Under the pieces are notes generated by a model. The model was given only the letters and a program-made list of their open reading frames with translations, made no database searches and was not told the DNA's origin. From NCBI RefSeq assembly GCF_021134715.1, contig NC_060017.1, positions 7,068,001 to 7,132,000 of the forward strand: 64,000 bases of DNA, given 5' to 3'. Below, one piece after another: positions 1 to 64,000 of the stretch. A program made the position numbers and the translations under genes. The stretch's first letter is position 1, and each line of letters opens with the position of its first letter. This DNA comes from Daphnia pulex (taxonomy: Eukaryota > Arthropoda > Branchiopoda > Diplostraca > Daphniidae).

Positions 1-3000
1 CTACAGTATTTGCTTGACTCCGGCTCATGGGGTTTTCGTCAACAGATTGGGTTTGGGCACTAGCTCATTTGAATGACAATCGTATCTATATATAGATGCG
101 GAGAATGCAAACCCGCAAATATATAAGAGACAGTCCCAAGTTTACAGCGCATCCCCCCCGCCCTTATATTGCCTTTCTATATATGTACATATATGAATAT
201 CATTTGTCAGCACCTTCCAAAAAGGGTACGTATAGTATAGCAGACACACACAGAGCAGGCGGAGGAGGCGGCCTATATATTCGATGTGTGCTATTTGGAG
301 AAAAAGAGGTGTTTATAGAGGACATTTAATCAAGACTCGGTGTCACTAATACACTAGACGACAGCAGCTCTCTTTCATCCCTCACCCCCTCTATCGCGCA
401 CAACAAGGCAAAGAAGAGTCTATTAATCACTCTTAATGAATTATAATAATGCCATTTCTGTTGGAGGGATGATGCTGCGGTTGACTGTCAAACGGGGACA
501 TCTGGTGCGGTCGCCGAGATTGACCTCCCCCGCAATCGACGTCAATATGACACACAAACGCCAGACGGCAATGTTTGTCAGTGCGACTTTTCGGGCTATT
601 TTAGAACATTTTTTTTTATGGTTATTTCACGCGTCCCCTCTTCGTTTTGTGTTTTTTATGAGGTGCACAACTGCGTCACCATATATAACCGCTCTCCAAT
701 CGACATTGTTAGTCAATATACGCGCCGGGCTATAGCGTTATTCATCTCTATACGCGCCTACTATTTAGATCACTCCCCCATATACTTGACTGCCACTTCT
801 TTCCTATATTTCACCCCCAAAAAATCCGAAATCTGTCGCGATCAAAAAGAGTCGAGCCTACTATCATCAGCTTATAGTATTTATAAGATACTTCAAACAT
901 TCAGCCTATACCCAGGGGACTTTTCATAATGACACTATTTAAATATCTACTGTGCACTCTCTCCAACAACTATATCTGTCAAACCGCGGAATCAATTTGA
1001 TTTGAGTCAGTTTAAACTATGCTGCTAAGCGGAAGGGATCAAATGAATTTTGCTTGGGAAAGGAGATAATAATTTTCCAAATGGATCCGCTTTCAGAATT
1101 TCAAATCAGTGGATGTGCGTGTCCGTCCGTCCATCCGCAACGCGATCCGGTGTCGTTGGAGAGCCAATCAAAGTCATTCACTCATTATTATATTGGCCAA
1201 GAACTTTTGAGTAATAGATGCGGGTGTCTAATGGATAGAAACCTCCGGTGATTTATGTAAATTACGCTTCAATCGGTTACAACGAACTCGAATGATCTGT
1301 GCGTCCTGTGTATGTCGCAGCACACACCGGCGGCAATCGAGTCCTTTCACCAATCCCAAGTATACGCCCTAATAGACATGATGCCGGCGAGGAGTATATG
1401 TGTACAGTTCAAAGCAGAATTGCATAAGAAACCCGTCGTCAATTTAGATTTTCCAAAAAAATTCAAAAGACAGAGAAACGCTGCGATGGAGCAAGTAAAG
1501 TAGAGAACCCTGTAATGAAATCACGACTGTGCCTCTTTTGTGCCGTTTTGACGTGCATTATATGGGGCGTCGTGGGGAGTGGCGGCGGCGCAACCTCTTG
1601 TGACAATCACGGAAAACGCCAAATGTCATTACAATGCGACTGCTGCACAGTACACACGAATATAAGAGCAAAGAGTATATGTGTGTAAAGAATCGACTGA
1701 ACGCTGTCAAAGGAGGAGGGGACCGAAAAATGGAAAGTTGGTGGGTACGAGGTGCTTGAAGTGCGGGTTTTTCATTGAATTATAAGCACTAAGAGAGAGA
1801 GAGAACGAGAGAGAGAGAATCGCGCGAGCTAAGGGATAAGAAACGGATCCGAATCGAATTTGTTCAGCATTGCTGACCGAGAGACACTTGAGTGACGCTG
1901 CTGTCGGGCCATAGCCATCCCCCCTCCTCATCCCAGCAGTGTATAGTGTGTACAGTATTGCCTTGATGGTATAACGTCCATGTATATACCGTATATAGGC
2001 GACGTGGTACTACTATAAAGCTTAGAGCTCAAATTGTCGTCGTCGTAAGTTATATATAGTTAGCTCAGAGATCGGCTTTCCAGCCGAACGAGCAGACAAG
2101 TTGATTATTTCAGGCGGTGCATGCGAATCTATATAACGGTTGCAAAGCAAAAATCACTTATCTTATAGACATCGTCGAGGCCTCCCGCGGAATGATTCAA
2201 TTTGGTGTCTCCCTTCTATCCAGCGCGTTCCCCGGCAACTACTATATACGTACTATGATGTACATATGCGGGCACAATCGACGCTCGTTATACACCATCA
2301 CCATCCTATAGAGCAGCCAGCCCTGGCACTACCCTTTTTTTTTCTTTTGGCCGTCTTAGCTTTTGGATAGACAAAGAACGCACTAATACAATCCCGGCCC
2401 CCGCTGATCCCCGCCCGGCACCCATCCCGCGCCACATCAAAGCAAATGAGACGCATTATTCACCAGCACCCGAAACTAACCGACCAACAAACAAAGAGTT
2501 CTTCTTCATCCTCAGAAAACCTTCTTGGCCACATGAAACATATCGACTGCTGCTTGCTGCTGCTGCTCTTCTAGTTCCTCTTTCTCTATACTTTGGACTT
2601 TTATTTCTTCTCATCTTCGCAGCTAGCGTAGTGCTGCTGGAGCATCAAACGATTGGCAACTCGTTCGTTTTTTTGTTCGATTGTGGACTGCTATTGCTAT
2701 CTGATTTCAAAGCGACTAGCCAACTCCCCAAATGACTCGCAACGCTGGCGCGGATTAAAAACGACTGATGATGCTGTTTCTTTCTTTTTTTGACTTTGGC
2801 TTCTTCTTCTTCTTTGTTGGTTGCTTTGTGTTGGCTGGAAATACTATCATCATATATTAGGCTATTTCTTCCCTTACTGGCTTAATTCTTTCTCGCGTAT
2901 AGCGCTGATGAACAGCAGCGCTGCCCCAGCTTCCTTAATATTTACGCTCGCTCATTCAATTATCGTTAATCACTCCGCCATTGTCGATATTTCACCGAAT

Positions 3001-3598
3001 CAAGTCGTGATTGATTTTCTTCCTACATGTAGAAAATTATTTGAAAAAATTTAATTACGAGATTGTCCTTTTATCTCACGCTATTTCGGTTGCGCCATCT
3101 TCTTCGTTATCTATCCGCACCATTTTGGAAGATTGCCCTTGGTCTTGAAAAACTAGCCACGCGTTTTCCAAATAAAACTTGGTAATTCAACGATTTCTCC
3201 AAGGCCGGATCGGCTCATGTTGGACCCGCCTAGGCGGGAACCAGCTAAAAGGCAATTAAGAATACAAATGGAGCGGGTCATGTAATTCTCTCGACATCTA
3301 ACACTGCATGGTCAATAGCATAATTCTTGGAAGGGATGTGGATATTGTAGATTAACTCATTGAAACAGTCAGTTGCGTTTCGCAAACTGATTCCGTGTGC
3401 AGAATTCTCAGAAATCAGCTTGGAAAGAACATTGTATTTGAAAAGTTGTTGTTGATCCTTGACTTAAGCGGACACCACTTACGGACTGGCGATGCCAACA
3501 CGGGAAGTGAAAAGCGCCTTGTTAACAAGATTCTAAACATTTCATTCCGAGAATTCAACTTTCGATTCCTTCAAAGTACATCTGCACCAGCCGCCACG
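1..3598. other. Intergenic, no supported gene
   Basis: I found no reading frame with a recognisable domain, no convincing exon chain and no RNA gene in this stretch. It is rich in short low-complexity runs: GA-rich at about 1792-1819, and CT/TTC-rich around 2540-2600 and 2795-2820. It also has many TATA-like AT runs. A perfect 14-bp palindrome (CCCGCC-TA-GGCGGG) lies at 3225-3238. Open frames here are short and contain no family signature. Confidence 0.6.
1792..1819. repeat. (GA)n microsatellite
   Basis: Imperfect GA dinucleotide run interrupted by AAC, read directly from the sequence. Confidence 0.8.
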
Positions 3599-5705
3599 TT
3601 TAGTCCGGACGAAGAAGTTGCAGCAAGATGTTTTTCAGGACTCCGAGCTCCAAATGGCGACCTGCAAAACGTGAGAAAAGAAAGGTTGGTGAAATCAAAT
3701 ATAACTAGATGGTAGCTATTGGTTTTTTCTTTCAAACGAGGATGTTTATATACTGACCGATAAACACAAAGCGAACATCGGGTTGCGAGCTGAGATCGGC
3801 GGTGTTCGTCGCTTCTGGCTTGACTGGCATCGTGTCGTAAGTGTCGTAAACGGCTTGAATGATGACAAAGGACGGTTGAACTAATTCCGGCTGCGAATAT
3901 CGCACGATACCCTTCATCGAAATTTCAAATTTGGAAACGGTTACATTACTTTATAAGCGTGAACTCAGGATGCGTACCTTTATTCGAAATATTTCGAGGG
4001 TCAATCCTAATGAATTCACAACATCTTTCTCCCATAGTAATCGCTGTAAATAGGTGTCCACGATTTCGGGTGTGAGCCGCTCGTTCAATTCCAGTGTCAC
4101 ACTGCGTACCGACTGGATTGGTGAGCAAAGATAGTCGGAATAAATTTATGTAAAAAAAAAAAATGTTTTGTTTTCACAACTCACCAAATCGAGATGGCTT
4201 TCCGACGAATTGGAAAACTTCGATGGGCTATTCTCAAGAGATCTAAAAAAAAATGGACGCGAATTAAATTTAAAAAATGTTTCCAAGCAAATATGCAAGA
4301 TTTTACCTGAGATTAGTCGCTTGATAGTATAGTCCAAGGTCTAATACTTCATTTAAATTAACCCTTTAATAGGACGATTCTGTTAAGAGACGAGCAATTT
4401 AATTTCTTTACTTTTGTTTCTATACCTGCCGTGATGAGTGGTGATGAATGTAGCCTCACTATTGATAGTTCTGTAAAATCAAATTCTTAAGGTTGTTTGC
4501 TACTTAAATAATTTTGAGGAAATAAGAACGTACTGTATGTGGTTTTTTAATTCTGAAAGCTCCTCCGCTGTGACAAGGTCTTCTTTATTTAACAGGATGA
4601 CATCCGCAAGGGCAATTTGTCTGAAACATGAAAATAAAGAAACATTTCAGCAACCAATATTTTTTTCTTTTCCTTCAGATCTCATTCAACACGCGATATT
4701 ATTGGATTTTACCTTGTGGCTTCGTTAACTGAACCATCCGGTTTAACTTCGTTGATTTGCTACGTTTGAAAAACAAAATTAATTAGCTCGAGCTTTACTT
4801 AAATTAGAGAGTTGTGTTATTTCCCACCCTCAGTCCGTGTTTGGCGTCGACCAGCGTTATCACTCCTGTCAATTATAAATGGAAAAAGAGTTGTTATCAA
4901 AGTTAAATTTAAATACAATGATTTCTGTTGGTCACTGATTTTTTTATGGGATGTACTAAATAGTGATGTGCTTGTATAGTTACCATCTAAATGAATATCA
5001 CTACAGAGTTCACTGTCAAGCCAAAAAAGTGAAGCAATTGGTCCTGTAGTATAAAAATCAAATGTTGTAACATAAGGATACAGCCTTTAGTTAAAGGAAA
5101 AATATTCATACCAGGATCAGCTAATCCAGTTGTCTCCAAAAGAATGTAGTCAAATCTTCCTTTTTTCTTCATCAAGTTTTCTATTGCTTTAACTCCATTA
5201 TCTCTGTAAATAGTTAAGGAAATAATGTGTTCAAATAGTTAACCAACGAAAACACTTGTAACACTAAAATGGATAAGTTGTAACAAATAATTGTAAAATA
5301 GTAATTGAGTACTTGACTGAACAGCACAGGCAACCATTCCGTAATTCTAGCCATTCTTCATACAAGTCACCTTGTGTCCCCACAGCAAGGCTTTTCTCAA
5401 GAACACTTCCTGTTTTTTTTAAATAATAATGCACATGGATTTGGTGTATATAGAGATAGAGCACTATAAAACTCTAACTTACCTTCACCAAATTCGTTCA
5501 GAATAACAGCAATTTTTTTCTCGTGCTGTTCAGTCAAGATGAAATTAAGAAAGGTGGTTTTACCGGCGCCTAAAAATCCAGTTACTATCGTTACCGGCAC
5601 GGTTTTGACAATGGTATTTTCAACCACGAGAGAACTTATCGGCGGACGATCGTCCACGATATCAACCAAATCTGGAATCGCATCACTGTCATCAAAGTTT
5701 TCCAT
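3599..5705 (-). CDS. ZNG1: Zinc-regulated GTPase metalloprotein activator (COBW domain, ZNG1/CBWD family)
   Basis: G3E-family P-loop GTPase. In the ZNG1 family this cytosolic protein hands zinc to client metalloenzymes such as METAP1. Seen in sequence: the first exon (5483-5705) starts at ATG 5705 and contains the P-loop GFLGAGKTT followed by NEFGEG. The second exon (5313-5409) carries the metal-binding GCLCCS motif. The next exons read ETTGLADPG (Walker B region), then VDAKHGL, and then LLNKEDLV, the NKxD guanine-specificity motif. The C-terminal COBW domain follows, with LWEKDV. Ten or more short introns separate the exons. One intron near 4345-4430 probably uses an AAAG acceptor, which restores an [11 protein letters not shown] segment matching the family. 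The last exon (3599-3661) reads [14 protein letters not shown] and ends in TAA; without it the protein would stop early after the VFIGQ exon. Family assignment is firm; individual exon edges are predictions. Confidence 0.92.
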
Positions 5706-6169
5706 GATTCATATCTTTCGTAGGCCTACTTCTTTCACGAGTTTCTATTTTCGCTGCTTCAACTATTAATAGCAGACGAACTTCCTGGATTTGTTTGTAA
5801 ATAAAAGACAGACAAAGCCATCTACTGGAAAATTTCAGTATCTTTTATCACCGCTACAAAGTTTTCTTTTCTTTTATACCTGCATATCTGCAAAATTCTG
5901 AAAGATGTATACTGACAAAGTGCATTAAACATGAAGTAGATCCTTACATTTTATTTATATTACATGTAAAATTAATTTAATATTTCTCAATGTGTCCATA
6001 AACGGAAATGAAATGTAGTCTCTTAAGGAGCCGATCGTGTGACAGTTTCACGCAACTGCGCAAATTTCTCTAACAAAAATCAAATAACGAAAACAAACAG
6101 TGATTCATTTGAAACAAGCTTTTAATTTATTCACCGATCAACTTTGACAATAAGCATGCCAATTATTCA
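5706..6169. other. Intergenic between ZNG1 and ANKRD16
   Basis: Upstream region of ZNG1 and downstream region of ANKRD16 (both on the minus strand). No gene seen. It contains one CTCF-like site, listed separately; the rest is AT-rich. Confidence 0.6.
5814..5828 (-). promoter_or_regulatory. CTCF-like site upstream of ZNG1
   Basis: On the minus strand the sequence reads CCAGTAGATGGCTTT. Compared with the CTCF core consensus CCASYAGRKGGCRSY it matches 13 of 15 positions, including the first 12. It lies about 110 bp upstream of the ZNG1 start codon. Binding is inferred from the motif only. Confidence 0.4.
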
Positions 6170-8337
6170 TCAGTCAGTCACAAATTGTAATTCTACCAGT
6201 TTTCTTTCAAGAATTTCCGCACAGCTGATTCGATTATAGCTGTTTGCAACCATCAGGGCTAAAAAAAGAAAAGAAAAATAATTTATTTAACACCAGCTTA
6301 TTAATAGTACACATTTTTTCGTGCAGAGAGCGTTGCATAACTAAAACACTGCCTTAGGGCTGGGAAGAGGAAAAGATCACGGAACAAAGACTAACCGAAA
6401 TTCTAAAACAAAAAAAAAAAACAAAAAACAAAAATACAAAATGGAGACAGGCTAAATATCTCCGTAAATGGTTGGGGATTCAAATTAAAAAAAAGAAGAA
6501 AGCATCTACTAATTGAAGGTAATCACGATTATATTAAGTCTCGGCATCCCAAGAAAATACAAAATAGGCGGACTAGGTAAAACTTACCCGTTCTTCCATG
6601 AGAGTCTTTCAAAGAATCATCCGCTCCTCGTTCTAGAAGATGTTGAACGGCATTCGTGTGACCTTCTCTTGAAGCCAAATGAAGCGGTCGTGACAGATCG
6701 TTGGCAGGAGAATTAACATCCGTTCCGCACTCGTCAATTAGAAAATCGATGGATTGAATGCTTCCGGCCTACAGTAGTAAAATTAAGAAATACGGTACAA
6801 TGAGAAAAGACAAGCAAATTTAATTCAAACATTTATATGAACCTGTGCCGCTAAATGAATGGATAATCTGCCCATGCCATCACGGCATTCACAATTGCAA
6901 ACTTTGGAGTCCACCAAACGGCGAGCAATTTCTACGTGGCCTGAACGCACCGCATCCATTAAAGGAGTCGTTCCGCAGGTATCTTTCACGTCCTCCGGAT
7001 AATTAAGACCATCAATCAGCAGATTGACAACATCCAAATTTCCGTGAAGCGCTGTTGCATTAAATGGGAAATATCATTCGCTAAAAGCCAACAACAGTAC
7101 CCCCCTCATATTCCTACCTGCTGTGTGTAAAGGTGTTCGTCCATTTTTGCTTTTACTCTGTAGTAAAGTTGAATCTTTGCTGAGTAGATAACTAACGATG
7201 GATGCGTTCCCTTCCCGACAAGCTAAATGAAAACTATTCCAACCATCTTTGTTGCGCAACACCGGTGAGGCCCCGTGATCTATAAGAAATTTAACGATGA
7301 CATCATTTTGCTTGGTGCATGCCAACATTAAAGGAGTCCAATCCGCTCGTTTACTCGGGTCGATTTCGACACCTGGAAAGGCGATAGGCGAGTTACATGT
7401 ATGAGTAGGATAAAGTGTCTGCAATGTGTACGCCAGTGGTTACATTCCTATTGCATAATGACACTATACACCTGATAACCACAAATAAACTAAAACACGG
7501 GAAAATGTCAATTCGATTTCAAATTCTCTTTCGGACTTTGAATTGAAGGATAAGTAGGAAAGTATAGCCTATAGAGTGACCAACGGCATAAGAGATTGCG
7601 GACCACATTTGAGGTCAAATAAGTTCCTGTGAATAATTATTTGTAGCTATCGAATAAAAGAATACAATACCATAAGAACTTTCGAAAATTGCCCAACAAT
7701 GGAAAACATTATTAGATGTATAAAAAAATATGTTGTTCTCCAATTGAATCAAATAAATGGAAATTGCCGAAAGTTTAACAAGCTATAAAAGCACGTAAAC
7801 TTTCTAGTGGCTAAATTTAGCGAAGAGCTTAGTACACTAATAAAAGAGAAGAGATGCTTTTCCTCACAGTTATTCAGAGACGTTAAACCAATTGCGCTTA
7901 AAAATAATAAGTTGAAAATTTGTCAAAGGATTTCTCCTTTTACGAAAATGACAAGGGAATTGGCGATAACATGAAATTACCTTGACCAATAAGGTATTCG
8001 ACACATTTGAAATTGCAAAATTGGGCGGCGTCATGCAAAGGCCGTTTTCCATCCAAATTTGTCTGTTCCAAATTCATCCCACAATCCTCATGGAGATATC
8101 TAATGGTATTACAAATGAGTGCTCTTAAAAATGGTAAGCTTGGAATCAAGGTTAAAATCAAGCACCGAACCTCATTAGAAGAAGATGACCGATTCTTGCG
8201 GCGACATGAAGTGCGGAGTCTCCCGTTTTGTCGTAAACGCACTTACTCCAGTCCAATCCGGAGTTGTCGTTCATTTTTCGCAATGCCTCGATGTCACCGC
8301 GGTTGACTGCACGTAAAATTTGTTGCTTTTCATCCAT
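6170..8337 (-). CDS. ANKRD16: Ankyrin repeat domain-containing protein 16-like
   Basis: Soluble protein made almost entirely of ankyrin repeats. In mouse, ANKRD16 works with alanyl-tRNA synthetase to prevent serine mischarging. Start ATG is at 8337 (MDEKQQILRAV). Repeat consensus pieces are visible in order: GDSALHVAARIGH, GKRPLHDAAQF, ADWTPLMLACTKQN, KDGWNSFHLACREGN, NGRTPLHTA, CGTTPLMDAVRSGHVEIARRL, GRLSIHLAAQ, LSRPLHLASREGH and a final GRTALMVAN. Runs such as ADWTPLM.AC, NKDGWNSFH and TTPLMDA in this order match ANKRD16 rather than a generic ankyrin protein. The largest intron (about 7380-7985) separates the second and third coding blocks. The final exon (6170 to about 6251) ends at a TGA. 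Total length is close to the roughly 360 residues usual for the family. Confidence 0.9.
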
Positions 8338-10198
8338 CCTCGAAAGATGGTGATTTTGGCTTTATAGCAGTATATATAGACGACCTAGTTAAAATGAAGT
8401 TCAATGTTGAAAGTGTTACTCTTCGTCTGAGCAAAATCCCAGTAAGATTGAGTTAATTTTACATAATTTTATATTGATAATAGACTATTTTTAAAAATGA
8501 TTTGGAAAACAAAGAAACAGGGTATTCGAATTTTTGCAATGACTTTTGTTCGAACATTTTTCGCAAACGTCGCTATGTTACTTGGGATATGCTGACATCG
8601 TTAAAAAATATTGTGCATACACTTCTTTCTCGGGAAATATGATACTACTGGTTTCTTCAGTTCATTGAACGTGGGAGACTTGGATGGATGCATAACTACC
8701 CAAAACGCCAGGGGGCTTTAGTCGCTACAAAAGCTAACAGAGTTGAGCTTTCCTGCCCAACTCGATCCTTCGTGAGTAAGCAGCTCAAGGCGAAACGAGG
8801 AAAACAAGGTTGAACAGGGTATAAAAACAAGTTGGGGAAGAAAATCTTTAAAACAATTTTCACTATTGCCTCTTTCTAGCTCTTTAATATGCAATGGTTT
8901 TCCCCAGACATTTACAATGCAGATAACCAAAGACCATGGTGATACTATGACGAAAATGGACAAAGAATTATTCGATTGACGAACAGCATGAATAAAGAAT
9001 TCTATTATCGCATAAATATTAACTGCCGATAGAACGAGTCGAAATAGCGGGTCTGTCAATTGATAACCAAAGGACAGTTGAATTTGCAAAAGCTTTTTAT
9101 GGATTTTGTTTAAACGAACAATTTAATGCTGGGCCATTATACTTGCCTATCGCCCATTTCGTTTAAACAAGAAAATTTGTCATATCAATTTATTTGTCAT
9201 TATTTTAATTGAGATACGATATTATTTGAAAATAAAAGCTTAAATTCCTTGGTTGACGACTGGTTCAATATCGTGAAAACGACTTTCAGTACACCCAAAA
9301 GAATGTGTTAAAGAAGAATCAGAATGTTCACTATTGCCTGGGGAAGTAGAGATTGACATACAATTACTATACACGAACAGGGTAAGAGACGAGACGACGC
9401 TCAAGGTTTGGGAAAATCGTTAGTCCTTGAGAAACGACTGTTACGTCGATTAGTGTACAGTAGCATTACAGAGAAGACAGAACGACGAATGATCTAGCAG
9501 GCAAGTTGCAAATACAAATGACAAGATTGCTTTTATCTGATTCGTGATAAAACTATCCTTCAAATAATGGTGCCTGCTTTATCTAAATACATCAACTTTC
9601 GATTTTCCTCGGTTTCCCTAATAATTTAATTTTTCCATTCGCAAGCAGGCATTTTCCTCTTGGGCAGCCAAGAGAAAATCTTTTTGGGTTATGGACGTGA
9701 CGCGTGCATGAACTACCTAATCGAAACAACTAATCAAAATTTCAGTCGACGACTATATACGAAAGCATTCATAATTTTCGTTCCAAAAGATATTGCGCAT
9801 TTCGCTTTGGCAGATTTATAGTTCCCTATGGCAAAAACTGGACGACTTTAGGCGTCTGTTCTAACTTTAACATTATTTTGGCACTAGCCGTCTGCTGTAG
9901 CCTTCTTTTTGTAAATTCTACACGTATATAACGAATAATTCGATCCGATTGTGATATTTTAATCAATTAATTCGTTTAGAAAGTTTATCTTAGTTGCGCA
10001 ACGTACCCTGGCATGAACCAAGCTAAAGATACATAAAACATTTCTTTACACTGATGGTACGACGCATGATTACATAATGTATACTAAATTAAGTAGATAA
10101 TATCTACTTTTCGACAAAATAGTTACCAAGTGTAGTTACTAGTCTCTGATCCAGTGTTGCCCAGTTGGGTTACCCAAATTCCTTCCAACTCAATTTTG
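8338..10198. other. Intergenic, no supported gene
   Basis: Region between two divergent genes, ANKRD16 (-) and the NRF1-like gene (+). A 123-codon open frame with hydrophobic stretches exists on the minus strand at 8718-9089, but it has no recognisable domain and no convincing splice partners. The rest is AT-rich with no RNA gene that I can identify. Confidence 0.55.
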
Positions 10199-10213
10199 GC
10201 ACCAGGTGGCAGC
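10199..10213 (+). promoter_or_regulatory. CTCF-like site upstream of the NRF1-like gene
   Basis: The sequence GCACCAGGTGGCAGC matches 14 of 15 positions of the CTCF consensus CCASYAGRKGGCRSY; only the first base differs. It lies roughly 230 bp upstream of the probable 5' untranslated exon of the gene whose coding start is at 10820. Confidence 0.45.
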
Positions 10214-10426
10214 AGTGGTAGTAGACTTTCCGGTCGTCATTCTCATGACGATTTTCTGTGTCCTTGAAAACGCTGTTTGTTAGTGAAGGCCTGTCTTTTT
10301 GTTGCATAAAGAGAGGGAAGATTCTGTGTTGACTGCACCAAAAAGAAAAGTGAAAGAGGTTTTATCAGTAACATTTGATCGAGTCTTTTCTCATTTATCC
10401 AGTGTGTGAACTAAGTGAATTGAGAA

Positions 10427-10793
10427 ATGTCGCGTTTTCTCAGAAACACAGGCGGGAAAAAGTGAGTTACCAAATCGATGGCGTCGTTGACTGGTTGAGT
10501 TTCTTAGCTATTTGAGTGTGTCGTGAAGAGTTCTGAGAGGCCACGCTATGTGATGTCTACTACTTCCCTGACATCTACTAATTTTGCCCCAAATTCAAAT
10601 TTTCTGAAATTTTGGTGAATCGCCACAATTGCTTTGGTAATGAAATTTAGATTCATTTCCTTTCCTATCGATAAAATTTCGTAATTGACGTGGGATGTCG
10701 TTGAATATGGGGATTTTAGGGCGGATAACATTTTTTAAAGGGATTTGTGCAACCAGAAATTAAGATTGTGTTCTTCATTTCAGATTTAAGTGA
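10427..10793 (+). promoter_or_regulatory. Probable spliced 5' leader with a 14-codon upstream ORF
   Basis: A good donor (AAAAA/GTGAGT at 10462) and a good acceptor (TTCATTTCAG, exon from 10784) suggest a leader intron at 10462-10783. An ATG at 10427 in the leader exon would read MSRFLRNTGGKKFK and stop at 10793, 26 bases before the main ATG at 10820. The intron also holds a TATCGATA (DRE-type) motif at 10676-10683. The leader is predicted only from splice signals. Confidence 0.4.
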
Positions 10794-10819
10794 AAGTGTA
10801 CTGAACAACTGTTTGAAAA

Positions 10820-13800
10820 ATGGAGAATAAAAAAGAAGACAACAGTAAACAAGATGTGATGGTCTCAAACCTCCCATTGCTGTTTTCTGATGGCAAACCT
10901 ACATCCATAACATCCATGTCTGTGGTATGTATACTTTTTCCGGGTTTTTGTTTTCGGCCAATAATCATATTTTTTTTTTGCTTTTTCAGGAGGACCTGCA
11001 GTACTTCATACCATTTTTGATTAAATGCATACTGGGGTGTGAACCAACTGGCTGGACCAGATATACAAAATTCAAGTGGTGGCCACCTGATGTTCCTTGG
11101 TCACCTATAATTCTTACAAAGAAATATCAGACCGAAGTAAGAATTTTCACAAGAGTAAATAAACAATTTATAATTGCAAACCCTCCTTCTTTTGTTTCGC
11201 AGAATTGGAGATCCAAACTTACTACTCTAGTGAGAAATTGTTATAATTATAATGGATGTACATATTTGTTGCAATTTTCTGCAAAGTTGCAAACACTCAC
11301 TGGAGGTTACAAGTTTGAAGACAATTGGGATGGAACAACTTCAATGTATGATAGCACAAATGGAAAGCTACTGGTTACTTTTCAGAATGAAAATATGGTG
11401 AGCTTTGTTAATGAATGGGACCGAGTGTTTGTGTTAACAACTTCGTTCTTTTTAGAATTATGACAAGGGTTTCAGACAGCAATCTAGTGCCTCTCGCCCT
11501 ATGTTACTTCCCCGATTAAACTCTCCGACTAGTCCAACAAAGCTAAATGCTGGAGCCTCAAACACAATGGAAATAGAAGCTCCAACTGCAGCAAAAATGG
11601 TTGAACCACCAATTAATGACATCTATTTGTGTGATTATTGTGGTGCAGATTTCAGCTCACTTTCGGCCATTAAGGTACTCTATGCATTATGATTTGTCTC
11701 GGTAACTTATTCTTGAACATATTCTCAAATATTGAAGGCCCATGAAGCAAAATGTATGGCTGATAAAGCTTTGGAAGCCCAATCCAATAACATTAACACT
11801 TTCACTGAACTAGAAACACGGGACATGGATGAAGTAAACATTTTTATTTTACTATTAACTTTTGTTAGATATTTAAATTTTTTACCTTTCTGTCTCTTAG
11901 GCACAATTTCTGTGGTATTTGTCCTTGTCCAGTCGTAGTCAAACTTTACCACCGCCTAATGTTACTCCTGCTAAAATTCGTCCGGTTGTAAGAAGGACTT
12001 GTACACTCAGTGATAAGAGGTGAATCCTTAATATTTTATCTGATAACCTTTGATGAAGAAAATGCAACAATCATTATTTTATTACAGATTTACGACAATT
12101 CCCTTTTCGTCAAATCTTGGACAAAGCTTCTTCAAGGCAATTAGACTAACACCAACAGCTTCAGAACTCTTGATCAATCGATACGAGCGTTTTTGTATAG
12201 CAAAACCAATATTGCTCCGATCAGACCCTCTTACAGGAGAACACACGCAACCACCTATCCCATCAGCAACTACCTCTAATCGCTTTCGTCCAGTTGTGTT
12301 TAAAAGAAAAGACGAGTGGGCGCATTCTTACAGCTTCAATAAAGCAGACCGAAGAGAGCGCATGGAGACTATCGCGACGGGTAAACTACTTGAACTAATA
12401 TTCCATGTGTTTGGTATTAACAATTAATTTTTATTGAAGGATTGAATAAACGCGCCCGTCAGTTACTTCAACGATGTCAAGGTATTCATGTGGTGATGGT
12501 TAGGTTAAAACCGGAAGAGATAGATATGTGGACTCGTCCGAAACCTAAACCAAAGCATCCGCCACATTTACTACAGCCGTGGCTACAGCGAAGCATTGCA
12601 AATTTACCTGCTAGTTGCACCATCAGCTTGGCTCCTGTTGATTCGCAAAAAACGTTTCTTCGAAACCAACAAGCTGCCTCACCATCATCAACAATTCGCC
12701 AAGTATCAAGAAACCATATTTCCGGGAAATCTCAAGCAAGAGCTCCACCAGGGCTTCTTCCTCTGATCACCGGCACTTGGTCTATGCAACCTGTGCAACC
12801 TGTCAAACCCAAGCCCACGAAAAACCAGTTCATATTGCCTGATCTGATTCCAGTTATTAACAGACATTCGAAGACGCGTTCCGTTGATCCAGTCATAATC
12901 CAAATGCCTTCCGTCTCCTCGCCAAGATCGGTTGCTGCCTCACCACGTACTCAAATGACTTCGAGCGGTAGTATTACAGATATAGTCGATCTTTGTTCTT
13001 CAGAAGACGAAGTCGACGATGGCGACCAGCGACAAGGCAGCAAAGATGTGCTGTCTAATTCTCTTGTCTTACCACCTGGTATCTCTATCACCAAAATTAA
13101 GAAAACGTCTAGTGGACCTCAGTGCCACCTTCCAAATTCACGGCCGAATGAAACGGCATCTGAAAAGAATAACAACCGATCACGAAGCGTTGCTCAGTGG
13201 CTGGCATCAGCAGCTACCGCGCCCCTACCAGTTTTGACCTTCATGGGCCACCACCAGCAAGCTATAAAAAAAGATCTTGCTAGGAGTGGTGCACTTGATG
13301 TTTGTTCAGCTGATTCGTCCCTACCCATTGTAACACCATTGAAACTAGCGAAGCTTCCTGCTGAGAAAAGGGAACAGATGAAGCAGTCTCTGTTGAAAAT
13401 TCAAAAAAAGGAGAAAAAATCACCAACGTCAAACAGTGACTCTAGCAGTCCACCAACACAAATCAAGACGATTCAAACTACAAGCGATGTAACAGATCCA
13501 CTTCAGCTCTCTCCATTGCCGAGAAGTTCCGTCAGCCCTAAAAAGGAATTTTCTCCACCCCTCAGTGACGAGTGCGAGGAACTGAAACACAAAGGATTAA
13601 GTGGCCTTCTTTTCTCAAACCAGCGGAATACTCGACGAAAAAGAGAAAAAGAACCCGATTTTCATAGTTCTGACGAAGAGGATTCACTATCTGATGGTCC
13701 TAGCAAAAAAGCTCGTTTATTGGATCAATCCTCGTCATCGAATTGTTTGGCACCTCAAGCGAAATTAATCCGTGGCAGCGAAAATTATTCTTCGGTTATC

Positions 13801-14037
13801 GAGGTTGATGTAGGAGGACCAGATAACGACATGTTTTCACGAGCAAGTTCGTTTGGATCACTAACTCCAGAGAGTAGACTTCCACGGAAAAGACAGGAAT
13901 TATTTCGCTTGTTAAACGATGAATGCAAAGAATTAAGACGTAAAGGGCTGGAAGATTTATCTTTTGAAGCGAATTCCAATCATCGTGTCACTCGTTGTCG
14001 TACAAAATCCCAACCACTAATGTCCGGAAAACGGTAA
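10820..14037 (+). CDS. NRF1/EWG-type DNA-binding-like protein with one C2HC zinc finger
   Basis: Eight coding exons (10820-10924, 10990-11136, 11203-11397, 11456-11674, 11738-11833, 11901-12019, 12088-12380, 12440-14037) join with consistent phases into about 923 residues. Residues about 36-110 contain WWPPDVPW followed by LTTLVRNCYNYNG. This closely parallels the WWP.D.PW ... ALRTIVKNCYKQHG part of the NRF1/Erect wing DNA-binding domain. Near residue 205-230 is one zinc finger, LCDYCGADFSSL...HEAKC, of C2HC type. The rest is long, basic and Ser/Pro-rich, typical of a disordered nuclear protein, with acidic patches such as CSSEDEVDD and SDEEDSLSD. Two related segments near the C-terminus, LSDECEELKHKGL and LNDECKELRRKGL, form an internal repeat. 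A role in transcription is inferred. It is not NRF1/EWG itself, because similarity is confined to the short segment. I do not recognise the full-length protein. Confidence 0.75.
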
Positions 14038-15012
14038 AATCTCTTCCTTTTCTACTTTATTTTTGCCTTCCTCTACGACTTCGAGCAAATGCGTGCTCTT
14101 CTCCGGAAACGTTGTTTAGTATTCAACTTCTTTCGTAATTGTGCACCCAGAATCTATGCGTATATTTTACTCGCTTCTTGTCCTTCCTATCTTTTTCATT
14201 CGATGGCATTTCTAAATCGTTTCGAATGTCATTCATTCATATTATGTTCTCAACCTGGAAGATCACTGCTTTTGTTTTATGTACATAACGACGTTACATC
14301 GCCATCCGTTTAGCTGAAGGATTCGTACCTTATTGATTTGTTGTATAAAAGTATTCTAAATTTTCGATGCGATTTACGATGTTGATGTCTCGAAACCAAC
14401 AAGCTTTGGTCGTTGTTGAGCAGAGGTACTATTGGTATCATTTTCTCCCCGTGTTTTGAACAAGTATTTTGAAAGTCGCGCAAACTCAGAAACCGAGACG
14501 TGTGATTGTAACGGTATTTTTAGTTTAAATCATAACCATTCTCTCCTTCTGGTTACTTGAAATAAATTCTTTCTTATTTCCAGTTAGGATATGATTGTTC
14601 TGTTCTGAAACCTTATAGATTTCACAATTCGGGTTTGCAAATTGGTTTTCGTTAAAAACACTGTAGCTCCCTAAATCCTTAATGTAATTTAATAACTCGT
14701 GTCTTTTGGGATCTTTGGTAAGTTAAAGATGTCATAATTCCACATTAATGTGTAAACAATGTATGAAGTTTCGAATTATCAGACGAATTCGATTATCTTG
14801 GCTGCTTCTGAAATCTGAATAAATTCTGTTAGTTAGACCAAACAAAATCGATGAAGATATTGAAAGATATTAATGATAAAATGAGCGGGTAGAGGGAGCA
14901 AAAAAAGGAATTGGTAAAATCCCTTGCTTTATCCTATTTTAACAAATTTGTGTGAAAAGAAGTGCGTATTATTTAATGGAAAAAATATTCATTGCCACCA
15001 GGTAGCGTGTCA
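14038..15012. other. 3' UTR and intergenic
   Basis: Probably the 3' UTR of the preceding gene, with AATAAA signals near 14561 and 14819, followed by the TP53RK upstream region. No coding or RNA gene seen. Confidence 0.5.
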
Positions 15013-15027
15013 ACACCAGATGGCACT
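15013..15027 (+). promoter_or_regulatory. CTCF-like site upstream of TP53RK
   Basis: ACACCAGATGGCACT matches 14 of 15 positions of CCASYAGRKGGCRSY (first base differs). It lies about 130 bp upstream of the TP53RK start codon. Motif evidence only. Confidence 0.45.
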
Positions 15028-15156
15028 GACCGCAGTCGACAGACGGATTGCTTATCTATATGTATGTTCGACAAAAACATTAAAACGTAGTCTGCTACTG
15101 CTTGTAGGATCATGCATGGTTCGTGGTAACAGAGCAAGCAATTTGAATCTTGTGAA

Positions 15157-15899
15157 ATGAATATGAAGGAGAGAAATTTCGCCTTGATTAAGCAGGGGTC
15201 CGAAGCCAAAATATATAGTGGCACTTTTCATGGAAAACCGTGCATTATCAAGGAAAGGTTTGTGAAGCGTTACAGACACCCACATCTTGACCGGGAAATT
15301 TCAACTCAAAGACTAAAAAGCGAAGTCCGCTCACTTGTTCGTTGTCGCCTAGCAGGTAATGTTTTAAAGAATTAACTATAGTTTTCTATTAAGTAATATC
15401 ATAGTAATCATCACAACTAATTGTTTGATTAGGTGTCCATGCTCCAACTGTGTATTGTGTTAACGTGGAGCTAAATCATATAATGATGGAGCACATTACT
15501 GATGGTGTGACAGTTAAAGACTTCATTAAGGATCCTGTGAATCAAAATAGTCTTGAGACATTGGTTTCTACAATTGGAAGTACAATTGGTTTGTTGCATT
15601 CCCAGAACATCATCCATGGGGATTTAACTACTTCTAATATGCTGATTCGAGGTGGTGATATTTCTAAAATCACAGTAATTGATTTTGGTCTCAGCTTCAT
15701 TGACCATTCTCCAGAAGATAAGGGAGTTGATCTGTATGTTCTTGAAAGAGCTATGCTAAGTACTCACCCTAACTCTGAAAATTTATTTGAAATAATTCTT
15801 AAGTATTATGCAAAGACAAATAAGAAAGATGGAAAAGAAACTCTAAAAAAACTTGATGAAATTCGTCTTCGTGGTAGAAAGCGTTCGATGGCTGGATAA
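15157..15899 (+). CDS. TP53RK: TP53-regulating kinase / Bud32, KEOPS complex subunit
   Basis: Small atypical kinase/ATPase of the KEOPS complex, which makes the t6A modification on tRNAs. Two exons (15157-15355 and 15433-15899) give 221 residues, normal for the minimal Bud32 fold. Seen: the nucleotide loop QGSEAKIY, the lysine in CIIKERF, the family signature KRYRHPHLD..I, RLKSE for the C-helix, the catalytic loop IIHGDLTTSNM and metal-binding DFGLS. The C-terminus is RLRGRKRSMAG; the conserved basic tail is needed for KEOPS activity in the family. Start chosen at the ATG of MNMKERNFALIKQG, just ahead of the first beta strand; the second Met two codons later is an alternative. An AATAAA at about 15966 is a likely polyadenylation signal, and the gene converges on the DHRS4-like gene with under 150 bp between stop codons. 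Confidence 0.95.
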
Positions 15900-16027
15900 A
15901 CGACGAGATCTCGAAATAAAATGCCACAGGATCAGAATTAATGTTTTGTATTTGTTACTTATTATAATAAATCTCTGCATTAATTTGATAAATTTTGAGC
16001 CCAAATTGTGTCATCACATTCTATATT

Positions 16028-17285
16028 TTACAGCCTAGACTGAGCTCCACCAGCAGCAACAATATTTTCTCCAGTTATAAAGGAAGCATCATCTGAGCAT
16101 AAAAACGAAGCCAATCCACCCATGTCGTCTGGTTGTCCAATCCTGAATTTTGTTAACTCTTGTAAATGAATTGAATATAGCTAAAAATGTACAGGCAAAA
16201 TATCGTACCTTTGCAGGGGTATGCCTTCCAGGACTTTGTTGCGCACATCGTCATTGTCTACCAACTATCGGGAAAAAATGTAAATAGTTAGCTATAACAC
16301 CGCTTTCGTAAGGAATTATTTAATGTGGTAATGATACCATTGCGCTGAATTTTGTTTGGATTACGCCAGGAGCAATGCAATTCACGCGAATGCCACTATG
16401 TCCTACTTCTTGGGCCAGCACCTTTGTTAATCCCAGTAGAGCTGTTTTACTTACAGAGTAAGCTCCTAGAGCCTTTGAAGGTAAGATATCACAAATAAAT
16501 TTTGGTATTAGTAAAAATCCAATCAATGATAATAAGATATGCTGTTTACAGAAAATGGTTGAAACCCAGCAATTGAAGAAATAAATATTATAGAACCTCT
16601 CCCTCTCTTTTCCATATGTGGAACAGCAGATTTGGCAAGTAAAAATGCTGTTTTGACATTAATATCAAAAATTTTATCCCAGGCATCTTCAGGGCACTGT
16701 TTAAAAAGAGTAATTAAGTTTATACTTAGTTGCTAAGTTGTGTATAAACCTGATTTAACTTACACTCAATACTGGTCCAAATACAGGATTTACTGCAGCA
16801 TTACTTATCAAAATATCCAATCCTCCAAACTTAGAAACAGTCTGTATAAATAGGAAAATAATTACATAAATGAATGAAATGTGATAACAACTTTTAACTT
16901 ATTTCAAAGTACATCTTCTATCAGTTTTTCCCTATCTTCTTTCAATCCAACATGGCAAACCATGCCAGTAACAGTTAGTCCTTCTGTTTTAAGTTTTGCT
17001 ACAGCAGCATCAACATTTTTCTGTTTTCTACTGCTTACAACAACTTGTGCTCCGTCTGAAGCTAGTCGCTTGGCGACAGCAAACCCAATTCTAAAAACAA
17101 AAATGGTAATTCAGATTAACGCTGATAAAAGGTTATAGATGTTATTGTTATTATACTCACCCATCCGTTGACGCAGTAACAATTGCAATTCTTCCATCTA
17201 ATTTTTTGGCGGTCGAACTCATTTTCAATGTCGTCGTAGTAAAAAGAAAGCGTCTAGTTAGCAGGCCAGCACTTTTCAGTATCAT
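16028..17285 (-). CDS. DHRS4: Dehydrogenase/reductase SDR family member 4-like
   Basis: NADP(H)-dependent short-chain dehydrogenase/reductase, in its family a peroxisomal carbonyl/retinal reductase. Seen: cofactor motif region [26 protein letters not shown], the structural ISNAAVNP, catalytic YSVSK with the upstream Ser in FISSIAG, and [13 protein letters not shown]. The protein ends in SRL, a type-1 peroxisomal targeting signal identical to that of mammalian DHRS4. Several introns of 60-100 bp split the frame. Two starts are possible. ATG 17222 gives [13 protein letters not shown] 17285 is in frame 21 codons upstream and adds a basic, Ser/Thr/Leu-rich leader ([15 protein letters not shown]...) resembling a mitochondrial presequence. 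I report the longer form because the frame is open and the leader is plausible. Confidence 0.92.
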
Positions 17286-17669
17286 AACGATAACAACAGA
17301 TATAGCAATATATATATAGCAATATCTTCTCAATCAGCCAAAACAAGTGTATGGACTTTTATCCGAATGACAACACTGACAAGAGCTGTCAATTTCAAGT
17401 GGGAGGAGCTTACGAAATTTTACATTCAGTAGCCAATCATGAATGCTAGTACTTGGCTTATTTATCACACCTGAAAATTAAAATGTCGACAGGAACTAGT
17501 TTTATACTGATAGTTTTGTATATTGGCTAATTAATCTCATTAGAGTTTTCAAGAAAAAGAAGTTAATTTTACAATGAATTTTAAATTCAGTTAACCAAAA
17601 CTATACAAAAGGAATCGTTTATGTTCTTTCCTGTCACGAATCAAAACAATTTCACAGCAAGCATCAAAA
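17286..17669. other. Short intergenic gap between LSM1 and DHRS4
   Basis: AT-rich stretch downstream of LSM1 and upstream of the DHRS4-like gene (both minus strand), presumably the DHRS4 promoter. No gene and no distinctive element seen. Confidence 0.5.
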
Positions 17670-18205
17670 CTAAAAAGCATCATCATGAGTGTAATCTGCA
17701 ACAGTTGACTGAAGTCCTAGTTCTTTAAGTCTCTTCAATCTAATTTTCTCCTTTGCTTGCTTCTCATCTTGCTCCAACCTTTGGGCTTCAAGGATCTCCT
17801 CTACACCAACTTGCTTAAGGGGGATTCTTTCTTCTTTCTCCAAATCCTGAATTCAGAAAAGGGACTGTTATAATGTCTGCAATCACAATCTGTCAAAATT
17901 TAACATTACGATTTCTCCCAAAAGAGCAACATTTTCTCCTCTGACAATAAATACTCCTCGTGGAATGTCACCATACTCTTTACCAACATGAATCCTCTCA
18001 ATAGTTCGATGCAAAACCAAGTTAGCAAATTGATCAACACTACGGAGGTATCCTATCAAAGTTCGGCCATCACGTAGAACGACTATAACCTTTTCTAAAA
18101 ATAATCAAGCATTAGTTCATGACATCTACATGGTTCAATTCAGAAAAATTTACTGTCTAAATCTTCAAGAAGAGTCGCCGTCCCCGGTAATGAAGCGACA
18201 TTCAT
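17670..18205 (-). CDS. LSM1: U6 snRNA-associated Sm-like protein LSm1
   Basis: Subunit that defines the cytoplasmic LSm1-7 ring, which binds oligoadenylated mRNA 3' ends and promotes decapping in P-bodies. Three exons. Exon 1 begins at ATG 18205 ([17 protein letters not shown]). Exon 2 carries Sm1 and Sm2 motifs: [24 protein letters not shown], seen in overlapping parts, then [19 protein letters not shown]. Exon 3 gives [13 protein letters not shown] and a charged helical tail ([15 protein letters not shown]). The sequence follows human LSM1 almost residue for residue in the Sm fold; the tail ends in a short acidic DYTHDDAF before TAG. Length is about 135 residues, usual for LSM1. Confidence 0.95.
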
Positions 18206-18700
18206 TTTCGAAATTTCATCAGCCTATAAAACAAAACTCGTGCTTTTAGTGCAGTTGGGTCAAGAGTGCATGCGTACGCGTTTCTCAAATCGTCTGCAAT
18301 CGTCTACGAATTTTAAATTGTAGATGTAGAAGCCTTGAAAATTGAGTCATGCAGCCAGTGACCCCTAGGCCAACGTTGAATTGATTGCGTTTCCATGATA
18401 TTATTCGAATTCCTTTTTTTAAATATTAATCGACCTTTTAAAATCCCGGAAGTAAATTCTTTTCAATATTTTTTAAAAGAACCAAAGAAAGAACGTTTAA
18501 TTTGCAAGAGCGTGAAGTAGGGATGTTGTTTAGCACTCATGTTTACACATTTCTGATAGTTTCGTCTGCAGGTAAATTTGAAACGATAGAGACGAAATCA
18601 CGAAAGTTGCAAAGTTCACTGAAGAAAAATGATTTAGTCTACAATATATGTGCAATTTTTGCATGCTATATTTTAAAAAAGAAAAGTATTCAAATCTAAA
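18206..18700. promoter_or_regulatory. Divergent promoter region LSM1 / PIGO
   Basis: Under 500 bp separate the start codons of LSM1 (-) and PIGO (+), so both promoters must lie here. No TATA box at a convincing distance was picked out. Confidence 0.5.
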
Positions 18701-21619
18701 ATGAAAAAAAGAAATTTGCTTGTTTTTTCCTGGCTCATTTTGTTGTATGCAAATGGGGTGATGTACTTTCTTCAAGGGTTTTTGTTAACTCGCCGAGAAA
18801 TTCATCTAAAGTCCGCAGCGTTTGACGGTGTTTCTTGTTGTTTGGAATCAAAATACGAGAAAATCATCATTCTTATCATTGATGCTCTTCGCTATGACTT
18901 TCTTGTTTACAACAATTCCACAAACAAGAGTAGTATACCAATCTACCAAAATAATCTTCCTGTTGTGGAAAAGTTATTGAAGGATAATCATGGTGTGCTG
19001 TATCAGGTATGTTTACAAAATAAGCATTAGGGGATAGATGAATGAGTTCTAATCTAATTTTGTGTACAGTTTGTTGCAGATCCTCCCACTTCTACAATGC
19101 AACGTTTAAAGGGCATTACCACTGGATCTTTACCTACTTTTATTGATGTTGGGAGCAATTTTGCAAGTGATGAGCTCAAAGAAGACAATATCCTCAGTCA
19201 GATTACTTCGTCAGGATTAAATATTACATTTATGGGTGACGACACTTGGTTGCAGTTGTTCCCAAGGTCTTTTCAACGTGCATTTCCTTTCCCATCCTTT
19301 GACGTGTGGGACATTCATACTGTTGACCGAGGAGTGGAACAACACTTGGTGCCAGAAATGATGAAACCCGATTGGAATTTACTGATTGCCCACTGTCTAG
19401 GAGTTGACCACACTGGTCACCGTTACGGTCCAGAGCATCCTGTCATGCCCCTCAAGTTAAAGGAGATGAACTCTTTAATCGAAAAAATCGTAAGCAACAT
19501 GAATCCTCAAACACTACTCCTAGTCATGGGTGACCACGGAATGACACGAAGCGGTGATCACGGTGGTGACAGTCCAGATGAAGTCAACGCCGGTTTTTTT
19601 GCATACAGCCCAGGATGGAATATCAAATTCAACACCTCCAGGAAAACATCAATCAACCAAGTGGATCTTGTACCAACCCTGTCAGTACTGCTGGGCATAC
19701 CAATTCCGTATTCAAATTTAGGTTCTGTAATATTAGACCTTGTTTTTCCCGAGCAGCTGTGGAGAGAAACTCACCCCAGTGAAGAGCACATTATGAAAAT
19801 AGCACAGTCATATTTCTCCGAAGCTCTTTATTTGAATACCAAGCAAATCTGGCGTTATTTGGAAACCTATAGCCGTGATTCGTCATTTCCGAAGAAAGAA
19901 TTCGAACATCTCAGCAGTCAGTTTGACCGTGCTGTCCATCTTTTCGAACGGTTACAAATGAAACAGTGTTCCAATTCGTGTACCTCCGATTCAAGTTGTT
20001 GCGCTCCGGACGAAAAACTCGAAGAATTCATTCAAGCAGCGCAGATTTTCCTCACTGAAGCTAAAGAAATATGCCGTTCCATGTGGGCTCGTTTCGATCT
20101 AACGTCCATTTCCATTGGATTGACAATTTTTACTTGCTCACTGTTTCTACATGCGAATTTTCTCATCGAATCCGAATTGAATTGGATGAAACCTGTCAAA
20201 TATTTCGGTATCATTGGAGCCTTCCTCTCCATCTTAGTGCACAGTTGGTCTTCTGTGTTGACTCTTGGATTAAGTTTAACACCAGTGTTCGTTTATTTGG
20301 TTGGGACTATGCGGAAGATTCGACTTCAGCAGTTGTTTAAATTTGCTTATCTCGCCCCATTTGTCATGGCTGCTTCCTACACTTCAAACAGTTTCGTTGT
20401 TGAAGAACCCTACGTCGTTCACTACCTGGCACAATCATTCATCTGGATTCCGATGTTCTTCAGACGCCAAACGAAAAATCGTCAGTGGATACTTCGGATT
20501 GCATTGAGTTTGACAACTCGATTAGGATTGGCTTTTTTTCGCTGCCGTGAAGAACAGTTTCCTACTTGTGAAGCCCACAGCCTTCACAGGAGCCTCAATA
20601 GTCTTTCTGGAACTAACTGGATAGTCTTTGCAAGAGTGTCTACAGCTTTAGTGTCCTGCATTGCTTTTTATCTACTCTACAAACGATACCTTCCGTTTGA
20701 CCGCAAAAACCTATTTATCGTCATGATCGTCTGGTGCTATTGGATTTTACAAAGTGCGTGTTTTCTGACCGACAGTGACACAATTGGACTCGTGTACCTT
20801 CCAAGATTGTTCTACATTGTGTTTATCGTAAAACTTTGCCATGATATTTATACGTTTTTATTCGATAATGAACTGGGTAAGATGTCAAACTATCGCAAAA
20901 AGATATCTCATCTGGTCATTCTACTGTCAACGCTGGCCATTTTGTTAGCTGGTGATGGCCTGGCCCCAGGTATTATTCTGGCACTGGCCAATCTTGTACT
21001 ATTCTCTCAACTCTTCACCGGAGAAAGTAATTGCGGAGAGATGTGGCCTCTTTATGGACTTTTGTCATTGCATGGTTTCTTTGCTGGTGGACATCATACT
21101 AGCCTCGCTAACATTCCATGGTAAAAATATTATATAATATCAATTATAGTAACTTTTTCCACCTATTTAATTATTTTTTGGGTTAAAGGGAAACTGCTTT
21201 TGTGGGTTTATCCCACTCCGATAGCCAAAGTGAATGGGCTAACGTGCTGCCAGTTTTGTTTGTCAGTTATAGCACGGCGTTTTCTATGCTCCTACACGCC
21301 ATGTCCGTCCCGATCGTGTCACTTTCGAACGTGACACGAAAGAACAAAGACTCGCAAATGTTATTAGTTAATGGCTGGCTACACTTTTTGTTTTTCCATG
21401 CTGTGCGCGTGAGTAGGAAAACGAAGATTAAATGAAAGTTCTAATACTACTTAATTTTATATTTAGTTGTTTGGCTGTATGGGCGCTGCAGCATTACACC
21501 GCCGCCACCTGATGGTTTGGAAAATTTTTGCTCCGCGACTTCTCTACGAGCTACTTTTCGCTGTTTACACTTCGTTGGGGATTGTTGCATCTTTATTCCT
21601 TTTTCAGGCAACGATGTAA
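18701..21619 (+). CDS. PIGO: GPI ethanolamine phosphate transferase 3
   Basis: ER membrane enzyme that adds the ethanolamine phosphate to the third mannose of the GPI anchor. This is the bridge later joined to the target protein. Four exons (18701-19006, 19070-21120, 21189-21408, 21467-21619) give about 909 residues. Seen: N-terminal signal anchor (LLVFSWLILLY), the alkaline-phosphatase-type core with IIDALRYDF, DPPTSTMQRLKGITTGSLP, LIAHCLGVDHTGHRYGP and MGDHGMTRSGDHGG. Together these hold the metal ligands and the catalytic Thr region. After residue about 440 comes a long multi-span membrane half. The ATG at 18701 is the first codon ahead of the signal anchor. Convergent with ornithine aminotransferase, stop codons about 215 bp apart. 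Confidence 0.95.
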
Positions 21620-21834
21620 ATATATTTCGTTCTTATCATTTTCAACCCGAGACAATCGATCAAAAGACAAAAAGTATTCAAAGAGGGAAATAATCAATTG
21701 AGGGATTGTCCGTTGCCGGCTTTTATAAAGGGAAACGATTACAACAGAAAGGAAGCCCTTAGAGAGAAAAAAAAAAACATTATTGAATGGAAGAATTTAT
21801 GAAAAGCTTAATCATTTTTTCTTTCTTTCTTTTT

Positions 21835-23609
21835 TCACTTGACATAGGAGTGAATAACTTTGCGGATGATGGATACACATTCCAGCATTTCCTTTTCATT
21901 GATGACCAGTGGTGGAGCAAAACGAATAATGTCACCGTGGGTTGGCTTGGCGAGCAGTCCTTCGTTACGCAGCCTCAGACAAACCTCCCACGCGTCAAAT
22001 TCTTGAGAATAATAAATTTTATTTAGTAATCGGTAACTTGGGCATGATAAATGAATTTGGTTATTACCTGGCTGGATAACGATAGCATCTAACAATCCTT
22101 TTCCACGCACTAGTTTGATGACTGAGCTAGGAAGTTCCCTCATTTCATCTCGCAGGATCTTTCCAAGTTTTTCCGCATTATCCGCCAACTTTTCTTCCTC
22201 GAGTACCTGTAATCAGCAATTTTTGTTTGATTAAGACATCAGCGAAAGGCCCAAACTTTGAGAGAATGCTGATTTGTTTACTTGCAATGCTGCCATAGCC
22301 ACTTTACAAGCCAGAGGATTGCCACCAAATGTTGATCCATGTTCGCCTGGCTTGATGGTTAACATTACTTCGTCGTTGGCGAGAGCAGCAGCCACAGGAA
22401 GAACACCACCGGAAAGAGCTTTACCGAGAACCAGAATGTCAGGCTTAACATTTTCGTGATCAACAGCCAGACGTTTGCCAGTCCGACCCAATCCTGTTTG
22501 CACTTCATCAGCAATCCACAGTACGTTGTTTTTAGTGCACAATTCTCTCACGCTCTATTTTAAATCGTCAAGTCATTAACGAATTTGCGCTATAATTTAA
22601 GGTGGTGTGATTCTCTTACCCTGAGATAACCCGGATCTGGAACGACTACTCCAGCCTCGCCCTGAATAGGCTCCATCATGAACGCGCAAACGGTAGGGTC
22701 TTCCAAAGCAGTCTGTTATTAGCAAATGAAAAATAGAACGGAGAATAATGGCAACTCTAGAGTAATAATCAAAACATAATCATGACGGTAGATACCTTCA
22801 GGGTGGCCACATCGTTGTAAGGAATGATTACGTAGCCAGGCATGTAAGGGCCGAATCCGGCATAGCTAGAAGGATCAGTGGAGCTCGAAATGGCGGCCAT
22901 CGTTCGACCCCAAAAATTGCCTTCGACGAAAACAATCTTTGCTTGGTTGTCCGGAATCTTTTTGACAGTATAACCCCACTTGCGAGCCAATTTGCAAGCC
23001 GTTTCGCCACCCTCAACTCCGGTGTTCATTGGTAGGACTTTGTCATATCCAAATAGCTTGGTAACATATTCCTCGTATTCTCCTAGTACATCAGAATAGA
23101 AAGCCCTCGAAGTTCTAACAGAGAAAGAATTTGCGAATAATTTAAGACCCGTACGTTATATGGCATGCGAAAAATGTAATTTAATTACTTACAACGTCAA
23201 TACGTCAGCTTGTTGATGCAAGGCTTTGATGATACGTGGATGACAATGGCCCTGATTGACGGCTGAATAAGCGCTTAAAAAGTCGTAGTAGACGCGTCCT
23301 TCGACATCCCAAACTCGCACTCCTAAATTGAACTACCCAATTCAACAATCATGGAGACAACAATTTATCATTGCAAATGTTTAACCGACCTTCGCCTCGA
23401 CAGAGGGCTACGGGCAAGGGATGATAATTGTGGGCACCGTACTTATCCTCTCGTTTGAAAATGGCCTCTGATGCAGCTCCCATAGAGGCGGACAAATCTT
23501 CAGCTGTGGCCGCCGATACTTTCGTCGCCTTTGTACGAACTAACGAAGCCCTCCAGCCGTTGATAATTCCGGCCATTGGCCGAATGGTCTTGTTCATCGA
23601 CGTAGCCAT
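21835..23609 (-). CDS. OAT: Ornithine aminotransferase, mitochondrial
   Basis: PLP enzyme converting ornithine plus 2-oxoglutarate to glutamate semialdehyde plus glutamate. Exon 1 from ATG 23609 gives a basic mitochondrial presequence ([14 protein letters not shown]...) and then [13 protein letters not shown]. Further exons give [99 protein letters not shown] and [14 protein letters not shown]; the Lys here is the Schiff-base lysine. These are followed by [10 protein letters not shown] and [17 protein letters not shown]. All are family landmarks in order. Seven or so introns are short. The open frame through 22010-22075 (after IVIQP) is intronic: the splice restores [17 protein letters not shown]. 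Confidence 0.96.
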
Positions 23610-25109
23610 TTCTTTTCAAATCCTTAATTAATTGCAACAGTTAAGAAAAAAAAAATTATTATATTTGTGTAGACGTGTACAAACATAAAAATAATAACCT
23701 GAAACAAAATTTGCATTATGTCTGTATAGTTAGGCTAGGGAATTCAATCACGCTCGAAAACAAAGAGAGACGTATTCGCATCACGCCATACTACTCTCAA
23801 TGCATACGCATTTCTTCTCTACTGAGTAGTGTCAGATTACGATTTTCATGCTCTTGGTCGAAAACAGTATTCAAGGTCGGAAGTTATTTTCATTCGGGAG
23901 TTCACATCTCTACTGCGTCGGCGTGAAGCATCGCTATCATTTTCTCTACTAGTCGTCCTTCACTATCTCGTAATTTTAAATATTCACAATGTGATTACTG
24001 CAAGTCTCAGGGCAATGTTTATCGTTAAATCAAGGGCAACACTTCCGGATTTGAATAAAAACTGTTGAATAACCAAGAAAAAAACCCTAAGCTTGTCACA
24101 ATTGACATCGATCGGTTGTGCAGTCGTCCCATTTTCAACGCCTCTTATTGAACCAACAGATTGCCACTTAGAGTAAAAATCAGTCGAGAATAGGAGATGG
24201 AAATTCCCGCAATAAAGTATCAGTGTTGCGTCAGACCCTGTTTTCCGAGCTATTTTCTATAAGACATAACGGGAGTGCAAAACTGTAGAGCAGAAAGCAG
24301 TTCTACTTACGAGAGATTATTTACAGTGCAGTGGAGCAGTCGTCTCAGGTGGCACGAGTGTCCCGGAGGCTGTCGCGAGGTAGAATGTCCGTATTCCTAG
24401 CGAAACTCGGTCACTACATTGGACGATTGGCGCATATCCAATGGCTTCTGTGGGTTTCCATCACTTACAACTCTGCCGTTAGATGTCACGTTGTGTTTAA
24501 TTTGCATTGGTTTTGATCAAATTTCAAATTTACACATTTTATTAACATATATCTGAATATTTGCAGTGTCGCAGTGCACATTATTTATCTGGTATTGTAA
24601 ATCCAAATGATTGTAATCCTTAATATCTTCCAGTATTATCTAATCTACAAAAATTTAATCAGTCTATTTATTCAGTTCGAAAGTAAAAAAAGAAGAAGTT
24701 TAATCGCAGTGAATTGCTCGGGTTTTCAACAACATGTACGTAAGTTATACGTAAATGTTTGAAAAGGTAAGAAGATAATTTTTCTTTTAACCCAAGTTAA
24801 ATTTCCCCTTATCGAAATCCTCATCTCAAACTGTGCCCAGGGAAAAGAGGTCAATAACTAAAGGTTGGCGTCCCCCCTCTCTCCATGTGTCATCGACTCT
24901 TTTAAAAAAGAATAGCACACACCTCCAGGAAGGCTATGTTTTTATGGCCGTCAAGATCTAATCGACATTTAAAAGAATAGAAGAGATGCGTGTTTTCATT
25001 GAAAAACAACTTAAAGCGACCTTGGCAACAAAGAAAGTTTATTTCGTCTATATTCAGCTTCGGAAATCTCAAAGTCAACAAGTTGTGTCCATTCAAATCA
25101 CAAAGATAT
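23610..25109. other. Intergenic, OAT upstream region
   Basis: About 1.5 kb between the OAT start and the HPDL stop, both minus strand. Short frames exist (for example from about 24385) but they lack domain similarity, and the longer version there relies on a non-ATG start. No RNA gene seen. Confidence 0.55.
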
Positions 25110-26570
25110 TTAAACTTGGGCGATAGATTGGTTCTTAATAATAATCTGCCGCTCTTCTTCGATCGATCGGGCCAGTGCCGTTACGTTGCCGGCACCAAAA
25201 CCCCTCGCTCCTTTTCTCTGCACCACTTCCATGAAAAATGTTTCTTCGTTGAACAGTGGGAGCGTGAAGATTTGCAAAAGAAACCTGTTTGATAATTAAA
25301 ACGTATTAGAAAACATGGATCGGTACACACACAAGAAAAGCTCACCTGTTGTCCTGCACTTCATCGCGGATATCCGCCTCGGAGTCGATGAGAATTCCTA
25401 ACCGCTGAAATTCTTCGATGTCGAAACCAGCCTCTTGGATTTCTTTCCTTTTAAATTCCTAAACAAAAACAGATTTTTCATTTGAGGTTAAAACGAGCCA
25501 CGAAATTTGCATTCCAGTCACATTTACGTACATTGCGGTAATAAGCTGCAGGCGGTGTTCGAAATGGAACCTGTTTGCGGATCATGGCACTCACGCAGCT
25601 GGTGATATCAAGGGAGCTGAGACCGATGTGTTGAAGACCTGGTCCTCCGTGACCGCCAAGGAAGGCGCCAATGTGCGAATTCTCTGTTTTGCCGTGAATC
25701 GCCACGTCATTAAAGAAATACTACGTTCGCTCGTATTATTAGACTTAACAAGTTATTTTCCTACTGACAATTTAGGAAGCTAACATTAGATGATCGAGAT
25801 TTACCTATTCCTGGGAGAGATTCTGCGATAACAATTTTCAACGATGTTTCATCCATGCCATCGGGATTTGAATTACAAACGCCAGATTCAGCACAGGGCC
25901 AATAGTCCATCACTCGTAGTCTCATACCAACTCCGTCTTTGATTACTAAGCCTTCTTTCAGATTTTCAGTTGGATTGGCTCTGAACTTTTGCATGCCCAA
26001 GCAGTCTTGATACCACTGAATGATACCCGGCGATTCACCAGGATAGCACACATAAGTCAAATGATCAACATGTGTGAATGGTTCTTCACCCTGAATTTTG
26101 CTATCTTCTTCAGATTCATAATTAAATGTGGGGAGGAATGATCCCTTGTACTGAGATTTGTCCAAAAGTGTGTGGATTATGTTGCCACAACAGGAACCAA
26201 CAATTGAGTACCTCACTTTTCCTTTTTTATCTTCCACTTCTGTGACAGGATGAAATAGTTGTCCTCCAAATTTCTGCATCCTGTCGGTGACACCTTCCAA
26301 ATTTTTCACTTCCAAGGCAACATTGAACACTGTGTCAACCTCATGAACAGGTGTTTGGAAATAAGAAAATGGCACGAACTGCTTGCTGCTAAGTTTTTTC
26401 CTTTCCGTTACGACAAATGTAGATTTCTGACTTCCAACTACCCACTGGCTGCTCAGCAATGTATCTCTCCGTGCTCTCAGCGAAAAGCCAAGTTTGTCAG
26501 TAAAGTAGGAAACGATCTTCCTTCCGTTTGCGACACACAACTCAACATGATGTAAGGCATTTAAATGCAT
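25110..26570 (-). CDS. HPDL: 4-hydroxyphenylpyruvate dioxygenase-like protein
   Basis: Member of the HPD fold (vicinal oxygen chelate, non-haem iron). HPDL in mammals is a mitochondrial 4-hydroxymandelate synthase feeding coenzyme Q headgroup synthesis. It resembles HPDL more than HPD in blocks such as IAESLPGIG, GGHGGPGLQHIGL, TPPAAYYRN and QRLGILID. The presumed iron ligands are visible: His in FTHVDHLTYVC, His in GLQHIGL and Glu in FFMEVVQRKGARGFGAGN. Two main exons plus a short middle one; start ATG at 26570 (MHLNALHHVELCV). The frame is open farther upstream but only from a GTG, so I reject that start. The stop is TAA at 25110-25112 after IAQV. Divergent with KCTD9, start codons about 470 bp apart. 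Confidence 0.9.
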
Positions 26571-27043
26571 TTTGAAATACGACGCAAACACCGAAAAGTA
26601 AACCGCGGTTGAAACTGCTGTTTAGTTATCTTTAATTCTACAAAACAATACGTATATGGTTACGTGATAAACTGACGAAAGTTACCAATCACGGTTGTCG
26701 GCCTATGCAGACGACGGGATTGAATCTGGTCTGAAATTCGTCTGCAAAAAAAACGACAAAATAATATAAATCTTAAAAATAAAATATTACTAAATTTTGT
26801 TTTTCATTTCCTTCGTGAACATTTTCATACAATAAGAAAAATCAAAATAGAGCACATTTTACTGGTATTTTAACTTAGCGTGATTTAATGTAAGTGATAT
26901 AGGGTTACGTCACAACGCTGTTGTGAAACTTGCAAAACTAATTTGCAGGAAAAAATAACATTGTTTTTTCACTTTTTCCTTTCTCTGAAAATTGAATTCT
27001 GAATATTTGTTTATCAAAAGGCCTTATAAAGTTTGACTATTAC
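26571..27043. promoter_or_regulatory. Divergent promoter region HPDL / KCTD9
   Basis: Intergenic stretch between two oppositely oriented start codons. AT-rich; possible HPDL leader splice signals near 26690-26745 on the minus strand. No specific motif claimed. Confidence 0.45.
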
Positions 27044-28958
27044 ATGACACTAAGAGTGACCATATCTAAGAATGGAAATTCTTTATCAGGCAGAAAGGTT
27101 TGAAATTTTTTTTTACATTTATACTTCATTTTTACAATTTACTATTTCTAATCTAATAGGTCATTGCAGTTCCCTCAACATTTACTGAATTCCTCGCAGT
27201 GGCAAGTCTGTCTCTAGGAATAAAAGGAAAGAGGGTTTTTAACCAACATGGTGGAGAAATACATGACATTTTATTTATAAGGTACATTTGTTAAAAGCTT
27301 GTTTATTGCCAACTCACCAGTCCACTTGATGAAAAAGAATAAACCAATATGGATTTCTTCAGTTCATTCACAGAATTAACAGGCAGTCGATTCAGTTGTT
27401 TATGTGTGTCTGTTGGAGACAACAGATGTTTTACTCCTTTTATTAGCTATTTAGTTTTTTTTTCTTGTTTTTTAAATCCTTAATTTGACCTTGGTAGGAT
27501 AGGATTACATGTTTTCTGCCTATAGATTATTAGTTCTGGAAAAAAAAACCTCCATAGGCTATTACTGTCTATAGTGCTATAACTATAAGTAGCAGGGAAA
27601 TATTTCCAGGTAGTCTAATGATACTGTTTTGTGTTTTGTATTTCCAGGGACAATGAACTGCTGTACATATCTGAAGGTGGAGATTTTTGTTCAGAAAAAG
27701 AATGGGTGGCCCTGAATGTTGGTGGAAAACTTTTCACTACAACACGGATGACCTTAACAGCTAAAGAGCCATTCAGTATGCTCTCACGGATGTTTTCTTC
27801 CGATTCCGGACAATTCAACCTTAGCCCGAGCTCAGTTGATGCCAGTGGCGCATATTTGATTGACCGTAGTCCGACATACTTTGAGCCAATTCTTAATTAT
27901 TTGAGGCATGGCAAATTAATACTTGACTCTGGAGTTAACGTGCAAGGGGTTCTAGAAGAAGCTCAATTTTTTGGAATCGAGTCATTGGTACCTCAACTTG
28001 AATCTCTCGCCGATGACGAAAAGTCGAAGAAAAAGCAACAACCATTGACAAGGGCAGAAGTTATCAAAGCTTTGGTTCGTACTTCACCAACCACCGAACT
28101 TCGCTTTCAGGGCGTAAATTTGGCCGAAGCGGACCTCTCTAAACTTGATTTAAGGAGCATAAATTTTAAAGTATGCGAGTCATGGCGACGTAAATATTCT
28201 TGAACCCACTAACGTATTATGTTATAGTATGCGTGCATGCGTGGCTGTAATCTGTCCGGAGCAAATTTGAGTTGGTGTAATTTGGAGCGTTGCGATCTAT
28301 CTGGCTCAAAAATGGATGGGGCACAACTTCTTGGAGTGAAAATGCTGTGTGCTACATTGGAAGGTAGAACACTTCATCGAACATTTTTTAAATAATAGCT
28401 GATTTTATTTTTAAAAACTAAAACACAAAACTTTTTGTTTTTTAGGCGCTTCCTTACGTGGCTGCAATTTTGAAGACCCTGCTGGTAGTCGAGCCAATAT
28501 GGAAGGTGATTCAGCACTTATTTTCAATTCAAAGAAATTTTTTAATCCAAATGTTTTTGAATGTGCTCTAGGAGTCAACATGAAGGGAGCTGTTCTCGAA
28601 GAGAGTAATATGGCTGGGGTAAACCTTCGTGTGGGAACCTTGAAGTACGCAAATCTTCAAAACTGCACTTTGAGGTAAATATTATAAATTTGGTGTTTTC
28701 TTCGTCCTTAATAATGTACAGATGTAAATTGTTTAACAGGGGAGCTGTTTTGGCTGGAGCAGATTTGGAGGTATTAGTTGTATTAAATACATCTATACTT
28801 TCCGGTTATTGGTTTTTAAACTTTAAAAATTTACTCTGTAGGGTTGCGACCTGTCTGGAAGTGATTTACAAGAGGCCAATCTTCGTGGAGCAAATTTAAA
28901 AGATACAACATTGGAATTAATGTTGAATCCCCTCCACATGTCTCAGGCTATTCGTTGA
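27044..28958 (+). CDS. KCTD9: BTB/POZ domain-containing protein KCTD9
   Basis: Substrate adaptor of Cullin-3 ubiquitin ligase type with a BTB (T1) domain and pentapeptide repeats. Eight exons (27044-27097, 27160-27281, 27648-28170, 28228-28363, 28446-28505, 28572-28674, 28740-28770, 28842-28958) join in phase into 381 residues, close to the human length. The first exon gives MTLRVTISKNGNS, the start of the N-terminal KHA-like domain, continued by VIAVPSTFTEFLAVASLSLGIKG. Then comes the BTB domain (WVALNVGGKLFTTTR, DRSPTYFEPILNYLRHG). The C-terminal half has the A(D/N)LxX pentapeptide repeats such as LSGANLSWCNLERCDLSGS and LQEANLRGANL. It ends in LNPLHMSQAIR, nearly identical to the vertebrate C-terminus. 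Confidence 0.94.
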
Positions 28959-29401
28959 TTATAATTTTTTTCGCCGGTCTACTCCCTCCTCGTTTTGATA
29001 CGAAATATGAAGCTTTACATTAAATTTTTTTATTTTAAAATCCATAAATGAATTGTATTAGTGGACAGTTTTAACTATGTATTATTTTGTTCCTATTTAT
29101 TGATTTTAATGATTTAGATTTAGGAAGAGGTGCGGGTTTTCAATTTAAAGAAAAATACAATATGTGGAACAGTAAACTGCGCGGATATTATTGTTTATGT
29201 CTACTTGTCTCGAGTCACTGGTCCTAGATGGGTCGAAGTGTCATGGCGTCGTGTGTTAATTGTCTTTCATCTTAGAAAGCCAACGCCCAGAACCATCAAC
29301 GTTTCCTACAATGTTGGTTGGATTTCACAACGAATTATTTTCCGTGTTATTTTGTTGAAATATTTGTGTTCTGGGAGTGATATTATCTTCAGAATGCAAA
29401 A
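28959..29401 (+). promoter_or_regulatory. KCTD9 3' end and upstream region / leader of the adhesion GPCR
   Basis: Only about 440 bp separate the KCTD9 stop from the receptor start, so the KCTD9 3' UTR and the receptor promoter and leader share this space. An ATG at 29394, eight bases before the receptor ATG and in another frame, opens a 22-codon upstream ORF overlapping the start and ending at 29462. Confidence 0.5.
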
Positions 29402-32400
29402 ATGCGGGAAAACTCTTCAGTTGATGGCAAGAAGAAGCTCGTCAATAGCGGTGTCCCACTAATACTAACTTTAGTTGTATTATTGTGTGTTTTGGAATCT
29501 TCAATAGCAAAAGGGAAAACAGAATTTCCCAAGACAAATGCTGATCTACAAGCCACATCACTTTGTCCATCTGCATGCACATGTTCCGAACAAAAATTAA
29601 AGCTATCGCAAGGTAGTGTGGAGCAAGAGCTTAACCCAAGTAATCATAAAGAAACCACAGAAAATCTCAATGTATATAGCAAGATAAAGCCTGAAATACT
29701 CAAGAGTGGAATTAAAGTACAGTGCCAGAATCCTGCCTTTATAGTGTCTGTGAAGAAGTTAAACCTGCAATCGCTACTGGTGGAAAATATTGTACAATAT
29801 GATCTTTCTGGAAACAGCCTTACAAGGTTATCGGGTGAAGACTTTGTGAACGGCAACTACTTAATGCTTCAGAAACTTATACTTAAGAACAATCAAATAG
29901 AAGAAATTGCAGCTGATACATTTTCAACGTTGAAGAATCTCAAATATTTAGACCTGAGCAATAATTTTTTGACAAATTTTTCCAGTGCAATAATTGAAAA
30001 TGTTATGAGCTTAGACAGAGTGAAACTAAATGGAAATCCCCTCAAGTGTGACTGTCATCTGAGTGCTCTTCTCACCTACGCGTCGTCACGTAACATCAGA
30101 CTTCAAGGAACATGTTTGGAGCCGCCTCGACTAAAAGATCGTTCATTAACCAGATTAGTCGTGGAAGAACTAGCATGCCCCCCGGAAGATCCAGTTGGTG
30201 TCGAGATCAGACCCAACACTAACCAACTTGTTTTTGAAGGTGATCCATTAAAGTTGAGTTGCAAATTCAAAGCGGGACGAGCTGTTGCACCGAATTGGCT
30301 TCATCGAAATGCGAATAACCAAACTGCTACCGTGTCGCCTGGTGGAGCTGTAGAATTAACAACTAGCAGCCGTGGAACAGATCAGGGAACGGAGACCGAA
30401 AGCCAATTACTCATCCGTCATCTACTTCCCCGGCATGGTGGTATGTGGGCTTGTTCATGGGGTGGTAGGACTGCATCTGTTGAAGTTACAGTCCTGTCCC
30501 TTACAACACCTACTTGTTCCAGCCATGTCACTGCATCCAACAAAGGTCGTTACAGCTGGCCACGCACCATGGCAAACCTCAAGATTACTCTACCGTGCCA
30601 AGCCAATCCGAATCTACAGGCCTTCCGGCTGTGTGGAGCACTAGGGCACTGGGAGGAACCAGATCTTAATTCCTGCTTTTATCTCAGTGAGGTTACCAAA
30701 GTATTAGAACAGTTTGCCAAGACCAATTTGACATTCAGCAAAACTTCTGCATTGGAGAGTGCTCGTAGATTAAAATCCTACCTCACAGATGTGATTAGCT
30801 TGACAGATCCGCACGAAGCCATTTTCGTTACACAAACGTTGCACAATTACCTTGAAGCCAGTGGAAAACATCCCGAACTACTACCCCTTATTATGGATAT
30901 CTACTCAATCCTAATAACACAAGATCCACAATTGTTGGCTGATTCGCGTCACGGACTTGTCGGGCTACTCCAGCAAGCACCTCTCAAGACTCAAGAATTT
31001 GAATATCGATCTTCCAGTCTGGTGATTGAAAAGTGTGGAATTATCGGGAAATCTCTGAGTGCAGGAACTTGTACGTGGAGACGAACGTCAGAGACAGGCA
31101 GCAGTAAATCAGATTCTAAAACTAAAGCACGAAGTCCTTATCAAGCAAGTTGTGGACAGAACTCGAACGGAACCGGAACAATTGAAGCTTCAGTAAGGGT
31201 TCCTTTGATTTCAGAAGGAGCATTTTCGGAGCAGAGTGTCGTACTTTCCTTAGTACTCAGCACGAACGCCTTTGTCAGCGCTAAATCGAAACCACTTGCA
31301 ACGCCTGTATTAGGGGTTACTTCTGGCCCTGTCAGCAATTTAATCAATCGCACAACACCCTTCGTTATGACGATACGTCTTAGTAGGGCAATTGGCACGT
31401 CGGACCGTCTAGTCGGAGCTAGATGGAATCATTACACAGATCAATGGAGCCCAGAGCAATGCCAAACTTTGAAGTCATCAGGACTAATGTCGGAAGGAGA
31501 CTCAGTAACCTTTCAGTGCTGCTGTGGCTTCGGTTTTTTCGCCGCGTTTACCACCCAGGACGAAGAGGATGAACAAAATCTAGTGGAACAGGTGACAACA
31601 AAGAGTGGCAGTGGCAGTATTCCTGGTAGCGCATACTTTCCTGGACAACTACATCTTCTACCATCACCGGTCTACGTGGGCAGTGTCATTGGACTACTGT
31701 GCCACCTGACAGCCTGTCTCTGCTATCTGATTCACCGACGGCGACTGAAGATGACCCAACCCACTCGACACGCTTTAATTAACACCTGGATATCAGTCGC
31801 ATTGCTGATGGTTGCCTTTACATTAGGTGTCCGTCCAGTCCTTGGCAAACTTCCTTGTCAGATTGCTGGTCTCTTACTTCACTATTTGACACTGAGTTCA
31901 CTGCTCTGGATGGTAGTGAACGCATCGAGTTTGTACAAGCACATAACAAAATCATCGCGCACTGATCCTGAAACAGACTCGTCTCTTATGGAGGAAGCAA
32001 TGGCTGTAGGTCACGATTCACCACCCAAACCAGCTTTACGGTTTTATTTAATCGGATGGGGTATCCCACTTATTGTCGTGGTATGTATTGGAATCTTAAG
32101 AAATTCTACTAAAGGTTTTGTAAATTGTAAATCTTCCATTTGTTTCCAGGGAATTGCTGGAGCTATCCATTTGGAGCAATACTATGGGCCAAAGATTTGT
32201 TTCTTGGCTTGGACTCCTAGTTTGGGTGCAGTTGGACTTCCTTCGGCAATTTTAATTTTGCTGATCTTAACATTTCACCTATTAACCTGGTGCTTCTTAA
32301 GACACACCTCTCGTCTGGCTGCCATTCATCAGAAACAATTAACAACGCTCGCTGCAGTCGAAGAGCCTGGTGCAATGGCAGCAGCTGCTGCGGCCTCTTC

Positions 32401-34364
32401 TGATGGAAATAAAGACGTGGGCATGTGTGGGCGAATGCAAAAAGACAAAAAGACTTGTGGACTTCAAGGAGGCTATGTTCCATTAGCAGTCGACGGAGAC
32501 GTTACCAGCTGTCCATCTAATGTAACCAATCAGGTGACAGAGACGAGCGATCTAGCCTCTCTGTCTAGTGATCATGAGCGAATCGCACTTTTGATTCAAC
32601 GCGGTGAAGCCGAAGGAGCCATGTCAGCCAACGAAAGCGTAGTTCTTCATTCCGGCCGAAGTGAGAGCGAGCGTCCTCTACTAATTGTTACCTCCTCAGC
32701 TGCTTCTAGTAGTGACGACCGATTGGAGGATGGTGCCAAAACGGACGTTGACGATCAAGGGCACAGTAATCCGCTGATGGCCTCGTTCACTGATGACGGT
32801 GACAGTAAGAAGCGGGAATGTGCATCCAGCATATCACCCTCTATCATGGAACCCGGGATACAAAATGCTGTAAGAAAATAATATCTTTCTTAAAAGAATC
32901 GTAACTTAAACTCATTCTGATTTATTTTCTTAATGATTTCAGATATTTCATTTACCTGTACAAGCTGTTATACCTCCCACGCCGACTGAAGATGCCGATG
33001 AAAAGAGCACGTTGAGCCAATTGCGCGGCCAGTTTGTTTTCCTTATTCTTTTTTGTCTTACGTGGCTCTCGGGATTGTGTGTTGTGGTTCGTCCGTTCCG
33101 CAGCGTTCTTCCCCACTACGACGAGCTTGTCTCTAGCCTTTGCTATGCCATTTTCTGTGCAGCTACAGGATTGCATGCTGTACTTTTTCACCTTCTTACT
33201 AGGAAGGATGTCTGCGCTTCCTGTTTTGATCCGCACACTAAGGAGCATTTAGAATCTATTACAGTAGCCCTCCCAGCTCCATCCACTCATTCTCATACAG
33301 ATTTGTCCTCCCACCATAATCATCATCAGCAGCAACATCATCATCATCGTCATCAGCAGCAGCAACATCAACATCAGCAACATCACCATTCCCAAATTGG
33401 TCAAACACCGGTGTCCTACGCAACTCTTTCACGCCATGCCGAAGTTTCAGATGAGGTAGACCGTGGTATGGAAAGAACAACGGCTGGGCAAGTTCACGTT
33501 ATCGATCCTGCAATCGCGGATGCTATGAATGTGACCCTTATGGATCCGTCTATGGTGGTCAATTCTTTCTACGATCCTCGTCAGAGTAAAACAGCTCGCC
33601 GTTTCTTCCAGAAACAGAAATTACTGCAACAAATGCAAAACAATCAACTCCATCGACATCATCCTCATCACCACCATCGACACTCTCGCCACTCGTCCGG
33701 TCATTCAATTAACAACGCCCATTCCTATCGATCACACTCATCACATTCACCTATTACAGAAGAAGCTTTACTCAACGCTAGCACTTCAACGAAAGCTAAA
33801 GTCAGCAACGTCAATATTCATGTCGAGATGGGAGCTTATGATTGGCATGAACTCCAGTCTCGGTTATCGGACAATTCATGGGGTAAAAGTGGTAAGCAGA
33901 TGTTGCCGCAACGAAAATCTGAAAATGGAAATTCAAGAACAGAAGTTGCTTTCCCTGATGAGTCAGGTATTAACGCAAGAGAAGAACAATTAGAATCTCA
34001 GCCTGCAACAAACGTCCGCTCGAATGCAAAGACCGATAAAGGCAAGAGAAAACGACACGTAATTTATCATCAGCGAATTCCCAAGAAATCCAAATTAGAG
34101 GACCAACAGGTTGGGATGGCGGAAATGGGAACGCAAGTAGAAGACGACGTGATTAGAGAAGCCCAAGAAGCCAGCGCTAGAAGAACTCCTTCTGTTGAGA
34201 AACCCGTTTATGTGTTTGTCGACAAAGAGTATCGCGAGCGAGCCATTTCTCATCTTGGCTCTCATGACGAAGCTATGAAGACTTTGCCTACAGGAAAGAC
34301 AAAGAAAGTTTTGGACGAATCTATGGACGAAGGCGCCTATCAGAAAAGAGAAACAAGCGTCTGA
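29402..34364 (+). CDS. ADGRA: Adhesion G protein-coupled receptor, group A (GPR123/124/125-like)
   Basis: Three coding exons (29402-32080, 32150-32869, 32943-34364) give about 1606 residues. Order of parts: signal peptide (LILTLVVLLCVLESSIA); LRR N-cap with Cys (LCPSACTC); leucine-rich repeats (LKNLKYLDLSNNFLTNF); LRR C-cap (NPLKCDCHLSALLTYA); an Ig domain (LKLSCKFKAG ... GMWACSWGG); a hormone-receptor-like and GAIN region; seven membrane spans from about 31670; and a long cytoplasmic tail. LRR plus Ig plus this 7TM set is the ADGRA architecture; vertebrate members act in Wnt/planar polarity signalling. The C-terminus RETSV is a class I PDZ ligand, as in vertebrate ADGRA2/3. Odd points: a roughly 220-residue third intracellular loop, His-rich runs in the tail, and a GPS region lacking the usual cleavage triplet. 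Start ATG 29402 sits directly before the signal peptide. Confidence 0.9.
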
Positions 34365-34556
34365 TTTTTTATTTTATTTTTTAAGAATGTTCGATTGTTA
34401 CTCCGTTTTGGTTCTACGCTGTATATAACCAACAGTATTGCCCTTTTCAACGCTTTACCTCTCCTCTTTTTTGCCCATCGAACTTTTATATTTAAATAAA
34501 GCCGACAGAATCTCTCTCATGTTTCATGTATTATTCATTAGGTACAATTTGAATCG

Positions 34557-36601
34557 TCATTTCTTCCCCGATGGTTTGTATTCTTCATCGTCATCTTCAT
34601 CTTCGCCAGAAGAATCCTCTTCATCACCAGAATCTTCCAGGTTATTATCATCCAATTGCAAATCCTCTTCCTCGCTATCTTGAGTATCTTCATCCTCTTC
34701 ACCTCCCACAGCATCTTCCTGCACCTTGCTTTTCTTTTTTCTTTTCTTCTCAGGATTTAATTCTAAAGAGAAAGGTAAAAATTATTACTTCACAACTAAC
34801 TAATAGCCTTTGTTTAATTCTTACGTGCAAAACTGTCACTGATGTAGTTGTTCAAAATCCTGCGAGTTTCATCTTCAACATGAGACGGGTACCAACCGTA
34901 ACGTTCATCGCAAGTTTTAGACACCACTGAAGAAGAAAGGAGTTCTTTGATTTCCGGGACAAAGATATCAAGATACTAAAGTTTTGTGCGACAAAAAATA
35001 GTTTTAATTCCGAAAAAGAACAAAATAATTTTGAGAATAACCGAACCTGATAAAACATTTGCCTGCACTGTGGAATCATGCCAGGTCGATAGACGTACGA
35101 GTTTTCCCCTTTCTTCTCTACTGCATTACTAGAAGTGGAGGAGGTATCAGCAGTTTGTCGAATGGACGATGTTTTGGTTCGCATTGTGCTAGCATATTTA
35201 TGTGGTTGGTTGTATTTGGAATAACTTCGTTTAGGGATCACTTTGTTTCTATAGTTTTGGCTGATGCGGAAATCGAGTATTTGATAAATCCTGTTATTTA
35301 AAAAAAAAAAAGTATTAATCACTAGTTAGAGGAAACTCTATAGATCTAATTTCATACCTAGCTTCAGGATCTTTACGTGGATCATACCCTATACGCACCC
35401 ATGCGTTTCTCCAAGGACCAGTGGTGAAGTAGTAAGCGACGGATGCCAAAATAAAACGAAGGGAGTTTTTATCGACGCCTGCCACATGGTATGTAAGAGC
35501 AGCTTTAGTCCATACGGGTCTTTCTTCAAACATCTTTTTAAAATCAATTTCTATTAGTGACGTTCAGTCCTACTGATTTTTAGTGCAAAAAGATATGTAC
35601 CCTTTTTATTAAGGCCAGGTCATCTGGCATAATGAAACGGACGGTGAGGTTACAAAGTGCCATATCGCGAGGCTTTGTTGGTGCGGGCCCTCCACTGTAA
35701 TCGAGAAAGATTGTTTGCATAGCCCGCTTTTTTCTAAGTCGACCAATTACGTTGCCATCATACTGCATTCCTAAGGCATTCACAGTATCTTTCCTGAAGT
35801 GGTAATCCTAATAGTACATCAAAGATATAAATTATGCTAAACTTACAGTATGTTATACAGAGAAATATCACTTCATATCAAAGAATTATACTTACAACTG
35901 GCAAGTCCATCCGAGAGAATACTGGAGGAGACATGAACACTGGGGCAGCTTCTTGCAACCATTCCAGACTTTCTAACTTTTGAGGAGCAACCAGCTCAAG
36001 AATTGACATAAACTTATCAGCAAGTTCTTTTCCATCAGTATTGGCTTTGGCTACCATTGGAAGGTATTGAAAGTCACACAAACCTAATAATCAATTGACA
36101 TAGCCAAGCAATATTTTTAGATGTTATTAATTAGTCCTAAAGAAAAGAAATTTTTACCTAAAAATTTGTACGTTTTTCTAATGACACCTTCAAGTTCAGT
36201 GTGGTATGTTATTTCTTCTTTCTGAGTTAATCTGTTTTTCCTTGTTTTTTTTACAATTTTAAATAGCAAGTTAGACATCTGGATCTGTTCTCCATGAGTT
36301 GGCTTACAAAATGGGTCATCTGGTCTAAATCGCAATTCAATTCTGAAAACATAATAAATGTATTGCCAAATATTAATTTTCAGAAATTTAAACAAAAATC
36401 ATGTATAAGTTTAATATACTTTCTATTTTCTTTAGAATGGACAGCTGACATCATTCCAAGTCCACCCATGGTTCTGAACGCTTCATCGTCATTAATAACC
36501 CGGCCAGGATATTCAATTGAAACTATTGTGCGATTGAGTTGAGAAACATCTAACTCAGAAGGGTGTTGGGGGCTTGTTTTTTCCCGAGATCCCTCTAACA
36601 T
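34557..36601 (-). CDS. GTF3C5: General transcription factor 3C polypeptide 5 (TFIIIC subunit)
   Basis: Subunit of TFIIIC, which recognises the internal A-box of tRNA genes for RNA polymerase III. Start ATG at 36601 (MLEGSREKTS; the frame is open one codon further from a TTG, which I reject). Exons give IVSIEYPGRVINDDEAFRTMGG, LRFRPDDPFCKP, LCDFQYLPMV and SMPPVF-like segments. These are followed by DYSGGPAPTKPRD and, in the most conserved block, KNSLRFILASVAYYFTTGPWRNAWVRIGYDPRKDPEAR; this is read as overlapping pieces and is typical of the Tau95/GTF3C5 dimerisation and DNA-binding region. The last exon encodes a Lys stretch followed by a strongly acidic tail (GEEDEDTQDSEEEDLQ) and ends in PSGKK. 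Acidic C-termini are usual in this subunit. Convergent with the adhesion GPCR, about 190 bp apart. Confidence 0.92.
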
Positions 36602-37038
36602 TTTCAATCAATATTAGCAGGTAATAAAACCTTATCCACACTATGTTCAGTAAGTTTTCTTTTTACTATAATATCAACGATTCAACGTGGGTTTTTGAAT
36701 TTTGGTCGTCTATCTGTATTTCGTCTTGGTTCGTCTGTTATGTTATTGTTCAGGCCATCAGGTGTTGCCGTGTTGCGCTTGAGCCGCAAACCCACAAAGA
36801 ATCAAAGATATTATTATTATATTACATTAGGTTACAGTATACTATTATTATTTCTTTAAATAATTTATTACATTTCTTGAAATACATCGTTCTAATAAAG
36901 AAGATAAATTTTATAATTGATTTGTAAAATCTTTTTTGTCTAGTGCAATCAGCAGACGACAATCTCCCTGTGTAACAAATTGAAATTTGAAGAGCTCGCC
37001 GGTTAATTAGTCATACTGAATATTTGTTGTTGGTTGTC
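36602..37038. promoter_or_regulatory. Divergent promoter region GTF3C5 / RCC1L
   Basis: About 440 bp between opposed start codons. No TATA-type element at a convincing distance; AT-rich centre around 36800-36930. Confidence 0.5.
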
Positions 37039-38898
37039 ATGCTTTCATCCAGCATGACGAGAGTTTCTCCACAATCAATAGTTCTACGAAAGAATAGCCC
37101 TATTCTTAGTTTTATCAGGACAAAAGTTTCTAAGAGATTTTCGAACAAAAGCCAGGAGGAATCATTGCCAGGTAAATGCAAAAGACGGAAAGTTTTGGGA
37201 AGAAATCTAATACTTTTTTTTATTATATAGTTTATCAGTATACTTCAGGCAAAAACGAAAAGAAGACAAAAGTTTTCACGTGGGGATTAGCCGAACATGG
37301 TGCATTAGGAGAAAGAGAGTTTTTGAAACCAATCAGACAAGGGCGAAGACCAGTTGAATATATGCACAGACCGTACAGATTGGGATTTGCAGACGAAAAT
37401 GAAGTAAATTATTACTGGCATAAACTTTACACCCTAAAAAACCTATTTTGCATTCCAGGTTACAGATATCGCAGCTGGTTATGGATTTACAGTGTTTGCT
37501 GCCAAAAGCAAGAAATCATCATCACAACTTTTTGGAACAGGCCTTAATACAGACTCACAAATTGGTATGAACATAAATAAAGTATGATGAATTTCACTAA
37601 TTTTAATTCACATGAAAATTAATATTTTAGGTTATCATTCTGTAAGGAAAGATCACCCATTAGAACTCATTGTAGAGCCTGTTCCTATTCATCTACCTAA
37701 TGATAAAACTTCCGTCGCCGGAGTTGCATGTGGAAGGGCTCATACTCTTGTTCTTACGGGAAAATCCGAAGTTTTAACACTAGGACATAATGGTTATGGG
37801 CAATGCGGTCGACACATAGTTGAAAATGAAGATTATCAGCGTCAGTCAACAGTTCACACAATTCGGATTGACGAAAAAATTTCTCAAGTCGCATGTGGAC
37901 AAGATCATTCGTAATCGTATCTTTTTTTTTCTTTACTGTCGTCGGATTACCCATAACAAATTTTCTAATCTTAGGATGTTTATATCAGATCAAGGATCAG
38001 TGTGGGCGTGTGGTTGGAGCGCAGATGGACAAACTGGTTTAGGGCATTATAATAATACAGATCGAATTTCCAAGTGTGTTGGAGATATCGTTGGAGAGAA
38101 AGTCATTAAAGTGACAAGCAGTGCTGATTGCGTTCTTGCGCTAAATGGTATAATTTTTTTTTTTAATTTCTTGATTTCCTGATGTGTACTAGTTGAATTG
38201 GCATTTTTTTAAAGTTAATTTTTATCATTCTTGTGTTGTTTTTTTCCCCCTCATAGATAAAGGGCAGGTCTTTGGATGGGGAAATTCAGAATATGGTCAA
38301 CTACGCCTAGCCACCGCCGAAATGCAATTGCATACGCCACGTCATTTACCCCTTCCATCTAGTTTGGGGAAAATAGTTGATGTTGCGACAACAGGGACAG
38401 CTTGCTTAATACTAAATGGTATGTGAAATTTAAACAAAGTAAAATCTTTCCAATTTCAAAAGAATTAATATAAAAATGTGTATAATTATGTAAATAGATG
38501 CTGGAGAAGTATTTGTTTGGGGCTATGGAATCCTGGGGAAAGGCCCCGTGGTGGACCGGAGTCAAGAACCAACCGCCATCCCATTAACCTTGTTTGGCTG
38601 TAACGAATTCAATTCAGAGATAAAAGTAACATCTGTATTTGGTGGACTAAGCCAATTTGCTGCCATAACAAATACTGGTGATCTCTACATTTGGGGAAGA
38701 AATAGATTTGGATCCCTTGGCCTAGGGCATCTTCATAATCAATTTTTCCCTATAAAGGTAATATCCACAAGATTTATCTAATGCCTAAATAATTTTTACA
38801 GTATTTTGATTTTCTTTCTAGATAAGTATTCCCGGATACGTAAAGAAATTTAGTATTGGTGTAGACCACTGCGTTGCTCTGTGTAAATCTTACGTTTA
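37039..38898 (+). CDS. RCC1L: RCC1-like G exchanging factor-like protein, mitochondrial
   Basis: Mitochondrial RCC1-family beta-propeller (WBSCR16). In mammals it acts in mitoribosome assembly and in exchange on the mitochondrial GTPase OPA1. The N-terminus from ATG 37039 is basic and Ser-rich (MLSSSMTRVSPQSIVLRKN), consistent with a mitochondrial presequence. RCC1 repeats follow across about seven exons: FTWGLAEHGALG, VACGRAHTLVL, GHNGYGQCGR, VACGQDHSMFI, CGWSADGQTGLGHYN, GWGNSEYGQL, VFVWGYGILGKGP and IWGRNRFGSLGLGHL, ending GVDHCVALCKSYV. GYGILGKGP and ADGQTGLGHYN identify RCC1L among RCC1 proteins. The ATG three codons into the open frame is used; the frame upstream opens only from a TTG. 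An AATAAA lies about 20 bp after the stop. Confidence 0.94.
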
Positions 38899-39372
38899 AA
38901 TTTATTCTAAGTAAAAATAAATGAATTCTATTCGATTTTTCATTGATGAAGCTACGCAAATCACAAAACAATGATTTAAAATGAAAATTTCGTTTTTCAT
39001 GAACTTCATGAAATGGTTGTTTGTACATTTAATGTATTTTTTATCGAAATTATTTTTTTCGAAACTTTAATGGTGATATGCTATTTTGATTTATTTTTTT
39101 TTGTGGAAAAAAATCACAAAAACAGCCCTGGATACCTTTGCTACCTGAAAATGACATTCCGATTTATCGGCAAAAGTAGTTGCAAATTTTGACACTAGAT
39201 GGTGATCGATATAAATGTTTACTTGGTGGTCGTGGAGAACAAATCTAAAGGGTTATGTCGATGTCGATAGTTGTGTTTAGTTTGTTCTCGCTGTGCCATT
39301 CCCAGTTTACAACAAGTTCCTAAATTTTTCCAACTAACCACAACTTCGCCACTTCAGCTACCATGTAACTTA

Positions 39373-39563
39373 ATGACCGAAGAATTATTGATGAATGAAA
39401 AAAGGTAAGAATAACATATCTTATTATTACTACCACATCAAACACATTGACAAGTTGTAGGACTATCTTGGCATTGACAACAATAAATTATAAAAAGTAT
39501 ATTATTCTTTCATCTGACAGGTTCTCCCTAAACTCAAGTTATTGGTACTTCCAAAGCAGTTGA
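39373..39563 (+). CDS. Candidate 24-residue spliced small ORF
   Basis: ATG at 39373 reads MTEELLMNEK, crosses the predicted 39405-39520 intron in frame and ends in WYFQSS at TGA 39561-39563. It is preceded at 39363-39368 by ATG immediately followed by TAA, a start-stop element. No homology is recognised, and this may be chance. Confidence 0.2.
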
Positions 39564-39962
39564 TGATAGTGTTAATCAAGTAGTGATTTACTGTTGTTGG
39601 ATTCCCAACAGAAAAGCATGCAGCAAACTTCCAAAAGCAAAGAGAGGTAAAACTGTGCTGCTATTTTAGTTCTTGCCGAAATGTGTAAATGAAAACAGTT
39701 TGTGTCTTTTTTCAGTGAAGAAATTGGCAACCAACCAAAATTCTATTTTATTTATTATTATCACAGATTGTCTTTAAGTTATGTTTACTTGGAATTTTGA
39801 GAATTCATCATGTTGACAGCAGTTTCGATTATTTTTGTTAATTTTTTATTTCGATTTTGCTTAATCGACTAAATGAATCATCTGGTTTTCTATCCAAGAG
39901 AAAGTAAAAGGGCAATATCACGGTCCCCTATGTTCTTTGTCTGCTACCTTGAATTTCCCTCT

Positions 39963-40555
39963 TTGACTTCATGTCCACTCTTTGAGGTATTGCTTGGTGT
40001 CTCTGCAATCTTCTTGTAATTTTTTTTATCTAAAGTAAAATCCATTCTTATTTCAGTTTAATCCTGCGCCGCTATTCAATGGACTGAATCCATTGAACCT
40101 GGCGAGTGACGAGAGATTAGCGACGACGTGTTGTCATTCAGCAATCCACTTGCGTGCCGTCCTCTTTCGTCGCTCCGGGGCAGGGGGAGTTGAGCCTGCT
40201 CCAGCTACGCGGCCAGAATCTTTCGACTACCCCTTAGGATAGATTTTATTTACAGGTTTTTCTAAATTTGCATGACAGACTTTATGAGAAGTCATGTCCT
40301 TTGAAGAAAACGGACAGTGAGCCAGTGACTATACATACATTCAACAAGGTCCCTTGTTTGATAACCAGTTGGCTGCTACCCTTTCACTAAAATGGGTCCT
40401 CTTGATTTGAGGTATTGCTTTCTGTCACAATCGTATTTAAAATTACTGTCATCCAAATAAATTGTTCATTCTGCTTACAGGGTAACTCCTTCGTTGCTTA
40501 TCATGGACTTCATCCATTGGTGAAAACTGACGAGAGCTGAAAACTGACGAGAGAA
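39963..40555 (+). repeat. Tandemly duplicated exon-intron unit
   Basis: Two units about 425 bp apart share sequence around both splice junctions. The donor side TTTGAG/GTATTGCTT occurs at about 39980-39994 and 40406-40420. About 70 bp later, each downstream exon has a related block: ATGGACTGAATCCATTG followed by GACGAGAGA near 40078, and ATGGACTTCATCCATTG followed by GACGAGAG near 40503. The second unit also repeats CTGAAAACTGACGAGAG internally. Confidence 0.5.
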
Positions 40556-40704
40556 TGCTGTAATTCAAGACTAATTAGTTGTGTAGTTGTTAGATAAATT
40601 AAAAGTGCATACCTGGGCTCCCTTCTTTTCTGTGGCCCCGTTTCCCTAACTAACCACTAACCAACGCCCGCCGGTGGTCACTCACCCGCTGTGAAACCAG
40701 GAGG

Positions 40705-40790
40705 AGGGGAGGGCTCTGGTCGAACGGGGACTTGGAAGGCGCTTGATCTGAGGGTCATGAGTCTAACCCGGAAGCCTAGTAGTGACTAAT
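40705..40790 (+). repeat. tRNA-like fragment, possible SINE head
   Basis: GC-rich island. TGGTCGAACGG (40718-40728) resembles a Leu/Ser-type tRNA A-box region, followed by AAGGCGC. About 35 bp further, GGGTCATGAGTCTAACCC (40752-40769) resembles a degenerate B-box/T-arm. It does not fold as a complete tRNA, so a tRNA-derived SINE relic is the better guess. Confidence 0.3.
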
Positions 40791-40873
40791 CGCTCCCCAG
40801 TAAAACTTGCCTCGCACTCTTCTCTCCTCTTCCATTTCCAGGTAATCTCCCTGGATCTACGCCGACACTGCAT

Positions 40874-41403
40874 GTGCGAGTTTTAGCAAGCAATGCGTCA
40901 CCCAATTTGACAAAAAGTGATGGTTTATTTTTTGCGGAAAGTGCGTCTGACGGTCAAAACAATTTCTAATTCAACAGTCACATGTAGAATTTTGGATCTA
41001 TTCTACTGGTACAAATCACGATTCTTTCATTTTGATTATTTATGAGATGTGTTAACAAAAATTGTGGGTAACCAATAAATCGAACTAATCCACTTTTTCA
41101 GAATATCTTGAAGTGGTTTTAGATCACTTAAGTGTGTTTAGATTTTCTTGTGATCTCAAACACTTCAAAGTATTCTGAAAAGAGGATTAGTTCGATTTAT
41201 TGGTTACCCACAATTTTTCTTAACACATCTCCTAAATAATCAAACTGAAAGAATCGTGATTTGTACCAGTAGAATAGATCCAAAATTCTACATGTGACTG
41301 TTAAATTAGAAATTGTTTTGACCGTCAGACGCACTTTCCGCAAAAATAAACTATCACTTTTTGTCAAATTGGGTGACGCATTGCTTGCTAAAAAGCCTCG
41401 CAC
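40874..41403. mobile_element. 530-bp foldback element (MITE-like inverted repeat)
   Basis: Two arms of about 250 bp are near-perfect reverse complements. The left arm runs from GTGCGAG at 40874 to about 41128, and the right arm from about 41150 to CTCGCAC at 41403. They are separated by a loop of only about 20 bp. Differences are few: small indels near the outer ends and scattered single-base changes. Neither arm encodes protein. No clear target-site duplication is visible at the ends. High arm identity suggests recent origin or ongoing gene conversion. Confidence 0.85.
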
Positions 41404-41800
41404 AAAAAAAATTGTCTTGAACCGGACGCTCTGTTTATTGAATTATTAATTTTATGTACGTTCCAGAATACAAATGGGTTTTACATGTTACACATATATT
41501 TTATTCATTCAACAACATTATACATATATTACAAACATTTGTGGGGAAATTGGGGTTGAAGGAATAGATGTTGGTGGAGACTATGGGGTTTGAGGAATAT
41601 ATGTGGTTGCATGGGTTGGTATATGGATGTGATTAACAAAGGATTTTATTTCTACCTCATTAAACCAACTACGACTTCTTGTTAATGAAAATCAAATGCC
41701 TCCCCCCCAATCTCCTCCTAATTGGTTTCCCAATCGCGAAGGCATGTTTATTATTTGTTCAACGTAAAAATTCCCCGTATTACTATTTTTGTTTTTTCAT

Positions 41801-42011
41801 TCTCAACATATAAACGGTTAACTTCATAAACGCAAATAGCAATTAGATAAAATACTGGATGTAACTCCTGTAGCATAACACCAGCGATTCAACACCAAGG
41901 AACTGTTTGTTCCTTTTCAACATATTAACGGTTGTATGCATAGACACAAATAACAATTAAAACTGGATGTAACTTTTGTGCACAACACCAGCAGTCCGGC
42001 ACCAAGGAACA
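41801..42011 (+). repeat. Tandem duplication of a unit of about 105 bp
   Basis: Copy 1 (41801 to about 41904) and copy 2 (about 41914-42011) align throughout. Both start TCAACATAT.AACGGTT, contain CTGGATGTAACT and end ACACCAGC...CACCAAGGAAC. Copies are diverged by scattered substitutions and small deletions. Confidence 0.65.
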
Positions 42012-42056
42012 GCAACAGTATAACTCGATGCAAAAATTCTTTCACCAATGTAGGCT

Positions 42057-43032
42057 GCAACAACATGCCATATTGGAAAGCAACATCACTAACCTATGAC
42101 CAAAATTGAATTAATGTTTGCATCAATGGAATTTTGTTATTAAATAAAAAAATGGAGTTAACCCAAATATTCTATGGCAAAATTATCTGATAACTATAAT
42201 TGAAAAAAAAATTTACATGAAACTAGATTACTCATTTAAGATTTAAATACAAATTCATTTGAAATTTGTATACTCTGTAGCAAAAACAAAAACATTCTAC
42301 AGTATCTGCCTATCTTGTTAAGAAATTCCTCTTAAGCAATCCATAACTCAATACATGTGATTGAATGAAAGAGCAGTTGACTTGATGATATCCCCAAATG
42401 TTAAAATTAACCAATGTAAGCAATTATAGTAGTCCAAGCATGATACTTCCCCAGTTAAAACTTATAATCTTTATCAAATTACCATTTCAAGAAGGCTTCT
42501 TGCAGTTCTACTAGATGTCCAACATTTCGGCAACCACAACACAGCATGATACAGCGTCAACTCAGATATGGCTTATCCAATAAGACTTGAAGCATGGAAC
42601 TCTCCCACACTCCAGGACAACATCAGAACCAAAGACTGCATGCAACAGCTCAATTTATTCACACATTTCACTGGATGACTGCAACAAATCCATGTACTGC
42701 AACAAAGAAACCCAGACTTCACCTGGCTATTGAAAAACAAAATCAAGTTACTATCAAGGAACAGAATCTCATGTCATGCAACAAAACAAAAGAAGTATGA
42801 AGTTAACTATACAATCTCTAGAATTACCTTGATAAATCTTACAAAGAAATCTGTAATTGTCAAGTTTTTCAAACTTAAAAATAACAAATGTAAACCACAT
42901 TTCCATCGTCTTAACTAAGCTGGAACAACATGCCATTTTGGACAGCAAAATGGCTGCTATGTAAATGTAAAGCTATAACCAAAATGAAATTAATCGTCAG
43001 CATCAATTGAAATGTTACATGGAACAATAAAT
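42057..43032 (+). repeat. Dispersed repeat pair, block 1
   Basis: A block at 42057-42148 (CAACATGCCATATTGGA ... CCAAAATTGAATTAAT) recurs in diverged form at about 42922-43032 (CAACATGCCATTTTGGA ... CCAAAATGAAATTAAT). The later copy adds an insertion after the start. Coordinates span both copies and the sequence between. Confidence 0.5.
42588..42920 (+). repeat. Dispersed repeat, block 2 copy A
   Basis: Contains TGAAGCATGGA, AAAGACTGCATGCAACAGCT and ACTTCACCTGGCT in the same order and spacing as copy B at 44309-44632. No coding potential recognised. Confidence 0.6.
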
Positions 43033-43863
43033 TAATGTTACATTATGTCATACTCGTACTCGAGCAATGCAGCTAACTGGGTTCCCTTTCTCTCAGAAGC
43101 CACGAATCAACTAACAAAACATCAAGAAGGTAGAGGCTAAAGGGCTAGGCCTAGGCGGCTAGCCTACGCACAATAACTAAAGATAAACATGGCCACCAGA
43201 TGTCCAGCCATGAGCCCATAACCATAAAAAAAATACGAATTAACGACCATATCGGCATATCCATCAGGACTTCATTTTAGAGAAAATTTCAGTCAGGCAT
43301 TAACGAAGACGTGATAAATTTGCGTTGAAACTATTTGCCGGCCTGTCAGTTGCAAGAAACGGATGGTCGTCTTTCAGTTCGAATTTCATTTACTTAAATG
43401 TCAAACTGATATATCCCGTGTTGTTTCAACCACGTGAAAGCGGATGAGGCACCCGTGAATAAACCCGGTAGCAATTAGGTAATAGAGAAACAAAAGAGAA
43501 CTTGGCGAATTTTCAGTACACTATCACTTCATGAAACTAAACAACGTTTCGATACCTTAGAACCAACCAAGCAGTCAAGCACCAACGAAGCAGCGGTTGG
43601 CACAGTGGACTAGATGATCGTTGGGTCATAGCAGAGCTCTTTCCGAAATCGGTAGACGAGTTTGAGATGAATCCGTAATTCTCCTGACGCGAATCGAAGG
43701 ACGGAAGGGTGCCGAGTGCAAGGAAACAAAAAATGAGGTAAACGACGATCTCTGTGTCCATGCCGATTTGCCTCACGTTCAGTTAGAATGTTCCGGTGAG
43801 TGCTCCCTATGATGTTCAGAAGATGGAGGCCCATCAACACTACCGTGGCGGTGCCAAGGAGTA

Positions 43864-43926
43864 TCAATGTAGGTTGGGGGCCAGCAAAGCCGCAGCAAAG
43901 CAAGTAAGTAGAAGGATAACTTTCAT
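43864..43926 (-). other. Signal-peptide-like 20-residue ORF, possible gene remnant
   Basis: ATG 43926 in the context ATCATGAAA reads MKVILLLTCFAAALLAPN and stops four triplets after the hydrophobic core. That is the form of a secreted-protein first exon, but no donor site precedes the stop. A frame-shifted open stretch continues downstream (to 43610). It may be a broken secreted-protein gene or chance. Confidence 0.25.
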
Positions 43927-44308
43927 GATGAGAACTCTGATATACGACGGTTTAGGTTACGTAAAGGCCACTGCCGCCGAAAGGAGCATGAGATGCCCAG
44001 ATGAACCTTAAATATTTGTGAAAGACCGTTGAAAAGATGGAAATTTAGTTACTATTACGTTGTACCTAAGAAGTGAGTGCCAGAATCAGGAGCCGATCTG
44101 TCAGTGTCGAACGGGTAAATAACGCCAACAATAAAGTTGATAATGACGGCCAGATTGAAGAGAATTTGATTCTAGATGGACATGGGCGAACTGACTTGGA
44201 GACTAAAAGTTGTTTGGGGATCTCAAACCACAGGTGGGCGTATTTGACAGGTGTGACTGGTTCTTGCAAGTCCAGCATTGATTCAGACATGATTGATTCC
44301 ATAAAACA

Positions 44309-44632
44309 TGAAGCATGGAGCTCTTTCACACTTCAGGATAACACTGCCACCAAAGACTGCATGCAACAGCTTAAGGTGCACATTAGACTGCAACGAAGAA
44401 GCTCAAACTTCACCTGGCTGTTAATCCTACTTGAAAAAAAAAATCAATTACTATTGCGGAACAAAGTCTTGTGTGACATAACAAAATTACACAAGTAAAA
44501 TTAAAATATTGAATCTCTCAGAATTACTTTAAAAATGTTACAAAAGAATCAACAAGCTTTTCCAACAAAAAAAAGACAGTTCAAACCAATGGAAATTAAA
44601 TAATGTAAGCCACATTTCTGGTCTTAACTGAA
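44309..44632 (+). repeat. Dispersed repeat, block 2 copy B
   Basis: Second copy of the repeat at 42588-42920, same orientation, with landmarks AAAGACTGCATGCAACAGCT, ACTTCACCTGGCT and CCACATTTC.GGTCTTAACT. Diverged with indels. Confidence 0.6.
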
Positions 44633-44896
44633 ACTGAGAATCCACTGAGAAGCAAGTCTAATCAGTAATCATTAACAAGCAGAATCTGTAACCCTATCAT
44701 TAGAAAGTTTTATCAACATAATAACCTTAATTCTGCGAGTGACGAAACGTTAAAGCAGGTAGGCCTACACATAAACGCATGGGCATGAACGATGGGCTGG
44801 GCATGAGCAATGAGTGATGAGCACTCAGCGTCAGCACCAAACGTATCGAAAAACAATGGCGGATGGATGTCGTCTGTATTCTGTAACGAAGATGCG

Positions 44897-44911
44897 AGCG
44901 CCATCTAGTGG
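44897..44911 (-). promoter_or_regulatory. Perfect CTCF-like site
   Basis: The minus strand reads CCACTAGATGGCGCT, matching all 15 positions of the CTCF consensus CCASYAGRKGGCRSY. It stands between the repeat-rich interval and the ACOT13 gene, about 390 bp upstream of the ACOT13 start codon. Confidence 0.55.
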
Positions 44912-45285
44912 ACATAATTTAAATTTGAAGGTATGTCAAACCGTAAAAACTTCATTCCAAACAACTCCTGTTTAGTACCTTCGTTGCATGAGGCGTCTGC
45001 AACCCACGGAAAATTATTTGTTTATTTTTTACTCGACAATCCACATTGTTATTTATTTTAGAAAGTTTTTTTTATGTTTAAGTTAAATTACTGAGTTAAT
45101 GCTACCACTGCCAGCGTGTTTATCATTTCCCTTAAAACTATTTGTCACAAATATTCATACTTATTGTTAAGTTGTCATATAAAAAATTGAAAATAGTCTC
45201 AGCTCTCGATCGTTTTAGAAGATAAGTTATAAGACATATCTGAAAGATTACTATACGAATAAGTCAGTATTTTTTTTTGGACGCC

Positions 45286-46024
45286 ATGTGTCTGAAGAAT
45301 AAATTACAATTTCTTCAAAGTATTTGGCGGCAACGAATTACACAAGGCCACACAAGTTTTGATCAAAAGATTTACCAAAAAGTATAAATTTATACAAATC
45401 ATAGAAATTATACCTAAATGATAATAAACATGGAACTTGAATATAGGTAAAAATTGTTGCTGGAGGTGAAGGAACCTGTGAAGTAGAATTTCAAGTTGAC
45501 GAAGAACATACAAATCCAGCTGGCTTACTTCATGGAGGATTTTCGGCTTGTCTCATTGATTCTGTTTCTACATTGGCCCTATTAACGCATCCAAGACAAG
45601 TACCTGGTGTATCTGTCAACCTCAACATAACGTAAGTAATACACAAAACCTTATAGAACTTTCACTGCTCTCATCCGAAACAAATTGTGTTTCCAATCAA
45701 TAGTTTCCTCCATTGTATGCATTGATGACACACCTTTTCTTTTTACCATCCACCATACCGGACCTCCATCACTATTTATGATTGATATCTTGCTACTTGC
45801 TAGGTACTTGAAAGCGGCTAAAATTGGAGACAATATCCTGGTCAAAGCAGCTACGGATAAAGTGGGGAAGAATTTGGCTTTTCTCAATGTCCAGATCGTC
45901 AACAAGCAAAGCGGCGCGATTCTTGCTCAAGGTCCGTTTCTTTAAAATCTCTTGTTTTCCTAAATTGTTTACATTACTCTGTACGTTTCATTTGGTAGGA
46001 AGTCATACCAAGTACCTTGTCTGA
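45286..46024 (+). CDS. ACOT13: Acyl-coenzyme A thioesterase 13 (hotdog fold)
   Basis: Small thioesterase hydrolysing medium/long acyl-CoAs; ACOT13/THEM2 is mitochondria-associated and tetrameric in mammals. Four exons (45286-45381, 45447-45631, 45804-45931, 45999-46024) give 144 residues, near the human 140. Exon 1 begins MCLKNKLQFL and ends SFDQKIYQK, aligned with the FERVLGK helix of the family. Exon 2 has EEHTNPAGLLHGGFSACLID, containing the active-site HGG turn and acidic residue, then PGVSVNLNIT. Exon 3 has YLKAAKIGDNI and LAFLNVQI. Exon 4 gives GSHTKYLV and stop. The donor of exon 3 (GTCCGT) is weak but the frame and homology demand it. Confidence 0.92.
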
Positions 46025-46302
46025 ACAGTCTGTATTCATTCAGCAACAATAATTACGTAGACATAGCAGGACGACCTCCGTCACAGACTCACCAGCAGCA
46101 ATTGTAACATGTATGTACGTTACAAACACATTGGTATGAGAAACAAAATCTATTAGACATATACACCACATACTGTATGAGCGTCAAATTGCCACTTTAA
46201 ATAGGTTCTTCATTAAGTACATAAATTATATATATATTGTATAGACATCATGACTGGGAAATATTATATAATGAATAGAAATCACTCTTGAATATATTCG
46301 TT

Positions 46303-49300
46303 TTAAACTTGACTGGACCCATTTTCACGAGTTTCTGCAATGTATATCTGTTCGCCTGAAGTCCTGTGCTGGAGCGTGATGTACTGGGTGACAAAGTGCG
46401 ATGCAGGATAGGGATTCATCAAGAGTGGATCGCAGAGTAGGCTGTCGCTATTGTTGGCAGAGCCGCCTCCACTTCCCAGAGATAGGTCCAAGGAAGCTAG
46501 TTTGCTGGCTAAACTGCTGGATCCCAACTTGTTGTTACCCCCGGAATTGGATTTGCGCACTTGACAGCCATGAACGGTGACAGCAGCAGGTAATTGCAGT
46601 TCGAGAGAAGCACTCCCCTCTATCTGAATGGATGACAACGGAATACCTACGCATGGCTGAATTAGACGTGTATTATTGGTCAGTAATTCAACCACTTCGG
46701 CCGCCTGAGGCCTTAATGACGGTGTCCGGTGCCAACATGACTTTAATAGTGTTTCCCTAAATTTTAAAAAAATATATAAGAAATATTATTAGCATTACTA
46801 CAACATACCATTCTAGTCTCAGTTCATTTCATGGGCTTACAGTTGAGGTTTAACTCCTTCAGGGATATCAATGGTCATTCCGTTTTTTATGTGCCCCAGC
46901 ACTTGGTTGTTGCTCATTCCCTGAAACGGAAAACTACCAAACGTGATAATCTCGTAGAGAAGAACGCCGTAAGACCAAATGTCGGTCATAGGAGTAAATA
47001 GGCCATCCACTAAACTCTCTGGTGCCATCCATCTCACTGGTAACATGCCTATAAAAAAAATACAATCAAATTGCACAATGACTGAATGTAAAGATGACTC
47101 TTGTGGACCGTGGTTAGAGCAAGGAATTAAATATATCAAATAAAGTCAGTCACGTAATGCTCTCGTTTTACTATTGGCAGAGGATTCAGGGTAATCTACC
47201 GAGCATTTCTTTTTTGTCGGGAAGACGTGCTGCTGCTGCTTTGTCAAAGATATCATCGCTTTCTTGGTTTACACATCATATTTACTTTATAGAGCTTCCC
47301 TAAAGGAATCGACTTATTGCTATTGTTGAATGAGAGATCTGAGCCCTCGACAAAAGAGCTTAGACACGGCGACTGTTTCATATTGCGAATCTCGATAACT
47401 TTCAAAAATCAAACAAGAACGAGATGGATGACATTTGGAATACAGCACTGACCTTTGCGGTGGAAGCGATAGTAATCGTTCTCGTACCTGATCAATACCA
47501 AGAATAAGAGATTAATAAACTTGGTTTGGCTAAAGATATCAATGTATGACTTACATGGGTCGAGCCATTCCGAAATCGGCAAGTTTTGCCACACGATTTG
47601 AGTTCACCAAACAGTTTCGACAGGCGACATCCCTGCAAATATGACTCAAATTGTGAAAATGTTATTAAATCAAAAATGGAAATCAAAACTGACCGGTGCA
47701 CATATTTCAGTTCGGCCAGATAACTGAGTGCTTTAGCGACGTCCAAGGCGATCGATGTTAACCGACGACCAGATATTTCGTCCGAGTCTTCGCGGCTTTT
47801 CTCGTAGACTAAATGCCGTCTGGCCAGCAAGTAAGTCTTTAAGTCGCCTGCCGGGAAAACAAAAAGGAAATGACATTAGAGCTTACACTGTATGGTGGTG
47901 ACACGAGGAGAATAAATATCAGATTTTACCATAGAGAATGAATTCCATGACTGTGTAAACGGGCTCGTTGCGCGTGCAAACGCCCAGCAAGCGCACGATG
48001 TTTTTGTGATTGAAGCGCTTCATCATTTCGGCCTCGCTAAGAAAATCCAACTTTTCTTCCACAGTTGAACCGACTTTGAGTGTTTTGACGGCCACTGCGA
48101 CCTGTGAATAAAATTAATAAAAATAGTTATCAAGGGTTCACAGTTGATCAAATTATTTACAATTTACTTACCCATCCTTTGTCGTCAAAGAAGGCCTCGC
48201 CACCGTAGACAGTCCCGAATGCGCCCTCGCCCAGTTTACGGTTGATAACGATCCGTTCGCGCGGGATTTCCCACTCGTCGAGCGTGAGGAGAGTTCCGGA
48301 AGAGAGTAGTCCAAGCGCCCGCATTCTCTCTTCCGTCTGTTCCACTTTACGTTCGTAGCGACGTTTGAAGACGAAAAAGAAGACGACAAGGCAACCGGCA
48401 AAGACACCAAATCCTAAAATGTTGGCGACTACAATCGCCGCTTCGCATTCTACATTCAATAAATTGGCCAATCCGTCCAGGACGCAGACAGTCGTTCCGG
48501 GTTCCGGGTCGTCCACCGGCTGTTTTCCGTCCCACGTGAGCCACTTGATGAGCGATTTATTCAAGTTTCTAAATTCCCAAAGTTGAATGAATTTCAACGA
48601 TGAATAAATTTGAAATGACAAATTATTTACGGGGGTCCGCTAGTCGGTTTGGTGAGTTTGGTCCTTGCAACAGGAAGAAATCGTCCAATGAGTTCACTTG
48701 ATTTGTTGATCCACTGGAAGACCTGGATATCAGAGTATCGAGACAGTGCGCCAGTAAATCTCACTCTGCCGGAAACGCCGGTAAAATCTGTCTCGTTTAT
48801 GATTCGCCTAAGACTCCTTTGGGATGGAGAGGAAAAAACGGAAAGATGGAAACATAAAGTTAAGCAAATAGCGTTAAGTCCACCGCAATAAAAAAAAAAT
48901 TATTGCAATAATCTTTGATGACATTTGCTATTTCCTAGAATAAGTTAGCAAAATAGAATAAGATTGATGTCGTTCGTATTTATCTTGGTCTCGGGATCAG
49001 AAGAATGGCGTAGAGCTATGTTCTAAGTCAATGTAAAACAAAAATGGGGGGATCAAGGGCTCATTGTTCTCGGCGATCGTGACACGACTTTACAGAGTAG
49101 CCGTATGGATTATTCCAATGTTTTACTCTTTCTTAGGAATTATTTAAAAAAACAAAACAAAAAACATAGAATGGTAAATTCTGCAGTGGGTGGACAATAC
49201 AGGCAAATGTGTGTTGGGGAGAGAAAATGCGCTTACGGGAATAACAAGAAAGGAGGAAGAAAACGCCTTCATACATTAGGCGATCTTAAATAATTTATCG

Positions 49301-52300
49301 CATCATATTTTCATGAGACTACAATAAAATTGCTGTTGCTACTCCGGCTCTGTCTAAAAAGCTTTCACTTTTACTATTCAGTGAAAATGGAATAATACAG
49401 CTCAACGTGAAAAGACGTCGAGCGTTTCGATCGTAAATTATCAAGAGCGCTTCGGGTGGAAGAAGGACATTGTTATTCTGTCTCAGTCTCTCATTGTAAA
49501 AGAAACCCTTCACGCCGGCAAGTTTTATGGGTATAGCTCGATTTTTCAACTGTCATCAGAAATTTGTGGTTATGCCGAAACAAATGGTCAACACTGCAGA
49601 CGGGGGTGAGAACGAAATATGGAAAATACTTAACATAACGGTCGTGAAATAAGCTATCTAGTGCATACAATCCTACCAGAGCACATAGCATTATTACCAT
49701 AATTTATGCATAGCAATTTATACTGACTCTGTGGTGTGGTCTGTGTGGAAATCGGCCGCTAGTGACTCGTTTCCCGCCAGCAATTTGTCCAGCGCCAAGG
49801 CGTAGGTCCAGACGGAATCGTAAATGTAACTGGCATACTCTGAAGTTGATGTGTTGAATCGGGCGCACTGGAATTCGTAGCGACGTCGCCAATTACTGAC
49901 ATTCACCCCTTCTTGCATAAGACTTTCGTTGGGTGCGTAACTCGAGTAAGTCATGTAAAAATGACCGTCGATTGCCTGCCATCCCATTGATCTGTTATAG
50001 TTCGCTCTCCTTCAAAAAAATGAATCGAAATACCTGAATTATTTGCTCGGTTGAACAGGGAATCGCTTCCAGGGTGCGATTTGATTGACTGACGCGGCTG
50101 TCGATATCATACCAAATGGGTGTGGGACCCTAGAATAGGAATTGGGTTGGTATAGTTTTGAAATTTGGGATTACTACTACGTCTAACAAAATTGTGTTTA
50201 TATAACTTACTTGAAAGAGTTCAGAATTAAAATTTGGCAAAAACCAGACGTATCCTTCTTTGGCTGTCATGTTGAGTCTAAAGGCTTGGCACATGACTTC
50301 GCAAGCTCGTTCTTCATCAAATTCGCCAACGATAATCTTGACTCTCTTCGCTTTGAGATCCTTCAAGTACTGGACGAACAATTCATTAGAAATCTTTTGA
50401 TATCATTTCATACCATCTGAACAGATAAATACCTCCAATGAAGAGATGCTGGTGATTTTACGAGTGGTAACAAATGTGATTTTGTTACTCTCCGCGTAAT
50501 CTTGGACCGTGTTCACATAGTCAGAGTACTTTTTCCCATCGCTCATCAAAGCGCCAACTCGTTTCCAGCCAAGCTGTTGGAGCAGAGTCAAAAAGACGTA
50601 TCTGCAGGATAACCATCAAATAAAAAGAGAAAAAAGAAACTTGTTTGGCACTCTATATCTTTAGCAGTCTGCTGCTCGCTTTGATTTCTCATTGTCGATT
50701 TGGCTAATACTCAAGCTAGGAAACTTTTGGCTAAGAGAATCAATTTAGAAAAATGAACGCACTTGAATTGGCCAGTCTCGCCGATCGTGCGGAAGAAGTA
50801 TGGAAATTTGTTTCGATCCGCAAAACTCGATCCTTGAGCGCTATAGCTGATGGCGATCGTTTTAAAACGTTTTGAAACTCCCGCCACAGGCTCCACGGTA
50901 TCGGAACAGGCTGGACCTGTAAACCCGGACAGATACATGGTCAGTACATAGTTACCGTGAAGTATTTAAATAATTCATGGAAAACCGATAAGTAAAATAG
51001 TGTTGGACGATATACTTACCGAGAATGCCGACCATACGGTTAAAGCTCTTGAAGCGCAGATAATCGATGAAGCTCTTCATGACCATGTCAGCTGAGCACT
51101 GTCCGTCAGCAACGAGCAGTTTAAGTTCGTAGTCCCTTAGGATCGTCCCGTTTCGATTGATGGCATCGACGGCCATTTGGGCAGCTAAACGGGACCGCAA
51201 GGACTCGTAACAGACCAAGCGAAGCGATTCCCATGATGGGGGTATTTGTCTATATGCCTAATATTGTACCTGGCACCATCCCTGGACCACTCTTGTAAAA
51301 CGGACCGCTGATGGGGAAAATCCCGCCTATGTAGAGTTCCATTTTCACGGTCAGATCCGACGGTTTCCATTGCGACCAGACGTCCGGATTGCGTTTCATC
51401 CAGTCGCAGGCGATCTCTTCCACTAGCGGTTCCTTTTCCGGACGCTCATTGTACAGATGCAACATGGCGTTGTACTCTTCCTGTGTGAAGAAGACCCGTT
51501 GCAAAGCCTATAGTAGAAAACGGGGGAGAAAAATAGACATCGGATAAAGACATTGTTCACTGTTAAGATTTATTTTGCGTTTGCCGTTGAGTGAAAACTA
51601 TACTGCAGACGAAAACATCGGGCTGATGGCCAACATTACTCCAAAGATAAACCGAGCGCTTGCATTTCGTTGTAAAGCGCTTTTTCAGTTAGATATATGT
51701 AGCCAATAAAAAGTATTTCTACGCATGAAATGTTTAGCAAATAGATATCCATCCCATTCTCTTTCTTTTCAGCGTTGGCGAGGTTTTCATCGCACTGTTA
51801 TATACAGTACAAAAAGAAAAAGGAAAAGGGAATAACGGCCAGGGACCATAGCCAGATCCGGGAAAAGAAAGGGGCGGGACTTTGAATCGTTAAAGGGGAA
51901 TTTTATTTTCGTTCCAGTTTGTTTATCAAAGCCAATTGAAACTTTGGCTTCCAAAGGGACCGGTTTTGGATGAGACCCTTTAACGAAAAAGTTGAAATCC
52001 TCGTATTTTTTTGAAGAAAGAAAAGGCCAATTAATAATAAAGTTGTTAAAAGAAGAATCCAACTAATGCAAAAATCAATAAAAGGAGCATCCCTTTGGCG
52101 TGTGTGAGAAACAATTTAGAGATCTCCCCCCTCTGAATTGCCATTTCTTGCGAATATCTAGCGATGTTGTGGGAATATAAGCGAGAATAATTCTATCAAT
52201 GTAGCCAATATAGCAAGCATAGCGGATTAAACTAGTTGAGAATGCTATCGATCTGTTGATCACCAGTGAAATATAGCTCACTTGGGTATTCTTTACATTA

Positions 52301-55300
52301 TACGACAACGCCTAAAGGATCGTCGTCGTCGATAGAGTAAAGTTTCGCTTTTTATTTTCACCGCAAACACTTGGAAAGATGCTATGGGCTTTTTTAGTTG
52401 ATCGCCTATTCTTAAGTTTGAAATAATAAGACTGCACATAAATAAAAAAAGGGATAAAAGTGGATTCGGAGGATTAAGTGTAAAAGTAAAAAAATATGGC
52501 AAATGTAAGGGAGAAAATAAGTAAAGTCTTGTGAAATGTTGTTTGGTAACTTCAAAAAGGAAAGGAAAAATTGCTCAGTTTGAAATTCTACCTCAGAGAA
52601 TTAGGTGTGGCGGCAGCTGCCTGTTGGTCATAACATTTTCTAGTTCTACTTAGCTTCACTTGTAGTAAAGTTTAACATGATTTAATTTCTAAATGATTTG
52701 ACAACCTAAATTGTGAAACATGGGTTTGTCGGCTGTTAATCCAAGAAAATGTTGCAAATTATGAGCAAGAATATGTTTGCCAAGTAAACTGTTGAAAATA
52801 CGGTAAATGATTAATACTGAAGTACAAAAGAACTTTTGAGAAAAACTTGAATAAACAAATAACAAATTTATGTTTACCATGATGCTGCCTATGATTGTTT
52901 TCACAGAAGCCTGACGTGATTTTCCTGCAGGAACCATCATTTAACCACAAACAACCCATGTTTGTTTCACAATTTAGATTGCTGAATGATTTTCAAGACA
53001 TAGCTTGAAGAGCTATGATGATGATTTCTCGAGAAGCGAAGAGCAAATAGAACATGTTGTGTACCACGCTTTCATGTGAATAGTTGAACACGATTGCTTT
53101 CCAGGTAGAATGCAAACAATACTTCACAAAGTTATAAAATACTTCAACAAAATATACTATTTAATATTTTGAAATTGTATTTTACCTTTCAGCTGAACTT
53201 TTAATGTTATCATTTCGTTTTTTTTTTTGTAATCTTCGTCTCATTTTTGAAAATTGTAATAGCCTAAACTAAACCAAAGCAGACGACACTTTTCGATAGA
53301 AACAAAATCGACCCCTCCCCTAAAATCCAAACCGCTCAGAATTCAAAAACGATAAAAGAGATTTTCTCACCCGCGCTCGACATCCACTTATCCGGATTAT
53401 TTTAGTTAAATAGTTCGTTTCAACAAGTGTACTAAGCCCTCCCCAAAGTTAACATATTAAGTCATAATTTGCACGAAACCCGCAGATTAATTACTTTTCG
53501 ATAAAAGCCATGCCTCAATCTAAAACCCTGCAGAACCCTCTTGGAAAGCCAATAGGAAAAATGTAATAGGGTGACGCAGCAGGACGTGTCGCTGATGGAG
53601 GAAAATAGTTCACCCTGTTGGATTATTCAAACAGAGGCTCATAGCCACAGCTTTGGATACTCTGGACGAAGGTTATGGGCGTGACGAATAAAGCCTCCAG
53701 TCCCGTCTAACGAAACGGTCCACAAAGTTCACAATTTCCCACAGATGGGACCCGGCCGATGGGACCTTCGAGATGAATAGCCACCACATCCCATACATTT
53801 ACATAGGCCAAAGATTTCCATATGCGATTTTCTTATAGTCTCCCTATCTCCGTTGGAGTGAAAAGCTTCTTTTAAAAAATATAAATATTAGTGCTATCTT
53901 ATTTTTTTACGGAGTATAATCAAATCAAATCCTTAAGAATAACTAACGGCGTTCAACGTCTATACGGGGAGCTGGAGGAAATCTCAACTTGACATTTGGT
54001 GGACGACTGTGCCGCTGGTGGCCAAAACAACAAGTTTAGGCTAGAAATATAGTGACAATTTGATTATCTTGTCTAGAAAAAAGTCTGGGAAAAAGTATAT
54101 GGTTGCGTCAATATTAAGTTTAGACTGCTTTGTTGGCAATTGTTGTAAAGTGTGGACGGCCGGCCAATTCCGGCGGGGGCGTACGGAAGGAAGTTTTTTC
54201 AAGGCTTTCTTCTCAAAGTCGCACTGCTTTTTCGCCCACAAAATGAAATAAATAAATAGTAATACTAAAAAAATTGGGAGAGTATAGAAACGAGATTTAT
54301 TATGTTTATAATATATAGATAGATATATATGTACTTGTATTCTCTTGCGCACCGCTGTCGTAAAAATCTACGCCAGATGACAAATAGTTTGTTATATATT
54401 TTACAGCATGCGCCAGCACAGTCTGTTAGGTTCCTTATATTTCTTTTTTAACTTTTCACCTTTACGATTCTATGCATTATTCAGTTTTCAAAGTTGGAAG
54501 ACTCCCGCCCCCACCCCAGTTCGTTGGAATCGACTGTAATATGCATTTCGACGTCGTACAGATAATCGAGTCCTTTCAAATTTATTTTGAAGTATATAGC
54601 TACATCAGCCAAGTACAGTGAATTGAGAGTGGATACTAGCTGCTTAATGCGTAAACTAGCGGAAGGATATGGGGGAGAAACCGTGTTTTTTTTTATATCG
54701 TTCACCTTGGCACGTGCAAGAAAAATCGATAAACTTAAAATGTAGGGCAAATCATAATTATAGCTACGTCTACAAATGAACGGCATTGTAAATAAAAGTA
54801 GCTAGCATAGCAATTACCGATCTGAAAAAATATTATGTTTCCTACCTCGAAGACGAGTTTGGCTCCTTTCTTGAGGTAAGTCCAGGCAACCTTTTCGAAG
54901 CGCTGGAATTCGTAGGCGCATCGCATATCTAATCAATAGAGCGTCGTCAATTATACTGAAAAGGTTTTATACGTGTTTCATCCAGCAGAGAAGTAAAAAA
55001 CTAAAATTGCCAAAGCTCTTACCGCTGTCTGGCGTGGAGAGGGTCTCACACTGTGGGAAAGACACGCTGAGAAATTCAGCACTTTCGGTAATGGTGCTGG
55101 GCCTCCAAGCGAAGAACATGATGGAGCGTCCGGATAGGCGTCGACCAACGTCGTTGAAGAAATCCCGGACAACGCGGTCGGCATTGGGTCCCAGCCACAC
55201 CACCTTGACTCGTAGTCCCAGCGACGGAATTTGCTTGATTAGAAAACTCATGTAATCTATTTGGTGAAAGGATAAACATTTCATTATTCCGGTCTTTTCT

Positions 55301-58300
55301 AAATAATCGATCGTTTGGGATATAGACTACCTGGATATTCTGCCAGAAGGACGGCACAGGGTGGCATATTTCCAAACTCATCCTCACGACAATATTCAGG
55401 GTAGAATATTCCCTTATCGCAATAACTAGCATCGCAATAGTACCTTTAAAATGAGAACGACATTAAATATAACTTGGTATAAAATAGCATTGCCTTATAT
55501 TCTTGGAATTTAAATTTTAAAAAACCTTCCGGTGGTTGGATCTTTAGTGAACTCGGCCAGTCGCCTCATCTCTTGGGCATCAACGTCAAAACGGGTTGCT
55601 ATCTCCGGGTCGAGAAGACTCCGCCAGTGATCGGGTAACGGGATACTATTGATGGTCCATTGAGGCATGAACCAACCGAATCTAAACAAACGTACGCACG
55701 GACCATCAGAAAAGTTCGCCACGGATGTCTAAACATGCGCTGTCGATCGGCCAAATAAGCCGATCAGATGACGTCAGCAAACACCGCAGGAATCTCGTAC
55801 GGATAGTTATAAAAAGGAATTCCCGTTTGGGTTATTTTTCCAACACTTTTACCGCTTGAAAACAAACTGCTGCTGGTCGATTCTATTTCCGTCATAAGAC
55901 ATCCGATCTAATACCCTTATTTTCTGACTGACACACAAAAGCGACAAGCTCAGCTGACATAATCGCAATCAAAAAGAGAGGATGAACGACCTCAGCGAAA
56001 AATTGTGATTATTACAACGATTTTAATTGGCACAAAAAAATCTAAAATTTGGTGATCAAAATTTGATTTTTAAAAAGTGTCATCTTACCTTCCGCCAGGC
56101 CCCAAGAGACCGCACTCTTCCAAGTTCCCGGAAGCCGACCACTGTTCCATGTTGTATCCGAGCGGGACCCAAACTTCCAGATTGATCATCGTTTCCGGAA
56201 CGAACGACTCCGACTGCAATTCGGCCGAGTCGCAACTGCAATTTTCATATTTCCAATTATATTAAAACAATCGAGAGACGAAACGCTGAATCATTCTGTT
56301 GTTTTTTTTCTCTGAATTTCTTTTGAAATAATCTTTTAACTTAAATATTTAATGTCAAAGCCTATAGGGGGTATTGAATGACGGTGGCTACATCTAAAGT
56401 AAAGAGGCTTCCAATTCGCTTGGCTGACTCCCGCCCGTACATAGCTCCGCTGGTAACTTAATGTGACATTTGACCCGACCGATGGCCTCAATCAATCAAT
56501 TTCAACGTTCTCAGTGCACCCTGGGGTTTTCCATCAGTGTAACTATATAGTACTGCGGTTCGTTTTCTTTTTTTTTCCATTAGTATAGATTGGTCGCATC
56601 AGGTCGTTGTCGCCATTAGAGACACGTGTGTGTGCTGGCCTATAATATAAGAGCTAGGTCGTTATATGTACGCTGAACCTTTTTGGATGGCCCCCGTTAT
56701 ATGGAGGACACTTTCACATGATTCATATGTGTTGTAGAAAGTTATATTGTAAAATGGGATTATGGCAATCTTTCGTGACTTGGTATCTGGTTCGTGACTT
56801 GCACCAATATAACGCGCGGAAGGGATGATGTATTTCGTTGGTGAAAGATGAAGGGCGACGATGAAAAAGTAGATCAGCAGGCCTTTATTTTTGTAAAGAT
56901 TTGTGGGCCTAAATTCGTGTGCCCGTTGTCTCCATACCAGCAACGGCGGTCACCATGGCTGTGTTTTATAACCAGCATCTATAGAGACATATAAACCTCC
57001 TTTTTCGGTGTTGTAAGGATGCGCGCGCGGGGGTTTAGCTTCTTTATTTTTTCACATTAAGAGGATTGGCTCTATAATAAGTTTTATCTAGTATATGATT
57101 GACGTCCTCGAAATGCCAAAGGTGTACCTAGTAGGGACCACTTGTTATTAGCCCAAAGTTTAAAAAGAAGTAGTTAGCTATATAGTATAAAAAGTAGAAA
57201 TTCAAAAAGTTCATGAGACTATGTGCACTTTTGCCGGTGCCATTTCAAGAAGAAACATACTACCGTACAGCCTATAAACCCGTAAAATATATTAACAGCT
57301 TCCATCCCATATAGTGCACAGCCCCCCTACGGCTATATAGGTTGTAGTATAATCTTTATAGCCAATATCAACCCACCCAATATTTTAAAGAGCCCCGGTT
57401 GGCCCCGGTTTGAAATGTTGGTCGTATAACTATCCTTACGTTCAGAAGGACGATCGTTATTGGAAACGAACCCATATAATGAAAAACGTTTCAAAGAGTT
57501 ATGCAATAAGTCGTTACAAAAATTGCCAAACACGCAAATCGATATAAAATAATAAGTTTGAATTTAAAACAAAAAAACCAACTTGATGGGATTGGAGCAT
57601 CCGGCCATCCGGCTGAGGACGGCCGAGACGTTAAAGGCATCGCGACGCTTGGTGACGGTCACGTTACGATAGCCGAGCACTTCCCGTATGAAGATGGCGA
57701 AGACGGCCGTCGAGAGCTGGTGAGTCACTCTGTCCGAGGCTTCCAGTCTGAGTTCCAGCGCTTTATTGTCGTGCAGGAATGAGCGGGCCGGCTTTTGGGC
57801 CATATTCAGCCCCACCGCGGCTATATACTCGTTCATATACAAGTATAGCACAAAAATGAGGAAAACATATTAAAAACTGTTATATGACTATATGCCCATT
57901 AATCATAAATCTTGGGCTGGTTTTGAAGGACTGGTGACATTTACTCGTCCTGTTTTATTATTGCCCAAAAGCAGCGGGATTTTTGGCATGAAATGTACAC
58001 TGTAAATCAGACCCCCGACTATTACATTACGTATAACCGCATTATATTACCACAGACATTACATTCCATATTTTTCTATCCCCCCCACAAAGAAATTTTT
58101 TTCTTTTTTTAAAATGCGCTCACGTCGCTTATTAAACTAATGTGGCTACGTGAATTGAATCAATTAGCTAATGACGTTGGCAATTCAAATAAAAATCATC
58201 GACAAATATAATAACCAAATTATAAGGTAAAACATGTTGTCGAAGGTAGAACATGAAGTCGATGATGTGGTTGTAGATATACGTCAACAAATTCGGCCAC

Positions 58301-58529
58301 AGGCCAATTATCGTCAACATGATCAACTGCTGCTGTTTCTAGGTGGGGAAAAAGGAAAACAAAAATAAACCTTACCCAGTTGGTCGTCGGTTAGGCACTT
58401 GCTGGTCGATGGAGTTGAAAACGATCCTTCAACTTGAACCGACGACACGGTGGACGTCATGCTGGCCGCAATCATGGCCGTATGAAGCATTACGTGGAGC
58501 GTCATGGCGCTGCTGACTTTTATCGCCAT
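46303..58529 (-). CDS. VKR: Venus kinase receptor with an additional N-terminal OpuAC-like binding domain
   Basis: Receptor tyrosine kinase of about 1370 residues from more than 20 exons. A signal peptide starts at ATG 58529. Residues about 50-405 form an OpuAC/glycine-betaine-binding-like domain (listed separately). Residues about 410-830 form an ANF-receptor-type Venus flytrap (IGGIFPISGPFY, AAQMAVDAINRNG, FFRTIGETGQF, YASYIYDSVWTYALAL, GVSGRVRF). A membrane span lies near 873-898 (IVVANILGFGVFAGCLVVFFF). The kinase has GEGAFGTVYGG, AVKTLK, RDVACRNCL, DFGMARP and the insulin-receptor-type activation loop MYENDYYRFHRKG, then PVRWMAPESL and the helix with SCWHRTPSLRPQA. A tail of about 110 residues follows. 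Flytrap plus this kinase is the Venus kinase receptor family, known from flatworms and many invertebrates and activated by amino acids or peptides in studied cases. The stop is at 46303, about 280 bp from the convergent ACOT13. Early exons: 58376-58529, 57583-57760, 56089-56235, 55526-55681, 55331-55443, 55023-55256, 54846-54928, 51270-51507. Confidence 0.88.
51360..57760 (-). other. Exons encoding the OpuAC-like domain of the VKR gene
   Basis: Exons 2-8 (genomic span given, introns included) encode residues about 52-405. Landmarks shared with bacterial glycine-betaine/choline binding proteins: an opening strand LELRLEASDRVTHQLSTAVF with a following LGYRNVTVTK; INLEVWVPLGYNMEQW (the DV.LE.W.P strand); FGWFMPQW (the GW..P motif); and a final lobe ending EEIACDWMKRNPDVWSQW, which matches the AA..W...N...V..W terminal helix of that family. 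Exon phases agree across all joins (1, 2, 2, 2, 1, 1, 0). The weakest point is the acceptor of exon 2 at 57761-57764 (AAAG), chosen because it preserves the frame from the signal-peptide exon. Several extra cysteines (YYCDASYCDKG, YCREDE, PPCAVL) suggest disulfides suited to secretion. Confidence 0.75.
51508..54845 (-). other. 3.3-kb intron inside the VKR gene
   Basis: Donor GAG/GTAGG at 54845 and acceptor CTACTATAG ending at 51508, phase 0. By far the longest intron of the gene. It splits the OpuAC-like domain between KLVFE and ALQRVFF. I see no nested gene: open frames inside are short and without domain similarity. Confidence 0.6.
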
Positions 58530-61500
58530 AGTATGTCCCGCAGCAGCACAAAGGGACGGGTCAACGGGTACGAATAAGGAGAACCTCCTGCAATGAATGA
58601 GATCGTAAATTTGCCAGTGTTGCACAATATATATAAGCGCTGTGCGACCCATAACAGCGTGCTGGATACAACGCACAAACAAGATTAAATATGAAAAAGC
58701 CTTTTTTTTTTGAAAATGTTTGATTCACGATACGACTAATGAATTCCTCCATGTACGTACTATATAAGAATATAAAGTGTTAACTCTTTTTCCTGCTGGA
58801 GAGGCCAAGCATTAATCATCACAACACCTTTTGTTCCGTTATAAGCGCTATATAGCCAGCTATGGCTGAATTAACGAAGGAACCAAAATGATGCGCTGAA
58901 ATTTCATATATAAAATATTAGCGATGACGTCAGCTGAATTTGCATATTATACGATGCGATGTTATGTATCTATAGCTGGAAAAAGAACCTTGACTTTGTT
59001 CATCTGCCTGCTGTGGCGACCCCAAAATGTTATTCATTTAAGCCAACCAAATTTCGCGCTATCCACTGCTGCGCTCATGTTCCATATTAAAATGAGGTAA
59101 ATGGAAATCGATATGTTATAAAACTTTTGTTGACAAACCTTGAAATATCTCAGTATACACGTAATTAATTTTGCATAAGCCTATACGCGCGTAAACAAAG
59201 AAAAATGCAATCACATTCCACGGCTAGAGGATAACCTATACATTTATACAAGCGTAAGTAATATATTTTATCAAGGCAAGTGATTGCACTTGGGTTAATT
59301 TGATGAAACCCCAAAAAATAAAATAAAATGAAGATCAAAAGGTGCTGTCGACCGTCTGCTGCTGCTGCGGTGTTGCTCTAATAATAAAAGTGGACACTTG
59401 GGCTTACATAGTAGGGCTCTATACAGGACCTAACAACTAAGTGTCTATTTGGCTTCTTACTCTCCTCCTGGTGATACGTAATAAATATATATATGACAGT
59501 GAAAAACTCACGCTGAGAGAGCGAAGACATCCGGGATGATGCATCACGTTGCGGGAATAACCATCCGCCTTTTCTCGCTTATTTTCTCCCCCCCTGCTCT
59601 CCGGATGCTGCACAACGTATTGATCTTTATATAATACATAAGCATAAACATTGGGCACATTCATTCTCATCATCCAGTGCGCAATCTGACTCTCTCAACG
59701 GATATTCGTTTATATATCGAATCATATAGTATAGATATAGTGGGCGTGCGGTTATTATTGTCCAGGGGTTTATTGGTTTTTCACTGGAAAATGGCGTCGT
59801 AGAAAGTCAAACAAATTGATGCATCCGCGCTCTATACATCACCGCGGTTTATTCAGTATATACATATACACAAAGCACTGAGCAACGGAATATCAACCGC
59901 GGGAGTCTGTACGTACGTGTCGCGCATCTCTAGGGGAAACTGAATGAGCACACGGCAGCACGCAGCATCACAGCATAATATAGAAAGTTCACTTTACACT
60001 TCCAACGATTGGTCATTAGTGAACGCATACGAAGGCGTGAATAACCTTTACATCCCCCCCTATATTATCTAAACCCGCAATAACAAACGACAACCTTTAC
60101 AGGTGAACTTGCTACTCTCTCCGAACGAGATTACGTGGGAAAAAAGAAAACAACGAAAAATCAATTAAATCAGCACTACATACACGTCCACAAGCGAAAA
60201 CAGAATTTGCTGGCGAAAAAGTTGTTTTGAGACTGCACAGCACACGACGCAGCAAGTTGGATGATTCGATTATTCGAGAATAAATGTTTTGGCTGCTGCT
60301 GCTGGGGAAACTATATTTTTTTACTTTCTTTTTATCCAGCACCAGCGGACCATATGTATTGGGAAAAGTTAATAAACTTTTATGTAAGCCTCGTGAAACA
60401 TTTTCCGGCATGTGTGTTTTGAATTGCGATGCTGAAAAATTAAAAGTCGTTGACGGTTTGTCCAAATTTTTGTTTCACAATGTTTGCGGTTTAGAAACAG
60501 ATGGTCCCATTCCAGCACTAAATTCCACGTGAATGTAATCCATCCATTGCTCCTGTCGGGACTGTCTGTTTATATTCTGCAGTTATCGATATGATATCCT
60601 CATCTACAGTTTTGTGTAACTTGAGAAACGACGAAAACGCTAATTAGTATTAAGCTTGTTATTCCGGTTGTCATTTAAATTTTCAATGTGAAATCAAATA
60701 ATCACAGAGTTGATCTTTCAAAAAATAAAAACTAGATTGTATCATTCTGCAAAGAATGACGTAAGGTAGATAATATTGAGTTTCTCGTATAGACTTATTC
60801 TCTAGCCATTTGCGTAATTAGAACAACTCTTCGATTGCGTGTGTAGAGCAGCTATATATACATGCGTAATGATTATGTCCTTTGTCCGCCTTGTACTCTA
60901 CGTAATTCTAATACACACAGCAGCCATCGTGATCTTTGTAAATGAAGAAGAACTATATGCAAATATACGTGCTGGGATATTCAGTACAGTACGAACTATG
61001 TCGGCTAGATAAAGCTGCGAGACTATATCATCTATTGATCAAAGCCAAACCGAGCGTGAGACAGCGAGAAGTTGGGCAGCAGCAGCAGCACTCGGCGAAT
61101 AAAAAAATACCCGGCCAGTGCGACTTCCGCCCAAACAGCTTCATGATCCGTTGGCTTTAGCCTTATAGACTCTATACGCCAGCATAGAGATCGTTTCAAG
61201 GACGGAGAGAGTGAGCGAAAGGAGCGAAACGATCAAGATGAGACTCTCTTTTCTTTCCATCATAAGCCCCGCCCAATGGAATCCATCCACGTCCGGAATG
61301 GAAAAAGAAAAATCCAAAACATAAATATCATAGTAAAAGCGGTACGGTGCTGTAGAAAAGATAGAAAATAACTTTTTGTACAAAGCAAAAGAGAAGAGCA
61401 TATAGCACACCGACGCTGTTGCTGAGCACAAAAACTGTATGATGCCGCCCTTCTCCCGCCCGCTTGCTGACACACTGTTGAAAGTGCATTGCATAACGGA

Positions 61501-64000
61501 ACGCGTTTCAATCCTCCCATATATCCCGGCCGCTCGCATAATAAACATTGAAAATAGACTCTGATCAAAAAACTAAAAGAAAGAAATGGCATCACGCACC
61601 CCCCAGTGTTTTTGAATGAGCTCCATTGAGTTGCAGAGAGACAAAAATGGCATCAACATCTTTATAGCATCAACCAAGTGCGCCCGGCCAAGTGTTTTAT
61701 TTCTTATTCTTTTACATACAAGGTCTTGCACGGATTATGTCACACGCAACTTTTCTTGGCGCGGAGTAAAATCATTTTATTTTTTCAAATGTTTTTTAGA
61801 CAAAGTGGCTTAATACACCAAACCACTTTTGTCTGCTCTGTTTATCTTTAATTTCCTGGTATAGCTTTTTCCGTACGTGTACATCCCGCGGGAACCCATC
61901 AGTATTATTTTCTGTACACACGCAATAAATGAATAATTGTTTCGGCTCCATTGCGAATATGACGAGGCTAATACACGTGACGCAAATGATGGTTGGAACA
62001 GAATATAACTACAGTGTACATGTTCAAAATGAGCGATTATCCGCCAAGGTCTCGTATCTATACTGATGATGAAAAGTGATCATAATCGAGGGACCCAGGA
62101 TTACATCATTTGACTATTAGGAACGCAGGCAATCATTATATAATCATTTGTTAGCATCTATATTATCCTATCCTCCGTATCCACATGCGAATTTATCCCT
62201 AATTGAAATCCTTTATTTAAAAAAAATTTGTTTTCAACCAAAAGTTTGATTATACTACGAAATAATTTCTCGTGTATTAGTCAGTGACTATACGAATGAA
62301 TTAATCACTTGGACGACGCAATAAGTAAAAGTGTTTTTCTTGTTTTGGAACTGAAATTATTGGCAAAGAATAAAATACCTTAGGCGTAGTCCCACTTTCG
62401 GACACAACACCTGGCGGATTGTTATTCCTTTTACGCTTTTAAAAAATAAATAGAGATTTGTAGAGTGAGTGTATGAGATTGGCAGATTCCCAAATTCTTT
62501 TTTAAAAAAATAATTTTGTTTTTCCTTTCACGCGCGAAAAAAAAATTGGACACGCCATATGGAACAACAAAATAAAAATGTTGGTGGAGGGATAAAGTTT
62601 TTTTTTTTAAATAAGTATAGACGTGGGAAATTGCCAACGTCACACAATGTTGGCGACACCATGGCCAATCTTGCGCTATATAGCTAGGCTACACACTGTC
62701 CAGCTCAGACACAAAGGAAATAAATCGAAAGAATATTTGGAATTCTTTTCAAGCTGATGTATAACGTTATTATATAATACCGCCGCCGCTATAGATAATC
62801 TCATCGTATTCTCGTTTATGAATGTCTGCTGTCGGCGAAACATGTCTCCGACACTTACGGCGCGCACAATCATAATTCCACTCGGCTTGTGTACAAGTTA
62901 TTTTGTTTTCGGAGATATATATAACGTCGTTACACGTTTCTCTCTCGAGTTTCACGCACCACATAGTCTCACCCGTATTGCTTTGAGGCATTGATCGTTA
63001 CTCTTTTCCCAGTAATTGACTTAGCCGTCTATATCAAGACACACACCATCTTTCATCAACTTTCAGTCTAGCGGAGAAAGTTCATGTTGCTATAATAATA
63101 CAATTGCTAATAATTGAGAGAAGCGGAACAAAAGGACCCAACCGCACTTGAATAACATATATCCCAGCATCTGCTGTTGTTTAATATTTTCTTCCTATAA
63201 CGTGATTAGACATCTCTCTGATATATAGACCTGTAGGGTGCTGTGAATTGCGTGGATTGAATAGAGAAAGTCGTACACGACACGGAGCCAGGAAATAACA
63301 AGTTGCCTATTCTCTATATAGATGAATCGAGTATAGTGCGACGACGGAAATATAAGGAGCGCGTTGATTGAATTCCGCGCGGCGGGACGGATAAATAGAA
63401 TCAACACAGCAGAGCTCGGCTGACATCGTCTCTCGAGATCAAACGGCGTGACGCTCTGAATCTTGTCTTGGCCAACTCAAAGAAAAGATATATTTATGGC
63501 TATAATAAAGAGAACTATATGCTGCCAAAGGCGTTGTGTCGTTTCGTTTTGAACGCGCCATCGCGGTAGGAGGTTAGGTTATCAGTTCAAAAAACATTTA
63601 AAAAAGGGCGCCAATACTTATTTTACTATACACGCCGACTGCGGGGAATGCGATTTCAATCGCTTAACTGATGGCATAGTCCAAAAGACACACAGTGCGC
63701 AGTTGAGATTGACAGGCAGGGGTTTTTTTTAAAGCTGTTGCTCCATTATTTATTGGCTTACGTCAGCATCTTCTCGTCCTATCGGTCTCGGGATATCGTG
63801 AAAGCGCGGTTATTCGGTGTCGTATGTTGTGTTGTTTTCCACATTGCAGTTCAGTTAGACTCCTCGGATTCCCTTTGATCATCAGACACAACAACACAAC
63901 GCCCCGTTTGATTTCTCATCTCATTAAGTTCGGTACAACCCAATGCGCATCTTGATAGTCTCAGATTAGTTGAGGTGATGTGTGAAAAGCAGCTTCGAAT
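58530..64000. other. Intergenic, VKR upstream region, no supported gene
   Basis: About 5.5 kb with many short frames on both strands and numerous TATATA runs, but no recognisable domain or consistent exon chain. The last 200 bp (63800-64000) contain a TCAGTT initiator-like sequence at about 63850 and could be the leader of a gene beyond the window; this is only a suggestion. Candidate ORF 60284-60532 is listed separately. Confidence 0.5.
60284..60532 (+). CDS. Hypothetical 82-residue ORF with signal-peptide-like start
   Basis: Begins MFWLLLLGKLYFFTFFLSS, a convincing secretory leader shape, followed by about 60 residues with four cysteines. No domain is recognised. In an AT- and CTG-rich region such a frame can arise by chance, so this is a candidate only. 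Confidence 0.2.
   Translation: MFWLLLLGKLYFFTFFLSSTSGPYVLGKVNKLLCKPRETFSGMCVLNCDAEKLKVVDGLSKFLFHNVCGLETDGPIPALNST

Follow-up and report, generated by a model that had tools for sequence, protein, structure and literature searches.

There is no agreement on how Venus kinase receptors (VKRs) are activated. Reports exist for arginine, for calcium and for the hormone OEH, and in the available parts of the literature each of these has been assigned to the Venus flytrap. A locus in the genome of Daphnia pulex, lying in a window of 64,000 nucleotides (contig NC_060017.1, positions 7,068,001 to 7,132,000, forward strand), raises the question whether the flytrap is the only binding domain of these receptors. 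The flytrap, transmembrane and kinase parts are already known from the accessible accounts; what is new here is a domain of the OpuAC type in arthropod VKRs, that is, an animal receptor kinase carrying a type II binding-protein domain of an osmolyte-transporter family. Should an overlooked second binding domain make up almost half of the ectodomain, models of ligand action that consider only the flytrap would be incomplete, and locating the site of large-peptide binding could be reduced to a question of domain deletion.

Gene structure and domain organization

The coding region of the D. pulex receptor was modelled as 22 exons (Table 1). All 21 introns are of the GT..AG type and the spliced translation equals the 1345-residue D. 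pulex record P0001 exactly, the acceptor sites of two exons (9 and 12) having been set to fit that record. The preliminary description of the locus had claimed a complete VKR, and this was borne out. Pfam searches with a first-pass exon model yielded a flytrap (ANF_receptor, E=9e-48) and a tyrosine kinase (E=4e-84), and a Kyte-Doolittle scan alone placed one membrane span above threshold between them (886-916). The kinase motifs GEGAFG, VAVK, HRDVACRN, DFG, YENDYY (at 1115) and PVRWMAPE are complete; its insulin-receptor type was judged by family match and motifs, not by a tree. The gene is likewise classified as a VKR by similarity searches and not by a tree. The public label of P0001 is 'receptor-type guanylate cyclase gcy-5-like', and relatives bear similarly misleading names such as 'GABA type B receptor subunit', 'atrial natriuretic peptide receptor' and 'insulin-like peptide receptor'. 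A tail follows the kinase, and some 43 residues, presumably a signal region, precede the OpuAC-type domain. In these ~43 residues no hydrophobic peak above threshold was found in D. pulex or P0003, and the same scan detected one in P0002 and P0004.

Table 1 Features of the D. pulex VKR gene, in positions of the window
Feature	Position	Strand	Basis
Whole coding region, 22 exons	46303..58529	-	spliced translation equals P0001
Exon 1	58529-58376	-	spliced translation equals P0001
Exon 2	57820-57583	-	spliced translation equals P0001
Exon 3	56235-56089	-	spliced translation equals P0001
Exon 4	55681-55526	-	spliced translation equals P0001
Exon 5	55443-55331	-	spliced translation equals P0001
Exon 6	55256-55023	-	spliced translation equals P0001
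Exon 7	54928-54846	-	spliced translation equals P0001
Exon 8, residues 376-455	51507-51270	-	spliced translation equals P0001; helices/strand from ectodomain model
Exon 9	51184-51020	-	spliced translation equals P0001
Exon 10	50916-50763	-	spliced translation equals P0001
Exon 11	50601-50433	-	spliced translation equals P0001
Exon 12	50369-50211	-	spliced translation equals P0001
Exon 13	50129-50034	-	spliced translation equals P0001
Exon 14	49975-49728	-	spliced translation equals P0001
Exon 15	48816-48631	-	spliced translation equals P0001
Exon 16	48568-48172	-	spliced translation equals P0001
Exon 17	48101-47930	-	spliced translation equals P0001
Exon 18	47847-47694	-	spliced translation equals P0001
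Exon 19	47632-47555	-	spliced translation equals P0001
Exon 20	47487-47453	-	spliced translation equals P0001
Exon 21	47048-46841	-	spliced translation equals P0001
Exon 22	46756-46303	-	spliced translation equals P0001
Intron between exons 7 and 8, 3338 bases, phase 0	51508..54845	-	exon table
OpuAC-type N-terminal domain, residues 44-434, exons 1-8 with introns	51331..58400	-	profile and fold searches
Venus flytrap (ANF_receptor), ~residues 435-866, exons 8-16	48511..51330	-	Pfam and Foldseek
Transmembrane span, ~888-916	48361..48447	-	Kyte-Doolittle scan, hydrophobic region 886-916
Tyrosine kinase domain, insulin-receptor type, ~residues 955-1222	46675..48246	-	Pfam and motif positions
Arg82 codon (domain position 39), at the place of TmoX Trp55	57729..57731	-	profile alignment
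Trp153 codon (domain position 110), aligned to TmoX Trp102	56169..56171	-	profile alignment
Trp320 codon (domain position 277), aligned to TmoX Trp222	55105..55107	-	profile alignment

The OpuAC-like region had been placed in frame upstream of the VKR, across a junction of positions 54846 and 51507. In the gene model this junction is the long phase-0 intron that separates exon 7 from exon 8, and its 3338 bases could speak for two neighbouring genes, one for a soluble OpuAC-like protein and one for an ordinary VKR, fused by gene prediction. However, exon 8 carries both ACDWMKRNPDVWSQW and the flytrap segment IGGIFPISG in a single open frame, and corresponds in the predicted structure to the helices at the C-terminal end of the OpuAC-type domain together with the first flytrap strand. 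Because this exon spans both domains in frame, a fusion of two predictions is excluded for practical purposes. Flytrap and kinase labels occur together on 34 of the 36 proteins retrieved with the N-terminal domain, and the locust SgVKR open reading frame, equal in length to N-domain-bearing P0003, has been confirmed on a PCR amplicon by Sanger sequencing (PMC5601475); both findings also make a fusion very improbable.

Homology and fold of the N-terminal domain

Single-sequence searches were of limited use. The D. pulex N-terminal region alone matched 0 Pfam families at E<=1, PF04069 staying short of its cut-off, so that the profile check suggested for this one sequence came out negative. PF04069 also gave 0 matches against the whole genome in six frames (133 Mb, 13 contigs), as can be expected for a domain that is diverged and split over eight exons. 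When 20 arthropod N-domains were searched singly, nine matched PF04069 at E<=0.1 and five other Pfam families matched once each. The curated PF04069 cut-off was passed by four of six relatives, these four having been chosen because search tables had flagged them beforehand. The family is already flagged in databases on some VKR proteins: a precomputed PF04069 label stands on 6 of 120 proteins among the matches listed for the flytrap-only search described below.

A profile of the 20 arthropod members retrieved osmolyte-binding proteins from the PDB (E=3e-10), along with one unrelated glycosidase (E=0.0073). The single-sequence matches of the relatives are confined to the latter half of the OpuAC model and the PDB match is strong only over the second half of the domain; coverage of the full length rests on a profile-profile comparison with a bacterial set (279 columns, Prob 99.2) and on the predicted model. 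Nine control comparisons all stayed below Prob 1. In eight of them the bacterial set was compared with other profiles, namely those of the flytrap and the kinase, five shuffles and a reversed one; in the ninth the N-domain was compared with the flytrap. The last of these (Prob 0.7) agrees with the early claim of two different binding-type ectodomains, one of the OpuAC type and one of the GABA-B/ANF type. The predicted N-domain fold is of the two-lobed type II (OpuAC, cluster F-III), as the structure prediction proposed as a check would require of an OpuAC-type binding protein. Foldseek searches with this model gave 50 matches at E<=0.001, all from the osmolyte-binding-protein family, to which some were assigned by title and others presumably belong. 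In structure comparison Z fell from 13.2 to 9.4 at the edge of this family.

The idea that the resemblance reflects chance, or merely a generic two-lobed fold, draws on the failure of the D. pulex sequence alone to match any Pfam family and on the glycosidase among the PDB matches. It is contradicted by the E-value of the osmolyte-binding proteins in that same search, by the apparent restriction of the Foldseek matches to one family, by the drop in Z at the family edge and by the nine controls. Chance as the source is excluded, its likelihood being negligible, and we regard homology of the N-terminal domain to OpuAC-type binding proteins, and with it the two-module VKR architecture, as very nearly certain.

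The N-domain also contains an insert with cysteines, opposite which the bacterial profile has a gap (positions 192, 197, 207 and 218, in P0001 residues 235, 240, 250 and 261). Among 119 full N-domains, cysteines 207 and 218 are present in all 119, cysteine 192 in 112 and cysteine 197 in 110.

Distribution among arthropods and in VKRs already studied

A search with residues 45-440 returned 36 proteins of 1031-1450 amino acids at E<=0.001, the D. pulex record included, with Artemia, insects, a springtail and a millipede among the named sources. A flytrap-only query taken from a millipede protein gave 186 matches, the best 120 of which were examined. The N-domain HMM matched 92 of 93 further proteins among these listed matches at E<1e-8, several of the 92 being partial; the sole exception, P0126 (889 amino acids), is probably cut short. 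Further carriers among the matches listed come from horseshoe crab, spiders, scorpions, ticks, barnacles and mosquitoes. The HMM used to scan the window included the D. pulex sequence, and its matches there confirm positions only. Judged from these sequences, the OpuAC-type domain appears to be a standing part of arthropod VKRs. The finding is thus wider than the preliminary description, which had suggested looking for the region in other arthropod VKRs, and weaker on osmolyte function.

Sequence change is quicker in the N-domain than in flytrap or kinase: mean pairwise identities are 0.354, 0.546 and 0.701, respectively, over 32 proteins, that is, the 36 without four that are truncated or lack the kinase. 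VKRs of a stalk-eyed fly and several drosophilids (P0033-P0036, P0143, P0144) retain the domain wholly or partly in diverged form; that of P0034 shares 22% identity with D. pulex.

Published lengths and residue numbers imply that AmVKR, AgVKR and SgVKR contain the domain as well. The open reading frame of SgVKR encodes 1277 amino acids (PMC5601475), as does P0003, which is from the same genus. The mutated flytrap serine of AgVKR is Ser505 (PMC6401105), and its equivalent is residue 507 and 520 in two N-domain-bearing Anopheles proteins. DFG is at residue 1031 in AmVKR (PMC2680970) and at 1040-1056 in three bee proteins with the N-domain. The AgVKR and AmVKR numbers would be several hundred lower if the long N-terminal region were missing. 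According to the 2009 AmVKR paper, no further known domain could be revealed (PMC2680970), and in the 2013 family paper the D. pulex VKR was set aside as truncated (PMC3703292). As had been guessed, an OpuAC-type module is not mentioned in VKR descriptions, which in their available parts give only flytrap, transmembrane segment and kinase. A search for literature linking venus kinase receptor and glycine betaine found none, a direct pairing with OpuAC lying outside that search; in the text of a VKR paper retrieved by a combined search that included OpuAC, the word occurs 0 times.

Schistosome VKRs probably carry the N-domain too, as far as residue numbering goes. The flytrap serines are Ser466 in SmVKR1 and Ser410 in SmVKR2 (PMC4038586), and in 104 proteins the distance from the flytrap start to this serine has a median of 78 residues (range 75-88), which leaves ~390 and ~330 residues, respectively, before the flytrap. 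The SmVKR2 kinase construct, 967-1308 (PMC9661718), is near the arthropod numbering. The N-domain was, we infer, acquired by the receptor no later than the common ancestor of the arthropods, and probably before it. Short VKRs of other phyla were sought with a 640-residue query among targets of up to 1120 amino acids, giving 131 proteins at E<=1e-20, the best 120 of which were examined. Among the matches listed, the only named short flytrap-plus-kinase protein from outside the arthropods is limpet P0141, which begins inside the flytrap and hence is uninformative on the N-domain; the remaining named non-arthropod proteins listed bear the seven-span label PF00003.

The binding cleft and its ligand

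The pocket of TmoX is formed by W55, W102, F106, E131, W177, F220 and W222 (PMC8918994). These positions were mapped by profile alignment, not by structural superposition, and residues were counted over 119 full N-domains out of 237 proteins. The W102 position is Trp in 115. The W222 position is Trp in 89, with Tyr in 14 and a charged residue (Arg, His or Lys) in a further 14. At W55 Arg is found in 112, at W177 Thr in 86 and Ser in 17, at E131 Phe in 81, and at F220 Leu in 75 and Phe in 31; F106 is variable. In D. pulex, by the same alignment, the aromatic cage is incomplete, with two of four Trp and no Glu, and its N-domain is therefore not filed as an osmolyte-binding protein.

The charged residues at W222 occur in P0005, P0006, P0040, P0043, P0050, P0052, P0056, P0057, P0059, P0079, P0080, P0082, P0130 and P0134, the named carriers being spiders, a cockroach, termites and a planthopper. 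The aromatic cage thus does not appear to be universally kept among arthropod N-domains, and the charge of the cleft seems to have changed more than once. The seven aligned positions are more conserved than random sevens of the domain (p=0.0075). Buried positions are conserved anyway, which makes this weak evidence for binding, and some gap-filled columns count as conserved, which renders the control stricter. The result hints, if weakly, at a cleft that still functions. The near-invariant Arg at the cage argues for a carboxylate-bearing ligand, or else for a structural role.

The binding of an osmolyte or quaternary amine, as first suggested for this receptor, has to be weighed against these substitutions. 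A VKR whose N-domain were still a true quaternary-amine sensor (of betaine, choline, carnitine, TMAO or similar) would read an osmolyte or methyl donor in addition to an amino acid. The nearest solved relatives do bind TMAO, DMSP, glycine betaine and choline, and the equivalents of Trp153 and Trp320 are largely retained, but the replacements at W55, W177 (Thr or Ser in 103 of 119) and E131 run against such a specificity and a buried Arg would disfavour a cation. The suggested tie to aquatic life and salinity finds no counterpart in the distribution, as the domain is also carried by terrestrial arthropods (insects, spiders, ticks, scorpions and a millipede). We consider a quaternary-amine sensor improbable.

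A tandem ectodomain and its possible role in activation

The ectodomain was predicted as a model of 846 residues from 56 sequences (pLDDT 88.1, pTM 0.82). Its last N-domain helix ends at 379 and its first flytrap strand starts at 388, leaving a predicted linker of ~8 residues. This suggests that N-domain and flytrap may form a rigid tandem, although pTM is not a contact map. The best PDB matches of the predicted ectodomain in Foldseek are GABA-B receptors, with ~440-480 columns each.

The explanation that we favour, with a probability of about 0.6, is that the arthropod VKR ectodomain consists of an OpuAC-type domain (type II, cluster F-III, ~390 residues) and a GABA-B-like flytrap in tandem, the former having been repurposed. 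The N-domain would have descended from a bacterial-type quaternary-amine binding protein. With two cage aromatics kept and Arg in place of a third, the cleft would most likely accept an anionic, zwitterionic or carboxylated small ligand; alternatively, the N-domain could act as an allosteric and hormone-docking module. Its opening or closing would reach the flytrap dimer by way of the short linker, thereby tuning kinase activation by amino acids. This mechanism, in which an N-domain with altered ligand or docking function tunes the flytrap, is put forward tentatively, its chances being a little below even.

VKRs have been implicated in insect egg formation or larval growth (PMC4522560; PMC6401105) and, in schistosomes, in reproduction (PMC4038586). 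In AgVKR the strong arginine-induced phosphorylation was lost in the S505A mutant (PMC6401105). As this flytrap mutation abolishes the strong arginine response, the N-domain is probably not the arginine site and has another role. In the D. pulex flytrap, the motif SYSA-E-G has Gln537 (exon 10) where Glu is found in 120 of 121 motif-bearing sequences (P0001-P0129). Judged from its distance to the GPACS serine and to FFRTI, this position is probably E92 of the 2013 alignment, a residue named as important for amino-acid binding (PMC3703292), and amino-acid binding in Daphnia may therefore differ.

OEH, a neuroparsin of 86 residues, binds and activates the Aedes VKR (PMC4522560; PMC5601475), and its site was assumed in a review to be the flytrap (PMC4522560); the N-domain may be an obvious alternative candidate. 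A further reading is that the N-domain has lost small-molecule binding altogether and serves as a protein interface, in dimerisation or in docking of neuroparsin/OEH. The activation by OEH at an assumed flytrap site would fit this, and the rapid divergence of the N-domain, together with several conserved cysteines, is what one would expect of a module at the surface. On the other hand, the cleft positions are conserved above average, and the N-domain occurs in horseshoe crab, spiders and a millipede, while Limulus, Strigamia and Stegodyphus were reported to have a VKR with neuroparsin not found there (PMC4888303). Being more widespread than neuroparsin, the N-domain probably did not arise for it, and a pure interface is rather unlikely. 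Returning to the tandem with a modulating N-domain, it is possible, though somewhat less likely than not, that arthropod VKRs, and by their numbering probably those of schistosomes, are dual-sensor kinases in which the OpuAC-derived domain binds a second ligand and gates the flytrap. If true, this would cover both an altered-specificity metabolite and neuroparsin as second ligand, and would explain how a flytrap receptor believed to read arginine also answers an 86-residue hormone.

Comparison with known systems

The D. pulex receptor resembles AmVKR, AgVKR, SgVKR and SmVKR1/2 in its flytrap with the GPACS Ser and FFRTI motif, its one span and its insulin-receptor-type kinase. Residue numbers published for these receptors imply an equally long N-terminal region, whereas their descriptions, in the parts available, give flytrap, transmembrane segment and kinase alone. 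With the binding proteins of marine bacteria the N-domain shares 20% identity in the case of TmoX (4xz6, TMAO binding) and 16% in the case of DmpX (7yle, DMSP binding). It has Arg at the place of W55, usually Thr at that of W177 and usually Phe at that of E131; the cysteine-bearing insert and the fusion to a receptor kinase further set it apart from both. The Trp-prism reported for the glycine-betaine/choline proteins OpuAC, ProX, ChoX and OpuBC (PMC2861598) is only partly present. OpuAC in the ectodomain of a eukaryotic receptor has been described for glutamate-family GPCRs of Allomyces macrogynus (PMC3251606). These are fungal, seven-span receptors and not kinases, and are likened here by their description; by analogy, they may be taken as a precedent for an OpuAC domain in a receptor ectodomain.
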